Source: Buchnera aphidicola (Taiwanaphis decaspermi) (GTDB lineage Bacteria; Pseudomonadota; Gammaproteobacteria; Enterobacterales; Enterobacteriaceae). From it: 64,000 nucleotides of DNA. The notes below the pieces were generated by a model. It saw only the letters and a list, made by a program, of their open reading frames with translations, was not told where the DNA came from and ran no database searches. The position numbers and the translations under genes are program-made. Positions 1 through 64,000 of this stretch are shown in pieces. Each line of letters starts with the position of its first letter. Within the stretch, counting starts at the first letter, position 1. The stretch spans positions 124,001-188,000 of the forward strand of contig NZ_CP135049.1 in NCBI RefSeq assembly GCF_039405155.1, given 5' to 3'.

Positions 1-254
1 TAAAAATTAAAAACTTTTTTTTAAATATTTTAAATTTAGATAAAATATATAAATTAATTTTTGTAAATAATTATTTTCATATAATATTTTTCTTGAAAAA
101 ATATTCAAGAGACTACCTATCAAAATTAATATTTTTATTTGTTTGCTTATCAAAAAAAATTTTATTAAAATTACAAAACGTTTATTTAAATTGGTATATA
201 TTATCCATTATAATAAGTTCATTTTTATTTATATTAACAATTATATTATATTAG
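1..254 (+). CDS. nuoL: NADH-quinone oxidoreductase subunit L, C-terminal end (partial)
   Basis: The window opens inside an open frame (codons in phase with position 3) that ends at TAG 252-254 and reads about 83 residues. The tail has the look of the NuoL C-terminus: a basic amphipathic stretch, a conserved-looking LKKYSRDYLSKL segment, and a final hydrophobic helix (WYILSIIISSFLFILTI). NuoL is the distal antiporter-like membrane subunit of respiratory complex I, in the inner membrane. It lies 52 bases upstream of nuoM in the same direction, as in the standard nuoA-N operon. The 5' part lies outside the window. The call rests mainly on operon position plus the hydrophobic tail, because this part of NuoL is poorly conserved. 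Confidence 0.8.
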   Translation, partial: KIKNFFLNILNLDKIYKLIFVNNYFHIIFFLKKYSRDYLSKLIFLFVCLSKKILLKLQNVYLNWYILSIIISSFLFILTIILY

Positions 255-306
255 CATATATCTATATTTTATTATAAATAAACAAACTAAGAGATTTATA
301 TAATTT

Positions 307-1815
307 ATGTTTCTTCCATTATTAATTATTATACCTTTTATAGGAGGTATATTAGCTTGGCAATCAGAAAAAATAAATAAACGTTTTCCTTTTATTATAT
401 CTTTAATCACTATGTTTGTATTTTTAATAATATCAACCAAGATATTGTTGATTTTCTTAAAAACGTATAATTACAAAAATGAATATCCTTATTGGTTTAT
501 TGAATATAATCATAGTTGGATACCTAGATTTGGTATTAATTTACATTTTGGGTTAGATATTATATCATTAATAATGATATTATTAACTAATATTTTAAGT
601 ATAATATCTGTTATTGTTTCAAGACATGATAAAATTAAAAAAGTTGGCTTTTTTTATTTTAATTTAATGTTAATTATTTCTAGTGTAATAGGAATATTCA
701 TTTCAGTAGATTTATTTGCTTTTTTTTTATTTTGGGAAATTTTTTTGATACCTATATATTTTATGTTGATTATATGGGGGGAAAGTGGTTTAAAAAAACA
801 TAACAAAATTAATGTTGCAAATAAATTTTTTGTTTACGCTCAATTTTCTAGTTTTTTAATATTAATATCTATTATTTGTTTAGTGTGTCAATATTACAAT
901 ATCAACAATGTTTTAACATTTGATTATAATAAATTAATAGAAACAAATTTTAATATTTATTTAGAATTTTTTATAACATTAATATTGTTTTTTGCATTTA
1001 TAATTAAAATGCCTATCGTTCCTTTACATACCTGGTTAAAAGATTTTTTTTATTGTTCACCAAAATCTGGTTGTATAGATATTATTGGATTATTATCAAA
1101 AACAAGTGTATACGGTTTAATTAGATTTAATATATGTTTTTTTTCACATCATTATTTATTAATTTATTATCTAGCAATCTTTTTAGGTATGATGAGTATT
1201 ATTTATGGTTCTTTGTTGGCTTGTTCTCAAAAAAATATTAAACATATAATAGCATATAGTTCTGTATCTCATATGGGGTTAATATTAATTGCTTTATATA
1301 GCAATAATTCTATATCTTATTATGGTCTAATATTACAAATAATATCTTCAAGTATTTCTACTTCAGCATTATGTATATTATCAGGATATATTTTTAATAT
1401 AACTAAAAGTAGAAACATTTTAAAAATTAACTCTTTATCTTCACATGTAAAATATCTTCCAATTTTTTTTATGTTTTTTGTTTTATCTAATTTAAATTTT
1501 CCTGGAACTAGCAATTTTATATCAGAACTTTTAATATTATTTGGTTTATTTAAATCACATTATTATGTAGTAATTATGATTGCAACAACATTAATAATTA
1601 CATCTATTTATTCTTTATCTATGTTCCATAACATATTTTACTTCGGTTCGCATAGTAAAATAGTTAAACATCATGATAACAAAATAAAAATTTCACAATA
1701 TATTATATTGTTTGTTTTATCATTAATATCTTTATATATTGGTTTTTTTCCACAAAATATTTTAGATATTTCATTTTCGTTTATAAAAATCCTACATAAC
1801 AAATTATTTTTTTAA
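307..1815 (+). CDS. nuoM: NADH-quinone oxidoreductase subunit M
   Basis: NuoM is a proton-pumping, antiporter-like membrane subunit of respiratory complex I (NADH to quinone). It has 502 residues (E. coli about 509) with about 14 hydrophobic segments. The two key charged residues of the family are visible at the expected places: Glu144 in DLFAFFLFWEIFLIP and Lys234 in IIKMPIVPLHTWL. Just after Lys234 the usual WLPDAH-x-x-AP motif reads WLKDFFYCSPKSG, which is a marked departure. The ATG at 307 is the natural start. nuoN follows 25 bases downstream, so the two are surely co-transcribed. Confidence 0.96.
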   Translation: MFLPLLIIIPFIGGILAWQSEKINKRFPFIISLITMFVFLIISTKILLIFLKTYNYKNEYPYWFIEYNHSWIPRFGINLHFGLDIISLIMILLTNILSIISVIVSRHDKIKKVGFFYFNLMLIISSVIGIFISVDLFAFFLFWEIFLIPIYFMLIIWGESGLKKHNKINVANKFFVYAQFSSFLILISIICLVCQYYNINNVLTFDYNKLIETNFNIYLEFFITLILFFAFIIKMPIVPLHTWLKDFFYCSPKSGCIDIIGLLSKTSVYGLIRFNICFFSHHYLLIYYLAIFLGMMSIIYGSLLACSQKNIKHIIAYSSVSHMGLILIALYSNNSISYYGLILQIISSSISTSALCILSGYIFNITKSRNILKINSLSSHVKYLPIFFMFFVLSNLNFPGTSNFISELLILFGLFKSHYYVVIMIATTLIITSIYSLSMFHNIFYFGSHSKIVKHHDNKIKISQYIILFVLSLISLYIGFFPQNILDISFSFIKILHNKLFF

Positions 1816-1840
1816 TAAAATTAACGGTGTAATATTAATA

Positions 1841-3307
1841 ATGACAAAATTTATTTTTGAATATATTTATTGGTTACCATTCATATTTTTGATAGTTACT
1901 ATTATTACAAATATGTTAACAATAATATTTTTACGTAAACATAATATTATTTATTATATAACTTTAATAGGATTGAAATTATCTTTTTTATCATTATTTT
2001 TTTTGATTAAAATAATTCCAGTCAATATGACAATATTACTAAAAATAAATATGTATAATATTTTTTATAGTGGTATAACGATTTTATCTAGTATTTTTAT
2101 TGTTTATTTATCTTATGATTGGTTAAAAAAATTAGATATTAATAAAGAAGAGTTTTATTTATTAGTCTTAACTTCAACACTTGGATCTTTTGTTTTAATT
2201 AATGCAAATCATATGCTATCTTTATTTTTAGGTATAGAGTTAATATCTTTACCATCTTTTGGTTTAATAGGATATCTAGTTAAAGATAAAAAATCTATGG
2301 TTTCTTCATTAAAATATACAATATTGTCTTCTATTTCTTCAATATTTATATTATTTGGGATATCATTAATATATTCATATATGGGTACATTATCATTTGA
2401 AGAATTATATCAACAATTAATATTAATAAATAATTGTAAAATATTATTATTAGGTTGGATGTTATTTTTTATTGGATTTGCATTTAAATTATCTATTTTT
2501 CCTTTTCATTTATGGATTTCAGATATTTATGATAATTCTTCAATAATATCTATAATTATATTATCTACTATAAGCAAAATTCCATTTTTTAGTGTTTTAA
2601 TTAAAATGTTTTTAAATACTTCATATTATATATATGACTATATGTATTATATATTTATTTTTACTTCCTTATTATCTATTTTATCTGGAAATTTAATGGC
2701 TTTATTTCAAAATAATATAAAAAAAATAATAGCTTATACTTCTATATCAAATATAGGATATGTATTAACTGTTTTTTTATGTAAAAATAAATTAAATTTA
2801 TCATTAGAATGTTTATCTATATATTTTTTAAGTTATTTATTAAGTATTATTTCTATTTGCGGGTTATTATTAATTATAGATTTATATCAATTCAAAAATA
2901 AAAAAAACAAAAAACAAAACTTTTTTGTATTATCTCGTGGTTTATTTTGGAAACACCCTTTTTTTGCAATTATGATAACTTTCATTATATTATCTTTAGC
3001 TAGTTTCCCGCTAACATTTAATTTTATAGGAAAAATATATATATATATATTATTAGTTAAATCTAAATTATGGTTCTTGATATTTCCGATAATTATTAGT
3101 AATATCATGTTAATTTATTTTTGTTTAAATATTATCATTAATTTATATTCACATAATAATTCGTTTAAAAAAATATTAAAAAAAAATTATTTATGTAATA
3201 AATTAGGAATTATTACAATATTATCTACTTTTTTTAGTATTACATTAGGTTTATATCCACAATTAATTATTGATATAATACAATATATTAATTGTAAAAT
3301 TTTTTAG
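1841..3307 (+). CDS. nuoN: NADH-quinone oxidoreductase subunit N
   Basis: This is the third antiporter-like membrane subunit of complex I and the last gene of the nuo operon. The protein has 488 residues (E. coli 485), almost entirely transmembrane. Family landmarks include the helix with a buried glutamate (LFLGIELISLPSFGLIGY) and the lysine helix followed by FPFHLW (GFAFKLSIFPFHLWISDIYD). A second buried lysine lies near FQNNIKKIIAYTSISN. Start ATG 1841 has a weak GGTG upstream. mutM begins only 19 bases after the stop, so read-through transcription from nuo into mutM is likely. Confidence 0.96.
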   Translation: MTKFIFEYIYWLPFIFLIVTIITNMLTIIFLRKHNIIYYITLIGLKLSFLSLFFLIKIIPVNMTILLKINMYNIFYSGITILSSIFIVYLSYDWLKKLDINKEEFYLLVLTSTLGSFVLINANHMLSLFLGIELISLPSFGLIGYLVKDKKSMVSSLKYTILSSISSIFILFGISLIYSYMGTLSFEELYQQLILINNCKILLLGWMLFFIGFAFKLSIFPFHLWISDIYDNSSIISIIILSTISKIPFFSVLIKMFLNTSYYIYDYMYYIFIFTSLLSILSGNLMALFQNNIKKIIAYTSISNIGYVLTVFLCKNKLNLSLECLSIYFLSYLLSIISICGLLLIIDLYQFKNKKNKKQNFFVLSRGLFWKHPFFAIMITFIILSLASFPLTFNFIGKIYIYILLVKSKLWFLIFPIIISNIMLIYFCLNIIINLYSHNNSFKKILKKNYLCNKLGIITILSTFFSITLGLYPQLIIDIIQYINCKIF

Positions 3308-3326
3308 TTTAAAATATAAAAAATAT

Positions 3327-4142
3327 ATGCCAGAATTACCTGAAGTAGAAGTTATATGTAATGATTTAAAAAGAAAAATTTTAAATAAAAAAATTATAAA
3401 AACTTGTATTAGAACAAATAAATTAAGATTCAAGGTATCTTCTAAATTTTATAAATTAAATAATGTTTTAATATTAAAAATTCGTCGTTATGCTAAATAT
3501 ATATTGTTAAAATTGAGTGAAGGTTATATTTTAATTCATTTAGGAATTTCAGGTACTTTAAATATTATGTCACAAAAAAAACATATCAAATTCAATAAAC
3601 ATGATCATATAGATTTATATATTAATAAAAAATATATATTAAGATACAATGATCCTAGAAAATTTGGTTTTTGGTTGTTTTTTTTTAAAATATCATCTAT
3701 TAAATTTTTAAAAAAACTTGGTCCTGAACCATTAAGTGATAATTTAAATTATATAAATCTTTATAAATCAATTAGAAATAAAAAAATATGTATAAAAAAT
3801 TATTTAATGAATCAAAAATATATATCTGGTATAGGTAACATTTATGCTAATGAGATATTGTTTTCTTCAAAAATATTACCATATCGCGCTTCTAAATCTT
3901 TAAATATTGAAGAAACAAAAAAACTAGTCAAATATATAAAAAAAATATTGTTAAAATCTATTGATAAAGGAGGAACTTCTATTAGAAATTTTAAAAATAT
4001 TTTCCAAATAAAAGGTAAATATCAAAAACACTTGAATGTATATGGTAAAACAGGAAAACCATGTATAAATTGTAAAAAAAGTATTTTAAACATCATACAA
4101 TCTAATAGAAAAAGTTTTTTTTGTGCAAAATGTCAGTTATAA
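3327..4142 (+). CDS. mutM: Formamidopyrimidine-DNA glycosylase (8-oxoguanine repair)
   Basis: MutM (Fpg) excises oxidised purines such as 8-oxoguanine and nicks the abasic site. The sequence keeps the full catalytic set: N-terminal MPELPEVE with the nucleophilic Pro2 and Glu3, and Lys57 in RRYAKYILLKL. The helix-two-turn-helix region shows GIGNIYANEILF (about residues 168-180). The C-terminal zinc finger has four cysteines (CINC...CAKC). Length is 271 residues, against 269 in E. coli. It starts 19 bases after nuoN and looks like a passenger of that operon. In E. coli mutM lies with the rpmBG genes, so this place is unusual. The gene appears intact and functional. Confidence 0.95.
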   Translation: MPELPEVEVICNDLKRKILNKKIIKTCIRTNKLRFKVSSKFYKLNNVLILKIRRYAKYILLKLSEGYILIHLGISGTLNIMSQKKHIKFNKHDHIDLYINKKYILRYNDPRKFGFWLFFFKISSIKFLKKLGPEPLSDNLNYINLYKSIRNKKICIKNYLMNQKYISGIGNIYANEILFSSKILPYRASKSLNIEETKKLVKYIKKILLKSIDKGGTSIRNFKNIFQIKGKYQKHLNVYGKTGKPCINCKKSILNIIQSNRKSFFCAKCQL

Positions 4143-4150
4143 ATGTACAT

Positions 4151-4178
4151 AATTTAATTTATTTATATAAATTAAATT
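4151..4178 (+). terminator. AT-only hairpin after mutM
   Basis: A perfect 12-bp inverted repeat (AATTTAATTTAT / ATAAATTAAATT) with a 4-base loop lies 9 bases after mutM. It contains no G or C, so it may be chance in such AT-rich DNA. It is a possible 3' end for the nuo-mutM transcript. Confidence 0.3.
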
Positions 4179-4271
4179 ATAAAATTAATTTAAAAAAAAA
4201 TGTAATTTAAAATTAAGAAATCATATATGTTAAACATATTAATATTTTATAAAAACTAAGGTAACAAAATT

Positions 4272-5537
4272 TTGTATAAATCTAAACCTAATATAAATTC
4301 TTCATTAAATTATTGGTTAAATTATATTACTTCAATACAAAAAGATTGTTTTTATTCAAATTTTGGTTTAATTTATAAATTATCCATAAAATATAATTTA
4401 AATAAATTAGATGCTACCATAATAGTTGTTTCAGGAACTAATGCAAAAGGTAGTACTTGTAATATATTGGAAAAATTATTATCATCTTTTGGATACAAAG
4501 TAGGTTTATATACCTCTCCTCATTTAATAAAATATACAGAAAGATTAAAAATTAATGGATGTTATCTATCAGATATAAAACATATACATGCACTTACATA
4601 TATCAATTATATTAGAAAAAATATAAGATTAACTTACTTTGAATTTTCGACATTATCTATATTATATTTATTAAAACAATATAAATTAGATTTTATAATA
4701 TTAGAAGTAGGTCTTGGTGGTCGTTTAGATGCAACTAATATAATTGATTCTGATATTTCTATTATTACAAATATTGATTTAGATCATACTAAATTATTAG
4801 GAAGTAATAGAGAAAGTATATCATTAGAAAAAGCAGGTATATTCCGTAACTTTAAAAAATCAATTATTGGTGAAACTAATATACCAAAAAATATATATAA
4901 AATAGCACAATATAAAAACACTATTTTAATTAGGAATAAACATGAATGGTTGTATAACAATACAAAACATTTTTGGAGTTATCATGACATACAAGGTTCA
5001 ATAAGTAATTTACCATATAATGTCAATGCTTCTTGTAAGAGTTTTTCTATAGCTATATCAACAATTAGAAATTTAAACATAATTTATAATATAAATAAAA
5101 TTAAAAAAATTGTTAAAGATTTCCATTTTCCAGGAAGATTTAATATTATATCTAAAAATCCAAAAATTATTTTGGATGTAACTCATAATCCAAATGGATC
5201 TAATTATTTATTCAAAAAATTGTCTTATTTATCAATTAAAGGAAAATTATATATTTTAATTGGAATGTTAAAAGACAAAAACATAGAGAAAACTATTTTC
5301 CCATTTATTTCAATTACTGATATTTGGTATTGTGTTTCTCTAAATACTATTAGAGGATCTAAAGCATATCAAATTGCTAAATATTTAAATAAAAATACTT
5401 ACTATATGTTTGATGATATTAAAAAAGCTTATAATAGCGTATGTAAAAAGGCTAAAAAAAAAGATACAATATTAGTTTTTGGTTCTTTTTTTTTAATATC
5501 TGAAATTATAAAAATAAATAATATAAATATTTTATGA
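4272..5537 (+). CDS. folC: Bifunctional folylpolyglutamate / dihydrofolate synthase
   Basis: FolC joins glutamate to dihydropteroate and adds glutamates to folates. The protein has 421 residues (E. coli 422). The P-loop at about residues 55-61 reads GTNAKGS where the family has GTNGKGS. Other Mur-ligase-type motifs are intact: SSPHL-like TSPHLIKYTER, LEVGLGGRLDATN, the DHT metal/ATP region (DLDHTKLLG), and the C-terminal domain motif LDVTHNPNGSNYL. The start is TTG at 4272, preceded by AAGG at about 10 bases; no better ATG exists nearby. It is followed by cvpA, the same neighbour as in E. coli. Confidence 0.95.
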   Translation: MYKSKPNINSSLNYWLNYITSIQKDCFYSNFGLIYKLSIKYNLNKLDATIIVVSGTNAKGSTCNILEKLLSSFGYKVGLYTSPHLIKYTERLKINGCYLSDIKHIHALTYINYIRKNIRLTYFEFSTLSILYLLKQYKLDFIILEVGLGGRLDATNIIDSDISIITNIDLDHTKLLGSNRESISLEKAGIFRNFKKSIIGETNIPKNIYKIAQYKNTILIRNKHEWLYNNTKHFWSYHDIQGSISNLPYNVNASCKSFSIAISTIRNLNIIYNINKIKKIVKDFHFPGRFNIISKNPKIILDVTHNPNGSNYLFKKLSYLSIKGKLYILIGMLKDKNIEKTIFPFISITDIWYCVSLNTIRGSKAYQIAKYLNKNTYYMFDDIKKAYNSVCKKAKKKDTILVFGSFFLISEIIKINNINIL

Positions 5538-5645
5538 AATAAATATTAATAAAATAAGTGTTATAGTATTAAAAATAATTTTATTATAATATTTTATATT
5601 TTTAATTACTTTAATATTATATATTTTTTTTTTGGAAATTTGTTT

Positions 5646-6038
5646 ATGACTTCTATAGATTATTTAATTACAATCATTTTAATTTTATCTACCTTAATAA
5701 GTTTTATTAGAGGATTTTGTAAAGAAGTTTTATCAATTATTTTTTTTATTTTGGTTATTAGTATATCATATGAATATTATTACAAATTTTATAATTTGTT
5801 TTCTATTATACAAAACGATACAATAAGACGCGTAACAACTTATGGTTTTTTATTTTTTTTAATATTAATATCTGAGTCTAACTTTAATAAATTAATCAGT
5901 TATTTTATAAATAAAATAAATGTATCTTATTTAGATAAAATATTAGGATTGATTTTTGGTTTTATACGAGGAATTGTATTAAATGTTCTATTAGTATTTT
6001 TTATAAATTTTTTATCTTTATTTCCTTATTATAATTAA
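5646..6038 (+). CDS. cvpA: CvpA family inner-membrane protein
   Basis: CvpA is a four-helix inner-membrane protein linked in E. coli to colicin V production and envelope stress; its molecular role is unclear. The N-terminus MTSIDYLITIILILSTLISFIRGF aligns without gaps to the E. coli protein, which fixes the start at ATG 5646 (GGAAA about 9 bases upstream) rather than at the in-frame TTG at 5640. The conserved segment LDKILGLIFGFIRGI is present. At 130 residues it is about 30 shorter than E. coli CvpA (162), and the missing part is the cytoplasmic C-terminal tail. It lies downstream of folC and is convergent with prs. Confidence 0.88.
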   Translation: MTSIDYLITIILILSTLISFIRGFCKEVLSIIFFILVISISYEYYYKFYNLFSIIQNDTIRRVTTYGFLFFLILISESNFNKLISYFINKINVSYLDKILGLIFGFIRGIVLNVLLVFFINFLSLFPYYN

Positions 6039-6082
6039 ATATATTTTTATATTTTAAAAATATTTTATTATATATATATAAT

Positions 6083-6124
6083 TTATCACATTAGTAAATT
6101 TTGTAAAATTGCTAATGTTGATAA
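6083..6124. terminator. Hairpin between convergent cvpA and prs
   Basis: TTATCACATTAG (6083-6094) pairs with CTAATGTTGATAA (6112-6124) with one bulged base. An inner AATTTT/AAAATT pairing extends the stem. It sits between two convergent stop codons and is followed by A or T runs on both strands, so it could terminate in both directions. Confidence 0.6.
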
Positions 6125-6136
6125 AAAATAACTTTT

Positions 6137-7081
6137 TTATTCAAACATAGCTGATATAGATTCCTCATTACTTATACGTCTTATTGCTTCTGCTAACATT
6201 CCAGACAAAGTTAAAGTTCTTATATTTTTCAGTTTTGTTATACTTTTAGATAAAGGTATAGAATCACAAACTACTACTTCATTAATAACTGATTTTTTAA
6301 TATATTCAGATGCATTTCCAGAAAAAACAGGATGAGTTGCATACACAAATACTCTTTTTGCTCCATTATCTTTTAACGCTTCAGCTGCTTTACAAATAGT
6401 TAATCCAGTGTCAATCATATCATCTACTAATATACAATCTCTATTATTAACATCTCCTATGATATTCATGACTTGAGAAACATTATATATAGGCCTTCTT
6501 TTGTCTATGATAGCCATATCTGTATCGTGCAGTAATTTAGCAATAGCTCTAGCACGAACAACACCACCTATATCTGGAGATACTATTATTGGATTATCCC
6601 ATTTTTTTTTAATCATATCTTCTAATAAAATTTTACTTCCAAAAACATTATCCACAGGAACATCAAAAAAACCTTGTATTTGTTCAGCATGTAAATCTAC
6701 AGTTAAAACTCTATCTACACCTATTCTAGATAAAAAATCTGCTACTATCTTTGCTGTAATAGGTACTCTTGTAGATCTAACACGTCTATCTTGTCTGGCA
6801 TAACCGAAATATGGAATAACAGCAGTAATTCTTCCTGCAGAAGCTCTTTTCAAAGCATCAACCATAACTATTAATTCCATTAAATTATCATTAGTTGGTG
6901 AGCAAGTAGATTGTATGATAAATATATCTCCTCCTCTAACATTTTCATTAATTTGTACGCTAATTTCTCCATCGCTAAAACGTCCAACAAAAGCTGATCC
7001 TAATTTTGTATATAATCTATTTGCAATTAACTTAGCTAATTTAGGTGTAGCATTACATGTAAATAATTTTATATAAGTCAA
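6137..7081 (-). CDS. prs: Ribose-phosphate pyrophosphokinase (PRPP synthetase)
   Basis: Prs makes PRPP from ribose 5-phosphate and ATP, feeding purine, pyrimidine, NAD, histidine and tryptophan synthesis. Length is 314 residues (E. coli 315). Visible motifs are the flexible loop [15 protein letters not shown], the metal/ATP region [17 protein letters not shown], and the PRPP-binding loop [17 protein letters not shown]. It is one of the most conserved proteins in the window. It stands alone on the minus strand between cvpA and prfA. In other Buchnera, as I recall, ispE lies between prs and prfA; here that interval holds no gene. Confidence 0.98.
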
Positions 7082-7402
7082 TTTTATAACCTTATTAAAT
7101 AATTTATTTTTTATTATATATTATTTTTAATATATAATATTAAAAATATTAAAAAAAATTTATATAATTATATATATATATATTATTAAAAACAAATTTT
7201 TAATAAATTAATTATATTTAATATTGTATTAATATGATATGATTATATAAAATATTCATAAATATAATTAATATATATTAATACATTATTTTATTTTTAT
7301 TATTTTATTTAATTTGAAAAATAATATATTAATTTATATATTAGTAAAACATATTAATTATATTTTTTATAAAAATTTAAATGTAAAATAAATTATAAAA
7401 AT
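7082..7402. other. Gene-free AT-rich interval between prs and prfA
   Basis: These 321 bases between divergent genes are almost pure A/T, with TATA-type repeats near 7160-7190. No open frame or RNA-like structure is visible. It must hold the promoters of both prs and prfA, but promoter calls are unreliable in such composition. ispE, and hemA in E. coli, would be expected near here; no recognisable remnant remains. Confidence 0.6.
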
Positions 7403-8491
7403 ATGAATAATTATATTATTTTAAAACTAAAAGCTATATCAAAAAGATATAAAAAATTAGAATATTTATTAAGCAAAGGTAAAATAATTGCAAATAATAG
7501 TGTTTTTCTTAATTTTTCTAAAGAATATTCTAAATTATCTGTTATTATTAAATATTTTACTAAATGGAAAAAAAACAAAAAAGATATTAAAAATTTACTT
7601 TTATTATTAAATGATAAAGATGTATCAGAATTAGCAAAACAAGATTTAAAAATATGTTTAAAAAAAAAGAATGAGATAGAAAAAAAAATTAAATCACTTT
7701 TGGTTCCAAAAGATGTAAATGACAAACATAGTTGTCTTATTGAAATAAGAGCTGGTACAGGAGGAACAGAAGCTGCTATTTTTGCTAGTGATTTATTTAA
7801 AATGTATATAAAATATACAGAACTAAGAAAATGGAAATATGAAGTTATGAGTAGATCAGAAATAGAACATGGAGGATTTAAAGAAATAATTATTAAAATA
7901 GTAGGAAAATATGCTTCTGGAGATATGAAATTTGAATCAGGAGGTCACAGAGTTCAAAGAGTTCCATTAACTGAATCTCAAGGTAGAGTACATACTTCAA
8001 CATGCACAGTAGCTGTTATGCCTGTTTTACCTAAAGAAAAAAGACCTAAAATAAATTCTTCAGACTTAAAAATAGATACTTTTAGATCTTCTGGAGCTGG
8101 AGGACAACATGTAAATACTACTGATTCTGCAATTAGAATTACTCATTTACCGACAAACATTGTCGTTGAATGTCAAGATGAAAGATCTCAACATAAAAAT
8201 AAAGCTAAAGCTTTATTGATTTTATCAGCTCGTATTTATGCAAAACATATTGCTGAAATAAACAAAAAAAATGCATGTTTAAGAAAAAATTTACTTGGAA
8301 GTGGAGATAGATCTGACAGAAACAGGACATATAATTTTCCTCAAAATAGAGTCACTGATCATAGGATTAATTTAACTTTATATCGTTTAGATGAAATTAT
8401 GAATGGTAATTTAGATATATTGATTAAACCTATAATTGAAAAACATAACTCTGAATTATTTAAAAACATATTTAATTTAAACAATATATGA
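7403..8491 (+). CDS. prfA: Peptide chain release factor 1
   Basis: RF1 recognises UAA and UAG stop codons and triggers peptide release. The protein has 362 residues (E. coli 360). The GGQ catalytic motif is at residues 233-235 ([17 protein letters not shown]), preceded by the PCRF-type region with [10 protein letters not shown]. The stop-codon recognition region lies near [19 protein letters not shown]. The gene overlaps prmC by four bases (ATGA at 8488-8491), as expected for a pair in which PrmC methylates the GGQ glutamine of RF1. Confidence 0.97.
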
Positions 8492-9318
8492 AAATATATG
8501 AGTGGTTAAATACTAATATAAAAAAAATTTCTTTTTCTTCTAATTCTAAATATGATGCAGAATTAATATTGTCTACAGTATTAAAGAAATCATTAGGATG
8601 GATTTTAGCCTTTAGTGAAGAACAAATACCTAAAAAAAAAATTATTAAGTTAAATAATATAATAGATGAATATATAAAAGGCAAACCTTTATATTACTTA
8701 ATAAATAAAATATTTTTTTTTTCTTTAACATTTAAAATAAATAAAAATACTATGATTCCTAGATTGGATACAGAATTAATTTTAGATAAGATATTATTTA
8801 AAATTAAAGGAAAACAAGAAATATTAGAATTAGGTACAGGATGTGGAGTTATAGCATTAACTATAGCACATTTAAAAAAAGAATGTTTTATTACTGCTAT
8901 CGATTACAGTAAAAAAGCATTAGATGTTGCTATTTTTAATGCAAAAAAATTAAAAATAAAAAATGTATTATTTTTTTATAGTAATTGGTTTACTAATGTT
9001 AAAAAAAAATTTAATTTTATTATAAGTAATCCTCCATATATTTGTATAAATGATATTCATTTAATACAAGGAGATTTATTATTTGAACCATTACATGCTT
9101 TAGTTTCTGAAAAACATGGATTGCAAGATATCACTTACATCATTAATAATTCATCAAAATATTTGTATAATGGAGGATGGTTATTTATAGAACATGCTTA
9201 TAATCAAAAATATGTTGTTAAAAAGTTATTTGATAATAATAATTTTTCAAATATTTGCACATATAAAGATTATGGAGGTAACGATCGTGTAACTATAGGT
9301 CAAAAAATAAATTATTAA
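8488..9318 (+). CDS. prmC: Release factor N5-glutamine methyltransferase
   Basis: PrmC (HemK) methylates the glutamine of the GGQ motif in RF1 and RF2, using S-adenosylmethionine. Length is 276 residues (E. coli 277). The SAM-binding motif [14 protein letters not shown] and the substrate-binding NPPY motif at residues 181-184 are intact. The C-terminus keeps [11 protein letters not shown]. It is translationally coupled to prfA through a 4-base overlap. The product's substrate is encoded by the gene just upstream. Confidence 0.96.
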
Positions 9319-9425
9319 TTTTTATTACATAGTTAATTAAAATATGTTACATTAAAAAATAATAAAAATTTTTACATGTTTTTTATTTATAAAATTAAAA
9401 ACAAGTTATTTAATTGATGCTCTAT

Positions 9426-10235
9426 ATGAAATATACCACTAATATAAATTTTTCTAATTTAACAGTTAGCGAATCTATCATTGAAACATTTAAATTTATA
9501 AAATCTGATTTTTCTAAAAAATATGTCTTAAAAAAATTAAATATTTTAGTAAATAAAGCAAAAGTAATTATAAATAAAGAAAATACAGAATATTTAAAAA
9601 TAAAAAAATTATTATATTTATTTTATAATAAGTGGAATTTTAAAGAAGCTAAAGGTATATATAATCTTTCTGATGTTATTTGGTTAGATAATGTTTTGAA
9701 AAATAAAAATGGTACAGGAATATCGTTAGGTATATTATTATTACATATAGCAAATAAATTATCTCTTAATCTTATGCCTGTAATCTTTCCTACACAACTT
9801 ATTTTAAAATATCAGTCACCTAATGGTAAAATATGGTTGATAAATCCATTTAATGGTGAGACATTGGATAAGCATATATTAAAATCTTTTTTAAAAGGAA
9901 ATATCAGCATTAATTCTAAACTATATTTAGATTATTTAAATGAAGCAGATAATGTTTTGCTTATAATAAAAATATTAGATACATTAAAATCTTCTCTTAT
10001 TGAAGAAAAAAAAATGGAATTGGCTTTAAATGTAAGTAATTTTTTATTACAAATAGATCCTACTAATCCTTACGAAATTCGTGATAGAGGTTTGATATAT
10101 TCACAATTAGATTGTGATCATGTTGCTTTAAATGACTTAATGTATTTTATAGAAAACTGTCCTGATGATCCTATTAGTGAAATAATAAAATTTCAAATAT
10201 ATTCTATGGAATATAAAAAATTAACTTTACATTAG
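9426..10235 (+). CDS. sirB1: SirB1 family protein (transglutaminase-like with TPR-type region)
   Basis: This is homologous to E. coli SirB1 (YchA), a member of the transglutaminase-like/TPR family with no firmly known biochemical role. From ATG 9426 the protein is 269 residues, exactly the E. coli length, and the first nine residues align; the upstream TTG 9414 and ATG 9417 would only add short tails. Conserved blocks are WLDNVLKNKNGTGISLG, VIFPTQLILKYQSP, IWLINPFNGE and the near-identical C-terminal stretch NPYEIRDRGLIYSQLDCDHVALNDL. It follows prmC in the order known from enterics (prfA-prmC-sirB). Its long retention in reduced genomes suggests a useful role that I cannot name. Confidence 0.92.
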   Translation: MKYTTNINFSNLTVSESIIETFKFIKSDFSKKYVLKKLNILVNKAKVIINKENTEYLKIKKLLYLFYNKWNFKEAKGIYNLSDVIWLDNVLKNKNGTGISLGILLLHIANKLSLNLMPVIFPTQLILKYQSPNGKIWLINPFNGETLDKHILKSFLKGNISINSKLYLDYLNEADNVLLIIKILDTLKSSLIEEKKMELALNVSNFLLQIDPTNPYEIRDRGLIYSQLDCDHVALNDLMYFIENCPDDPISEIIKFQIYSMEYKKLTLH

Positions 10236-10316
10236 ATATTCATAAATATATTTTTTATAATTTATAAAATAATATTTTTAAATTTATTAATTATTTAAAA
10301 TCTTAAAATAAATAAG

Positions 10317-10381
10317 ATCTCATGCATAAATACTATTTATTATATGTATTAATACATGAGGTATTATGTATTTTGTGAGAT
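10317..10381. terminator. Branched hairpin between convergent sirB1 and nadE
   Basis: The outer arms ATCTCA (10317) and TGAGAT (10376) pair, as do CATAAATAC and GTATTATG with one bulge. Inside lies the perfect 14-base palindrome ATGTATTAATACAT at 10344-10357. The element ends five bases before the nadE stop. It probably serves as a two-way transcription stop or 3'-end protecting structure. Confidence 0.5.
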
Positions 10382-10385
10382 ATTA

Positions 10386-11204
10386 TTATTTTTTTATATT
10401 TAAATTAATTGGCATATCTCTTTTATGCAAAGTTTTTAAATATAATTTTTCAATTATTGTTTTTTTTTTATTAGAAATAAATTTATTTTCTAAATACGAA
10501 TCAATATCTTCATAACTAACTCCTAAAGCTTCTTCATCTGTAATATTAGGTTTTTCTTCTTCTAAATCAGCTATTGGTATTTTTGTGTATATTTTTTTTG
10601 AACATTTTAATTTTTTTAATAGCAAAACACATTGTTTTTTATTTAAATGCATTATTGGATTTATATCTGTGCCACCATCTCCGTATTTTGTAAAAAATCC
10701 TGTTATGTATTCAGAAGCATTACTAGTTCCTACAACCACTCCATTTTTCATACTTGCTATACTATATTGTACTTTCATTCTTTCTCTTGCTTTTTCGTTA
10801 CCTTTAACATAATCTGATATTGTTATTCCAGAATTTTGTAATGATTTTACACTAGACATCACCGCATTTTTTATATTTACATTAATTGTTTTATTAGGTT
10901 TTATAAATTTTAATGAACGATCAACATCTTTTTCATCTTTTTGAATTCCATAAGGCAATCTAACAGCAATAAATTTATAATAATTTTTTTTCATTTTTTT
11001 GTTTAATTTATCAACTGTTTTTTGACATAATTTTGCTGTTAATGTAGAATCTATTCCACCACTTACACCAGTGATTAATGATTTAATATTTTTATTTTTA
11101 TATAAAAAATTACATATAAAATCAATACATTTTTTTATTTCAATTTTAGGATTGATTATTTTTTTAATATTTAATAATTTAACAATTTTTTGTTGTAATT
11201 TCAT
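10386..11204 (-). CDS. nadE: NH3-dependent NAD synthetase
   Basis: NadE converts deamido-NAD to NAD with ATP and ammonia, the last step of NAD synthesis. From ATG 11204 the protein is 272 residues (E. coli 275) and begins [12 protein letters not shown], matching the family start; an in-frame extension up to 11264 has no homology. The PP-loop motif GVSGGIDST, the block [12 protein letters not shown] and the strongly conserved [17 protein letters not shown] are all present. It is transcribed alone, divergent from ackA. Confidence 0.96.
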
Positions 11205-11352
11205 TTTAATTATAATAATGTGTCTTATTTTTTTTAATTTATAATAAAAAATATGTATATGCAATATAAAATAAATTATTTTATTAGTATGTTGTTAAAT
11301 TAAAAATATATTAGAATAATAAAAAAATTATATATTAATAAGGTTTAAAAAA

Positions 11353-12548
11353 ATGAAAAATTTAATATTAGTAATAAATTGTGGTAGCTCATCTTTAAAA
11401 TTTGCCGTTATAAACATAAAAAACAAAAAAAAATATTTGCATGGAATAGCAGAATTATTATCTAAAAATAAGTCAAGAATAACATATTTTTTTGAAAAAA
11501 TTACTAAAACTGTTATTTTAAAAAAAAAACTTACAATAAAATATTAAAATTTATTTTTAATAAAATTTTAAAAAAAAAAAAAAAAATATTTAATAAAATT
11601 GTTGCTGTAGGTCACAGAGTTGTTCATGGTGGATATAAATTAAATAAACCTGTTATAATAAATAACAAAATAATTAAAAACATACAAAAATCATGTTATT
11701 TTGCACCTATTCATAATCCTTTAAACATTGTTGGAATAAAATCATCTTTATTTTATATGCCACATTTATATAAAAAAAATGTTGCTGTTTTTGATACTTT
11801 TTTTCATTCAAAATTGCCTAAAATATCTTTTTTATATGCTATTCCTTACAAATTCTATAAAAAAAACAATATTAGAAAATATGGAGCTCATGGTATCAGT
11901 TATTCTTATGTATTAAAAAAATCTTGTAAATTTTTAAATAAAAAAAAAAAATTTATTAATTTAATTATATGCCATTTAGGAAATGGTTCTTCGATATCAG
12001 CAATTTATAAAGGAAGATGCATTGATACTTCTATGGGACTAACGCCTTTAGAAGGATTAGTTATGGGTACAAGAAGTGGAGATATAGATCCTTCAGTAAT
12101 ATTTTTTTTGCATGAAAAATTGAATATATCAATTAAAAAAATAAAAAAAATATTAAACAAAAAATCAGGAATGTTAGGTTTAAATGAATTTAGCAATGAT
12201 TGCAGACAAATTACTAATAATTATTTTATTAATAAATCAGCAAAAAGATCAATAGATATATTTTGTTATCGTTTATCTAAATATATAGCATCTTATTTTG
12301 CAGTAATAAATTCTCATATTGATGGTATTGTTTTTACTGGAGGGATAGGAGAAAACTCATATATTATTAGAAAATTAACTATTCAAAGATTATCAATTTT
12401 AAATTTAAAAATTAATAAATATAAAAATATATTATGTTGTAACAATAATGAAGGGTTTATTAACAAAAAAAATACAACACCCATTTTAGTAATTAAAACT
12501 AATGAAGAACTGTCTATAGCTTTAGATACTGCCAAAATAATTATGTAA
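11353..12548 (+). pseudogene. ackA: Acetate kinase with a one-base frameshift in a poly(A) tract
   Basis: AckA interconverts acetyl phosphate and acetate, making ATP. The first 60 codons (start ATG 11353, NCGSSSLKFAV motif) are in one frame, which would end at TAA 11545. The rest, from about 11529 to the TAA at 12548, is in another frame and keeps all family motifs: VAVGHRVVHGG, FAPIHNPLNI, FDTFFHSKLP, RKYGAHGISYSYV, CHLGNGSSISAI, MGLTPLEGLVMGTRSGDIDP, VFTGGIGENS. The break lies at the A10 run 11520-11529; one extra A would give a continuous 398-codon gene (E. coli AckA is 400). A second run, A17 at 11570-11586, is in frame. No other damage is visible. It may be newly broken, or rescued by polymerase slippage. 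The usual partner pta is absent downstream. Confidence 0.93.
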
Positions 12549-12577
12549 TGTTTTAATTAATGTTAAATACAAAAAAC

Positions 12578-12612
12578 AGAAATATTTTTAATCATATTTT
12601 AAAAATATTTCT
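12578..12612 (+). terminator. Rho-independent terminator after ackA
   Basis: A perfect 14-bp stem, AGAAATATTTTTAA (12578-12591) with TTAAAAATATTTCT (12599-12612), has a 7-base loop. It is followed by a T-rich stretch, with a run of T at about 12624-12633. It lies 30 bases after the ackA stop, so ackA has kept its own 3' end although pta is gone. Confidence 0.7.
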
Positions 12613-12707
12613 TTATTATTTATTTTTTTTTTGACATTAAATAACATTTTTATTAAAAAACTTATTATTTATTTTATGCAAAAAAAAAAAATATCAATAA
12701 ATAACTT

Positions 12708-13010
12708 TTATATTTTTATCACTAAATTACTTGTTGCTTTACAGGAACAAAGTAATATCTCATTTTTCGAAGTATATCCTATTATTTTTTTTTTTAAATA
12801 TTTTATTCTTCCTGACAACAAAGTAGCTTTACATAAACCACAATATCCTGATCTACAATTGTTTTCTACAAATAAATTATTTGATTCTAATATTAATAGT
12901 AAAGATTTATTACTATATTTATAATATATAGTTTTTTGATTAATTATTTTTACATATAAAAATTTTTTATAGTTCAAATTCACTGAACTCTTTTTTATTA
13001 ACTTTCGCAT
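12708..13010 (-). CDS. yfaE: [2Fe-2S] ferredoxin for ribonucleotide reductase cofactor maintenance
   Basis: YfaE is a small ferredoxin that supplies electrons to rebuild the diiron-tyrosyl radical of NrdB. The ligand pattern C-x4-C-x2-C-x29-C is intact (CRSGYCGLC at 52-60 and Cys90 in LLCSCKA, counted from the farthest ATG). The frame opens at ATG 13010, inside the end of nrdB. By alignment with the 84-residue E. coli protein the true start may instead be GTG 12983 or TTG 12977, which also overlap nrdB. There is no start codon after the nrdB stop, so translation must be coupled. It is the last gene of nrdA-nrdB-yfaE, as in enterics. Confidence 0.9.
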
Positions 13011-14094
13011 CTACTTGTCCTACTAAGTAAGAACTTATTTCTACTTCTTGAGGTGCTGACTGAATATTATCAGATATTAACCATGAGTTTATCCAAGGTA
13101 TAGGATTAGATATATCTTTAAATGGAGTATCTAAACCTATTGCTCTCATTCTTATATTAGTTATATATTCAATATATTGACATAAAATGTTTTTATTTAG
13201 TCCCAACATTGAACCATCTTTAAATAAATATTCAGCCCATTTTTTTTCTTGCTCTGCTGCTAATTTAAATAAGTTAAAACATTCATTTTTGCATTTTAAA
13301 GCTATTTCTTTCATTCCTTCATTTTTGTTTTTTCTTAAGATGTTAATTATATGTTGAGTACCAGTTAAATGTAAAGATTCATCTCTAGCTATTAATCTTA
13401 TTATTTTTGCATTACCCTCCATTATTTCTCGTTCTGCAAAAGCGAAAGAACAAGCAAAACTTACATAAAATCTAACAGCTTCTAATGCATTGACACTAAC
13501 TAAACATATATATAATTTTTTTTTTAATTCTTCTAACGTTATTACTATTTTTCTTCCATTTATTTTATGTATACCTTCACCTAAAATATGCCAATAATTT
13601 GTTAATTTGATGAGATCATCGTAATAAAAAGATATGTCTTTTGCTCTGTTTATTATCTCTTTATTATTAACGATATCATTAAATACTAAAGATGGATTAT
13701 TTATAATGTTTCTAATTATATGTGTATATGAGCGAGAATGAATTGTTTCTGAAAAAGACCATGTTTCTACCCATGTTTCCAATTCAGGTATGGATATTAA
13801 AGGAAGAAAAGCTATGTTAGGACTTCTACCTTGAATAGAATCTAACAGGGTTTGATATTTTAAATTACTTAAAAAAATATGTTTTTCATGATCAGGTAAT
13901 TTTTTAAAATCAAAATAATCTCTTGAAAGATTTACTTCCTCAGGTCTCCAAAAAAAAGATAATTGTTTTTCTATCAATTTTTCAAATATATAAAATTTTT
14001 GTTGATCATATCTAGCTATATTTACTGATTGACCGAAAAACATTGGTTCTTGTAATTGATTATTTTTTTTTTGAGAAAAAGTAGTATAAGACAT
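12967..14094 (-). CDS. nrdB: Class Ia ribonucleotide reductase, small (radical) subunit
   Basis: NrdB houses the diiron centre and the stable tyrosyl radical that starts reduction of ribonucleotides to deoxyribonucleotides. Length is 375 residues (E. coli 376). The radical tyrosine sits in the block [16 protein letters not shown], identical to the family. Iron ligands are visible in [15 protein letters not shown] and in [14 protein letters not shown]. The C-terminal tail ([21 protein letters not shown]) that docks to NrdA is kept. It lies 33 bases after nrdA and overlaps the yfaE frame. Confidence 0.98.
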
Positions 14095-14127
14095 TTGTAT
14101 ATCCTATTGATAAATAATATATTATTT

Positions 14128-16407
14128 TTATATTTTACATGATCCACTATCACAAATATTATTTAAATTATTTATATTATGTTGTTCATCTTTCGCTCCA
14201 TCTCTAGTATTTTGGTAATAAAGAGTTTTTAAACCTAATTTATAAGATATTAACAAATCTTTTATTAATTTTTTTATAGGTATTTTATTATTTGGAAATT
14301 TTTTAGGATCATAATTAGTGTTAGCAGAAATAGATTGATCTATAAATTTTTGCATAATACTTACCAATTCTAAATAACCTTGATTATTTGGCATGTCCCA
14401 TAATAGTTCATAATATTTTTTTAGTTTTTTATATTCGGGAACTACTTGTTTCAACATACCTTCTTTAGATGATTTTATTGTAATATATCCTCTAGGTGGT
14501 TCTATACCATTAGTAGCATTTGAAACTTGTGATGATGTTTCTGATGGCATAATAGCTGATAAAGTTGAGTTTCTCAATCCATACTTAATAATATTTTTTC
14601 TTAAATGTTCCCAATCTAATAACAATTTCTCTTTGCAAATATTATCTATATATTTTTTATATCTATCTATAGGTAATGTTCCTTTATAATAAGTAGTTTC
14701 ATTAAATAATTTACATGGTCCTTTTTCTTTTGCTAAATTACAAGATGCTTGTAATAAAAAATATTGAATTGCTTCGAAAGTTTTATGTGTTATTTTTTTA
14801 GCACTTCCATCAGAATAACGTAATTTATTTTTTGCTAGATAATAAGCAAAATTTATAACACCAATACCTAATGGTCTTCTATTTATAGCTGCATTTTTAG
14901 CTGATATTATTGGATAATTTTGATAATCTAGTAATTCATCTAAAGCTCTTACTGTCAAATCTGATATTTGTTCTAAATCTTTCAAATTATTAATATATCC
15001 TAAATTTATTGCAGATAATGTACAAAGAGCTATTTCTCCTTTTTCATCATTAATATCATTTAAAGGTTTTGTAGGTAAAGTAATTTCTAAACATAGATTA
15101 GATTGTCTTATAGGAGCTATGTCACAATTAAAAGGACTATTTGTATTACAATGATCTACATTTTGTATATAAATTCTTCCTGTTGAAGTACGTTCCTGTA
15201 CAATTAAAGAAAACAATTCTATTGCTCGAACTCTTTTTTTTCTTATATTTTTATTTTTTTCGTATTTGACATATAATTTTTTGAAAATTTTTTGATTTTT
15301 AAAAAAATTTTCATATAAATCTTTTACATCTGATGGACTAAATAAAGTAATAAATTCGTCTTTTATAATTTTTTTATATATAAATCCATTTATTTGTATA
15401 GCGTAATCTATATGTCTGACTCTGTTTTCTTCTGTTCCTCTATTATTTTTTAACACTAATAAACTTTGTACTTCTAAATGCCATATTGGGTAAAATAATG
15501 TAGCTGCTCCACCTCTAACTCCTCCTTGTGAACATGATTTTACAGCTGTTTGAAAATGTTTGTAAAATGGTATACAACCTGTATGAAAAGCTTCTCCTTG
15601 TCTAATAGAGCTTCCTAGAGCTCTTATTCTTCCAGCATTAATTCCTATACCAGCTCTTTGTGATACATATTTAATTATAGAACTTGTAGTGGCATTTATG
15701 GAATCTAAACTATCATCACATTCAATTAAAACGCATGAACTAAATTGACGATTTGGTGTTCTAACCCCAGACATTATTGGGGTTGGAAGAGATATTTTAA
15801 AAGTTGAAATAGCGTCATAAAAATTTTTAATATAATACATTCTAGAATTTTTAGGATATTTTTGAAATAAACAAGCTGATATTAAAATATATAAAAATTG
15901 AGCACTTTCATAAATATCTCCATTTATTTTATTTTGTAATAAATATTTACCTTCTAATTGTTTAACAGCTGCATAAGAAAAATTCATATCTCTCCAATGT
16001 ACAATAAAAGAATTCATTTTTTTAAAATCTTTTATTGTATATTCTTTTAATAATTGTTTATCATATTTTCCTATATTAACTAATTTTTTAACATGTTCAT
16101 ATAAACTAGGTGGTTCAAAATTACCATATGCTTTTTTTCTTAAATGGAAAATAGTTAATCTTGCTGCCATATATTGATAGTCAGGAGCATTCTCTGATAT
16201 AAGATCAGCAGCTGATTTTATTATAGTTTCATGAATATTTACAGTTGTTATACCATCATAAAATTGAATATGAGATTTTAACTCAACTTGAGATATAGAG
16301 ATATTTTTTAAACCATATGCTGCCCAATTTAGAACTTTATGTATTTTATCTAAATTTATATTTTCTTTTTTACCATTACGTTTAGTAACAAGTAATTTTT
16401 TATTCAT
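14128..16407 (-). CDS. nrdA: Class Ia ribonucleotide reductase, large (catalytic) subunit
   Basis: NrdA binds ribonucleotide substrates and allosteric effectors. The protein is 759 residues (E. coli 761). The N-terminal ATP-cone begins LLVTKRNGKKENINLDKI. Active-site cysteines are in FSSCVLIECDDSLDS and SNLCLEITLPTKPL, and the C-terminus ends CDSGSCKI with the shuttle cysteine pair that receives electrons from thioredoxin or glutaredoxin. It heads the nrdA-nrdB-yfaE operon. gyrA lies 77 bases upstream on the same strand and may contribute read-through. Confidence 0.98.
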   Translation of the reverse strand: MNKKLLVTKRNGKKENINLDKIHKVLNWAAYGLKNISISQVELKSHIQFYDGITTVNIHETIIKSAADLISENAPDYQYMAARLTIFHLRKKAYGNFEPPSLYEHVKKLVNIGKYDKQLLKEYTIKDFKKMNSFIVHWRDMNFSYAAVKQLEGKYLLQNKINGDIYESAQFLYILISACLFQKYPKNSRMYYIKNFYDAISTFKISLPTPIMSGVRTPNRQFSSCVLIECDDSLDSINATTSSIIKYVSQRAGIGINAGRIRALGSSIRQGEAFHTGCIPFYKHFQTAVKSCSQGGVRGGAATLFYPIWHLEVQSLLVLKNNRGTEENRVRHIDYAIQINGFIYKKIIKDEFITLFSPSDVKDLYENFFKNQKIFKKLYVKYEKNKNIRKKRVRAIELFSLIVQERTSTGRIYIQNVDHCNTNSPFNCDIAPIRQSNLCLEITLPTKPLNDINDEKGEIALCTLSAINLGYINNLKDLEQISDLTVRALDELLDYQNYPIISAKNAAINRRPLGIGVINFAYYLAKNKLRYSDGSAKKITHKTFEAIQYFLLQASCNLAKEKGPCKLFNETTYYKGTLPIDRYKKYIDNICKEKLLLDWEHLRKNIIKYGLRNSTLSAIMPSETSSQVSNATNGIEPPRGYITIKSSKEGMLKQVVPEYKKLKKYYELLWDMPNNQGYLELVSIMQKFIDQSISANTNYDPKKFPNNKIPIKKLIKDLLISYKLGLKTLYYQNTRDGAKDEQHNINNLNNICDSGSCKI

Positions 16408-16484
16408 TTAATATACACTTATATATTATCAAGATTATAGTTTTTTATGTATTTTATATATTTATTATATTTAATTTTTATTTA

Positions 16485-19043
16485 TTATTTATTATTTTTT
16501 TTTAATTTTTTAAATTTGTTTTCTAAACGAGATTCATCTACTCTTTGTAAACCTACAACTTGTTCTTTATCTGATGTTCTTATTAAAATAACTCCTTGTG
16601 TATTACGTTTTAATATTACAACTTCAGAAACTCTAGTTCTTACCAATGTTCCTGCATTGGTTATCATTATTATTTGATCTTTTTCTATAACTTGAACAGC
16701 TCCTATCATAATACCTACTTTTTTTGTTACTTTAATAGCAATAACTCCTTTTGTTGCTCTTGATTTTAAAGGATATTCTTTTAATTTAGTTCTTTTTCCA
16801 AAACCATTTTGAGTTACTGTTAATATGTGACCATTGTTTTTTGGTATAATTAATGAAACAACTTTATCTGTTTTAGATATTTTTATACCTTTCACCCCAG
16901 CAGCATTACGCCCCATATTTCTTAATGATTTTTCATGGAATCTTACAGCTTTACCAGATGATGTGAATAACATTATGTTATCGTTTCCATTAGTTAAAGC
17001 AACTCCTATCAATTCATCATCTTTTCTTAAATTAATTGCAATAATACCAGAATTTCTTGGTCTACTAAATTCACTTAAAGAAGTTTTTTTAATAATACCG
17101 TTTGATGTACTCATTACTATATTAACATCATTAGGAAATTTAGGTATAGGTAAGATTGCTGTTATTCTTTCATTTATATTTAATGGTATCAAATTAACAA
17201 TTGGTTTACCTCTAGAAAATCTACTAGCTTTAGGTAATTGATATACTTTCATCCAATATAGTATGCCTTTACTTGAAAAACATAAAATATTATCATGAGT
17301 ATTTGTAACTAATATACAATGTATAAAATCTTCTTCTTTAATATTAACAGCGGATTTACCTTTTCCACCTCTTTTTTGTGCAACATAATCAGATATAGGT
17401 TGATATTTTACATATCCTAAATTTGATAATGTAACTACTACATCTGTTTTGTCTATCATATCTTCAATATTTATATTAGATTTATTTTTTGTAATTTTTG
17501 TTTTTCTTTTATCATGAAATTGTTTCCGTATTAATTTTAGTTCTTTTTTTATTATATTTAACATATATTTTTTGTTTTTTAATATTTTCAAAAAATTGTT
17601 AATTTTAAATATTAGTTTTTTGTATTTTTTTATTAATTTATCTTTTTCAAGATTATTTATTTTTTGTAATTTTAAATTTAAAATGGATTCAACTTGTTTT
17701 TTAGTAAAATAATATTTATTACTTTTTGTTTTTATTTTAATATTTATAATTTTTTTATTATTATTTATCAATTTATTGAAATAATTGTCTTTTATATTCC
17801 AAGGACTACTTAAAATAATTTTTTTTGGAGTTGTGTTTTTTTTAATTTTTTGTATAGCTGAAATAATTAATTTTATATTTTGTAAAGCTATAATTAATCC
17901 TTCAATAATATGAGTTTTTTTTCTAGTTTTTGAAAGATCATAGATTGTTCTTCTGATTACTATTTCTTTTCTATGAAAAATAAAAGATTTTAAAATTTTT
18001 TTTAATGGCATAACTTTAGGTTGACCTTTATCTAAAGCAACCATATTTATTCCAAAAGATATTTGTAATTGAGTTAATAAATAAAGTTTATTTAATATAA
18101 TTTCAGCAATAGCTTCTTTTTTTATTTCAATAACAATTCTCATTCCTTCTTTATCAGATTCATCTCTTAATGAGCTTATTCCTTCTATTTTTTTTTCTTT
18201 AATTAAATTAGCTATTTTTTCAATTAATTTTGCTTTATTAATTTGATAAGGTATTTCGTAAATAATAATAGAAGTTTTTTTTGTTTTTTTGTTTTTTGTT
18301 ATTTTATGACATGATCTAATATAAATTTTACCTTTTCCTGTTTTATATGCATTTAATATACCTGATATACCATTAATAATACCACCTGTAGGAAAATCAG
18401 GACCAGGTATATATTTCATTAATTCTAAAATATTAATTTTTTTATTTTTAATTAAAGCAATACATCCATTGATTACTTCAGTTAAATTATGAGGTGGAAC
18501 ATTAGTTGCCATTCCAACAGCTATTCCAGAAGATCCATTAATTAATATATTTGGTATTCTTGTTGGTAATATTTCTGGTATTTTATATGATCCATCATAA
18601 TTGTTTATAAAATCTACTGTTTTTTTTTCTAAATCAAACATCATTTCATTAGAAATTTTAGACATTCTTATTTCTGTATATCTCATAGCAGCTGCAGAGT
18701 CACCGTCAACAGATCCAAAATTTCCTTGTCCTTCTATTAAAGTATATCTTAAAGAAAAAGATTGTGCCATTCTCACTATTGTGTCATAAACTGCTGAATC
18801 TCCATGAGGATGATATTTACCTATTACATCTCCAACTATACGAGCTGATTTTTTGTATGGTTTGTTCCAGAAATTTTTTAAAATATACATTGCAAATAAT
18901 ATTCTTCTATGAACAGGTTTTAACCCATCTCTAACATCTGGCAATGCTCTACCAATGATTACAGACATAGAATAGTCTAAATAAGATCGTTTCAACTCTT
19001 TTTCAATGTTTAATTTTATTATTTCTTTTGAAAAATTTTTCAT
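16485..19043 (-). CDS. gyrA: DNA gyrase subunit A
   Basis: GyrA is the breakage-reunion subunit of gyrase, which introduces negative supercoils. It has 852 residues (E. coli 875). The catalytic tyrosine is Tyr122 in [10 protein letters not shown], and the neighbouring [10 protein letters not shown] block is of normal type. The GyrA box needed for DNA wrapping is present as QKRGGKG, followed by the repeats of the beta-pinwheel domain. What is missing relative to E. coli is mostly the acidic C-terminal tail; the protein ends in a lysine-rich stretch instead. Confidence 0.98.
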
Positions 19044-19279
19044 GATTAATATTTCTCTATTAATGCATATATTTTTACTTTTAATTGTTTATAATTATAA
19101 CATAACGTATGATATGGTTCTATTTTAAAAAATCAAAATGTTACTAATTTAAAAAAACGAATAAAAATCGTGAAAATATAAGTTTTTATAAAATTGTATA
19201 ATAAAAAGATATATGATAAAATTTTTTTTATTGCAAAATTTTTTATTTTTATTTTTTATATTTTTTAAAGGAATAAGTT

Positions 19280-19981
19280 ATGTATAATGAAGAACATGAT
19301 TTAATTAAAAATCTTTTTTTTAGATTAAAAAAAACAGAGACTAATTCAGGAGAAATAGACAAATCAGCTAATAAATTGATTAAAAATTTTTTAAAAGAAC
19401 AATCAAATGCTCCTTATTACATGGCTCAAACTTTATTAATACAAGAAGAAGCTATAAAAAAATTAAATTTTCAAGTTGATGAATTAAAACATAAAAATAA
19501 AGAATTAAAAAACAAAATAGAAAAAAATAACACAGGTTTTTTGTCTGGTTTGTTTAAAAATAAAAATAATAATATTGATTATATTGATCAAAAAAAATTA
19601 AACAACAATTACTCTAAATATAATCAAGATCAAGAAGTTAACAATTCTGCTTTTAGACCTTCTGGCATAACGTCTAATAATGTTTCAGGAGGATTTTTAA
19701 AAAATGCTTTGCAAACGGCAGCTGGTGTAGCAGGAGGTATGATCGTAGCTAATACTTTAAATAATTTATTTCATAATAAAAATTTAGAAAACAATAATAT
19801 TAGTGAAAATAATTCTGTAAGTACATCTAATGATAAAAAAGATGATCTTAATAATATAAATGAAGAAAATTCAGAAAATTCAGAAAATGATGATACTTAC
19901 ATACATCAAAATATAGAAGAAATAACAGATAATAATTTTGATTTAGAAGATGATGATAACATCGATGATGATTTTGTGTAA
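19280..19981 (+). CDS. DUF2076 family protein of unknown function
   Basis: The 233-residue protein has three parts. An N-terminal helical region (1-85) contains LKKTETNSGEIDKSANKLIKNFL and a predicted coiled coil (EEAIKKLNFQVDELKHKNKELKNKIEKN). A middle Asn-rich linker leads to a glycine- and alanine-rich segment, FLKNALQTAAGVAGGMIVANTLNNLF (about 145-170), which is the hallmark of the DUF2076 family. The C-terminus is very acidic (NFDLEDDDNIDDDF). AAGGAATAA just upstream gives a good ribosome binding site for ATG 19280. It is a lone gene between gyrA and the peroxiredoxin. I know of no established function. Confidence 0.85.
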   Translation: MYNEEHDLIKNLFFRLKKTETNSGEIDKSANKLIKNFLKEQSNAPYYMAQTLLIQEEAIKKLNFQVDELKHKNKELKNKIEKNNTGFLSGLFKNKNNNIDYIDQKKLNNNYSKYNQDQEVNNSAFRPSGITSNNVSGGFLKNALQTAAGVAGGMIVANTLNNLFHNKNLENNNISENNSVSTSNDKKDDLNNINEENSENSENDDTYIHQNIEEITDNNFDLEDDDNIDDDFV

Positions 19982-20035
19982 ATAATTATTTAATTTTAAT
20001 AAAAATTATACATTTAATAACTTAATTTTAAAATA

Positions 20036-20059
20036 GGTACGAACCTTTTTGTTCGTACC
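20036..20059. terminator. Hairpin between the DUF2076 gene and the peroxiredoxin gene
   Basis: A perfect 9-bp stem, GGTACGAAC (20036-20044) with GTTCGTACC (20051-20059), has a 6-base loop CTTTTT. It has the highest GC content for some distance around, in a convergent junction. The flanking T-runs are short, so it may be a terminator or a 3'-end stabiliser for both genes. Confidence 0.65.
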
Positions 20060-20085
20060 ATTTATACAAGTTGATAAAATTTTAA

Positions 20086-20676
20086 TTATTTTTTTTTAAA
20101 ATATTTAATTATTCCTTGAGTAGAAGGTATAATACCTTTATCTCCTTTTTTCCATTCAGATGGACATACTTCTCCATTGTTATCGTGAAAATTAATAGCA
20201 TCTATTGTTCTTAAAGTTTCTTTAATATTTCTACCAATAGGCAGATCGTTTACTAATTGATGACGAATTATATTTTCTTTGTCAATTATAAATGTTGCTC
20301 TTAATGCTACACCTAATTTAGGATGTTCTATATTGTACATTTTTTGAATCTTTCTTTTGATATCAGATACCATAATATATTTAACATTTCCTATTCCTCC
20401 TTTATATATAGAAGTATTTCTCCATGCTATATGTACGAAAGGAGAATCTATTGAAATTCCTATTATTTTTACTTTTCTTAATTCAAATTCATTATACAAT
20501 TTGTCTAACATAACTAATTCTGTAGGACAAACAAAAGTAAAATCCATAGGCCAAAAAAATATTACAACCATTTTTTTTTTAGAAAATTTTCTAAAATTAA
20601 AATTATTTATGATTTTATTATCTTTTAAAACTGCAGAAGATGTAAAATCTGGAGCATAAGAAGTTACTAAAGACAT
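20086..20676 (-). CDS. ahpC: Typical 2-Cys peroxiredoxin (AhpC/TSA family)
   Basis: This thiol peroxidase reduces hydrogen peroxide and organic peroxides. From ATG 20676 it has 196 residues; an AGGTG ribosome site lies about 10 bases upstream, whereas the in-frame GTG at 20685 is too close to it. The peroxidatic cysteine is Cys50 in FTFVCPTEL and the resolving cysteine is Cys171 in GEVCPSEWKKGDKG. The sequence looks more like eukaryote-type thioredoxin peroxidases (tsa type) than E. coli AhpC. No ahpF is adjacent, so thioredoxin is the likely reductant. Confidence 0.94.
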   Translation of the reverse strand: MSLVTSYAPDFTSSAVLKDNKIINNFNFRKFSKKKMVVIFFWPMDFTFVCPTELVMLDKLYNEFELRKVKIIGISIDSPFVHIAWRNTSIYKGGIGNVKYIMVSDIKRKIQKMYNIEHPKLGVALRATFIIDKENIIRHQLVNDLPIGRNIKETLRTIDAINFHDNNGEVCPSEWKKGDKGIIPSTQGIIKYFKKK

Positions 20677-20808
20677 ATAATACACACCTAAATAAAAAAT
20701 TTTGTTTTATAATACACTTTTTTATTATAAGTTAAAAGTTTTCTTTATTATTGTAAATAATAAATAATATTTACTTAAAATTTATATATTTAATAAGGTT
20801 TTTTATAT

Positions 20809-21474
20809 ATGTATAAAAAAAATGTAATTACATGGAAAAAAATATTTAAAAATGAAAAAAAAATATTATTTAAAATTATTGATAAAGTACGCAAAGAACG
20901 TATGCATAAAGTAATTTATCCTAGTAAATGTCAGATATTTAATGCATTTTTATATACTCCTTTTAATAATATAAAAGTAGTTATTATTGGACAAGATCCA
21001 TATATTCATGAAAATCAAGCACATGGTTTGTCTTTTTCAGTTCCTTATGGAACACCTATACCTCAGTCTTTAAAAAATATTTATAAAGAGATAAAAGAAA
21101 ATATATCTAATTTTATTATTCCTAAACATGGTTGTTTAATTAAATGGGCTCAAAGAGGGGTTTTTTTATTAAATTCATCATTAACTGTGGAAAAAAATAA
21201 AAAAGAATCTCATTTTCGTTTAGGATGGGAAGTTTTTACAGATAAAATAATAGAATATATTAGTAAATATTTAAAAGGAATAATATTTTTATTATGGGGT
21301 AATTTTGCTAAAAAAAAAAAAAAGATAATAAAATCCAACAAACATTATATTTTTGAAACATCGCATCCATCACCTTTATCTGCATATAAAGGTTTTTTTG
21401 GATGCAAACATTTTTCTAAAGCTAACGATATTTTGTCACAACAAGGTAAAAAAAAGATAAATTGGCAAAATTAA
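20809..21474 (+). CDS. ung: Uracil-DNA glycosylase
   Basis: Ung removes uracil arising from cytosine deamination or misincorporation. The protein is 221 residues (E. coli 229). The catalytic water-activating motif GQDPYIHENQAHGLSFSVP and the DNA-intercalation loop HPSPLSAYKGFFGCKHF are both complete. AAGG is just upstream of ATG 20809. It is convergent with grpE, with only 19 bases between the stops. With mutM, this window keeps two base-excision repair glycosylases. Confidence 0.97.
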   Translation: MYKKNVITWKKIFKNEKKILFKIIDKVRKERMHKVIYPSKCQIFNAFLYTPFNNIKVVIIGQDPYIHENQAHGLSFSVPYGTPIPQSLKNIYKEIKENISNFIIPKHGCLIKWAQRGVFLLNSSLTVEKNKKESHFRLGWEVFTDKIIEYISKYLKGIIFLLWGNFAKKKKKIIKSNKHYIFETSHPSPLSAYKGFFGCKHFSKANDILSQQGKKKINWQN

Positions 21475-21493
21475 AAATTATTTAAACATTTGA

Positions 21494-22024
21494 TTATTTT
21501 TTTGATACAATAACTTTAGCTTTTCTAATAACAATATCATTTATTTTATAACCAACTTTTATTATTTTGGTAACAAAATTTGGTCTTATTGCATTTAATT
21601 TCTTTAAGTAAAATATTTCGTGTTTTTTTTTATCAAATAATATATTAGTTTTATCTTCAATTTTTATTCCATATTTTTTAATTATTTTTATAAAACATTT
21701 AAATATTAAAATTATGCCTTTATTTTTTTCTGAATTTTGATTTTTATTTTTTTTTAAGAAAATTAATAATCTTTCAAAATTCTCAATAATAGGTAATAAA
21801 TCACAAGCAAAATTGTTCAAATTATTTTTTTTAATTAATTCGATTTTTTTTCTTGATTTATTTTTCATATTTATTTTTTTAGCAATATGTCTTAACTTTA
21901 TATTTTTAATGTTTTTTTTTATTTTTTTTATTTGTTTTTTAATTTTTTCTAATTTTATTTCTGATTTTTTATTGTCATTAATATCATTTAAGTTTTTGTT
22001 TTTCATGTTTATTATTTTTCTCAT
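21494..22024 (-). CDS. grpE: Nucleotide exchange factor GrpE
   Basis: GrpE releases ADP from DnaK. The protein is 176 residues (E. coli 197) and highly diverged. The N-terminal half is a long lysine-rich coiled coil (KNIKNIKLRHIAKKINMKNK). The middle keeps LLPIIENFERLL, and the C-terminal beta domain has KIIKVGYKINDIVIRKAKVIVSKK, matching the family ending GYTLNGRTIRAAMVTVAK. Either ATG 22024 or ATG 22006 could be the start. Its position next to ung and nadK agrees with E. coli, where grpE and nadK are neighbours. Confidence 0.88.
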   Translation of the reverse strand: MRKIINMKNKNLNDINDNKKSEIKLEKIKKQIKKIKKNIKNIKLRHIAKKINMKNKSRKKIELIKKNNLNNFACDLLPIIENFERLLIFLKKNKNQNSEKNKGIILIFKCFIKIIKKYGIKIEDKTNILFDKKKHEIFYLKKLNAIRPNFVTKIIKVGYKINDIVIRKAKVIVSKK

Positions 22025-22125
22025 TAAAAACTGTAATAATTTAAATTAAATTATATTCGATATAATTATTTTTACAAATATAATATTATTTATATCATTT
22101 AAACTATTAAGGAACATATATATTA

Positions 22126-23004
22126 ATGAATGAATATTTTAATTATATTGGTATTGTTGGCTATCCTAGATATCAGAATTCTTTTATAACTCATAAGATC
22201 CTTTATAATTGGTTGATATCTAAAGGATATAAAGTAATTATGGAAAAAAAAATATCTAAAGAATTAAATTTAAACAAACCTAGAATAGCAACTTTAAAAG
22301 AAATAGGTAAATATTGTGATTTAGTAATAGTAGTAGGTGGAGATGGTAACATGTTAAACACAGCACGTATATTATCTTCATATGATATAAAAATAATTGG
22401 AATAAATAGAGGTAAATTAGGTTTCTTAACTGATTTAAATCCAGATAACGCTTTAAAACAATTATCTAATGTTCTCAATGGAGATTATATATTAGAAAAT
22501 CGTTTTTTACTTGATATAAAATCTTACAATAAAAAATTATTATCTAATAGAAGTAAAGCTATTAATGAAGTAGTTATACACCCATGTAAAATATCAAACA
22601 TGATAGAATTTGAAGTATATATTGATAAAAGTTTTGCTTTTTCACAAAGATCCGATGGTATTATTATTTCTACACCTACTGGTTCTACTGGTTATGCTTT
22701 ATCAGCAGGAGGACCAATTATTTCTACTTTAGTTAATGCTATAGTTATAATTCCTATGTTTCCACAAAGTTTATCTGCTAGACCATTAGTTATTAATAAT
22801 AGTAGCAATATTCATATTAAATTTTTTAATTTAAATAAAAAAATATGTGTTAGTTGTGATAGTCAAATATCATTCAGTATAAATTTTAATGAACATATTG
22901 TTATAAATAGAAGTAACTCTTGTTTAAATTTAATACATCCAAAAAATTACAATTATTTTGATAAATTAACTTCTAAACTAAAATGGTTTAAAAATTTTTT
23001 TTAA
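22126..23004 (+). CDS. nadK: NAD kinase
   Basis: NadK phosphorylates NAD to NADP using ATP. Length is 292 residues, the same as E. coli. The catalytic GGDGN motif is at 71-75 with Asp73. The second conserved block, RSDGIIISTPTGSTGYALSAGGPI, is almost identical to the family. A ribosome site AAGGAA precedes ATG 22126. It is divergent from grpE and runs into the 3' end of the tmRNA gene on the other strand. Together with nadE, the last NAD and NADP steps are kept. Confidence 0.97.
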   Translation: MNEYFNYIGIVGYPRYQNSFITHKILYNWLISKGYKVIMEKKISKELNLNKPRIATLKEIGKYCDLVIVVGGDGNMLNTARILSSYDIKIIGINRGKLGFLTDLNPDNALKQLSNVLNGDYILENRFLLDIKSYNKKLLSNRSKAINEVVIHPCKISNMIEFEVYIDKSFAFSQRSDGIIISTPTGSTGYALSAGGPIISTLVNAIVIIPMFPQSLSARPLVINNSSNIHIKFFNLNKKICVSCDSQISFSINFNEHIVINRSNSCLNLIHPKNYNYFDKLTSKLKWFKNFF

Positions 23005-23037
23005 TATATATATATGTAATAAAGTAAACATTTTTTT

Positions 23038-23400
23038 TGGAGCTGGCGGGATTTGAACCCGCGTCCAATAATTTAACAAAAAAAAGCACTACATGTTTAG
23101 TTTTTTATTTTTTTTTGTAATCAAATATAAAAAACAAATTTTTGATTCTTAAGCTTATTATTTTTAATATTATATATATTAAGCTATATAATATAATATT
23201 TCTCTTTTTAAAAATCCTTATTATTTTATCAATTAAAAGAGATATAATTAATAAAAAAAGGATATTAACAGTGTATTAAGCTGCTAAAGCGTATTGTTTA
23301 TTATTTGCAGATATTTTTTTTGCGGTATTTTACGAGTTCCCCCGCTACTCGACATGCACTTTTGTTTATTATAATTCTTGTCGAATCCTATATCAGCCCC
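23038..23400 (-). ncRNA. ssrA: tmRNA (SsrA) with tag ANNKQYALAA
   Basis: Transfer-messenger RNA rescues stalled ribosomes. On the minus strand the 5' end is GGGGCTGATATAGGATTCGACA (from 23400) and the 3' end is GGGTTCAAATCCCGCCAGCTCC. The acceptor stem pairs fully (GGGGCUG with CAGCUCC, one G-U). The T loop and the conserved GTCGAGTAGCGGGGGAACTC pseudoknot-1 region are present. The tag frame runs 23308-23276: GCA AAT AAT AAA CAA TAC GCT TTA GCA GCT TAA, that is ANNKQYALAA. No CCA is encoded at the 3' end; A-residues follow the CC, so CCA must be added by the nucleotidyltransferase. The Ala-identity G-U pair is at position 3-70 as expected. Confidence 0.96.
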
Positions 23401-23423
23401 TTATAAAAACATTACAAGAAATT

Positions 23424-23452
23424 ATTATAATAAATATTTTTCTAGTAATCAA
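23424..23452 (-). promoter_or_regulatory. Sigma-70 type promoter of ssrA
   Basis: Reading the minus strand, TTGATT (23452-23447), a 17-base spacer and a perfect TATAAT (23429-23424) lie 23 bases before the mature tmRNA 5' end. The spacing is ideal. The distance implies a short 5' leader cut off by RNase P. This is the clearest promoter in the window. Confidence 0.75.
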
Positions 23453-23540
23453 GTTATTTTGTTTACAAATAATTATACTTTATAAAAAAAATATATTATA
23501 CTAAATTAAATTTTTATAAAAATAATAAAAGGTAAATATT

Positions 23541-23852
23541 TTGAAAACTATTGAAAAAATAAAAAAACAAATAAAAGAAAACAAAATAATTATATATATG
23601 AAAGGAACACCTTCTGAACCAAGTTGTGGTTACTCTGCACAAGCAGTAGAAGCTTTAAATCATTGTACAAAAAAATTTTTTTATGTGAATGTACTTAAAG
23701 ATTCTAAAATTAGAAGAAAATTACCTATTTATGCAAATTGGCCTACTTTCCCGCAATTGTGGGTTAATGGAAAATTAATAGGAGGATGTTCTATAATTTT
23801 AGATATGTTAAATAATGGAAAATTATTTAAATTAATAAAAAATATAAGTTAA
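23541..23852 (+). CDS. grxD: Monothiol glutaredoxin (Grx4 type)
   Basis: GrxD carries and transfers [2Fe-2S] clusters, with BolA-type partners in other bacteria. Here it has 103 residues (E. coli 115); the C-terminal tail is shorter. The hallmark CGFS motif reads CGYS at 29-32, a Phe to Tyr change. Around it, [19 protein letters not shown] and [20 protein letters not shown] match closely. The start is TTG at 23541 with AAAGG upstream; no ATG is available that would keep the first strand. Its stop overlaps the rnt stop on the other strand. Confidence 0.94.
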
Positions 23853-24490
23853 TAATTTATTTTTTTTGGAGGCCATCCACCTAATTTTTTCCATCTATTC
23901 ACAAATTCACAAAATAATATTGCTGTTTGTAAAGTATCATACAAAGCTGAATGTGCTTTGCTAATATCGAAAGATATTCCTGTTGCTTTACATGCTTTAG
24001 CTAAAACAGTTTGACCAACTATCAAACCACTTAAAGATGCCGTATCAAATGTAGCAAATGGATGAAAAGGGTTTTTTTTTATACCATTTCTTTCTGTTGC
24101 AGCCATTATAAATTTATGATCAAAACTTGCGTTATGAGCAACTATTATACCTCTACTACATTTATTATTTTTAATACCTATTTTAACTTTTTTAAAAATT
24201 TCATTCAATACTTTTGTTTCTGATACAGCACCTCTTAAAGGACTAAATGGATCTATTTTATTAAAAGCAATAGAATTTTTATTTATTATGGATCCTTTGA
24301 ATGGTTTCACATGATAATGTAGTTTTTTATCTATTTGTAACCAACCTGAATAATTCATATATAATGTTATAACTGCTATTTCTAAAATAGCATCTTTTTT
24401 AGCATTAAAACCAGCAGTTTCTACATCAACAACAACTGGGTAAAAGCCACGAAATCTATTATTTAAAGATGTTAATTCTATATCAGACAT
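23849..24490 (-). CDS. rnt: Ribonuclease T
   Basis: RNase T trims the 3' ends of tRNAs and other stable RNAs and belongs to the DEDD exonuclease family. From ATG 24490 (GAGA upstream) it has 213 residues and starts [28 protein letters not shown], matching E. coli; an in-frame ATG at 24544 would only add a hydrophobic tail. Catalytic acidic residues lie in VVDVETAG, in [12 protein letters not shown] and in [14 protein letters not shown]. It is convergent with grxD, and the two stop codons share bases 23850-23851. Confidence 0.97.
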
Positions 24491-24689
24491 AATAATCTCA
24501 TTATTAACAATAAATATTAATATTATACATATTATATCAAACATATATTTTTACAAATAAATTAAATATTTAATTTTAACACTTGCAATTTTTTAATAAC
24601 TATTTTCTAATAAAAAAAAGATTATTTTACTTTTTTTTAAAAAAAGTTGTTATATAATATATTAATAAAATTTATTAAAAGGATTAACA

Positions 24690-25301
24690 ATGTATACTTT
24701 ACCTAAAATGAAATATTCATATGATTATTTTGAACCATATTTTGATACTTTAACCATGAAAATACATCATACTAAACATCACCAAAATTATGTTAATAAT
24801 TTAAATAATGCTTTATTAAATACAAAAATTAGTAAAAGTTCTTTAAAACATTTGTTACAAAATCTACATAAAATATCAAAAGATAAATTAAATGTTATTA
24901 GAAATAATGCTGGCGGGCATTTTAATCATACATTTTTTTGGAAAATTCTAAAAAAAAATTGCAAACTTTCTGGAGAATTAAAAAAACAAATTATAAAAAC
25001 TTTTGGTAACGTGGATAATTTTAAGAAATGTTTTGAAAATAAGGCTATTGAACATTTTGGATCAGGTTGGATATGGTTAGTTAAAAATGATAATAATTTA
25101 TCTATAATTAATACTAATAATCAAGATAATCCTATTATGAGTAAAGAAATTACAGGTGTTTTTGGTAATCCTATTATTGCATTAGATTTGTGGGAACATT
25201 CATATTATTTGAAATATAAAAATAACAGATTAGATTATGTCAAATCTTTTTGGAAATTATTAAATTGGGAAAAAGCCAATTGTATATATTTAAAATATTA
25301 A
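24690..25301 (+). CDS. sodA: Superoxide dismutase, manganese type
   Basis: SodA dismutates superoxide to peroxide and oxygen in the cytoplasm. The protein is 203 residues (E. coli 206). Metal ligands are visible as the His in IHHTKHHQNYV, the His in GGHFNHTFFW, and Asp and His in ALDLWEHSYYLKYKN. GSGWIWLV and the absence of iron-type signatures support the Mn type, but Fe cannot be excluded from sequence alone. AAAGGA precedes ATG 24690. The peroxide it makes would be removed by the peroxiredoxin at 20086. Confidence 0.95.
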   Translation: MYTLPKMKYSYDYFEPYFDTLTMKIHHTKHHQNYVNNLNNALLNTKISKSSLKHLLQNLHKISKDKLNVIRNNAGGHFNHTFFWKILKKNCKLSGELKKQIIKTFGNVDNFKKCFENKAIEHFGSGWIWLVKNDNNLSIINTNNQDNPIMSKEITGVFGNPIIALDLWEHSYYLKYKNNRLDYVKSFWKLLNWEKANCIYLKY

Positions 25302-25320
25302 AATATCTATATTCTAAAAA

Positions 25321-25351
25321 AGTTAAAGTATTATTTTATAATACTTTGACT
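25321..25351 (+). terminator. Hairpin after sodA
   Basis: AGTTAAAGTATTA (25321-25333) pairs with TAATACTTTGACT (25339-25351), a 13-bp stem with one G-U pair and a 5-base loop. It lies 20 bases after the sodA stop and 37 before pth. The following T-run is short (ACATTTTA), so it is a plausible but not perfect terminator. Confidence 0.55.
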
Positions 25352-25388
25352 ACATTTTATAAATTTGTGATAATTAGATCGATAAAAA

Positions 25389-25961
25389 ATGAAAATGATA
25401 GTAGGACTAGCTAACCCAGGTAAAAAATATAAAAATAATCGACATAATGTCGGATCATGGATGATTAACTTATTATCAACTTACTATAACGTTTTTTTAA
25501 AAAAAAATGATTATTTTTTAAGCTACACATCTATTATAAAAAATAAAAATAACAAAATTAAAATAGTTGTACCAAATACATATATAAATTTAAGTGGACA
25601 TCCGGTTAGTTTAATTAAATCTTTTTATAAAATAAAATCTAAAAATATTTTTGTAGTGCATGATGACATGAATTTGGACATTGGTATCATAAAAATAACA
25701 TATGGAAATAAATATGGTGGTCATAATGGTATAAAAAACATTTTAGAAAAAATAAACAATAAAAAAATATATAGATTAAGAATAGGTATTGGTAGACAAA
25801 AAAAAAATGAAAGCATTAAATCTTTTGTGTTAAATAATCCTAATTATAAAGAAAAAAAAAAAATATTAAAAGGAATTAAATTAGGTTTAATTTTTTTTAA
25901 ACTTTTATTAAAATTTGATATTAATAAAGCTATGCATTTTTTAAAAAGAAGAAAAAAATAA
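25389..25961 (+). CDS. pth: Peptidyl-tRNA hydrolase
   Basis: Pth recycles peptidyl-tRNAs dropped from ribosomes. Length is 190 residues (E. coli 194). The catalytic histidine is His19 in NNRHNVGSW, and the other family blocks VGLANPGKKY, VPNTYINLSGHPV, VVHDDMNLDIG and YGGHNGIKNI are complete. Several long A runs occur in the second half (for example at 25853-25862), which are slippage-prone, but the frame is intact. It lies before ychF, the same pairing as in E. coli. Confidence 0.96.
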   Translation: MKMIVGLANPGKKYKNNRHNVGSWMINLLSTYYNVFLKKNDYFLSYTSIIKNKNNKIKIVVPNTYINLSGHPVSLIKSFYKIKSKNIFVVHDDMNLDIGIIKITYGNKYGGHNGIKNILEKINNKKIYRLRIGIGRQKKNESIKSFVLNNPNYKEKKKILKGIKLGLIFFKLLLKFDINKAMHFLKRRKK

Positions 25962-26017
25962 TACAATTTGATTAATATTATTTTATAAATTAATAACTTT
26001 ATATTAAGGAAAATAAA

Positions 26018-27106
26018 ATGAGTGTTAAATGTGGTATAATAGGATTGCCAAACGTAGGAAAATCATCTTTATTTAATGCTTTAACTAAATCTATTGTTCC
26101 TTCTAAAAATTTTCCATTTTGTACCATTAAACCAAATGTAAAATCTGTTACTATATTTGATGATCGTTTATATAAAATATCTAAAATTGTTCAACCAAAC
26201 ATTATCACTCCATCTCACATAGAATTTGTTGACATAGCTGGTTTAGTTAAAGGTGCATCAAAAGGATATGGTTTAGGTAACAAATTTTTATCTGATATTA
26301 GTCAAACAAATGTTTTAATACATGTAGTTCGTTGTTTTGAAAACGAAAAAATAGTACATGTGAATAACAAAGTTGATCCTGTTTCAGATATTAAAGTTAT
26401 TAATGATGAATTAATAATATCAGACATTATTTTATGTGAAAAACATTTATATATACTAAAAAATAAATTAAATAAATTAAAAAATGATAAAATATTAAAT
26501 AAAATTATTTTATTAGAAAAAATTTTAAAAAATTTAAACAATAACAATTTATTAAAAAATTTAGAAATGACTTCAGAAGAAAAAAAAAAAATTAGCGATA
26601 TTAATTTTTTAACGTTAAAACCTATGATTTATGTTGCTAATGTTAGTGAAAAAAAAGAAGAAAACGTTTCTTTAAAAGAAATAAAAAACATATCAAAAAA
26701 AGAAAAAACTAAAATAATTAAATTATGTATTAATTTAGCAAAAAATTTATCAGTTCATTTTAAAGAAAAAAAAGTTTTTGTAAAAAAACTAAATATTAAC
26801 ACTGATGCATTACATTTTTTAACAACATTATCTTATAAACTATTAAATTTAGAAACTTTTTTTACAGCTGGAAAAAAAGAAGTAAGATCTTGGAGCATTA
26901 ATAAAAATACAAAAGCTATTTATGCTGCTAAAAAAATTCATTCTGACTTTATGAAAGGTTTTATAAGAGTTAATGTAATATCTTATAAAGATTTTATAAA
27001 ATATAATGGATATCAAAAATGTAAAAATTTTGGAAAATTGAGATCAGAAGGTAAAAATTACATATTTAAAGATGGAGATATTGTTAATTTTTTATTTAAA
27101 GTATAA
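26018..27106 (+). CDS. ychF: Ribosome-binding ATPase YchF (Obg family)
   Basis: YchF is a universally conserved Obg-related ATPase that binds ribosomes. The protein is 362 residues (E. coli 363). The P-loop is GLPNVGKSSLFNAL, the G2/G3 region is SHIEFVDIAGLVKGASKGYGLGNKFL, and the C-terminal TGS-like domain shows LETFFTAGKKEVRSW and KIHSDFMKGFIRVNVI. AAGGAAAA precedes ATG 26018. The helical middle part is lysine- and leucine-rich and the least conserved part. Confidence 0.97.
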   Translation: MSVKCGIIGLPNVGKSSLFNALTKSIVPSKNFPFCTIKPNVKSVTIFDDRLYKISKIVQPNIITPSHIEFVDIAGLVKGASKGYGLGNKFLSDISQTNVLIHVVRCFENEKIVHVNNKVDPVSDIKVINDELIISDIILCEKHLYILKNKLNKLKNDKILNKIILLEKILKNLNNNNLLKNLEMTSEEKKKISDINFLTLKPMIYVANVSEKKEENVSLKEIKNISKKEKTKIIKLCINLAKNLSVHFKEKKVFVKKLNINTDALHFLTTLSYKLLNLETFFTAGKKEVRSWSINKNTKAIYAAKKIHSDFMKGFIRVNVISYKDFIKYNGYQKCKNFGKLRSEGKNYIFKDGDIVNFLFKV

Positions 27107-27183
27107 ATAAAAATTATATATTTTTGTTTTAATAACTAATATTTTTTAATTTGTTTAATTTAAATTATTTTAAAAAATGATAT

Positions 27184-27228
27184 GCAATACGTTAAAATAA
27201 TAAAAAAAAAATATTTTAAACGTATTGC
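27184..27228. terminator. Two-way terminator between ychF and thrC
   Basis: GCAATACGTT (27184-27193) pairs with AACGTATTGC (27219-27228). The stem continues with AAAATA and TATTTT around one bulged A. The junction is convergent and the hairpin ends 13 bases before the thrC stop. Confidence 0.7.
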
Positions 27229-27240
27229 TAACTTAATTTG

Positions 27241-28530
27241 TTATTTTTCTAACAAAAATTCTCTTAACTTATTAAAATTTGGTAACATATTATAAGATAA
27301 TAATGGTAAATTAGAACGTTTTAGTAATGCATTTGGTAAAATAATATCTTTTTTTAGAATATTATCCACTGTTTGTTTAAATTTTGCTGGATGAGCTGTT
27401 CCTAAAAATAAACCAAATTCTTTATTTTTTATTTGATCTTTGAGAAGTTTATAAGCTATTGTTGCATGAGGTTCAGATGTATAACCTAATTTATTTAATT
27501 TTTTTAAATTTTTTTTTGTAATTTTATCAGAAACACTTCCAAAACCTAGTTTTTTTAAATTCCATTTCTTTCTTTTAAATAACTCTTCTACTCTAGGCCA
27601 ATTGTTTGGCTGACTAATATCCATAGCATTTGAAATAGTTGAGATAGTTTTATTTGGTTTCCATTCTCCGTTAGTTAAAAATCTAGGAACTGTATCATTG
27701 GCATTAGTTGCTGCAATAAATCTTTTTATTGGTAAACCTAAAGATTTCGCTAATAAACCAGCTGTTAAATTACCAAAATTTCCACAAGGAACTGAAATTA
27801 CTAAATTTTTTCTGTTTTTTTTTGGAAGAATAGCCAAAGCTTCAAAATAATAGCAAATTTGAGCTAACAATCGACTGATATTTATTGAATTAGCTGAATT
27901 TAAATTTGTTTTCTTTTTTAGTTCTCTATCATTAAAAGCTTTTTTTACTAAAAATTGACAATCATCAAAACTTCCATTAATAGCTATTGTTTTTATGTTA
28001 TCACCTAATGTACAAAATAATTTTTCCTGAAATTTACTTATCTTTCCTTTAGGATATAAAATTATTACTCTAACATTTTTCATTTTGTAAAAAGCATGAG
28101 ATACAGCAGCTCCTGTGTCTCCTGAAGTAGCTGTTAATATGGTTATATGTTCATTCTCTTTATTAAGATATGAAATCATTTGAGCCATAAATCGAGCTCC
28201 AAAATCTTTAAAAGCTAAAGTTGGACCATGAAATAATTCTAAACAATTTATATTTTTAGATACTTGTATAATTTTTGTAGGAAAAAAATTAAAAGCTAGT
28301 TTTACTCTTTTTTTTAATTCTTTTTTAGGTATTTCATCTCCAATAAAAAATTCTAATATTTTAGAACTTCTTTTAATAAAATCCATTTTTAATATTTTTT
28401 TTATTTTTTCTTTGCTTATTTTAGGTAATTCTATAGGGAAAAATAATCCTTGTTTTTTGCCTAATCCTAATTTTACTGCTTGAGAAAAATTCACTATTTC
28501 ATTTGGGTTTTTTAAATTATATAATTTCAT
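27241..28530 (-). CDS. thrC: Threonine synthase
   Basis: ThrC converts O-phosphohomoserine to threonine with pyridoxal phosphate. It has 429 residues (E. coli 428). The PLP-binding lysine is in HGPTLAFKDFGARF. The ATSGDTGAAVSHAFY block, PCGNFGNLTAGLLAKSLG and the C-terminal SEPHATIAYKLL are intact. It is the last gene of thrA-thrB-thrC; only two bases separate the thrB stop from its ATG. Threonine is an essential amino acid for insects, which explains its retention. Confidence 0.98.
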   Translation of the reverse strand: MKLYNLKNPNEIVNFSQAVKLGLGKKQGLFFPIELPKISKEKIKKILKMDFIKRSSKILEFFIGDEIPKKELKKRVKLAFNFFPTKIIQVSKNINCLELFHGPTLAFKDFGARFMAQMISYLNKENEHITILTATSGDTGAAVSHAFYKMKNVRVIILYPKGKISKFQEKLFCTLGDNIKTIAINGSFDDCQFLVKKAFNDRELKKKTNLNSANSINISRLLAQICYYFEALAILPKKNRKNLVISVPCGNFGNLTAGLLAKSLGLPIKRFIAATNANDTVPRFLTNGEWKPNKTISTISNAMDISQPNNWPRVEELFKRKKWNLKKLGFGSVSDKITKKNLKKLNKLGYTSEPHATIAYKLLKDQIKNKEFGLFLGTAHPAKFKQTVDNILKKDIILPNALLKRSNLPLLSYNMLPNFNKLREFLLEK

Positions 28531-28532
28531 AA

Positions 28533-29465
28533 TTATTTTAATTTCCTAGCTCCATTAAAATCTAATTTGCAAATATGTACAAAACCATTATTATTAATTA
28601 AATAATTATTTTTTAGCCAATTAGATATTTTTTTTGCTATTTTTATATTTCTACATATTGAAAAAATTGTAGGACCAGATCCTGAAATTCCACATACTAT
28701 TGCTCCAATCTTTTTTAATTCTTTTTTTACTTTTTTAAAACCAGGTATTAACTTTTCTCTATATGGTTCAACTATTATATCTTTCATCATTTTAATAGCT
28801 ATTTTTTCTTGTTGTGTGTAACAAGCATGTATGAAACCTGCTAAATATCTATTTTGTTTAATAAATATACTCCTATTTTCTGTTTTAGGTAAAATATGTC
28901 TTGCAGATGCTGTAGATACTTTTATTCCAGGCCAAGCTATTACCCATAACCAATTATTAAAATGAGGTATTTTTTGACTAATTATATTTTTATTTAATTC
29001 TAGTATTATTTGAACACCACCTAAATAACTTGGAGCAACATTGTCATAATGAACACCTCCTGAAATTTCTCCTTCTAATTCACCCATCATAAACAATAAT
29101 TTTTTTTTATTTAATGGTTTTTTAAAAAAAATATTTAAAGCAACTAAACTTGCAACAATTGAGCATGCGCTAGAACCTAATCCTGATCCTACAGGCATAT
29201 TTTTTTCTAAAATAATAGATATTGGTTTAATTTTTTTAACATATTTAGTGAACTTTATATAACATTTCCACACAATATTATTATTATGTTCTATTGGTAA
29301 TTCATGAGCAAAATTTCCTATATTTGTTAATTTATTTTTTTTTGCACTTTTTATTGTAATGCAGTCACCTAACATAGTATCATCTATAGGAGATAAAGCA
29401 GCACCTAAAATATCAAATCCTACGTTAATATTTCCAATAGAAGCTGGAGCATAAATTTTTATCAT
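28533..29465 (-). CDS. thrB: Homoserine kinase
   Basis: ThrB phosphorylates homoserine and belongs to the GHMP kinase family. Starting at ATG 29465 it has 310 residues, as in E. coli, and begins [22 protein letters not shown] strong TGGGGA ribosome site lies within the end of thrA; the in-frame alternative at 29480 would overlap that site. The GHMP glycine-rich loop is [16 protein letters not shown], and the C-terminal [12 protein letters not shown] is intact. It is translationally coupled, with two bases between the thrA stop and its start. Confidence 0.97.
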
Positions 29466-29467
29466 TA

Positions 29468-31918
29468 TTAAAATCCCCATTTACATGGTTTTATTTTTAA
29501 TAAATCAGAGAATATTCCTGCAGATGTTACTGTTTTACCAGCCCCATATCCTTTTATAACTAATGGTATTGGATTATAATATTTTGTATAAAATGCTAAT
29601 GCGTTTTCACCATTTTTTATTTCATATAATGGATTGCTTTTTTTAACAAAATCTATACTTAATTTGCAAATACCGTCACTTTCTATTTTACCCACATAAC
29701 GTAACACTTTACCTTTTTTACGAGCTTTATTTATTTTTTTTTCAAAAAAAACATCTAATTTTTTTAAATTTTTTATGAAACTTTCTTTTTTAACGTTTTT
29801 ATAAAATTTTTTTGGTATTATAGGTTCTATTTTAATATCTTTTAATTCTAATTTATAACCAACTTCTCTAGCTAAAATCAATAATTTTCTAGCTACGTCC
29901 AGTCCTAACAAATCATCCTGAGGGTTAGGTTCTGTAAATCCTAATTCTATGGCTTTTTTTGTTGATTCTGATAAAGAAAAACCATCATCTAATTTTCCAA
30001 AAATAAATGATAACGATCCAGATAATATACCTCTAAATTTTATTAATTTATCACCAGTGTTTAATAAATTTTGTATGGTGTCAATTACTGGTAATCCAGC
30101 ACCAATATTTGTGTCATACAAAAATTTTTTATTTGAAATATCAGAAGATTTTCTTATTTTTTTATAATATTCAAAATTAAAAGTGTTGGCTTTTTTATTA
30201 GGAGTTACAATATGGTATTTTTTTAGTAAAATATTTGAATATTCATAAGCTAATTCATCACTGTTTGTACAATCTATAAAAACAGAATTATTTAGTCTGT
30301 ATTTTTTAAGATTAAATATAAAATCTTCAATTTTAAATTTTAATTTTGAATAAATTAATTTTTTTTTCCATGTTTTTAAATTTATTCCGTTGTAATTAAA
30401 TATATAAGATTTAGAATTAGCGATATAACAAATGTTTATGATAACTTTTTTTTTGATTAATATGTTTTTTTGTGATTTTACTTGTTCTAAAAAAGTTTCA
30501 CCAACTCCTCCAACTCCTATTAAAAATACATTAATAATTTTAAAATTATCAAATAATGATTGATGTAAATTATTTATGTTGTTTTTGATGTTTTTATTTT
30601 TTATAACTATAGAAATTGAATTTTTTGATATATATTGTGATATATATAAAATATTTATTTTAAAGTTATCACGTAACGTTTCAATAATTTTATGTATTTT
30701 CACAAATTGAGAATTTATATTGTTTCCTATGATAGATATTATACTTAAATTGTTAATTATTTTAATTTTTTTTAATATTTTATTATTTATTTCAAGGAAA
30801 AATGTTTTTTCCAAAATAAGTTTAATTTTTTTTACATTTATATTTTTGGTAAAAAAAACTATTTTATTTTCAAGAAAGCAAAGAGATACTAATATTATCT
30901 CATATAATGAAATTATTGAAAACAACTTGCTATAAATGTAAGACAGTTTTTTATTTTTTAATATAGTTAAATTAAACATTGATACGTTATTTAAATATGA
31001 AACTCCTTTTATACTTTTTTTTTCTTCATTAAAATTATTTATCAAAGTTCCTTTTGAAAAAATATTCAACGTGTTTTTTATTAAACAAGGAATATTAAAT
31101 TTTAACAAAGGCAAAATCATTTTCGGATGTATAACTTTAGCTCCAAAAAAAGACAATTTTAAAGCTTCTTTATAAGATATATTTTTTATTAATTTAGCAT
31201 TTACTACATTTTTTGGATCAGTACTATATATACCATCTACATCTGTCCATATTTCACAACAACTTGCTTTTAATAATACAGATAATATTGCAGCAGAATA
31301 ATCTGATCCATTTCTTCCTAATAAAACCAACTCTTTTTTTTTATTACCTGCTATAAAACCTGCCATTAAAACAATGTTTTCAATAGGTATTTTTTTATTT
31401 TTAATTTTATGCATAGATTTTTTTATATTAACTGTAGATTCTAAATATTTGCCAGTTGATATTATATATTTAATTGGATTTATTATTGTAACTTTATAAT
31501 TCTTTGCAATTAGTATATTAGACATAATAATTATAGAAATTTTTTCTCCTATAGATATTATTTTTGCTTGTATAATATCTGGACAAAATTTAAATATTTT
31601 AATTCCGTATAACAATTGTTCTAATTTATTTAATTTGTTTTTTATTTTCTTATATATTTTAATATGATTTAATTTTTTAAAATAACATTTTAAATCATTT
31701 ATTAATTTAAAAAATATATTTCTAATTTTTTTAATATCTATAATATTTTTACTAATAGCATATTCTATTGTTTTTACTAAATAATTAGTAATTTTTGCTG
31801 GAGCTGATAATACAATAGCTACTTGTTCTTTTTTATATTTTTCTTTTATAATATTATAAACAGATAAAAACTTTTCTGAATTTTTTAACGAAGTCCCACC
31901 AAATTTCAGAACTCGCAT
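29468..31918 (-). CDS. thrA: Bifunctional aspartokinase I / homoserine dehydrogenase I
   Basis: ThrA catalyses the first and third steps of the aspartate pathway to threonine. The protein is 816 residues (E. coli 820). The kinase domain begins [11 protein letters not shown] and has [16 protein letters not shown] and [14 protein letters not shown]. The middle (about 310-460) is the ACT regulatory region and is the most diverged part. The dehydrogenase domain starts at about 465 with [15 protein letters not shown] and has [20 protein letters not shown], and the ending [18 protein letters not shown]. Decay in the ACT region could mean weakened feedback by threonine. No thrL leader peptide was found upstream. 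Confidence 0.98.
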
Positions 31919-32240
31919 ATAATATTCTCCTTTGTTTTTTTGTTATATATAATATATTATTTTAATTTTTTTTTTACTAATAAAGATATAAACAATATAT
32001 TCTATTTTTTTTTATAAAACTATGTTTTTAAAATTTTATAAAATATTAGATATAAATTTATTGAATTTATTTTTTAATAAAATATTAAAAAAAATCGTTA
32101 ATATATGATTTTTAATGATCATGAATTTAATTATATTATCATTAAAAAAATATTTGTATATTCATGACATATAATATTTAAAATAAATAATATATAATAA
32201 ATTATATTTTGTATTATTTAATATTTTAAAAATAAAACTT
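31919..32240. other. Divergent intergenic region thrA-hpt
   Basis: These 322 bases hold the promoters of thrABC and hpt. The only clear structure is an inverted repeat, TTTTTAATGAT (32109-32119) with ATCATTAAAAA (32138-32148), about 190 bases before thrA. I looked for a threonine/isoleucine-rich leader peptide and an attenuator next to thrA and saw none. Confidence 0.5.
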
Positions 32241-32774
32241 ATGAAAAATAATGTTAAAGTTATATTTTCTGCAAATAAATTGCATAATCGTATAAATGAA
32301 CTTGGTAAACAAATTACAAACAAATATAAAAATATTGATGGTAAAATAATTCTAATTGGCTTATTACGTGGATCTTTTATGTTTATGGCTGATTTATGTA
32401 GAGCAATTAATGTATCTCATGAAGTTGATTTCATTACTACTTGTAGCTATAGCAATAATATGTTTTCTAACAATAATGTGAAAATATTAAAAGATTTAAA
32501 CGAAAATATTTATGGAAAAAATGTATTAATCGTTGAAGACATAATTGATTCTGGAAATACTTTAAAAAAAATATATAATTTGTTATACAAAAGAAATCCA
32601 AAATCTTTATCTGTATGTACTTTGTTAGATAAAAGACACGCAAAAAAATTAAATATAAGAATAGATTATGTAGGTTTTTCTGTTTCTAATGATTTTATGG
32701 TAGGTTATGGTTTAGATTATGCTCAAAAATACAGACATTTGCCTTATATAGGTAAAGTTATTTCAAATAAATAG
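32241..32774 (+). CDS. hpt: Hypoxanthine phosphoribosyltransferase
   Basis: Hpt salvages hypoxanthine (and guanine) to IMP (GMP) using PRPP from Prs. Length is 177 residues (E. coli 178). The PRPP loop VLIVEDIIDSGNTLK and the blocks GLLRGSFMFMADLCRA, HEVDFITTCSY and GYGLDYAQKYRHLPYIGKV are all conserved. With guaC at 38805 it forms a small purine-interconversion set, as expected for an endosymbiont exchanging nucleosides with its host. Confidence 0.97.
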   Translation: MKNNVKVIFSANKLHNRINELGKQITNKYKNIDGKIILIGLLRGSFMFMADLCRAINVSHEVDFITTCSYSNNMFSNNNVKILKDLNENIYGKNVLIVEDIIDSGNTLKKIYNLLYKRNPKSLSVCTLLDKRHAKKLNIRIDYVGFSVSNDFMVGYGLDYAQKYRHLPYIGKVISNK

Positions 32775-32818
32775 ACAAATATATTATAAAACTAACTTTT
32801 TTTTATTAAATATTTTAT

Positions 32819-32872
32819 GTACACCAAGAAATGAATAACTATAATTTTTATTGTTTAAAATTTCTTGTGTAC
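32819..32872. terminator. Long hairpin between convergent hpt and pcnB
   Basis: GTACACCAAGAAAT (32819-32832) pairs with ATTTCTTGTGTAC (32860-32872) with one bulged C, around a 27-base loop. It lies 45 bases after the hpt stop and about 100 before the pcnB stop. Confidence 0.55.
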
Positions 32873-32968
32873 TAATATTTATTAGATATTATTAATTTTT
32901 ATTTAAAATTTTTTGTGTTTATTAAAATTAATAAATAAGATTATTATTATTTAATATTTAGTATTTAA

Positions 32969-34168
32969 TTAAAAATTAAATTTTTTATTAGTCCAAAAAT
33001 TTACATAATATTTTAATTCTTTTGTTTTTTCTACATTAGCTCTCATTTTTAATAACATGTATCCTAAATAAAATCTAGGATGTTTAATAACTTTAAAATT
33101 AGTTTTAGATTTTTTTTGTAATAAAAAAAATTGCAATTTCCATATTTGACGAATTATAAGTATAATTTTTTTTGGTATTAATAAGTTAATAGATATTTTT
33201 CTTATAGAATCATTAATTTTTAATTCACATTCATTATTATATTTTTTTTTTATAGAAAATATATTTTTAAAAAAAAAATTTAGTTGAGGATACCAAAACA
33301 TTGATGCAATAACTAAACTAATATTGTTTTTTTTATTTATTTTATAATAATTTTTTAAAATTAATTTAATCATTAATTCAATATTACTACTTTCATTTTT
33401 AGTAAAATATTTAGAAATATGAGGAAATATAGCATGAAATAATAAATATCTTCTTAATATTTTATATGTATAATAAATATTTCCTTTGTTAAATAATTTT
33501 ATTAATTCATCAAATAATCTAGATGGTGAAACATTTATAATTAGTTTAGATAAAGGTGCTATTGCTTGAGAAGTTTTATAAGATATACTCATATTTAAAT
33601 ATATAGAAAATCTAATTACCCTTAACATTCTAATTGGATCTTCTTTATATCTTATTATAGGGTTTCCTATTAACTTAATTTTTTTATTTTTTAAATCTTT
33701 AATTCCTCCAACATAATCTCTAATACCAAAATCATTTGGATTATAATACAAACTATTAATAGTTATATCTCTTCTAAAAGCATCTTCTCTAATGTTACCA
33801 AATATATTATCTCTTAATAACATACCATGTATTGTTTTTTGAGATTTATTTCTTATTTTTTTATTTTTTTTTATATGATCTCCTCTGAATGTTGACACTT
33901 CAATTATTTTTTTTTTAAAAAATAAATGTACAATTTTAAATCTTTTTCCAATTATTCTAGAATATTTAAATAATTTACAAATTTGTTCTGGAGTTGCATT
34001 AGTTGTAACATCAAAATCTTTAGGAATTTTATTTAATATTACATCTCTAACACTTCCTCCTACTATAAAAGCTTGATATCCATATTTGTTTAATTTTTTT
34101 AAGACTAATTTAGCATATTTGCTAATTTTACACTTTAGCTTATTATGAAATTTATTATGTATAATCAT
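32969..34168 (-). CDS. pcnB: Poly(A) polymerase I
   Basis: PcnB adds poly(A) tails to RNA 3' ends, promoting decay. The protein is 399 residues, against 465 in E. coli. The nucleotidyltransferase core shows VGGSVRDVILNKIPKDFDVTTNATPEQI, with GLLRDNIFGNI-type and RRDITINSLYYNPNDFGIRDYVGG blocks, then YKEDPIRMLRVIRFSIYL. The helical body and the FWYPQLNFF and HPRFYLGYMLLKMRA regions align. The arginine-rich C-terminal tail is gone. The blocks favour PcnB over the related tRNA CCA-adding enzyme. In E. coli pcnB follows panBC and folK, none of which is here. Confidence 0.93.
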   Translation of the reverse strand: MIIHNKFHNKLKCKISKYAKLVLKKLNKYGYQAFIVGGSVRDVILNKIPKDFDVTTNATPEQICKLFKYSRIIGKRFKIVHLFFKKKIIEVSTFRGDHIKKNKKIRNKSQKTIHGMLLRDNIFGNIREDAFRRDITINSLYYNPNDFGIRDYVGGIKDLKNKKIKLIGNPIIRYKEDPIRMLRVIRFSIYLNMSISYKTSQAIAPLSKLIINVSPSRLFDELIKLFNKGNIYYTYKILRRYLLFHAIFPHISKYFTKNESSNIELMIKLILKNYYKINKKNNISLVIASMFWYPQLNFFFKNIFSIKKKYNNECELKINDSIRKISINLLIPKKIILIIRQIWKLQFFLLQKKSKTNFKVIKHPRFYLGYMLLKMRANVEKTKELKYYVNFWTNKKFNF

Positions 34169-34502
34169 TATATATTTAGGAAAAAATATTCGTTATTATA
34201 ATACTATAAGTTAAATTATTATATATCAAAAATTTGATTAACATTAAATATTTTTTGTATTTATACTTATAATTAATATTTGTATGTGAATTTATTTTTT
34301 ATTAAAAAAAAAAAAATTATTTCATTTGTAAAAAAATTAATTTTTATTAAATTATTTTTTATTATTTAAAATATATATATTTTTTCAACATAAACTTTGA
34401 TATTTATATATTTTACATTAAAATATATTAATTAATTTATTTGTATTTTAAATAAAAAATATAAATTTATATATATATAAAATACAATAGGAAAAATATT
34501 AT
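34169..34502. other. Gene-free interval between pcnB and truA
   Basis: These 334 bases between divergent genes hold only A/T-rich sequence with homopolymer runs. No frame or stable structure stands out. dksA would lie about here in other Buchnera as I recall; no remnant can be read. Confidence 0.5.
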
Positions 34503-35291
34503 ATGAAAATAGCTGCTGGTGTTGAATATTGCGGTAGTAGTTATCATGGATGGCAAGTACAAAATGATGTAATAAATAGTGTACAAAAAACTTTAGAAAA
34601 AGCTATATCATTAATAGCATGTCATAATATAAAAATATTTTGTGCTGGAAGAACTGATTCAGGAGTTCATAGTTTAGGTCAAGTAATACACTTTAGTACA
34701 CATACTAAAAGAAAAAGCAAAGTTTGGTTGTTAGGTATAAATTATTATTTGCCTAAAGATATTTCGATAAAATGGATAAAAAAAGTTTCCAATAATTTTG
34801 ATGCCCGTTTTAGTGCATGTTCTCGTAGATATTTTTATATAATTTATAATAGTTTTTCAAGACCAGCTGTTTTTTTTAATTATTATACCCATATATCTAA
34901 AAATATTAATATAGATATAATGAATGCTGCCTGTAAATATATAATAGGTGAACATGATTTTAGTTCTTTTAGATCTTCAAGTTGTCAATCTAAAACTTCT
35001 TATAGAAGAATAATACATCTATTTGTTGTAAAAAAATATAAATATATTGTAATTGATATTAAAGCTAATGCATTTTTACATAACATGGTTCGAATAATTG
35101 TAGGTTCTTTAATAAAAATTGGATGTGGACAAAAAACATCATTTTGGATGTATGAATTATTAACAAAAAAAAACAGAAAATTGGCTGGGCCTACAGCTCC
35201 ATCTAAAGGATTATATTTTGTGTCTGTTCATTATCCAAAAAATTTTAATATCCCAACAAATAAAATAGAATTAAATTCTTTATTTTTTTAA
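34503..35291 (+). CDS. truA: tRNA pseudouridine(38-40) synthase
   Basis: TruA makes pseudouridine at positions 38-40 of tRNA anticodon stems. Length is 262 residues (E. coli 270). The catalytic aspartate is Asp52 in CAGRTDSGVHSLGQVIHF. ARFSACSRRYFYIIYN, GEHDFSSFR and KANAFLHNMVRIIVGSLI are conserved. AGGAAAA upstream supports ATG 34503. It precedes secA; in other Buchnera mrcB is remembered between them, but here only 266 bases remain. Confidence 0.97.
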   Translation: MKIAAGVEYCGSSYHGWQVQNDVINSVQKTLEKAISLIACHNIKIFCAGRTDSGVHSLGQVIHFSTHTKRKSKVWLLGINYYLPKDISIKWIKKVSNNFDARFSACSRRYFYIIYNSFSRPAVFFNYYTHISKNINIDIMNAACKYIIGEHDFSSFRSSSCQSKTSYRRIIHLFVVKKYKYIVIDIKANAFLHNMVRIIVGSLIKIGCGQKTSFWMYELLTKKNRKLAGPTAPSKGLYFVSVHYPKNFNIPTNKIELNSLFF

Positions 35292-35557
35292 CATTATGTT
35301 AAAAGATATGTGTATTATAATAAAATTTATTTTTATTTGTTTAAATCAATTTATATTAAAAATAAAAATTATTTTTCTATAAAAGTTTATTTTACTTAAA
35401 ATTTTTTGATTATATAAATAAACATAATTTTAATAATATTGTAAGTCTATAAATACTATTCTAATTCATTTTTTACTGTTACAATAGATAATTTAATAGT
35501 TCTATTTATTTTGTATACAATAACTATATTTATAAATATATTAATAGAGAATATTTA

Positions 35558-38044
35558 ATGGTAATAAAATTTTTAAAAAAAATATTTATTAATAACAATG
35601 ATAAATTGTTAAATAAAATGATGAAAACTGTGAATGTTATTAACAGCATGGAAAGTAATTTTGAAAAACTATCTAACAATCAATTAAAGTTAAAAACATA
35701 TGATTTTAAAAAAAGAATAAAAAATGGAGAAAATCTTGATGATTTATTACCTGAAGCATTCGCAACCGTTAGAGAAGCAAGTAAAAGAATATTTAATATG
35801 CGTCATTTTGATGTACAATTATTAGGTGGTATTGTATTAAACAACAAATGTATAGCAGAAATGCGTACAGGAGAAGGTAAAACATTAACATCAACACTAC
35901 CTGCTTATTTAAACTCTTTAACTAACAAAGGTGTTCATATTGTAACTATGAATAACTATTTAGCAAAAAGAGACGCAAAAAAAAATAAATTATTATTTAA
36001 TTTCTTGAATTTAACAGTTGGTGTTAATTTACCTAATATGTCAGCTCAAGAAAAAAGGAAATCTTATTTAGCAGATATTACTTATGGTACTAATAATGAA
36101 TACGGTTTTGATTATTTAAGAGATAATATGGTTAGTTCTTTTAAAGATAAAGTACAAAGAAAATTAAATTATGCTTTAATAGATGAAGTAGATTCAATTT
36201 TAATAGATGAAGCTAGAACTCCTTTAATAATTTCTGGAGAATCTGAAAATAACAAAAATTTATACACAAAAATAAAAAAAATTATTCCTTATTTAATTCT
36301 ACAACATGAAAAAGAAAATAATATTTATAACTCAGGACATTTTTATTTAGATAGAAAAAATAAACAAGTATATTTAACAGAAAAAGGTTTAATAGCTATT
36401 GAAAAAATTTTGATTTTGAAAAATATTTTAAAAAAAAAAGAAACATTATATTCAAACAAAAATATTTCAATTATGCATCAAATTATTTCATTAATAAAAG
36501 CTTATTATTTATTTCATAAAAATGTAGATTATATTATTGAAAATAATAACATTGTTATTGTTGATGAACATACTGGTAGAATTATGCCTGGTAGACGATG
36601 GTCTGATGGTTTACACCAAGCCATAGAATCTAAAGAAAACTTATTTATAAAAGATGAACATCAAACGCATGCTTCTATTACATTTCAAAATTATTTTAGA
36701 TTGTATCCTAAATTATCAGGAATGACAGGAACTGCGCATACTGAGTCTTTTGAATTTTCATATATATATGATTTAGAAACTATTATAATACCTACCAATG
36801 CTAAAATGATAAGAAAAGATTTTTCTGACTTAGTATATATAACTGAAAAAGAAAAAATATATGCAATTGTACAAGATATAAAAAAATGTTATTTAAGAAG
36901 TCAACCTGTATTAGTTGGAACTATTTCTATAGAAAAATCAGAAATGATATCTCATTTATTAAAAAAAATAGGTATACCTCATAATGTTTTAAATGCTAAA
37001 TTACATGCAAAAGAAGCAAAAATAATTGCTCAAGCTGGAAAACAAAAATCTATAACCATTGCAACAAATATGGCAGGAAGAGGTACCGATATAATGTTAG
37101 GTGGTAATATAGAAAGCAAAATTAATAAAAATAATATTTCTAAAATTAAAAAAATATGGGAACAAGAAAATAAAAAAGTATTATTTTCTGGGGGATTACA
37201 CGTAATTGGCACCGAAAGACATGAATCCCGAAGAATAGATAATCAATTAAGAGGTAGATCAGGTCGTCAAGGTGATGTTGGATCTTCAAGATTTTATTTA
37301 TCTATGGAGGATAATTTGATGAAAATTTTTTCTTCAAGCAAAACTGTTGATTTGTTAAGAAAACTAGGAGTTAAGTATGGTGAGCCAATAGAACACCCTT
37401 GGGTAAATAAAGCTATTTCTAATGCACAAAAGAAAGTTGAAACACGAAATTTTGAAATAAGAAAACAATTATTAGAATATGATGACATTATTAATGAACA
37501 AAGAAAAATTATATATAAACAAAGAGATAATTTGTTAATTTCAAAAAATATTAGTAAAAATATAATAAAAATGAGAAAAGAAGTAATTAGTTATATATTT
37601 TATAAATATGATATTTTTGATGTAAGAAAAATAAAAGAAAATATAAAAAACAATATAAAAAAAATTTTGTTAAAAAAGTTTAACATGCAAAAAAAATATA
37701 TCAAATATATTGTAAAAAAGTTTTCAACTAGCTCTAATGAGAAAATTATAAACAATATTGTAAATCAATTAAAAAAAAATTACGAAAAAAGAACATTTTT
37801 AATAAAAAAAAACAAAAAAATTTTGTTAGAAAAAAAAATCATGTTACAAATATTAGATAAATTATGGCAAGATCATATTAATGAAATGGATTATTTAAGA
37901 CAAGGAATTCATTTTAGAGGATATGCTCAAAAAGATCCTAAACAAGAATATAAAATAGATTCTTTTAACATATTTTCTAATATGCTGAATAATTTAAAAT
38001 ATGAAATTATTGTATGTTTGAGTAAGATAAATGTTATTAAATAG
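35558..38044 (+). CDS. secA: Protein translocase ATPase SecA, C-terminally shortened
   Basis: SecA drives preproteins through SecYEG with ATP. The protein is 828 residues, against 901 in E. coli. Walker A is [17 protein letters not shown], the DEAD-box region is [21 protein letters not shown], and motif VI lies in [26 protein letters not shown]. The helical wing ends at [20 protein letters not shown]. The linker and the C-terminal zinc-binding domain (CxC...CH) that contacts SecB and phospholipids are absent: the stop comes right after the helical scaffold. There is no trace of the domain in the 40 bases before coaE. Confidence 0.97.
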
Positions 38045-38062
38045 TTGCATTTAATAATGCAA
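38045..38062. terminator. Short hairpin between secA and coaE
   Basis: TTGCATT (38045-38051) pairs with AATGCAA (38056-38062) around a 4-base loop, directly after the secA stop and followed by an A-rich run (T-rich for coaE on the other strand). It is a plausible two-way terminator. Confidence 0.55.
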
Positions 38063-38085
38063 TTAAAAAAAATTTTAGTAAATAA

Positions 38086-38703
38086 TTAAATATTTTTTTT
38101 ATGTACTATATTTTTAGATACATATGTGTAAAAATTTTTCAATATGTAAACTTTTTTTTTGACATCATTTAAATCACTATTATTATAAATGATATCATGT
38201 GCAAAAATATATTTTTTTTTTTTGCTAGCTTGTATTTTAATTATTTTTTTTACTTCTTGTTTGGTAATTGAATCTCTTTTTATTACTCTATAAATTTGAT
38301 TTTTTATAGAACAATCTAATAAAATAATTCTATTAACTTTATTAAACATTTTTTTTTCTATCAATAAAGGGACCACCCATATGCACCATTTAGATTTAAG
38401 ATGACTCATTAATTTGAAAGATTCATAATAAATTAAAGGATGCAATAAATTTTCTAACCACATTCTATTTTGTTTTGAAGAAAAAATTTTTTTTCTTAAT
38501 ATTTTCCTATTTAAAATATTGTTTTCAAGAATAGATTTACCAAATTTTTTTACAATTTTTTTAAATAAATTACTACCAGGTTTAATTAAATATTTAGCTA
38601 TAACATCAGTATCTATAACATCAACTCCTAATTTTTTAAATTCATTAGATACTGTTGTTTTCCCAGTACCTATTCCTCCTGTGAGAGCTACAATATACAT
38701 CAT
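38086..38703 (-). CDS. coaE: Dephospho-CoA kinase
   Basis: CoaE phosphorylates dephospho-CoA to coenzyme A. Started at ATG 38703 (or the adjacent ATG 38700) it has 205 residues (E. coli 206) and begins with YIVALTGGIGTGKTTVSNEF, containing the P-loop. DVIDTDVIAKYLIKPG, LLHPLIYYES and WVVPLLIEKKMF also match. An in-frame start at 38721 adds only a short hydrophobic tail. mutT and yacG/zapD, neighbours in E. coli, are not present. Confidence 0.96.
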   Translation of the reverse strand: MMYIVALTGGIGTGKTTVSNEFKKLGVDVIDTDVIAKYLIKPGSNLFKKIVKKFGKSILENNILNRKILRKKIFSSKQNRMWLENLLHPLIYYESFKLMSHLKSKWCIWVVPLLIEKKMFNKVNRIILLDCSIKNQIYRVIKRDSITKQEVKKIIKIQASKKKKYIFAHDIIYNNSDLNDVKKKVYILKNFYTYVSKNIVHKKNI

Positions 38704-38804
38704 ATAAAATAATAATAACAAAATTAATTTTATTAATAATTATAACATAAAAATTATTTTATAAATACTATAATAGTTAGTATGACTTTTTTAGGTGTTA
38801 ATTT

Positions 38805-39845
38805 ATGCGAATTGAATCAGATTTAAAACTAGGTTTTAAAGATGTTCTTATAAGGCCTAAAAGATCAACTTTAAATAGCAGATCTCAAGTAAAATTATAT
38901 CGTGATTTTAAGTTTAAACATTCAGGATTATCTTGGTCAGGTATTCCAATTATTGCTGCTAATATGGATACTATAGGAACTTTCGAAATGGCTAAATCAT
39001 TATCATCCTTTAAAATATTAACAGCAATACATAAATATTATTCAATTTATGATTGGGAAAATTTTATTAAAAAAAATTCCAAAAAAGTATTAAAATATAT
39101 AATGGTTTCTACTGGCATTTCTAATTCCAGTTTAAAAAAAATAAAACAAATTTTATCTTTATCAAACAAATTATTATATATATGTATTGATGTAGCTAAT
39201 GGGTATTCTGAAAGATTTGTTAACTTTGTAAGTAAAGTAAGAAATATGTTTCCTAATAAAATAATTTGTGCAGGTAATGTTGTTACAGGAGAAATGGTAG
39301 AAGAACTAATCATTTCTGGAGCTGATTTGGTAAAAGTTGGTATTGGTCCAGGATCTGTTTGTACAACAAGAATTAAAACAGGAATAGGATATCCTCAATT
39401 ATCAGCTGTTATAGAATGTTCTGATGCAGCACATGGTTTATCTGGACAAATTATAAGCGATGGTGGTTGTACAGTATCTGGTGATATTTCTAAAGCTTTT
39501 GGTGGAGGAGCTGATTTTGTTATGTTAGGAGGTATGTTAGCTGGTCACAAAGAATCTGAATGTGAAATAATAAAAGAAAATGGTAAAAAATTCATTTTGT
39601 TTTATGGAATGAGTTCCAAATTAGCCATGAAAAGATATATAGGTGATATTTATCGTTATAGAACATCTGAAGGTAAAAAAGTAAAAATAATATTTAAAGG
39701 ATTAGTATACAATACAATACAAGATATTTTAGGTGGTTTAAGATCAGCTTGTACTTATGTTGGTGCTTGTAAAATTAAAGAATTAACTAAAAGAACAACT
39801 TTTATTAGAGTTTTAGAACAAGAAAACAGAATTTTTAATAATTGA
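38805..39845 (+). CDS. guaC: GMP reductase
   Basis: GuaC deaminates GMP to IMP with NADPH. It has 346 residues (E. coli 347). The catalytic cysteine lies in [25 protein letters not shown]. The block [27 protein letters not shown] and the EGKKVKI-type region after YRTSEGK set it apart from IMP dehydrogenase. A ribosome site TTAGGTG precedes ATG 38805. It heads the run guaC-aceE-aceF-lpd; the repressor gene pdhR, nadC and ampD that lie here in E. coli are absent. Confidence 0.97.
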
Positions 39846-39937
39846 ATTATTTTTATTTTATAAATTATAATTTTTTTTTACAACAACTAATATTATTTAT
39901 TTTTAATAAATTACTATATGAGAGAATAAGTATATTT

Positions 39938-42604
39938 ATGTCTAATGATTTATATAATAATGATATTGATCCAATAGAAACTCAAGAATGGTTAGATTCC
40001 TTAAAATCAATAATTAAATTAGAAGGAATTGAAAGAGCAAAATTTATTGTTGATAAAATTTTAAAATTTGCTAATAAAAAAAAAATAATACCTATGAATT
40101 ATTCTTTAATAAGTAATTATATTAACACCATATCTGTTAAAGATGAAGTTAAATATCCAGGTAACTTATTATTAGAAAACAAAATATGTTCTGCAATTCG
40201 TTGGAATGCAATAATGATTGTATTAAGAGCATCTAAAAAAAATTTAGATTTAGGTGGTCATTTATCTTCTTTTCAATCTTCAGCTACAATATATGAAATA
40301 TGTTTTAATCATTTTTTTAAAGCTAGAACATGTAAAAATGGAGGAGATTTAGTATATTTTCAAGGTCACATATCTCCAGGTATTTATGCACGTGCTTTTT
40401 TAGAAGGAAGATTAACTAAAAAACAATTGAATAATTTCCGTCAAGAAGTAGATGGTGATGGACTTTCTTCTTATCCTCACCCTAAATTAATGCCTGATTT
40501 TTGGCAATTTCCTACAGTATCTATGGGATTAGGTCCAATATGTGCTATTTATCAAGCTAAATTTTTGAAATATTTAGAAAATAGATCTTTAAAAAAAACC
40601 AAAGAACAAACAGTGTATGCATTTTTAGGAGATGGTGAAATGGATGAACCTGAATCTAAAGGAGCAATATCTATAGCATCTCGTGAAAAATTAGATAATT
40701 TAATATTTATTATAAATTGTAATTTGCAAAGATTAGATGGACCTGTTATAGGAAATGGTAAAATAATTAATGAATTAGAAAGTATATTTTGTGGTTCAGG
40801 TTGGGAAGTTATAAAAGTAATATGGGGTGGAAAATGGGACAAATTAATTAAAAAAGATAAAACAGGTAAATTAATAAGTTTAATGAATGAAACTTTAGAT
40901 GGAGATTACCAAAATTTTAAATCAAAAAATGGATCTTATGTGAGAAAACATTTTTTTGGAAAATATAAGGAAACATTAAATTTAGTTGAAAATATGACAG
41001 ATGAAGAAATTTGGGAATTAAATCGAGGTGGTCACGATTCTATCAAAATTTATAATGCAATAAATAAAGCTAAAAAAATAAAAAAAAAACCAGTGGTTAT
41101 TTTAGCACATACTATTAAAGGATATGGTTTAGGAAAAATAGCTGAAGGCAAAAACATTGCTCATCAACTAAAAAAAATAAACATAGAAAATATATATTAT
41201 ATAAGAGATAAATTAAATATACCAATTAATAATAAAAAAATAAAAAAATTGCCATTCATATCTTTTAAAAAAGGTTCAGAAGAATTTCAATATTTACATA
41301 ATAAAAGAAAAAAATTAGGTGGATATTTGCCAACTAGATTATGTAATTTTACTAAAAAAATGATATTGCCAAATATAAATGATTTTTCTTCTTTATTAGC
41401 CAAACAAAAAAAAAAAATATCAACTACAATAGCTTTTATTAGAATATTAAATATATTTTTGAAAAATAAACATATTAAAAATAGAATAGTACCTATTATT
41501 GCAGATGAAGCAAGAACATTTGGTATGGAAGGTTTATTTAGACAAATAGGTATTTATAGTTCAGAAGGACAAAAATATACTCCTCAAGATTATGATATGT
41601 TAGCATATTATAAAGAAGATAAAAAAGGACAAATTTTACAAGAAGGTATAAACGAATTAGGAGCTGCAGCTTCATGGTTGTCTGCAGCAACTTCATATAG
41701 CACAAATAATTTTCCTATGATACCTTTTTATATTTATTATTCTATGTTTGGATTTCAAAGAACTGGTGATTTATTTTGGGCTGCTGCAGATCAACAAGCT
41801 AGAGGTTTTCTTATAGGAGGAACTTCTGGTAGAACTACATTAAATGGTGAAGGATTACAACACGAAGATGGACATAGTCATATATATTCATTAACTATAC
41901 CTAATTGTATTTCATATGATCCAGCATATGCTTATGAGGTTGCAGTTATTATAAATAATGGATTAAATAGAATGTATGGAGAAAATCAAGAAAATATATA
42001 TTATTACATAACTGTTACTAATGAAAATTATCATATGCCTTCTATTCCCAAAAATGTAGAAAATGGAATATGTAAAGGTATATATAAATTAAAAACTACT
42101 AAAGGAAATATTGCTAAAGTACAATTATTAGGTTCAGGTGCTATTTTAAAACAAGTATGTAAAGCATCTAAAATATTATCTAAAGATTACAATATAAAAT
42201 CAGATGTTTATAGTGTTACTTCTTTCACAGAATTAGCTAGAGATGGAGAAAATTGTTTAAGATGGAATATGTTAAATCCTCATAAAAATCCAAAAATACC
42301 GTATCTTAAAAAAGTTATGAATAATTATCCAGCTATCGCTTCTACTGATTATATGAAATTGTTTGCTGAACAAATAAGAAATTACATACCTACAAAATAT
42401 TATTATGTTTTAGGAACTGATGGTTTTGGTAAATCAGATAGTAAGAAAAAACTACGTCATTATTTTGAAATTAATTCCTTTTATATAGTAGTTTCAGCAT
42501 TATATCAATTATTTAAAATTGGTAAAATAGACAAAAAAACAGTTTATGAATCAATTACTAGATTTAATATTGATAGAAACAAAATAAATCCACTTTTCTC
42601 ATAA
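39938..42604 (+). CDS. aceE: Pyruvate dehydrogenase E1 component
   Basis: AceE decarboxylates pyruvate with thiamine diphosphate and passes acetyl groups to AceF. From ATG 39938 it has 888 residues (E. coli 887) and begins MSNDLYNNDIDPIETQEWLDSL, matching the family; the open frame before this is upstream leader. The thiamine diphosphate motif runs from GDGEMDEPESKG to NCNLQRLDGP. Other intact blocks are HTIKGYGLG, DEARTFGMEGLFRQIGIYS and GGTSGRTTLNGEGLQHEDGHSH. aceF follows after 12 bases. No PdhR-type control can be seen. Confidence 0.98.
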   Translation: MSNDLYNNDIDPIETQEWLDSLKSIIKLEGIERAKFIVDKILKFANKKKIIPMNYSLISNYINTISVKDEVKYPGNLLLENKICSAIRWNAIMIVLRASKKNLDLGGHLSSFQSSATIYEICFNHFFKARTCKNGGDLVYFQGHISPGIYARAFLEGRLTKKQLNNFRQEVDGDGLSSYPHPKLMPDFWQFPTVSMGLGPICAIYQAKFLKYLENRSLKKTKEQTVYAFLGDGEMDEPESKGAISIASREKLDNLIFIINCNLQRLDGPVIGNGKIINELESIFCGSGWEVIKVIWGGKWDKLIKKDKTGKLISLMNETLDGDYQNFKSKNGSYVRKHFFGKYKETLNLVENMTDEEIWELNRGGHDSIKIYNAINKAKKIKKKPVVILAHTIKGYGLGKIAEGKNIAHQLKKINIENIYYIRDKLNIPINNKKIKKLPFISFKKGSEEFQYLHNKRKKLGGYLPTRLCNFTKKMILPNINDFSSLLAKQKKKISTTIAFIRILNIFLKNKHIKNRIVPIIADEARTFGMEGLFRQIGIYSSEGQKYTPQDYDMLAYYKEDKKGQILQEGINELGAAASWLSAATSYSTNNFPMIPFYIYYSMFGFQRTGDLFWAAADQQARGFLIGGTSGRTTLNGEGLQHEDGHSHIYSLTIPNCISYDPAYAYEVAVIINNGLNRMYGENQENIYYYITVTNENYHMPSIPKNVENGICKGIYKLKTTKGNIAKVQLLGSGAILKQVCKASKILSKDYNIKSDVYSVTSFTELARDGENCLRWNMLNPHKNPKIPYLKKVMNNYPAIASTDYMKLFAEQIRNYIPTKYYYVLGTDGFGKSDSKKKLRHYFEINSFYIVVSALYQLFKIGKIDKKTVYESITRFNIDRNKINPLFS

Positions 42605-42616
42605 GAGATAAAATGA

Positions 42617-43810
42617 ATGGAAAAAAAAATTTATATACCTGATATTGGTTTAGAAAAAGCAGAGATAATTGAAATATTTGTAAAAAAAAATGATTTAGTA
42701 AAAAAAAATGATTCTTTGATGATAGTAGAAGGAAGTAAAACTTCTATGGAAATACCTTCTCCATATTCAGGAACCATTAAAAATATATTTAAAAAAATAG
42801 GTGACAAAATAAAAACAAATTCATTAATAATGGTTTGCAAATTAAGCAACGATAAAAAATTTGACATAAATGAAAAAAAAATAAAAAAAATAGATAATTA
42901 TTATTTAAATAAAAAACAATTTATAATAAATGCTTCTCCTATGATAAGAAAATTAGCGAGAATAAAAAATATAAATTTAAATGATGTTAATGGAACTGGT
43001 TTAAAAGGTAGAATATTGAAAGAAGATTTAAATATTTATATAAAAAAAAATATTAATAATATAAATATTGATAAAAAAATTAAAGAAATAATTTGTTTTA
43101 AAAAAAGTAAAAAATTTAAAAAAGAAAATACAAAAGAAATTCTATTTTCTAGTATACAAAAAATTTCTAGTCAAAGATTACATAAAAATTATCTAATGGT
43201 TCCACATGTTACACAATTTGATGAAGTAGACATAACTGATTTAGAAAAATTTAGGAAAAAATATAACAAAAGTATTTCATCAAAAAAGTTGACTTTACTT
43301 CCTTTCATAATAAAAGCTGTATCAAAATCTTTAGAAAAATATGAAAAATTTAATTCTAGTTGGTTAAATAATAATAAAATAATAATAAAAAAATATATTA
43401 ATATAGGAATTGCAGTGGCAACAAAAAATGGATTAGTAGTTCCAGTTATAAAAGATGCAAATAAAAAAAATATTAAAAATATTTTTGATGAAATTATTAA
43501 AATAGTTAAATTATCTAAAAAAAGTAAATTAAAAATTAATCAATTACAAGGAGGAACTTTTACCATATCTAATTTAGGAGGTATTGGAGGAAAGTTTTTT
43601 ACTCCTATTATAAACTGTCCAGAAGTTGCAATTTTAGGAGTATCTAAAAGTTTCATAAAACCAGTTTGGAAAAAAGATAATTGGATTCCTAGAGTGATAT
43701 TACCGTTATCATTATCTTTTGATCATAGAATAATTGATGGAATTGATGCATCTATTTTTATTACATATATAAACAAAATTTTATCTGACATTCGTTATAT
43801 AATAATGTAA
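42617..43810 (+). CDS. aceF: Pyruvate dehydrogenase E2, dihydrolipoamide acetyltransferase
   Basis: AceF is the core of the pyruvate dehydrogenase complex. The 397-residue protein has a single lipoyl domain with Lys41 in VEGSKTSMEIPSPY, a subunit-binding domain (about 105-140, ASPMIRKLARIKNINL), and the catalytic domain ending in SLSFDHRIIDGIDA with the active HRxxDG motif. E. coli AceF carries three lipoyl domains in 630 residues, so this is the reduced form known from Buchnera. The linkers are lysine/isoleucine-rich rather than Ala-Pro-rich. The complex must work with one lipoyl arm per chain. Confidence 0.97.
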   Translation: MEKKIYIPDIGLEKAEIIEIFVKKNDLVKKNDSLMIVEGSKTSMEIPSPYSGTIKNIFKKIGDKIKTNSLIMVCKLSNDKKFDINEKKIKKIDNYYLNKKQFIINASPMIRKLARIKNINLNDVNGTGLKGRILKEDLNIYIKKNINNINIDKKIKEIICFKKSKKFKKENTKEILFSSIQKISSQRLHKNYLMVPHVTQFDEVDITDLEKFRKKYNKSISSKKLTLLPFIIKAVSKSLEKYEKFNSSWLNNNKIIIKKYINIGIAVATKNGLVVPVIKDANKKNIKNIFDEIIKIVKLSKKSKLKINQLQGGTFTISNLGGIGGKFFTPIINCPEVAILGVSKSFIKPVWKKDNWIPRVILPLSLSFDHRIIDGIDASIFITYINKILSDIRYIIM

Positions 43811-43876
43811 ATTAAATGTGAAAACAATTATTATAAATAATTTTTATAAAAAATAAATATTTAAAAGGCAAATTTT

Positions 43877-45280
43877 ATGTCTAAAAAAGAAATAAATACT
43901 CATGTAGTTGTAATTGGATCCGGGCCTGCAGGATATTCAGCAGCATTTAGATGTTCTGATTTGGGTTTAAAAACTTTGTTAATTGAAAAAAATAATTTTT
44001 TAGGAGGAGTTTGTTTAAACGTAGGGTGTATACCATCAAAATCATTATTATATATCGCAAAAATAATAAAAGAAACAAAAAATATATCTAATTATGGTGT
44101 TAAATTTGAAAAATGTAAAATAGATATAAATAAAATAAATAATTGGAAAAAAAATGTTATATTAAAACTTAATAATGGATTAAAAAATTTATCAAATAAA
44201 AAAAAAATAAAAATTATTTATGGTAATGCAAAATTTATTAATAACAAAAAAATAAAAGTCAAACAAAACAATAAATATATATATATAAATTTTAATTATG
44301 CGATTATATCTACAGGATCCAAACCTGCTAAATTACCTCTAATTACATATAAAAATAAACGTATATGGAATTCCACTGAAGCTTTGAAAATTCCTTATAT
44401 TCCTAAACGTTTATTAATTATCGGTGGTGGAATAATAGGTTTAGAAATAGCAACTATATATAGTTCTTTAGGTTCAAAAAAAATAAATATAATTGAAAAT
44501 TCTGAACAAATATTACCTTTTTTAGATAAAGATGTTATAAATATGTACCAAAAAGAATCTAACAAATATTTTTCTATAATGTTAAATTCTTTTATATCTA
44601 AAATTATGTTAAATAAAAAAAATATATCTGTAATCATAAGAAAAAAAAATAATTCATTAAAAATTGAAAAAGAATATGATGCTATTCTTGTTTCAATTGG
44701 TAGAGTACCTTCAATAAATATTATAAAAAATAGTAATTTAAATATTAAAATTAAAAATAACTTTGTTAAAGTAAATAATCAAATGTGCACTAATATATCT
44801 AATATTTATGCTGTAGGTGATATTACAGGTAATCCCATGTTAGCACATAAAGCAATTCATCAAGGTAGATTAGCAGCAGAAGTTATTTCAGGAAAAAAAC
44901 ATTTTTTTACTCCTAAAGTTATACCTTCTGTGGCATATACTGATCCTGAAATAGCTTGGGTTGGTATAACTGAAAAAGAAGCTATAAAAAATAAAATATC
45001 ATATAAAACATCAACTATTAATTGGAATATGTGTGGAAAAGCTATATCTTCTAATAACACCAATGGTTTAACAAAACTTATTTTTGATACAAATAATAGA
45101 ATAATAGGTGGATTAATTGTAGGTCATAATGCTGGAGAAATAATTTCAGAAATATCCATTGCAATTGAAATGTGCTGTGATGCTGAAGATATTTCTTTAA
45201 CAATACATCCTCATCCAACTTTAAATGAAACAATTCGTATGGCCGCAGATTTATATCAAAAAACATCAACTGATATTTAA
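43877..45280 (+). CDS. lpd: Dihydrolipoamide dehydrogenase (E3)
   Basis: Lpd reoxidises lipoyl groups of pyruvate and 2-oxoglutarate dehydrogenases using FAD and NAD. Length is 467 residues (E. coli 474). The FAD motif VVVIGSGPAGYSAAFR, the redox-active disulfide Cys46-Cys51 in GGVCLNVGCIPSKSL, the NAD motif IIGGGIIGLEIA, the second FAD block NIYAVGDITGNPMLAHKA, and the catalytic HPHPTLNE near the C-terminus are present. AAAGG precedes ATG 43877. It is convergent with mtn 37 bases on; speD and speE, which I recall between them in other Buchnera, are missing. Confidence 0.98.
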   Translation: MSKKEINTHVVVIGSGPAGYSAAFRCSDLGLKTLLIEKNNFLGGVCLNVGCIPSKSLLYIAKIIKETKNISNYGVKFEKCKIDINKINNWKKNVILKLNNGLKNLSNKKKIKIIYGNAKFINNKKIKVKQNNKYIYINFNYAIISTGSKPAKLPLITYKNKRIWNSTEALKIPYIPKRLLIIGGGIIGLEIATIYSSLGSKKINIIENSEQILPFLDKDVINMYQKESNKYFSIMLNSFISKIMLNKKNISVIIRKKNNSLKIEKEYDAILVSIGRVPSINIIKNSNLNIKIKNNFVKVNNQMCTNISNIYAVGDITGNPMLAHKAIHQGRLAAEVISGKKHFFTPKVIPSVAYTDPEIAWVGITEKEAIKNKISYKTSTINWNMCGKAISSNNTNGLTKLIFDTNNRIIGGLIVGHNAGEIISEISIAIEMCCDAEDISLTIHPHPTLNETIRMAADLYQKTSTDI

Positions 45281-45317
45281 TATTTAAATAATTAGTTATT
45301 TATAAAAATATTTTTTT

Positions 45318-46031
45318 CTAAAAATTACTTAGATTATTTTTAATAATATTAAAATTTTCTAAAACACAAAATAATATTTTTGAAGAATTATAAACAGATA
45401 AAGATAAAAAATTTTTAAAATCATAATGAGATTTTTCGTTAGAAAAATCAGATATAGATTTTATTACTATGATCGGTATTTTAAATTTATAACAAACGTG
45501 AGATATGGCACATGATTCCATATCTACAGCTATTGCTTTAGGAAATTTTTTTAAAATATTAATACTTCTTTTTTTGTTTATAAATTGGTCCCCAGTTAAC
45601 AATAATCCTGTTATAATTTTTTTTTCTGAAATAATTTTGTTTTTAAATTTATTAAATATAATTTTATTTATTTTCATAAAAGCAGGTATTTTAGGTATTT
45701 GTCCTAATTTATATTTAAAAGCAGTAACATCAACGTCATGATACCCAATTTTATTGGGTATTAATATAGTTCCTATTTTATATTTATTACTCAAACTTCC
45801 AGCAGAACCTATATTAATCATAATTTTTATATCAAAATTATTTATTAATATCATACTACTTATTGTTGCTGAAACTTTTCCTATCCCAGAAATGATAATA
45901 TAAATAACAAAATTATATACTTTACCAAAATAAATTTTAAAACCACAAATTTTTATTTTTTTTTTGTTTTTTATTTTTTTATATATTAAAAAAGCTTCTT
46001 TTTTAATTGCAACAATTACACCTATCTTCAT
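45318..46031 (-). CDS. mtn: 5'-methylthioadenosine / S-adenosylhomocysteine nucleosidase
   Basis: Mtn (Pfs) hydrolyses methylthioadenosine, S-adenosylhomocysteine and 5'-deoxyadenosine. The protein is 237 residues (E. coli 232). Catalytic residues are kept: Glu12 near the N-terminus (VAIKKEAFLI), the glutamate in AVDMESCAIS, and Asp in SISDFSNEKSHYDF. The substrate loop SGIGKVSA and GSAGSLS match. The gene precedes lpd on the opposite strand and follows erpA after 23 bases. Without speE its main substrates here would be SAH and 5'-deoxyadenosine. Confidence 0.96.
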   Translation of the reverse strand: MKIGVIVAIKKEAFLIYKKIKNKKKIKICGFKIYFGKVYNFVIYIIISGIGKVSATISSMILINNFDIKIMINIGSAGSLSNKYKIGTILIPNKIGYHDVDVTAFKYKLGQIPKIPAFMKINKIIFNKFKNKIISEKKIITGLLLTGDQFINKKRSINILKKFPKAIAVDMESCAISHVCYKFKIPIIVIKSISDFSNEKSHYDFKNFLSLSVYNSSKILFCVLENFNIIKNNLSNF

Positions 46032-46054
46032 ATTTTTTTTATTATTTTTATTTT

Positions 46055-46393
46055 TTAAATGTTAAACGATATTCCACAACTACATGTATTTTTTGCATTA
46101 GGATTAATTACTATAAATTTAGAACTTTGCAAAGTTTTTTTATAATCTAATGTGCTTCCTATTAAATATTGAAAACTAATATAATCTACAACTAAAACAA
46201 TTTTTTTTTTTATATAAATATCATTTTTTTTTAATGCATTGTCTGTGCAAAACAAATATTTGAATCCATTACATCCTCCTCCTGTTATGTATATTCTAAA
46301 ATATTTTTTTTTGTCATCATTAAGTATTATTTTTTTAATTCTTTTTATTGCATTTTTCGTAATATTTAATTTTTGTTTTTCAACATTATTCAT
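46055..46393 (-). CDS. erpA: Iron-sulfur cluster carrier ErpA (A-type)
   Basis: ErpA delivers Fe-S clusters to target enzymes; in E. coli isoprenoid enzymes IspG and IspH are among them, as is respiratory complex I assembly. The protein is 112 residues (E. coli 114). The three cluster ligands are Cys41 in YITGGGCNGFKY and Cys104/Cys106 in NPNAKNTCSCGISFNI. It lies 54 bases after rsmH. In other Buchnera the whole division and cell-wall cluster separates these two genes, as I recall. Confidence 0.96.
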   Translation of the reverse strand: MNNVEKQKLNITKNAIKRIKKIILNDDKKKYFRIYITGGGCNGFKYLFCTDNALKKNDIYIKKKIVLVVDYISFQYLIGSTLDYKKTLQSSKFIVINPNAKNTCSCGISFNI

Positions 46394-46447
46394 TTTATTT
46401 TTCCATACAAAGAATTAATTTTAAAATAACTAAATTTTTTATTTATA

Positions 46448-47386
46448 TTATTTTTTTTCTATAGTGCGCATAATTGCACTACGAGAAGATCTGTTTTTTT
46501 GTTTTTCATGAACACTAGGAAATATTTTACTAATTATTTTTATTTTTTTTTTTCTTATACTATTTATTTGAATTTCTGTAAGAGGTAGTTTATTAGGTAT
46601 TGAAATTTTACCGCTAAATTTGTTTATAAATTTTTTTACTATTTTATCTTCTAATGAGTGAAAACTAATAATTGTCAATCTTCCTTTTTTTTTTAATATT
46701 TTTAAAGAGTGATTTAGTATTGATTTCAATTCTTTTAATTCTTGGTTAATAAATATACGAATTGCTTGAAAAGTTTTAGTAGCCGGATGTTTATTTCTTT
46801 TTCTTAAAAAAATGTTATTTTTGATAATTTTTGATAATTCTAAAGTATTTTTTATATCTTTTTTTTTTTTATAATTAAATATTAATTTAGCTATTTTTTT
46901 AGAAAATCTTTCTTCACCATATTTTCTTAATACTAATTCAATAGATTTTTGATTAGATTTTGACAACCATTGACGAGCGTTGATGTTATTTTTATTAGAA
47001 TTGTCTATTCTCATATCTAAAGGTCCTTTTTTAATAAAAGAAAAACCTCTTTTAGGATCATTTAGTTGTATAGATGATATTCCTAAATCTATTATTATTC
47101 CATTAATTAATCCTAACATTTTTTTTTTTTTGATATATTTTATTAATTTTGAAAAACTCAAATGTATTATTTTAAATCTATTATCTTTTATTTTTTTTTC
47201 TCCATATTTTACTGCTTTTAAATCTTTATCTATTGCGTATAATTTTCCTTTACTATTTAATTTTTCTAATATTTTTTCAGAATGACCTCCTCCTCCAAAA
47301 GTACAATCTATATATATACCATTAGGTATAATATTAAGAGATTTAATGCTTTCTTTTAACAAAACACTTTTATGTTTTTTTATCAT
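46448..47386 (-). CDS. rsmH: 16S rRNA m4C1402 methyltransferase
   Basis: RsmH methylates cytosine 1402 of 16S rRNA in the ribosomal P site. From ATG 47386 it has 312 residues (E. coli 313) and starts MIKKHKSVLLKESI; the upstream in-frame TTG at 47410 is less likely. The SAM motif YIDCTFGGGGHSEKIL, GIIIDLGISSIQL, RGFSFIKKGPLDMRID, ARQWLSKSN and KTFQAIRIFINQEL are intact. In enterics rsmH opens the mraZ-rsmH-ftsL-ftsI-mur cluster; here it is the sole remaining gene of that cluster. Confidence 0.96.
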   Translation of the reverse strand: MIKKHKSVLLKESIKSLNIIPNGIYIDCTFGGGGHSEKILEKLNSKGKLYAIDKDLKAVKYGEKKIKDNRFKIIHLSFSKLIKYIKKKKMLGLINGIIIDLGISSIQLNDPKRGFSFIKKGPLDMRIDNSNKNNINARQWLSKSNQKSIELVLRKYGEERFSKKIAKLIFNYKKKKDIKNTLELSKIIKNNIFLRKRNKHPATKTFQAIRIFINQELKELKSILNHSLKILKKKGRLTIISFHSLEDKIVKKFINKFSGKISIPNKLPLTEIQINSIRKKKIKIISKIFPSVHEKQKNRSSRSAIMRTIEKK

Positions 47387-47464
47387 ATTATTTTTATGTA
47401 TATTTAACAAATATTTTTTATTGTTTGTATTATATTTTTTTTAATACATATATATATAAATATA

Positions 47465-47941
47465 TTAATTCTTATGTATTACTACAATTCCCGATCTAGA
47501 TGTTTCAATAATATTAGAATCTTCTTTTATTATTTTTATGAAAGAATTTATCCTTTTATTGTTGTCTGTTAATTGAATTATATATTTGTTTAATTTGATA
47601 TTTATTATTTTTCCTTTAAATTTTTTTATATTTTTTTCTATTTCTTTTTTTTTATGTTTTTTTAATTTTATTTTTAACAAAATTATTTCTTTAGTAATAT
47701 AATCTAAAAAATTCAACTCTCTAACTTGTAAAACATCTATCAATTTATGTAATTGTTTTTTAATTTGTTCTAAAGTATTATTATCTCCAATAGTTTGTAT
47801 AGTCATGGAAGATAAAGTTGGATCTTCTGTAGGAGAAACGGTTAAACTTTCAATATTGTATCCTCTTTGTGAAAATAAGCCAACTACTCTTGATAAAGCT
47901 CCTGATTCATTTTCCAGAATTATTGATAATGTTTTAAGCAT
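47465..47941 (-). CDS. ilvH: Acetolactate synthase III, small regulatory subunit
   Basis: IlvH activates IlvI and mediates valine feedback. The protein is 158 residues (E. coli 163). The N-terminal ACT domain, [36 protein letters not shown], is strongly conserved. The C-terminal half is diverged and lysine-rich but ends with the family-like [10 protein letters not shown]. Its ATG overlaps the ilvI stop region by 8 bases, which implies coupled translation. Whether valine sensitivity survives cannot be told by eye; the key N-terminal residues look normal. Confidence 0.96.
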
Positions 47942-49661
47942 TATAAACTCTCTTTTTTTTAGGATGTCTTAATAACATATCTTTCATTGATCCATTTCTA
48001 ATTTGCATTGGATACACATGTTCTTTTTTATCAACGAAAATATTTACAAAAACTAATTTTCCTTTTTTTGATTTTTTTATAGCTAACTTTAACTTTTCTT
48101 TTAATTCATATGAATATTTTATATTAATACCTATATGACCATATGATTTTGCTAATGTTACAAAATCAGGTAAAGATTTCATATATGAATGAGAATGTCT
48201 GCCATCATAAATCATATCTTGCCATTGTTTAACCATACCTAATGAACTATTATTTAAATTTATTATTATTATCGAGAGTTTGTATTGCATAGCTGTAGAT
48301 AATTCTTGAATATTCATTTGAATACTACCATCACCTGTTATACAAAAAACATTTTTTTTAGGAAAAGCTAATTTTACTCCTAATGCAGCCGGTAAACCAA
48401 AACCCATAGTACCTAAGCCTCCTGAATTTATCCATCTTCTAGGTTTATTAAAATGATAATATAATGCAGTAAACATTTGATGTTGGCCTACATCTGAAGT
48501 TATATAAGCATTACCTAAAGTTAATTTATATAATGTTTCTATAACTAATTGAGGTTTTATTTTTTTTTCATCTTTTCGATATAACAAACTTTTTTTTTTT
48601 CTACAATTATCAATAAATTTCCACCATTTAACAATGTTATTTTTTAACATATTTTTTTTGTTTATTAAATAAATAAATTTTTTTAAAATTTTTTTAGCAT
48701 CACCAATAATAGGAATGTCTGCTTTTACTGTTTTGGATATAGATGTTGGATCAATATCTATATGTAATATTTTTGCATTAGGACAATATTTTTCTAAATT
48801 ATTTGTTGTTCTATCATCAAATCTGACGCCAATAGCAAATATTAAGTCTGCATAATGCATAGCCATGTTAGCTTCATAGGTTCCATGCATTCCTAACATA
48901 GATAAATTTTGATAATGATTACCTGGAAAAGATCCTAAAGACATCAAAGATGTTACAACTGGTAATTTTAGTTTTTTAGCAAAAATATACAATTCCTTAT
49001 GACATTCTGAGCTAATTACTCCTCCTCCTGAATATATTATCGGTTTTTTAGATTTCATTAATATTTTAAAAGCTTTTTTTATCTTTTTCAAATTAATTTT
49101 TTTTTCAGGATTATAAGATCTAATGTTAATTTTTTTAGGGCATATGTATATTTTTTTTTTATAAACATTCAATATATCTTTAGGTAAATCTATAACTACA
49201 GGTCCTTTTCTTCCTGTAGAAGATATAAAAAAAGCTTTTTTAAAAATTAATGGTATGTCTTCTGTATTTTTTACTAAAAAACTATGTTTAACTATTGGTC
49301 TTGAAATTCCTATCATATCACATTCTTGAAAAGCATCATAACCAATCAAAGATGATGATACTTGGCCTGATATTATTATCATTGGTATAGAATCCATATA
49401 TGCTGTTGCTATGCCAGTAATAGAGTTAGTTGCTCCTGGACCAGATGTTACTAATACAACACCTGTTTTCCCTGTAGCTCTAGCATAACCATCTGCCATA
49501 TGAGTAGCTCCTTGCTCATGTCTTACTAAAATATGTTTTATATTTTTATTTTTTTTTAAAGCATCATATATATCTAAAACTGCACCTCCTGGATATCCAA
49601 AAATATATTTTATATTTTGATCGATTAAAGATTGAACGACCATTTCTGCACCTGACATCAT
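47934..49661 (-). CDS. ilvI: Acetolactate synthase III, large catalytic subunit
   Basis: IlvI makes acetolactate and acetohydroxybutyrate, the first common step to valine, leucine and isoleucine. It is 575 residues (E. coli 574). Visible are the cofactor glutamate in [39 protein letters not shown], the quinone-like FAD region RFDDRTTNN, and the thiamine diphosphate motif [18 protein letters not shown] to [14 protein letters not shown]. The family reads [12 protein letters not shown]; here NNSSLG. AAAGGAAAAA upstream of ATG 49661 is a good ribosome site. The product supports essential amino-acid supply to the host. Confidence 0.98.
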
Positions 49662-50140
49662 ATTTTTTTCCTTTATTAAATATATTTTTAATAATTTTAT
49701 TTTAAAAAAATAAATTTTAGTATTTAAAATATTTTAATTGTTATTTATCAAAATTATTTTAATATATATAAAATATTTTAATTAATTTTACATATAAATT
49801 AATTAATATTAATAGTATTAGTTAATATTTTTCTTAATTTTAAAATTAATAAATGATTATTACTCATCATCAATTAATTTTGCATTAGATTATTTATAAA
49901 AATTATTTTTTGAATAGTTCAGAAAAGATTTAAAAAAAAATTAAATTTATATATCATTTATATTTATAATATATTATTAGTAAAAAAAAAAACAATATTA
50001 ATTTTATTTAAACAAATATTTAAAAAAAAACTTGATGTCTTTTTTATTTGTTAATCAATAATAGTTAATATTTAATAAAAATTATATAATTTAAGAAAAA
50101 TATAATAACAATAATTATTATAACATGAGAATATATAATA
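49662..50140. other. Longest gene-free interval (ilvI-degP)
   Basis: These 479 bases separate divergent ilvI and degP. I see no open frame with recognisable motifs, no tRNA-like T-loop and no strong hairpin; only A/T runs. Promoters for both genes must lie here. The length suggests a decayed gene, but none can be identified by eye. Confidence 0.55.
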
Positions 50141-51580
50141 ATGAAAAAAATAATTCATTTCTTAGTTTCTAATTTTTTAATATTTTTCATTTTCATTTTT
50201 TGTAAAACAGCTACAAGTGTTCAAAAAAACTTACATAAAACACCACCAATTAATAGAGAAATTAGTTTATCTTCTGTTGTAGATAGAGTAAATTCCTCCA
50301 TAGTTAGTATTACAATAGAAGGAAATTCTTCTATATTTTCTAGAAAATTAAATAAAAAGTTAAAACCTCTTTTTGGAAAAGATTCACTTTTTTGCCATAA
50401 AGGATCTTTATTATATGGATCACCTTTATGTGAAAAAGATCAAGAAGACGATACATTAGAAAAAAACAATTTTAAAGCTTTAGGTTCTGGAGTAATATTT
50501 GATGCACATCATGGATATATTGTGACTAATAATCATGTTATAGATAATGCTAGGAAAATTCAAGTAAAATTGAATGATGGTAGTACTTATTTAGCAAAAC
50601 TAATTGGAGCTGATTTAAAATCAGATATTGCAGTTATTAAACTAAAAAAATTTAACAAATTAACTGCAATTAAAATAGGAAATTCTGACAAATTAAAAGT
50701 TGGAGATTATGTTTTATCTATAGGAAATCCATACGGGTTAAATGATACAGTAACATTTGGCATAATATCAGCATTAAATAGAAGTGGGTTGAATATAGAA
50801 AATTACGAAAATTTTATTCAAACAGATGCTGCTATCAATAAAGGTAATTCTGGAGGTGCTTTAGTAAACATTAATGGTGAATTAATAGGCATAAATACAG
50901 CAATATTATCTCCAACAGGAGGTAATATAGGAATAGGATTTTCTATACCAAGTAATATTGTAAAGAGTTTAATTAAACAAATATTAAGATATGGTCATGT
51001 TAAAAGAGGACAAATAGGGATAATTGGTTCTGAGCTAAATTCAAAAATTGCTAACTCTTTATCAATTGATGTAAACCAAGGTGTATTTATAAATAAAGTA
51101 TTATTTAAATCTTCAGCTTTTTTTTCGGGAATACATGAAGGTGATATTATCATAGCATTTAACAAAAAACCAATATACAATTTTTTGTCATTTAGAGCAG
51201 AACTAGGATCTTTACAAGTAGGATCAAAAATACAATTAACTTTATTAAGAGATAAAAGAATATATTCAATAAAAACTAAAATAAAATATAATATTAAAGA
51301 TTTAACAAAAATTAATATGAACTATCCTAGGATAGAAGGAGCTAAATTAAATAATTATGTAATTAATAAAAAAAACAAAGGAGTTATAATAGAATTAGTA
51401 ATACCAAATACTCATTCTTATAAAATAGGATTTGTAAAAAAAGACATTATAATTAGTATTAACAATTTAAAAGTAAATAATTTACAAGATTTAAAAAAAA
51501 TATTAAAAAATCAAAAAAAAAAAGTATTAGCATTTAAAATTAGAAGACATGGAAAATTTATGTATTTATTTCTTCAATAA
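50141..51580 (+). CDS. degP: Periplasmic serine protease / chaperone DegP (HtrA)
   Basis: DegP degrades and refolds damaged envelope proteins. The 479-residue protein (E. coli 474) begins with a signal peptide: a basic MKK start, a hydrophobic core (FLIFFIFIF) and a probable cut near residue 27. The catalytic triad is His132 (VTNNHVID), Asp162 (SDIAVIKL) and Ser237 (KGNSGGALV). Two PDZ domains follow, the first with GQIGIIGSELNS and GIHEGDIIIAFNKKPI, the second ending KIRRHGKFMYLFLQ. All parts are complete, so it should be active. Confidence 0.97.
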   Translation: MKKIIHFLVSNFLIFFIFIFCKTATSVQKNLHKTPPINREISLSSVVDRVNSSIVSITIEGNSSIFSRKLNKKLKPLFGKDSLFCHKGSLLYGSPLCEKDQEDDTLEKNNFKALGSGVIFDAHHGYIVTNNHVIDNARKIQVKLNDGSTYLAKLIGADLKSDIAVIKLKKFNKLTAIKIGNSDKLKVGDYVLSIGNPYGLNDTVTFGIISALNRSGLNIENYENFIQTDAAINKGNSGGALVNINGELIGINTAILSPTGGNIGIGFSIPSNIVKSLIKQILRYGHVKRGQIGIIGSELNSKIANSLSIDVNQGVFINKVLFKSSAFFSGIHEGDIIIAFNKKPIYNFLSFRAELGSLQVGSKIQLTLLRDKRIYSIKTKIKYNIKDLTKINMNYPRIEGAKLNNYVINKKNKGVIIELVIPNTHSYKIGFVKKDIIISINNLKVNNLQDLKKILKNQKKKVLAFKIRRHGKFMYLFLQ

Positions 51581-51585
51581 TTTTT

Positions 51586-51613
51586 TTAGTGTCCTTTTAT
51601 TAAAGGACACTAA
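51586..51613. terminator. Two-way terminator between degP and dapD
   Basis: A perfect 12-bp stem, TTAGTGTCCTTT (51586-51597) with AAAGGACACTAA (51602-51613), has a 4-base loop. It is preceded by a T-run on the plus side (51581-51587), and T-rich sequence follows. It lies five bases after the degP stop, in a convergent junction, and is the strongest hairpin of this type in the window. Confidence 0.8.
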
Positions 51614-51648
51614 TATTTTAATATTTAATAATTTTAATTTAAAATTTA

Positions 51649-52473
51649 TTATTTTATATTTCTCAAAATTTTATTTATTTTAACTTTTTCTAAAGTTTTT
51701 TTATCAACTTTTTTAACTATAATAGCTGCATACAAATTATATTTTCCATTATTAGAAGGCAAAGTACCAGGTACAACAACAGAGTTTTCTGGAATAATAC
51801 CATAATTTATTTCTTCAGTTTTGCGATTATATATTTTAGTACTTTGTCCAATATAAACTCCCATTGAGATAACTGAACCTTTTTTTACTATTACACCTTC
51901 TACTATTTCAGATCTAGCTCCAATAAAACAATTGTCTTCAATTATAGTTGGATTATTTTGCAATGGTTCTAAAACTCCTCCTATACCAACCCCTCCAGAA
52001 ATATGGACATTTTTTCCTATTTGAGCACATGATCCTATCGTAGCCCAAGTATCGATCATACTATTTTTTGATATGTAAGCTCCAATATTTACATATGAAG
52101 GCATTAAAACACAATTTTCTTCTATGAAAGATCCATATCTTACTGTTGCGTGAGGAACTATTCTATAATTTTTTTTTGAAAAATCTTCTTCACAAAAATT
52201 AGAAAACTTAAGAGGTACTTTATCATAATAATTATTTGTATTAGTACTGAAAATTTTATTTTTTTTATAATTTAAATATAACAATATTGCTTTTTTAATC
52301 CATTGATGTGTTACCCATTTATTATTAATTTTTTCTGAAACTCTAATTTTTCCATCATTTAACATACTAATTACTTTTTCAATATCTTTTTTTTCATTTT
52401 TATCTATATTTTTTTTTTTGTGAAAACTTTGTTTATTAAATATATTTTTTATTTTGTTTTTTATATTTTTCAT
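51649..52473 (-). CDS. dapD: Tetrahydrodipicolinate N-succinyltransferase
   Basis: DapD succinylates tetrahydrodipicolinate on the route to diaminopimelate and lysine. The protein is 274 residues, the same as E. coli. The left-handed beta-helix hexapeptide repeats are obvious: [34 protein letters not shown], then [16 protein letters not shown] and [20 protein letters not shown]. The N-terminal 60 residues are more diverged and lysine-rich. It lies next to map, as in E. coli. Lysine is essential for the host; if the peptidoglycan genes are lost, lysine would be its only use. Confidence 0.98.
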
Positions 52474-52549
52474 ATATACTCTTTATTAATAAATATTTAT
52501 TAAATCAATAAAATAATTTGAATTAATAATTTAAAATTTATCTAAATAA

Positions 52550-53326
52550 TTAATTATTTTTTATATTTTCTTTTTCTCTTTTAGTTAAAATTTCACATCC
52601 ATTTTTTGTTATTAATACAGTATGTTCATATTGTGCTGATAAACTTCTATCTTTAGTTTTTACAGTCCAACCATCTTTCATACATTTTACAGATTTGCTT
52701 CCTGCATTAATCATAGGTTCTATTGTAAAAACCATATTTTTTTTTATAATTAGATTATTTTTATTAGATTTATAATGAAGTATTTGAGGTTCTTCATGAA
52801 AATAACGTCCAATACCATGTCCACAATAATCTCTAACAACAGAAAATCCTTTTTTTTCAACATATTTTTGTATTGTTTCTCCTATTTTATATAGTTTTAT
52901 TTCTGGTTTTATTACCTTTATTGCTAAATATAAGCTTTTTTTTGCTACATAACATAAACGTTTAGATAAAATACTTGGTTTACCTACAAAAAACATTTTA
53001 GAAGTATCACTGTAATATTTGTTTTTAACAACTGTAACATCAATATTTACAATATCTCCATTTTTAAGTTTTTTATTTTTATTTGGTATACCATGACAAA
53101 CTATATCATTGACTGATATACAAACTGACTTTGGAAAACCTTGATATCCTAAACATCCAGGTATAGCTTTTTTTTTTATTATAAAGTCATGACATATATC
53201 GTTTAATTCTAAGGTAGTTATATTTGGTATTACATATGACTTTATCATTTCTAATACTTCTGATGCTATTTTGCTAGCAATTTTTATTTTTTTTATTTCG
53301 GATTTATTTTTTAATAAAACATTCAT
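52550..53326 (-). CDS. map: Methionine aminopeptidase, type I
   Basis: Map removes the N-terminal methionine from nascent proteins. Length is 258 residues (E. coli 264). The metal ligands are visible in order: Asp in VNIDVTVVK, Asp in YYSDTSKMF, His in GHGIGRYFHEEP, Glu in FTIEPMIN, and Glu in SAQYEHTVLIT. It is divergent from rpsB with 225 bases between, the same arrangement as in E. coli. Confidence 0.98.
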   Translation of the reverse strand: MNVLLKNKSEIKKIKIASKIASEVLEMIKSYVIPNITTLELNDICHDFIIKKKAIPGCLGYQGFPKSVCISVNDIVCHGIPNKNKKLKNGDIVNIDVTVVKNKYYSDTSKMFFVGKPSILSKRLCYVAKKSLYLAIKVIKPEIKLYKIGETIQKYVEKKGFSVVRDYCGHGIGRYFHEEPQILHYKSNKNNLIIKKNMVFTIEPMINAGSKSVKCMKDGWTVKTKDRSLSAQYEHTVLITKNGCEILTKREKENIKNN

Positions 53327-53470
53327 AATTTTTAAAATTTTTTAGTTATAAATATATTGTATTGTTTAAAATATACTTAAAAAAATTATTTATAAAGTTA
53401 TAAATAATTTTTATTAAAAAGTTTAATTATTATATAAATAAGTTTATATTAATAATTTATTTTATTTTTT

Positions 53471-53499
53471 TTTATATTTAAAATACAATAAAATATAAT
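53471..53499 (+). promoter_or_regulatory. Candidate rpsB promoter
   Basis: TTTATA (53471-53476), a 17-base spacer and a perfect TATAAT (53494-53499) lie 52 bases before the rpsB ATG. Spacing is right, but the surroundings are so A/T-rich that chance matches are common. Confidence 0.4.
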
Positions 53500-53551
53500 T
53501 TAATTTCAATATTGTATTAAATATATAAATATTTTTATAAAGGATCAATTT

Positions 53552-54241
53552 ATGAAATTAGTTTCTATGAGAGATATGTTAAAAGCAGGAGTCCATTTTG
53601 GACACCAAACTCGTTATTGGAATCCTAAAATGAAATCTTTTATTTTTGGTTCTCGTAATAAAATACATATTATTAATCTAGAAAAAACTTTACCGATGTT
53701 TAATAAAGCTTTATTAGAATTAAATAAAATTGCTATAAAAAAAGGAAAAATTTTATTTGTAGGTACTAAAAAAACTGCAAACAAACAAATAAAAGAGACA
53801 GCATTAACTTGTAAACAATTTTATGTAAACCAAAGATGGTTAGGTGGTATGCTTACTAATTGGAAAACAGTTCGTCAATCTATAAAAAGATTGAAAGATT
53901 TGGAAATACAATCTAAAGATGGTACTTTTAATAAACTAACAAAAAAAGAAGCATCAATAAGACACAAAGAATTATTAAAATTAGAAAATAGTTTAGGTGG
54001 TATAAAAGATATGGGTACATTACCAAATGCTATTTTTGTTATAGATGCTTTACATGAACAAATTGCTATTAAAGAAGCTAATAGCTTAGGTATATCTGTG
54101 TTTGCTGTAGTGGATACCAATTCTAGTCCTTATGGTGTAGATTATATAATACCAGGTAATGATGACGCTATAAGATCTATAAATTTGTATCTAAAGTTTA
54201 TTACTTATGCTATTACCAAAAAAAAAACATTTAAAATATAA
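53552..54241 (+). CDS. rpsB: 30S ribosomal protein S2
   Basis: S2 is a small-subunit ribosomal protein. It has 229 residues (E. coli 241); the acidic C-terminal tail is shortened. Conserved blocks include [53 protein letters not shown], and [37 protein letters not shown] precedes ATG 53552. It opens the cluster rpsB-tsf-pyrH-frr, in the enteric order. Confidence 0.98.
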
Positions 54242-54264
54242 TAGTTATAGCAATATTTCTTGTT

Positions 54265-54282
54265 CGCTGTCAAAAGACAGCG
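54265..54282 (+). terminator. Attenuator-like terminator between rpsB and tsf
   Basis: CGCTGTC (54265-54271) pairs with GACAGCG (54276-54282) around an AAAA loop, followed by GATTTTTTA. This GC-rich stem plus T-run within an operon is a classic intrinsic terminator form. It would let rpsB be transcribed more than tsf. Confidence 0.75.
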
Positions 54283-54322
54283 TGATTTTTTATTTAAAAA
54301 TATTACATTATCTGAGGAAAAA

Positions 54323-55123
54323 ATGAAAAAAAATATATTGGAATTAATAAAAAAATTAAGATATATAACTGGTGTAGGTTTTTTAGAATGCAAAAAATCA
54401 TTAATAAAATCTAAATATGATATAAATTTAGCTGTTGATAATTTAAGGCTATCAGGTACTATTAAAGCAATTCAAAAATCTAATAGAGAAGTTGGTTCAG
54501 GTATTATTTGTAGTATTATTGAAAAAAAATGTAAAGGATTATTAATTGAATTAAATTGTGAAACTGATTTTGTTTCTCACAATAGTAATTTTATAAAGTT
54601 TGGTAACAAAATAACAAAAGAAATTTTATTTAAAAAATTAAATAATTTAGAATCAATAAAAAAACATTTTGAAATAGAAATAAATGAATTAATATCAAAA
54701 TTTGGTGAAAACATAAAAATTAGACGTTTTTCTATTATAGAAGGTGAAAACATAATATCTTATGTGCATAATAATCGTATAGGTGTATTAATAGATATTG
54801 ATAAAAATGAACAAGAATTAGGAAAACAATTATCTATGCATATAGCTGCAAACAGACCAAAATATATAAACGTAGAAGATGTACCTTTAAACTTAATAGA
54901 AAAAGAAAGAAAAATTCAGTGTAATATAGTTAGCAAGTTGTGTAAAAATAAAAAAATTACAGAAAAAATAGTTAATAATAAAATAAACAAATTTATTGAA
55001 GAATTAGTGATCAAAAAACAATATTTTATAATGGATTTAAATAAGTTAATATCGCAATTATTGTTAGAAAATAATGTCAACATAAATAAATTTGTAAGAT
55101 TTGAATTATGCGAATCGATATAA
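54323..55123 (+). CDS. tsf: Elongation factor Ts
   Basis: EF-Ts is the nucleotide exchange factor for EF-Tu. From ATG 54323 (GAGGAAA just upstream) it has 266 residues (E. coli 283); an open frame from 54260 crosses the rpsB-tsf hairpin and is not the true start. The N-terminal module LIKKLRYITGVGFLECKKSL and the key Tu-binding block ELNCETDFVSHN are present, as are IGVLIDIDKNEQELGKQLSMHIAANRPKYI and the C-terminal FVRFELCES. The coiled-coil part is diverged. Confidence 0.97.
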   Translation: MKKNILELIKKLRYITGVGFLECKKSLIKSKYDINLAVDNLRLSGTIKAIQKSNREVGSGIICSIIEKKCKGLLIELNCETDFVSHNSNFIKFGNKITKEILFKKLNNLESIKKHFEIEINELISKFGENIKIRRFSIIEGENIISYVHNNRIGVLIDIDKNEQELGKQLSMHIAANRPKYINVEDVPLNLIEKERKIQCNIVSKLCKNKKITEKIVNNKINKFIEELVIKKQYFIMDLNKLISQLLLENNVNINKFVRFELCESI

Positions 55124-55198
55124 ATTTAATTAATAAATTATATAATAATTATTTTATGTTTATTATTTAAAATGATTATTTAATATTTTAGGAAAAAC

Positions 55199-55927
55199 AT
55201 GAATATTAAATATAAATTACCTAAATATAATAGAATTTTACTTAAAATAAGTGGAGAATCTATTAAAGGAACAAAAAAATATGGTATATCATCTAAATTT
55301 TTGTTTAAAATATCTAAAGATATAAAAAAAATAATAAAACTAGGTGTTCAAATAGGTATTGTAATTGGAGGAGGTAATTTATTTAGAGGATCACTATTAT
55401 CTAAAAAAGGAATAAATCACATTATATCAGATCAAATTGGAATGTTATCTACTATAATAAATAGTTTAGCTATGTTTGATATTTTGAATAAACAAAAAAT
55501 TAAAACTTGTTTAATGTCTTCTTTACCAATTCATAATATTTGTAGATCTTATGACAGACAAAAGGCATTAAAATTATTAAAAAAAAAATATGTTGTAATA
55601 TTTTCAGGAGGTACAGGTAACCCTTTATTTACAACAGATTCAGCTGCTTGTTTAAAAGGAATAGAAATAAATGCTGATATAATATTAAAAGCTACTAAAG
55701 TCGAAGGAGTATATTCTTCAGATCCGTTAAAATGTTCTAAAGCAATTATTTATAAAAAATTATTATATAAAGAAATATTAAGTAAAAAATTAGAAATTAT
55801 GGATTTATCTGCTTTTATTTTAGCAAAAAATCATAACATACCTATAAGAATTTTTAATATAAATAAAAAATCTATTTTGTACAATATTTTATTAGGAAAA
55901 CAAGAAGGTACATTAATTACTAATTAA
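55199..55927 (+). CDS. pyrH: Uridylate kinase
   Basis: PyrH phosphorylates UMP to UDP. The protein is 242 residues (E. coli 241). Visible are RILLKISGESIKG, VIGGGNLFRG, VVIFSGGTGNPLFTTDSAACLKGIEI, and KATKVEGVYSSDP with MDLSAFILAKNHNIPIRIFN. TTTAGGAAAA precedes ATG 55199. It sits third in the rpsB-tsf-pyrH-frr cluster, as in E. coli. Confidence 0.97.
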   Translation: MNIKYKLPKYNRILLKISGESIKGTKKYGISSKFLFKISKDIKKIIKLGVQIGIVIGGGNLFRGSLLSKKGINHIISDQIGMLSTIINSLAMFDILNKQKIKTCLMSSLPIHNICRSYDRQKALKLLKKKYVVIFSGGTGNPLFTTDSAACLKGIEINADIILKATKVEGVYSSDPLKCSKAIIYKKLLYKEILSKKLEIMDLSAFILAKNHNIPIRIFNINKKSILYNILLGKQEGTLITN

Positions 55928-55985
55928 TAATTGTTAAATTTGTTAATATAAATAAAAATTTAAAAAACTTAAAATAGGTGTCAAA

Positions 55986-56543
55986 TTGATTAATAATATT
56001 TTAAAAAAAACTGAAGAAAAAATGAAAAAAAAAATATTTTTTTTCAAGACAAATATAAATAAATTAAGAACAAACTATGCATCTCCCGAATTATTGTCAA
56101 ATATTTTTATCGATTATTATGGAAAAAAAACTACATTAAAAGAAGTATCTAATATAGTAGCAGAAAATTCTTTTACATTAAAAATAAATGTATTTGATGT
56201 TAATATCATAAAACAAATAGAAAAATCTATTTTAAATTCAGAATTAAATTTAAATCCTATATCCAAAGGAAACACTATAAAATTAATTATTCCAGCATTA
56301 ACTGAAGAAAGAAGAAAAAATTTAATAAAATTAGTAAAAAAAGAGTCTGAATCTACTAAAATACTAATTAGAAATATTAGACGTAATTCTAAAAAATATA
56401 TTAATTCTTGTGCAAAATCTAAATTAATTAATACAGATGAAAACAAATTTTATGAGAATAAAATACAAAAATTAACTAATGTTTATGTAAAAGAAATTGA
56501 TAAAATATTAAAATTAAAAGTTGCTCAATTATCTAAAATATAA
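55986..56543 (+). CDS. frr: Ribosome recycling factor
   Basis: Frr (RRF) splits post-termination ribosomes with EF-G. Length is 185 residues, the same as E. coli. The start is TTG at 55986, supported by AGGTG at 55976-55980 and by alignment to the E. coli N-terminus. TLKINVFDVNIIKQIEKSILNSELNLNP and LTEERRKNLIKLVKKESE are conserved. In enterics dxr, ispU, cdsA and rseP follow before bamA; here bamA comes next, after 179 bases. Confidence 0.96.
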   Translation: MINNILKKTEEKMKKKIFFFKTNINKLRTNYASPELLSNIFIDYYGKKTTLKEVSNIVAENSFTLKINVFDVNIIKQIEKSILNSELNLNPISKGNTIKLIIPALTEERRKNLIKLVKKESESTKILIRNIRRNSKKYINSCAKSKLINTDENKFYENKIQKLTNVYVKEIDKILKLKVAQLSKI

Positions 56544-56722
56544 AAAATATTGAATAAATAATATTTAAAAATATTTTTTAATTCTTATGCAATTTTTTTT
56601 GTAAGAAATAAAAATTATTATTTTTTATTAATACAATAAAGTTATTTTTTAAATAAAAAAAATTTTATATATACAACACAACATTTATGTAAACTATATA
56701 ACAACATAGAAAAAATTTTATT

Positions 56723-59098
56723 ATGAAAATAAAAAAACTTTTGATATTTTTAATGTTATTTATTAATTTTAACATATGTTATGCATGTAATAATTTAAAT
56801 AACATTAATATATTAGGAATTGAAAAAATACCTTTCAGTAAAATATTAAATGCTATATCTAAAAATATACAATCAAATAAAGATGTTTTTAAATCAGATA
56901 ATATTATTCATAATTTATTTAATACAGGTTATTTTAATAATATACAAATAAAAAATTTTGATAATAAAACTTATATATATTTGAAAGAAAAAAACATTAT
57001 TTCTAATGTACTATTTAAAGGAAATATTACTATAAGTAATGATGTTATTAAACAATGTTTATCTTCTCTTAATATTAAGAAAAATGAATATTTTGATAAA
57101 TATTATTTTTTTTTATTTAATAAAAAAATAAAAAAAAAATATTTTATTAAAGGAAAATATGGAGCTCATTGTAATTTATCAATAACTCATTTACCAAATA
57201 ATTATGTTCAACTAAATATAAATATAGTAGAAGGTGTGAATTCTATATTAAATAAAATAAAAATAGTAGGAAATAAAAAATATTCTAAAAATATGTTGTT
57301 AAACATGTTCAATAAAAAACATAATGTTTTTTTATGGAATTTACGAAATAAAAATTATTATTATCCATATGAACTTTCTAAATCATTAAAAAAATTACAA
57401 GAATTATATTTTAAAAACGGTTTTATTAATTTCAAAATTAATTACATATCTGTTATTTTTTCTAAAAATAGTATGAAATCTAATATTTATGTTAATATCC
57501 ATGAAGGAAATCAATATAAAATAAAAAAAATAAATGTGTTTTCTAACACAAAAAATTTAAAAAAATTAATAAAAAAAATTTTTAGAAATTATAACAACAA
57601 TCTATATAATATAAATTTTATAAAAGATATTGAAAATAAAATTAAAGAATTTTTAAGTAATTATGGATATTTAGAACCAGAAATAAATATATATCCTATT
57701 ATAAATCATAATAAAAATACTGTAGAATTATCTTGCTATATTAATAAAGGTTATTCATTTATAGTAAATAATATTTATATCACAGGAAACATTAATACTG
57801 AAGATAATGTTATCAGAAGAGAGATAAAACAGTTAGAAAACAAAATAATTAATATCATGTTTGTTAAACAAAGTGAAGAAAATATCAAGAATAGTGGTTA
57901 TTTTAGCTCGGTTAATACTCAAATAGTACATACTAAAAATACTTTAAATAAAGTAGATATCATCTATACAGTTAAAGAAAAAAATAATAACGAAATAAAT
58001 GTTGGTTTAAAATATAAAAAAAAAACAGGTGTTAATTTTAATATAAGTTTAAATCAAAATAATTTTTTAGGTACAGGTAATATATTTAGTTTTGAAGGAA
58101 ATAAAAATTTACAAAATAATAGTTTTTCAACATCTTTTATTTATTTTCCTAAATATTCAAAAAAATATAATTTTAGTAATATGTTTTATTTTAAAAATGT
58201 AAAGAGAGATGAATACGATGATTTAAATTATAAAAAAATAATTTATGGAATGAAAAACAACATATATATTAATAAAAAAGAAAATAAAAGTATTAATTTA
58301 GGATTAGATTATAATAATAATGTAATAAAAAAAATAGAAGATAATTCTTATATTGTTCATGATATAAATTCAAAAAAAACATTTAATGGAAACTCAAAAC
58401 ATTTTAATATTTTCGTAAAAGATTTATTTATGAATTATTTTTTTAGTATAAAACATCATAATAATTTTTATAATTATAATAATATATATATATCAGGAAA
58501 AATAACATTTCCTTTTTCTAATAATTTTTTTTATAAAACAGAAATAGAATCTAATAAAGAATTATTATTAAATAATAAAAAAAATATTTTATTAAGAATG
58601 AAAAATAAAATTGGTTATGGTAATACTTTAGATTATAAAGATTATCCTTTTTATGAAAACTTCAACCTATTATATGCTGATAAAATTAGAGGTTTTGATC
58701 CATATAGTATTGGTATTAAAAAATATTACAAACATAATAGATCTTTTTACAAAAAACATTTAGAATATTTTTCTGGAGGTAATGCTGAAATATTTAATAA
58801 TGTTGAATTAGTTATACCTCATTATATTAATATAAATGATAAAAAAATTAGATTTCAAACTATATTTTTTGTAGATGCCGGTGGTTTATGGAATAGTAAT
58901 TTTAAAGAATTAAATAAAATACATAAATTAAGTTGTATTTTAAACAAACATAGTTTTTTCCCAAAAAAAATAAATATTTCTAGTGGTGTAAATTTTAAAT
59001 GGATATCTCCTATAGGACCATTAAGTTTAGCATTATCTATCCCTTTAAAATGCAATAATGGAGATGTTATAGAATTTTTACAATTTAATTTTGGCTAA
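56723..59098 (+). CDS. bamA: Outer-membrane protein assembly factor BamA
   Basis: BamA is the Omp85-type core of the machine that inserts beta-barrel proteins into the outer membrane. The protein is 791 residues (E. coli 810). A signal peptide (MKIKKLLIFLMLFINFNICYA) is followed by five POTRA repeats (to about 410), with VEGVNSILNKIKIVGNKKY and YINKGYSFIVNNIYITGN typical. The barrel shows the (V/I)RGF motif as KIRGFDPYSIG, and ends SPIGPLSLALSIPLK...EFLQFNFG. The final signal lacks the usual last aromatic residues (E. coli ends NIGKTW). The barrel is very Asn/Lys-rich. No other Bam protein gene lies in the window. Confidence 0.96.
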   Translation: MKIKKLLIFLMLFINFNICYACNNLNNINILGIEKIPFSKILNAISKNIQSNKDVFKSDNIIHNLFNTGYFNNIQIKNFDNKTYIYLKEKNIISNVLFKGNITISNDVIKQCLSSLNIKKNEYFDKYYFFLFNKKIKKKYFIKGKYGAHCNLSITHLPNNYVQLNINIVEGVNSILNKIKIVGNKKYSKNMLLNMFNKKHNVFLWNLRNKNYYYPYELSKSLKKLQELYFKNGFINFKINYISVIFSKNSMKSNIYVNIHEGNQYKIKKINVFSNTKNLKKLIKKIFRNYNNNLYNINFIKDIENKIKEFLSNYGYLEPEINIYPIINHNKNTVELSCYINKGYSFIVNNIYITGNINTEDNVIRREIKQLENKIINIMFVKQSEENIKNSGYFSSVNTQIVHTKNTLNKVDIIYTVKEKNNNEINVGLKYKKKTGVNFNISLNQNNFLGTGNIFSFEGNKNLQNNSFSTSFIYFPKYSKKYNFSNMFYFKNVKRDEYDDLNYKKIIYGMKNNIYINKKENKSINLGLDYNNNVIKKIEDNSYIVHDINSKKTFNGNSKHFNIFVKDLFMNYFFSIKHHNNFYNYNNIYISGKITFPFSNNFFYKTEIESNKELLLNNKKNILLRMKNKIGYGNTLDYKDYPFYENFNLLYADKIRGFDPYSIGIKKYYKHNRSFYKKHLEYFSGGNAEIFNNVELVIPHYININDKKIRFQTIFFVDAGGLWNSNFKELNKIHKLSCILNKHSFFPKKINISSGVNFKWISPIGPLSLALSIPLKCNNGDVIEFLQFNFG

Positions 59099-59143
59099 AA
59101 TATTTTTGCAAATAGTATTATATCTAATAAAAAAATAATTTTT

Positions 59144-59183
59144 AAGATATTTTACTATATTATAAATATATGTAAAATATCTT
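59144..59183 (+). terminator. Rho-independent terminator after bamA
   Basis: AAGATATTTTAC (59144-59155) pairs perfectly with GTAAAATATCTT (59172-59183), followed at once by a T-run up to 59189. The 16-base loop is itself self-complementary. It separates bamA from fabZ, which therefore needs its own promoter between 59190 and 59257. Confidence 0.75.
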
Positions 59184-59256
59184 TTTTTTATATAAATATT
59201 ACTAATTAATTTATATTAAGATAAATATAAATTATAATTATATAGGTCATATTTTT

Positions 59257-59721
59257 TTGAAAAATATTAAAAAAATTAAAATATCAAATTATTTACCACA
59301 TAGATATCCAAACTTAATGATTGACAAAATATTAAAAATTAAAAATAATTTTTATATTAAAACAATAAAAAATATTAGTAATAACGATATTTTTTTGCAA
59401 GGTCATTTTTATTCAAACCCAATTTTTCCAGGAGTTATGATTATAGAAACGATGGCACAATCTTCATATTTATTATTTTCATTAAGTAATAAAATTAATT
59501 TAAAAAAAAAATTAAGTAGCTTTTTTTTTGTTGGTGTAAATTTTGCAAGATTTAAGTCTAAAGTTTTTCCAGGAGATCAATTAGTTATAAAAAGCATAAT
59601 TATTAAAAAAAAAATATCGTTCTATTTTTTTAAATGTATAGCTATTGTTAGTAAAAAAGTAGTATGCGAATCTGAATTAATGTTTTATTTTTGCAAAAAT
59701 AAAACTAAGAAATTGTTTTAA
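59257..59721 (+). CDS. fabZ: 3-hydroxyacyl-ACP dehydratase FabZ
   Basis: FabZ dehydrates 3-hydroxyacyl-ACP in fatty-acid elongation. It has 154 residues (E. coli 151). The catalytic His is in YLPHRYPNLMID and the catalytic Glu in FPGVMIIETMAQSS. ARFKSKVFPGDQL is also conserved. The start is TTG 59257 with AGGTC about 8 bases before; there is no nearby ATG. lpxD, lpxA, lpxB and rnhB, its neighbours in E. coli, are absent, so it is kept for fatty acids or lipoate rather than lipid A. Confidence 0.95.
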   Translation: MKNIKKIKISNYLPHRYPNLMIDKILKIKNNFYIKTIKNISNNDIFLQGHFYSNPIFPGVMIIETMAQSSYLLFSLSNKINLKKKLSSFFFVGVNFARFKSKVFPGDQLVIKSIIIKKKISFYFFKCIAIVSKKVVCESELMFYFCKNKTKKLF

Positions 59722-59777
59722 TTTTTATTTTAATATTATAATTTTTTTTTATTTTTTAATCTTTTTTTAGGAAATAT

Positions 59778-62700
59778 ATGTTAACACCTAAATTTGTTCA
59801 TCTTAGAGTTCATACAGAATATTCTCTTTTAGATGGATTATCTAAACCAAAAGATTTTGTTAAACAAAGTGTATATCTAGACATGCCTGCTATAGCTATA
59901 ACAGATTTTTTTAATTTATATGGTGTAATAAAATTTTACAGATATGCATATCATTACGGAATAAAACCTGTTATTGGTGTAGATTTTAAAATACTTTGCA
60001 AAAAAAATAAAGATTTTAATAATATAACAATATTAGCTTCTAATAATCATGGATATCAAAATTTAATAAAATTAATATCTTTAGCAAACAAATATAAAAA
60101 AAACAATCATATATTCATTACAAGAGAATTACTAATAAAATACAAAACAGGATTAATATTAATTTCTGGAGGTTTGGAAAGTGATATCGGGAAATGTATA
60201 TTAAGAAAAGATCATATAATTTTAAATGACTATATATATTTTTATAATAAACATTTTTACAATAATTATTATTTAGAAATAATTAGAACTGAAAAAGATC
60301 AAGAAGAATTTTATTTAAAAAATATTATAAATATATCAAGAAAAAATAATATACCTATTGTTGCAACTAATCAAGTATGTTTCTTAGAAGAAAAAGATTT
60401 CAATGCACATTTAATAAGAGTATCTATTCAAAAAGGAATACCATTAAGTAGTTTTGATAAAAAATTATACAGTAAAAAACAGTTTTTGAGAAGTGAAAAA
60501 GAAATGTGCGAATTATTTTCAGATATCCCTGAGTCTTTATATAATTCTGTTGAGATTTCCAAAAGATGCAATGTCACAATAAATTCTAATAAGTATTTTT
60601 TACCTATTTTCCCTACTAAAAATATAAGTGCTAAAAATATTTTAATATTAAAATCTCATAAAGGTTTAAAAAAAAGATTAAATGAAATTTATAAAAATAA
60701 AAAAGATATAAAAAAAAAACAAAAAAGATATTTTGATAGATTAAACCTAGAATTAAAAATAATTAATAAAATGAAATTCCCAGGATATTTTTTAATAGTT
60801 ATGGAATTTATACAATGGGCTAAAAAAAACAATATACCAGTAGGACCAGGTAGAGGTTCTGGAGCTGGTTCTCTTGTAGCATATTCATTAAATATTACTG
60901 AAGTGAATCCTTTATTTTTTAATTTACTTTTTGAAAGGTTTTTAAACCCGGAAAGAACTTCCTTACCAGATTTTGATATAGATTTTTGTATGGAAAAAAG
61001 AGATCAAGTAATTAATTATGTTATTAAAAAATATGGTGAAAAATTTGTATCTCAAATAATAACCTTTGGAACAATGACTGCAAAAGCTGTAATTAGAGAT
61101 GTAGGTCGTTGTTTAGGTTATACATATGGATTTATAAACAAAATATCTCAATTAATACCTAATGATCAAGGTATTAAATTAAAAAAAATTTTATATTATG
61201 AAAAAAATTTATTAAGTTTATATAAAAATAATAAAGATATTAATTTTTTAATAAATATGTCACTACAATTAGAAGGTGTAATAAGAAATATAGGAAAACA
61301 TGCTGGTGGTCTGGTTATATCTCCTCATAAAATAACTAATTTTCTACCTTTATATTATGATGATGTTAAAGGTAAATATCTTACACAATTTGACAAAAAT
61401 GATATTGAATATATAGGTTTATTAAAATTTGACTTTTTAGGTCTAAAGACTTTAACTATTATAAATAATACAGTTAAAATGATAAATAAAAATTACAAAA
61501 CAAATAATATTAATATTAATAATATTCCACTGAATGATGAAAAAAGTTTTAAAATTTTGCAAGAATGTAAAACAACAGCTGTTTTTCAATTAGAATCTTA
61601 TGGAATGAAATGTTTAATAAAAAGATTACAACCAGATTGTTTTGAAGATATTATATCATTAGTTGCTTTATTTAGACCTGGTCCATTGCAATCAGGAATG
61701 GTAGATAATTTTATTTTTCGTAAAAGAGGATTAGAACCTATTTATTATCCTGATATAAAATGGCAACATAGATTATTAAAACCTATACTTAAATCAACTT
61801 ATGGAATTATTTTATATCAAGAACAAGTTATGCAAATAGCTCAAGTTTTGTCTGGTTATACACCAGGATCAGCAGATCTATTAAGAAGAGCAATGAGTAA
61901 AAAAGATTTAAAAGAAATGAAAAAACATTATTCTATATTTCAAAAAGGTGCAAAAAAAAATAATATTGATTCAAAATTATCATCTAAAATATTTGAATTA
62001 TTGGAAAAGTTTGCTGGATATGGTTTCAATAAATCGCATTCTGCAGCTTATGCATTAGTTTCTTATCAAACTTTATGGTTAAAAACACATTATCCAGCAG
62101 AATTTATGTCCTCTGTAATGAATTCAGAAATGGATAATATAAATAGAATAGTTTTTTTAATAGATGAATGTAAAAAAATAGGAATTAAGATATTAAAACC
62201 TGATATTAATTATAGTAAATATAAATTTTATGTAAACAAAAAAAATGAAATTGTTTATGGTTTGGGATCTATAAAAGGTTTGGGATCTAAAATTATCAAA
62301 AAAATAATAATTACTAGAAAAAAATACGGTTTTTTTTATAATATATTTGATTTATGTTATCGCATATATAAAAAAAAAACTCATCGCAATTTCTTAGAAA
62401 AATTAATTTTTTCAGGTTGTTGTGATAGTTTTAATATAAGTAGACCATTAATGTTTTATATGATACCAAATGCTCTATTATACGCTACACAAAAATCTAA
62501 ATCTAAAAAAAATATGCAAATAGATATGTTTGGTCTTACAGTAAATAATAGTATTAAAAATATATGTAATTCTTATAAAAAAATAATATGGCCTAAAAAA
62601 ATTGTACTTGATAAAGAAAAAGAAATGTTAGGTTTTTATTTATCATCACATCCAATTAAATATTATAAAAATGAATTAAAAAATTATGTTAATTTCCAAA

Positions 62701-63257
62701 AAATAAAAAGAATATGTGATTATAATAATAAAAAGGCAACTAATATTGTTGGTTTAATATTTTCTTATAAAGTTAAAAATACTAAAAATAACAAAAAAAT
62801 ATGTATTATTAATTTTGATGATGGTTCTGCAAAAATAGAAATAGTGGTTTTTGAAGAAACTTTTAAAAAATATAATAAAATAATTAAAAAAAATAATTTA
62901 TTAATAATAAAAGGTTTTTTAAAATTTGATAAATACAAAAATGTGTCGCAATTTATCGCAATAAAAATAACTGATATTGATGATATGAGAAATAATTACA
63001 TAAAAAAAATAAAAATTTATTTGAACAAAAAACAAATAGAAAAAGAATATATAGATAAAATTAGCAAAATAATTAATTCTTATTTAGGTGGTAATATTAA
63101 CATATATTTAATATATGTAAAAGATGAAAAATTATACAATAAAAAAGAAAAAAATATTTTAAATAAATTTAGCAACATAAAAGTTAAAGAATCTTTATTA
63201 AATGAATTGCGAATGTTATTAGGAAAAAACAAAATAATATTTTTTTTTATTAAATAA
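59778..63257 (+). CDS. dnaE: DNA polymerase III alpha subunit
   Basis: DnaE is the replicative polymerase. It has 1159 residues (E. coli 1160). The N-terminal PHP domain begins FVHLRVHTEYSLLDG. The catalytic acidic motif is PDFDIDFCMEKRDQVI (Asp398-Asp402 region). GPGRGSGAGSLVAYSL, GFNKSHSAAYALVSYQTLWLK and the DNA-binding HhH region LKPDINYSKYKF follow. The internal beta-clamp motif is visible as QIDMF at 914-918. The OB-fold and C-terminal domain are lysine-rich and diverged but full length. TTTTAGGAAATAT precedes ATG 59778. Confidence 0.98.
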   Translation: MLTPKFVHLRVHTEYSLLDGLSKPKDFVKQSVYLDMPAIAITDFFNLYGVIKFYRYAYHYGIKPVIGVDFKILCKKNKDFNNITILASNNHGYQNLIKLISLANKYKKNNHIFITRELLIKYKTGLILISGGLESDIGKCILRKDHIILNDYIYFYNKHFYNNYYLEIIRTEKDQEEFYLKNIINISRKNNIPIVATNQVCFLEEKDFNAHLIRVSIQKGIPLSSFDKKLYSKKQFLRSEKEMCELFSDIPESLYNSVEISKRCNVTINSNKYFLPIFPTKNISAKNILILKSHKGLKKRLNEIYKNKKDIKKKQKRYFDRLNLELKIINKMKFPGYFLIVMEFIQWAKKNNIPVGPGRGSGAGSLVAYSLNITEVNPLFFNLLFERFLNPERTSLPDFDIDFCMEKRDQVINYVIKKYGEKFVSQIITFGTMTAKAVIRDVGRCLGYTYGFINKISQLIPNDQGIKLKKILYYEKNLLSLYKNNKDINFLINMSLQLEGVIRNIGKHAGGLVISPHKITNFLPLYYDDVKGKYLTQFDKNDIEYIGLLKFDFLGLKTLTIINNTVKMINKNYKTNNININNIPLNDEKSFKILQECKTTAVFQLESYGMKCLIKRLQPDCFEDIISLVALFRPGPLQSGMVDNFIFRKRGLEPIYYPDIKWQHRLLKPILKSTYGIILYQEQVMQIAQVLSGYTPGSADLLRRAMSKKDLKEMKKHYSIFQKGAKKNNIDSKLSSKIFELLEKFAGYGFNKSHSAAYALVSYQTLWLKTHYPAEFMSSVMNSEMDNINRIVFLIDECKKIGIKILKPDINYSKYKFYVNKKNEIVYGLGSIKGLGSKIIKKIIITRKKYGFFYNIFDLCYRIYKKKTHRNFLEKLIFSGCCDSFNISRPLMFYMIPNALLYATQKSKSKKNMQIDMFGLTVNNSIKNICNSYKKIIWPKKIVLDKEKEMLGFYLSSHPIKYYKNELKNYVNFQKIKRICDYNNKKATNIVGLIFSYKVKNTKNNKKICIINFDDGSAKIEIVVFEETFKKYNKIIKKNNLLIIKGFLKFDKYKNVSQFIAIKITDIDDMRNNYIKKIKIYLNKKQIEKEYIDKISKIINSYLGGNINIYLIYVKDEKLYNKKEKNILNKFSNIKVKESLLNELRMLLGKNKIIFFFIK

Positions 63258-63298
63258 AAATATTTTTCATTTAAAAAACAAAAAAGTTTTAAGTTGAC

Positions 63299-64000
63299 TT
63301 ATATATTTAATATTTTTTTTAAAAAAAAATTTATTTTTTCTATTTTTACAATTTTATTAACAGTATTTAACCTATTTTGATATTCTATTTCTTTGTTTTT
63401 GACATTTTTCTCTCTAATTACTAATAAATGAGGTACGCCAATTAATCTTATATTATTAAACATAACTCCTATTCTTTCTTTACTATCATAAAATATTACA
63501 TCTATGTTGTTTTTTTTTACTTCATTATAAATATATTCAGATGTTTTTCTAACTTTATAAGATTTGTTAATATTTATAGGTATTATACTTATAATAAATG
63601 GAGCTATGTTATTTTTCCATATTATTCCTTTTTCATCATGATTTTGTTCTATAAAAGCAGCTACTAATCTGCTTACTCCTATACCATAACAACCCATATG
63701 AATAAGTTTTTTTTGACCTAAATTATTTTTTATATTAAAATTCATACATTTAGAATATTTTTTTTCTATTTGGAAAATATGTGCTACTTCTATATTTTTT
63801 TCTTTTTTGCTATTTTTTTTTATATTTGAAATATTTTTTAATTTAGGTAATGGGAATTTTTTATTCCAATTCATATTAATGATAAAATTTTTATGTATAT
63901 TTGAAAAAAAAATAAAATTTGACATGTTTTTCATTTTTTTGTCAGCAATTAACAAAATTTTTTCGTTTATTTTTTTTAAATTATATTTTTGTATCTTTAA
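63299..64000 (-). CDS. proS: Prolyl-tRNA synthetase, C-terminal part (partial)
   Basis: ProS charges tRNA-Pro. The frame stays open from the stop at 63299 to the window edge at 64000, so the gene continues beyond it; about 233 residues are visible. They cover the end of the editing insert (IEVAHIFQIEKKY), class II motif 3 in HMGCYGIGVSRLVAAFIEQNHDEKGIIW, and the anticodon-binding domain (ERIGVMFNNIRLIGVPHLLVI). The insert region is shortened and lysine-rich compared with E. coli. It is convergent with dnaE, 41 bases apart, as in other Buchnera from memory. Confidence 0.95.
   Translation of the reverse strand, partial: LKIQKYNLKKINEKILLIADKKMKNMSNFIFFSNIHKNFIINMNWNKKFPLPKLKNISNIKKNSKKEKNIEVAHIFQIEKKYSKCMNFNIKNNLGQKKLIHMGCYGIGVSRLVAAFIEQNHDEKGIIWKNNIAPFIISIIPININKSYKVRKTSEYIYNEVKKNNIDVIFYDSKERIGVMFNNIRLIGVPHLLVIREKNVKNKEIEYQNRLNTVNKIVKIEKINFFLKKILNI

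Follow-up and report, generated by a model that had tools for sequence, protein, structure and literature searches.

The dcw cluster and the searched peptidoglycan and Z-ring genes are missing from the Buchnera of the aphid Taiwanaphis decaspermi

In Buchnera aphidicola of Taiwanaphis decaspermi, the dcw cluster of mur and fts genes no longer lies between erpA and rsmH, and the whole genome lacks the peptidoglycan and Z-ring machinery that we searched for. The stretch analysed here, referred to as the window, comprises 64,000 nucleotides of the chromosome (contig NZ_CP135049.1, positions 124,001 to 188,000). Judged from its genes, the symbiont is most likely wall-less and without a Z-ring. We consider it highly probable that the dcw genes and the other wall and Z-ring genes searched were lost by erosion, and that the cell lives without a wall and divides independently of FtsZ.

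The assignment to Buchnera aphidicola is supported by a very low GC content, a Buchnera-type trpEG plasmid and a chromosome that is known as Buchnera. The window has 16–24% GC per 4 kb, which agrees with the 21.2% published for the 453,895 bp chromosome CP135049 (Lu et al., 2024; PMC11193766). The main text of that paper contains no occurrence of the terms peptidoglycan, fts or cell wall. The second contig (L073, 1–3088) is a plasmid of 3,088 bp, whose only ORFs longer than 100 aa are trpE and trpG, named from matches to plasmid records. Buchnera accounts for 49 of the 55 plasmid records matching it, and the best identity of its TrpE among the plasmid records listed is 62%.

On the minus strand of the window, the gene order is ilvI, ilvH, rsmH, a spacer of 54 bp, erpA and mtnN (Table 1). 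The preliminary description claimed that erpA and rsmH lie 54 bp apart, that the whole mur/fts cluster is absent between them and that the rRNA methyltransferase gene survives. The coordinates, read directly, give this distance, both genes score above their NCBIfam cut-offs, and the 13 genes that occupy the place in G001, the single genome of the same GTDB genus that was compared with the genome of the window (G000), are unmatched there. rsmH is complete and is the sole surviving gene of the dcw cluster; its product is 52% identical to RsmH of G001. By homology, translation may start at an ATG eight codons into the ORF, which is listed with a TTG start; this is immaterial to the gene loss. mtnN is the syntenic neighbour in the window and G001 alike, and the two ORFs upstream of rsmH, which we take to be ilvH and ilvI, share 55% and 74% identity with G001 ORFs arranged in the same order. 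There is no N in the window, and no protein match by tblastn falls inside the spacer, which is too short for a remnant-gene test.

Table 1. Retained genes and places of gene loss in the window (positions are those of the window)
Feature	Position	Strand	Remarks
Lost alx-type TerC gene and accD	4143–4271	no strand	just before folC; G001 ORFs unmatched in the window
folC	4272–5537	+	only Mur-ligase-superfamily gene found in G000
Lost ispE	7082–7402	no strand	between genes presumed to be prs and prfA; G001 ispE (TIGR00154, 254 bits) unmatched in the window
Lost mrcB (bifunctional penicillin-binding protein)	35292–35557	no strand	gap just before the gene presumed to be secA
mtnN (5'-methylthioadenosine/SAH nucleosidase)	45318–46031	-	NF004079, 209.5 bits (cut-off 169)
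erpA	46055–46393	-	left flank, intact, 112 aa; NF010147, 125.7 bits (cut-off 117)
Spacer	46394–46447	no strand	54 bp, 9% GC; place of 13 dcw genes in G001
rsmH	46448–47410	-	right flank, intact, 320 aa as listed; TIGR00006, 344 bits (cut-off 154)
ilvH and ilvI (presumed)	47465–49661	-	syntenic neighbours upstream of rsmH
Lost dxr and uppS	56544–56722	no strand	between the gene presumed to be frr and a bamA-like gene; G001 ORFs Dxr and UppS unmatched in the window
fabZ-like ORF (name presumed)	59257–59721		kept; aligned to the G001 ORF after bamA

Over the stretches compared, G001 and the window are colinear, and the erpA–rsmH interval of G001, 15,153 bp long, holds ftsZ, ftsA, ftsQ, ddl, murC, murG, ftsW, murD, mraY, murF, murE, ftsI and ftsL. 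These genes were named by Pfam and NCBIfam, and murC and murF were distinguished only by their order and by tblastn comparison with other genomes. When the 15 G001 proteins from ErpA to RsmH were compared with the whole window by tblastn (E ≤ 0.01), only ErpA, RsmH and MurE found a match; MurG and Ddl are among those left unmatched. What MurE matched (25% identity, E 1e-5) proves to be FolC, which scores 401 bits with NF008101 (cut-off 360) and 41 bits with the murE model TIGR01085 (cut-off 257).

The same place is occupied to various degrees in other genomes. In G044, taken as the Buchnera of Baizongia pistaciae, 11 of the 13 dcw genes are matched in place, and no match is listed for ftsQ and ftsL. 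G011, taken as the Buchnera of Cinara confinis, keeps only ftsZ and ftsA between erpA and rsmH. G030, taken as the Buchnera of Nipponaphis monzeni, has murC, murG, murD, mraY, murF and murE in place, and ftsZ, ftsA, ftsW and ftsI are gone. The gene order that the preliminary description gives for the pea-aphid Buchnera is found in G001 and G044 and, in part, in G011. We also notice that G030 (L072, 1000–5400) combines mur genes in place and one transpeptidase with no match to FtsZ, FtsA or MinD, that is, peptidoglycan genes without a Z-ring, and that its ErpA match begins only after the first 30 query residues.

The genome of 456,983 bases in two contigs has a computed completeness of 99.78%. 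Searches of this whole genome gave no match to FtsZ (and no candidate; G001 has one match), FtsW/RodA (PF01098), the penicillin-binding transpeptidase (PF00905), MraY or UppS, and none of the candidates scored for FtsA (one) and MinD (four) passed. G001 and the E. coli control were positive in each of these searches. The sole Mur_ligase_M match (PF08245), at C1:128428–128910, corresponds to positions 4428–4910 of the window, inside folC, and the sole EPSP_synthase match (PF00275) is AroA (454 bits, vs 80 for murA). Both families are widespread among the 79 genomes compared: Mur_ligase_M is matched in 76 (not in G011, G033 and G070) and EPSP_synthase in 78 (not in G033), G000 included. A cluster relocated elsewhere, the outcome that would have told against the preliminary description, is ruled out by these family searches, in which the only signals, a weak one for Mur ligases and one for EPSP synthases, are FolC and AroA.

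The lipid II pathway was represented genome-wide by MurA, MurC–F and MraY, all of which are gone. The absence of both PF00905 and PF01098 leaves no match to a wall polymerase or cross-linking enzyme. Anchoring and positioning of the Z-ring were represented by FtsA and MinD genome-wide and by minE at its site.

Further losses were found at five other syntenic places, namely those of mrcB, murA, minDE, dxr with uppS, and ispE. The gene order is kept on both sides of these places, and for min on the one side compared. The proposed absence of mrcB before secA is confirmed by a gap of 266 bp and by the lack of any transpeptidase match in G000; the G001 ORF at this place, with Transgly (PF00912) and Transpeptidase (PF00905) domains, is unmatched in the window. 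At the murA site, 156 bp lie between two retained ORFs (291,872 and 292,029 on C1). On the side compared, the 3.7 kb of G000 beyond the conserved neighbours contain nothing that matches minD or minE of G001. The absence of dxr and ispE refers to their syntenic places, and that of accD and the alx-type TerC gene to the place before folC.

These places bear on the question of whether the cluster is present in the organism and was dropped by the assembly at the erpA–rsmH join. The genome comes from a short-read metagenomic assembly, and some of the 29 genomes of that study were finished with NOVOPlasty and Geneious; however, all 29 are stated to be circularised and Pilon-corrected, and 453,895 bp is given for this one in Table 1 (PMC11193766). 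One bad join cannot explain the pattern, since related genes of the same pathways are missing at five other places with the order kept. Both genes flanking the join are intact, and the tested genes are absent from both contigs. We therefore regard an artefact as very improbable, and take the loss of the cluster as real.

Several other differences from G001 were observed. At the min site, two further short G001 ORFs are likewise without a match in G000. The bamA-like ORF at 56723–59098 (791 aa, with POTRA and Omp85 domains) is 27% identical to the G001 copy, and the other shared genes compared have about 38–80% identity at the best match. The G001 genes that we take, from Pfam families and recall, to be panC, panB, folK and dksA are missing from the window at 32775–34502, and the gene for RNase HII, which in G001 separates the fabZ-like ORF from the next long ORF, is gone at 59722–59777. 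Three genes of the window found no counterpart among the ORFs of the G001 stretch that was compared: a poly(A) polymerase gene (32969–34168), a peptidyl-tRNA hydrolase gene (25389–25961) and, after folC, an ORF of the Colicin V production (cvpA-type) family (5640–6038). The formamidopyrimidine-DNA glycosylase gene (3327–4142) is one intact ORF in the window and aligns to two adjacent G001 ORFs, so that the gene looks split in G001.

From this gene content we infer, in line with the preliminary description, that the T. decaspermi Buchnera has neither peptidoglycan nor FtsZ-based division. It would class as an FtsZ-independent divider, with no FtsZ gene in the complete genome, FtsA and MinD absent and minE gone at its site. 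The genes were probably lost by stepwise inactivation and erosion, in a symbiont that is inherited vertically and subject to drift and deletion bias. rsmH and erpA were probably kept because their roles lie in ribosome methylation and iron–sulphur assembly rather than in the envelope. The resulting cell would have no peptidoglycan and no FtsZ ring, and may stay intact because the bacteriocyte is isotonic and a host-derived vacuole surrounds the cell. The loss of the undecaprenyl-phosphate branch (uppS, dxr, ispE) fits the loss of the wall, because the lipid carrier of the wall would no longer be needed. The mode of division is the least certain part of this scheme: scission may be driven by the membrane, as in wall-less L-forms, or constriction and its pacing may be supplied by a host membrane.

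Gene lists can mislead in this respect, since the Buchnera of Rhopalosiphum maidis still makes a wall, as detected by labelling, despite its mur losses (PMC9116674). A wall might persist in T. decaspermi too, if enzymes encoded by the host or a co-symbiont make or supply the precursors, by a patchwork as in mealybugs or a compensation as in R. maidis. Aphids carry the bacterial genes ldcA, amiD and rlpA, which are, however, described as putative hydrolases and not as precursor synthases (PMC9116674). According to the same paper, Aphidini Buchnera are often without murC, murE and/or murF; here MurA, MurC–F and MraY are all gone genome-wide, and so are the transpeptidase, the SEDS polymerase and UppS. 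We hold a persisting wall to be improbable and retain the reading of a wall-less cell.

By comparing small genomes, we asked which of these genes are present together. Eight genomes were picked by hand (G000, G001, G007, G011, G021, G030, G033 and G044) from the 11 that, among the 79, do not exceed about 616 kb, with G006, G008 and G070 left out; G007, G021 and G033 may not be Buchnera. FtsZ and MinD are present in the same three genomes (G001, G011 and G044) and agree in all eight. MraY and UppS also agree in all eight, both being present in G001, G007, G021, G030 and G044. For FtsZ and MraY, all four combinations of presence and absence occur in the eight genomes. Fisher's test gives p = 0.018 for each of the two fully agreeing pairs and p = 1 for FtsZ/MraY (n = 8, kinship ignored). 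FtsW/RodA is found in 3/8 (G001, G044 and, in two pieces, G007) and the transpeptidase in 5/8, where the G021 match is only at the cut-off of 22.1 bits and that of G030 is mrcB by position and length. FtsA is found in 4/8, including G007 (51 bits), which yet lacks FtsZ, and division genes are thus not lost strictly as one block. As this comparison shows, the module for the wall and that for division are lost separately.

The agreement of FtsZ and MinD in these eight genomes also speaks against the idea that division still relies on FtsZ, supplied from the host nucleus or from another symbiont. MinD is missing as well, and minE is gone at its site. We know of no aphid ftsZ gene, and the idea has no supporting point beyond being possible in principle; we judge it extremely improbable and keep to division independent of FtsZ.

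The trees give few supported branches, with 1 of 10 inner branches starred in the RsmH tree of 13 genomes and 1 of 8 in the TrpE tree of 11 rows. In a tree of four proteins from five genomes, the split that joins G000 and G001 has a support of 46/48. Independent loss is not proven, and rests on the same-genus label of G001.

We speculate that aphid symbionts have repeatedly and independently dropped two modules, namely the Z-ring with Min and the wall together with its lipid carrier. The Taiwanaphis lineage would have lost both, along with the isoprenoid supply (dxr, ispE) and perhaps the malonyl-CoA supply (accD), and envelope growth and fission would have passed to the host cell in an organelle-like manner. 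If accD is gone altogether, this would hint at fatty acids supplied by the host and favour host control; the retained fabZ-like ORF argues that fatty-acid synthesis is not lost completely. The scheme as a whole is tentative and rather unlikely to hold in full. If it were true, comparing Taiwanaphis with relatives of the G001 type would reveal the host genes that took over.

A combined loss of wall and division genes is already in print. The Buchnera of Stegophylla sp. is reported to have lost almost the entire set of peptidoglycan genes together with every cell-division gene (Smith et al., 2022; PMC9116674), which is the combination found here for the genes searched, and our finding is therefore less surprising than it would otherwise be. 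Stegophylla belongs to another aphid subfamily, and its Buchnera chromosome has 412,953 bp, compared with 453,895 bp in T. decaspermi. Moreover, fabZ is listed as lost in the Buchnera of Phyllaphidinae (PMC11188193, Table 2), whereas a fabZ-like ORF is kept here. For Buchnera from most of the other aphid subfamilies, a near-complete loss of peptidoglycan genes is described, and the text reports no coincidence between the losses of wall genes and of division genes (PMC9116674).

Other Buchnera share one half of the pattern. Like the T. decaspermi symbiont, G011, a Lachninae Buchnera, has lost the mur genes at erpA–rsmH and shows no match to MraY, the transpeptidase, FtsW or UppS; in contrast, it keeps ftsZ, ftsA and minD, and ftsZ and ftsA are given for 100% of 15 Lachninae Buchnera genomes (PMC10591338, Table 2). 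G030 likewise has no match to FtsZ, FtsA, FtsW or MinD, but keeps six mur/mraY genes, one transpeptidase and uppS, so that the opposite half of the machinery is lost. Beyond aphid symbionts, Wolbachia of supergroup J and Chlamydia are described as dividing without FtsZ while retaining the majority of the genes for peptidoglycan precursors, with MreB, RodA and PBP2 also kept in Wolbachia J (PMC10591338); the T. decaspermi Buchnera, unlike the latter, has no match to the RodA family or to the transpeptidase. What is new is a further lineage with the combined loss, the loss of the lipid-carrier branch, and the FtsZ–MinD and MraY–UppS pattern in eight genomes. By its genes, this is a further Buchnera with neither a wall nor a Z-ring; a second genome of its GTDB genus has retained the searched wall and division genes, and such a pair makes bacterial division without FtsZ testable in aphids.
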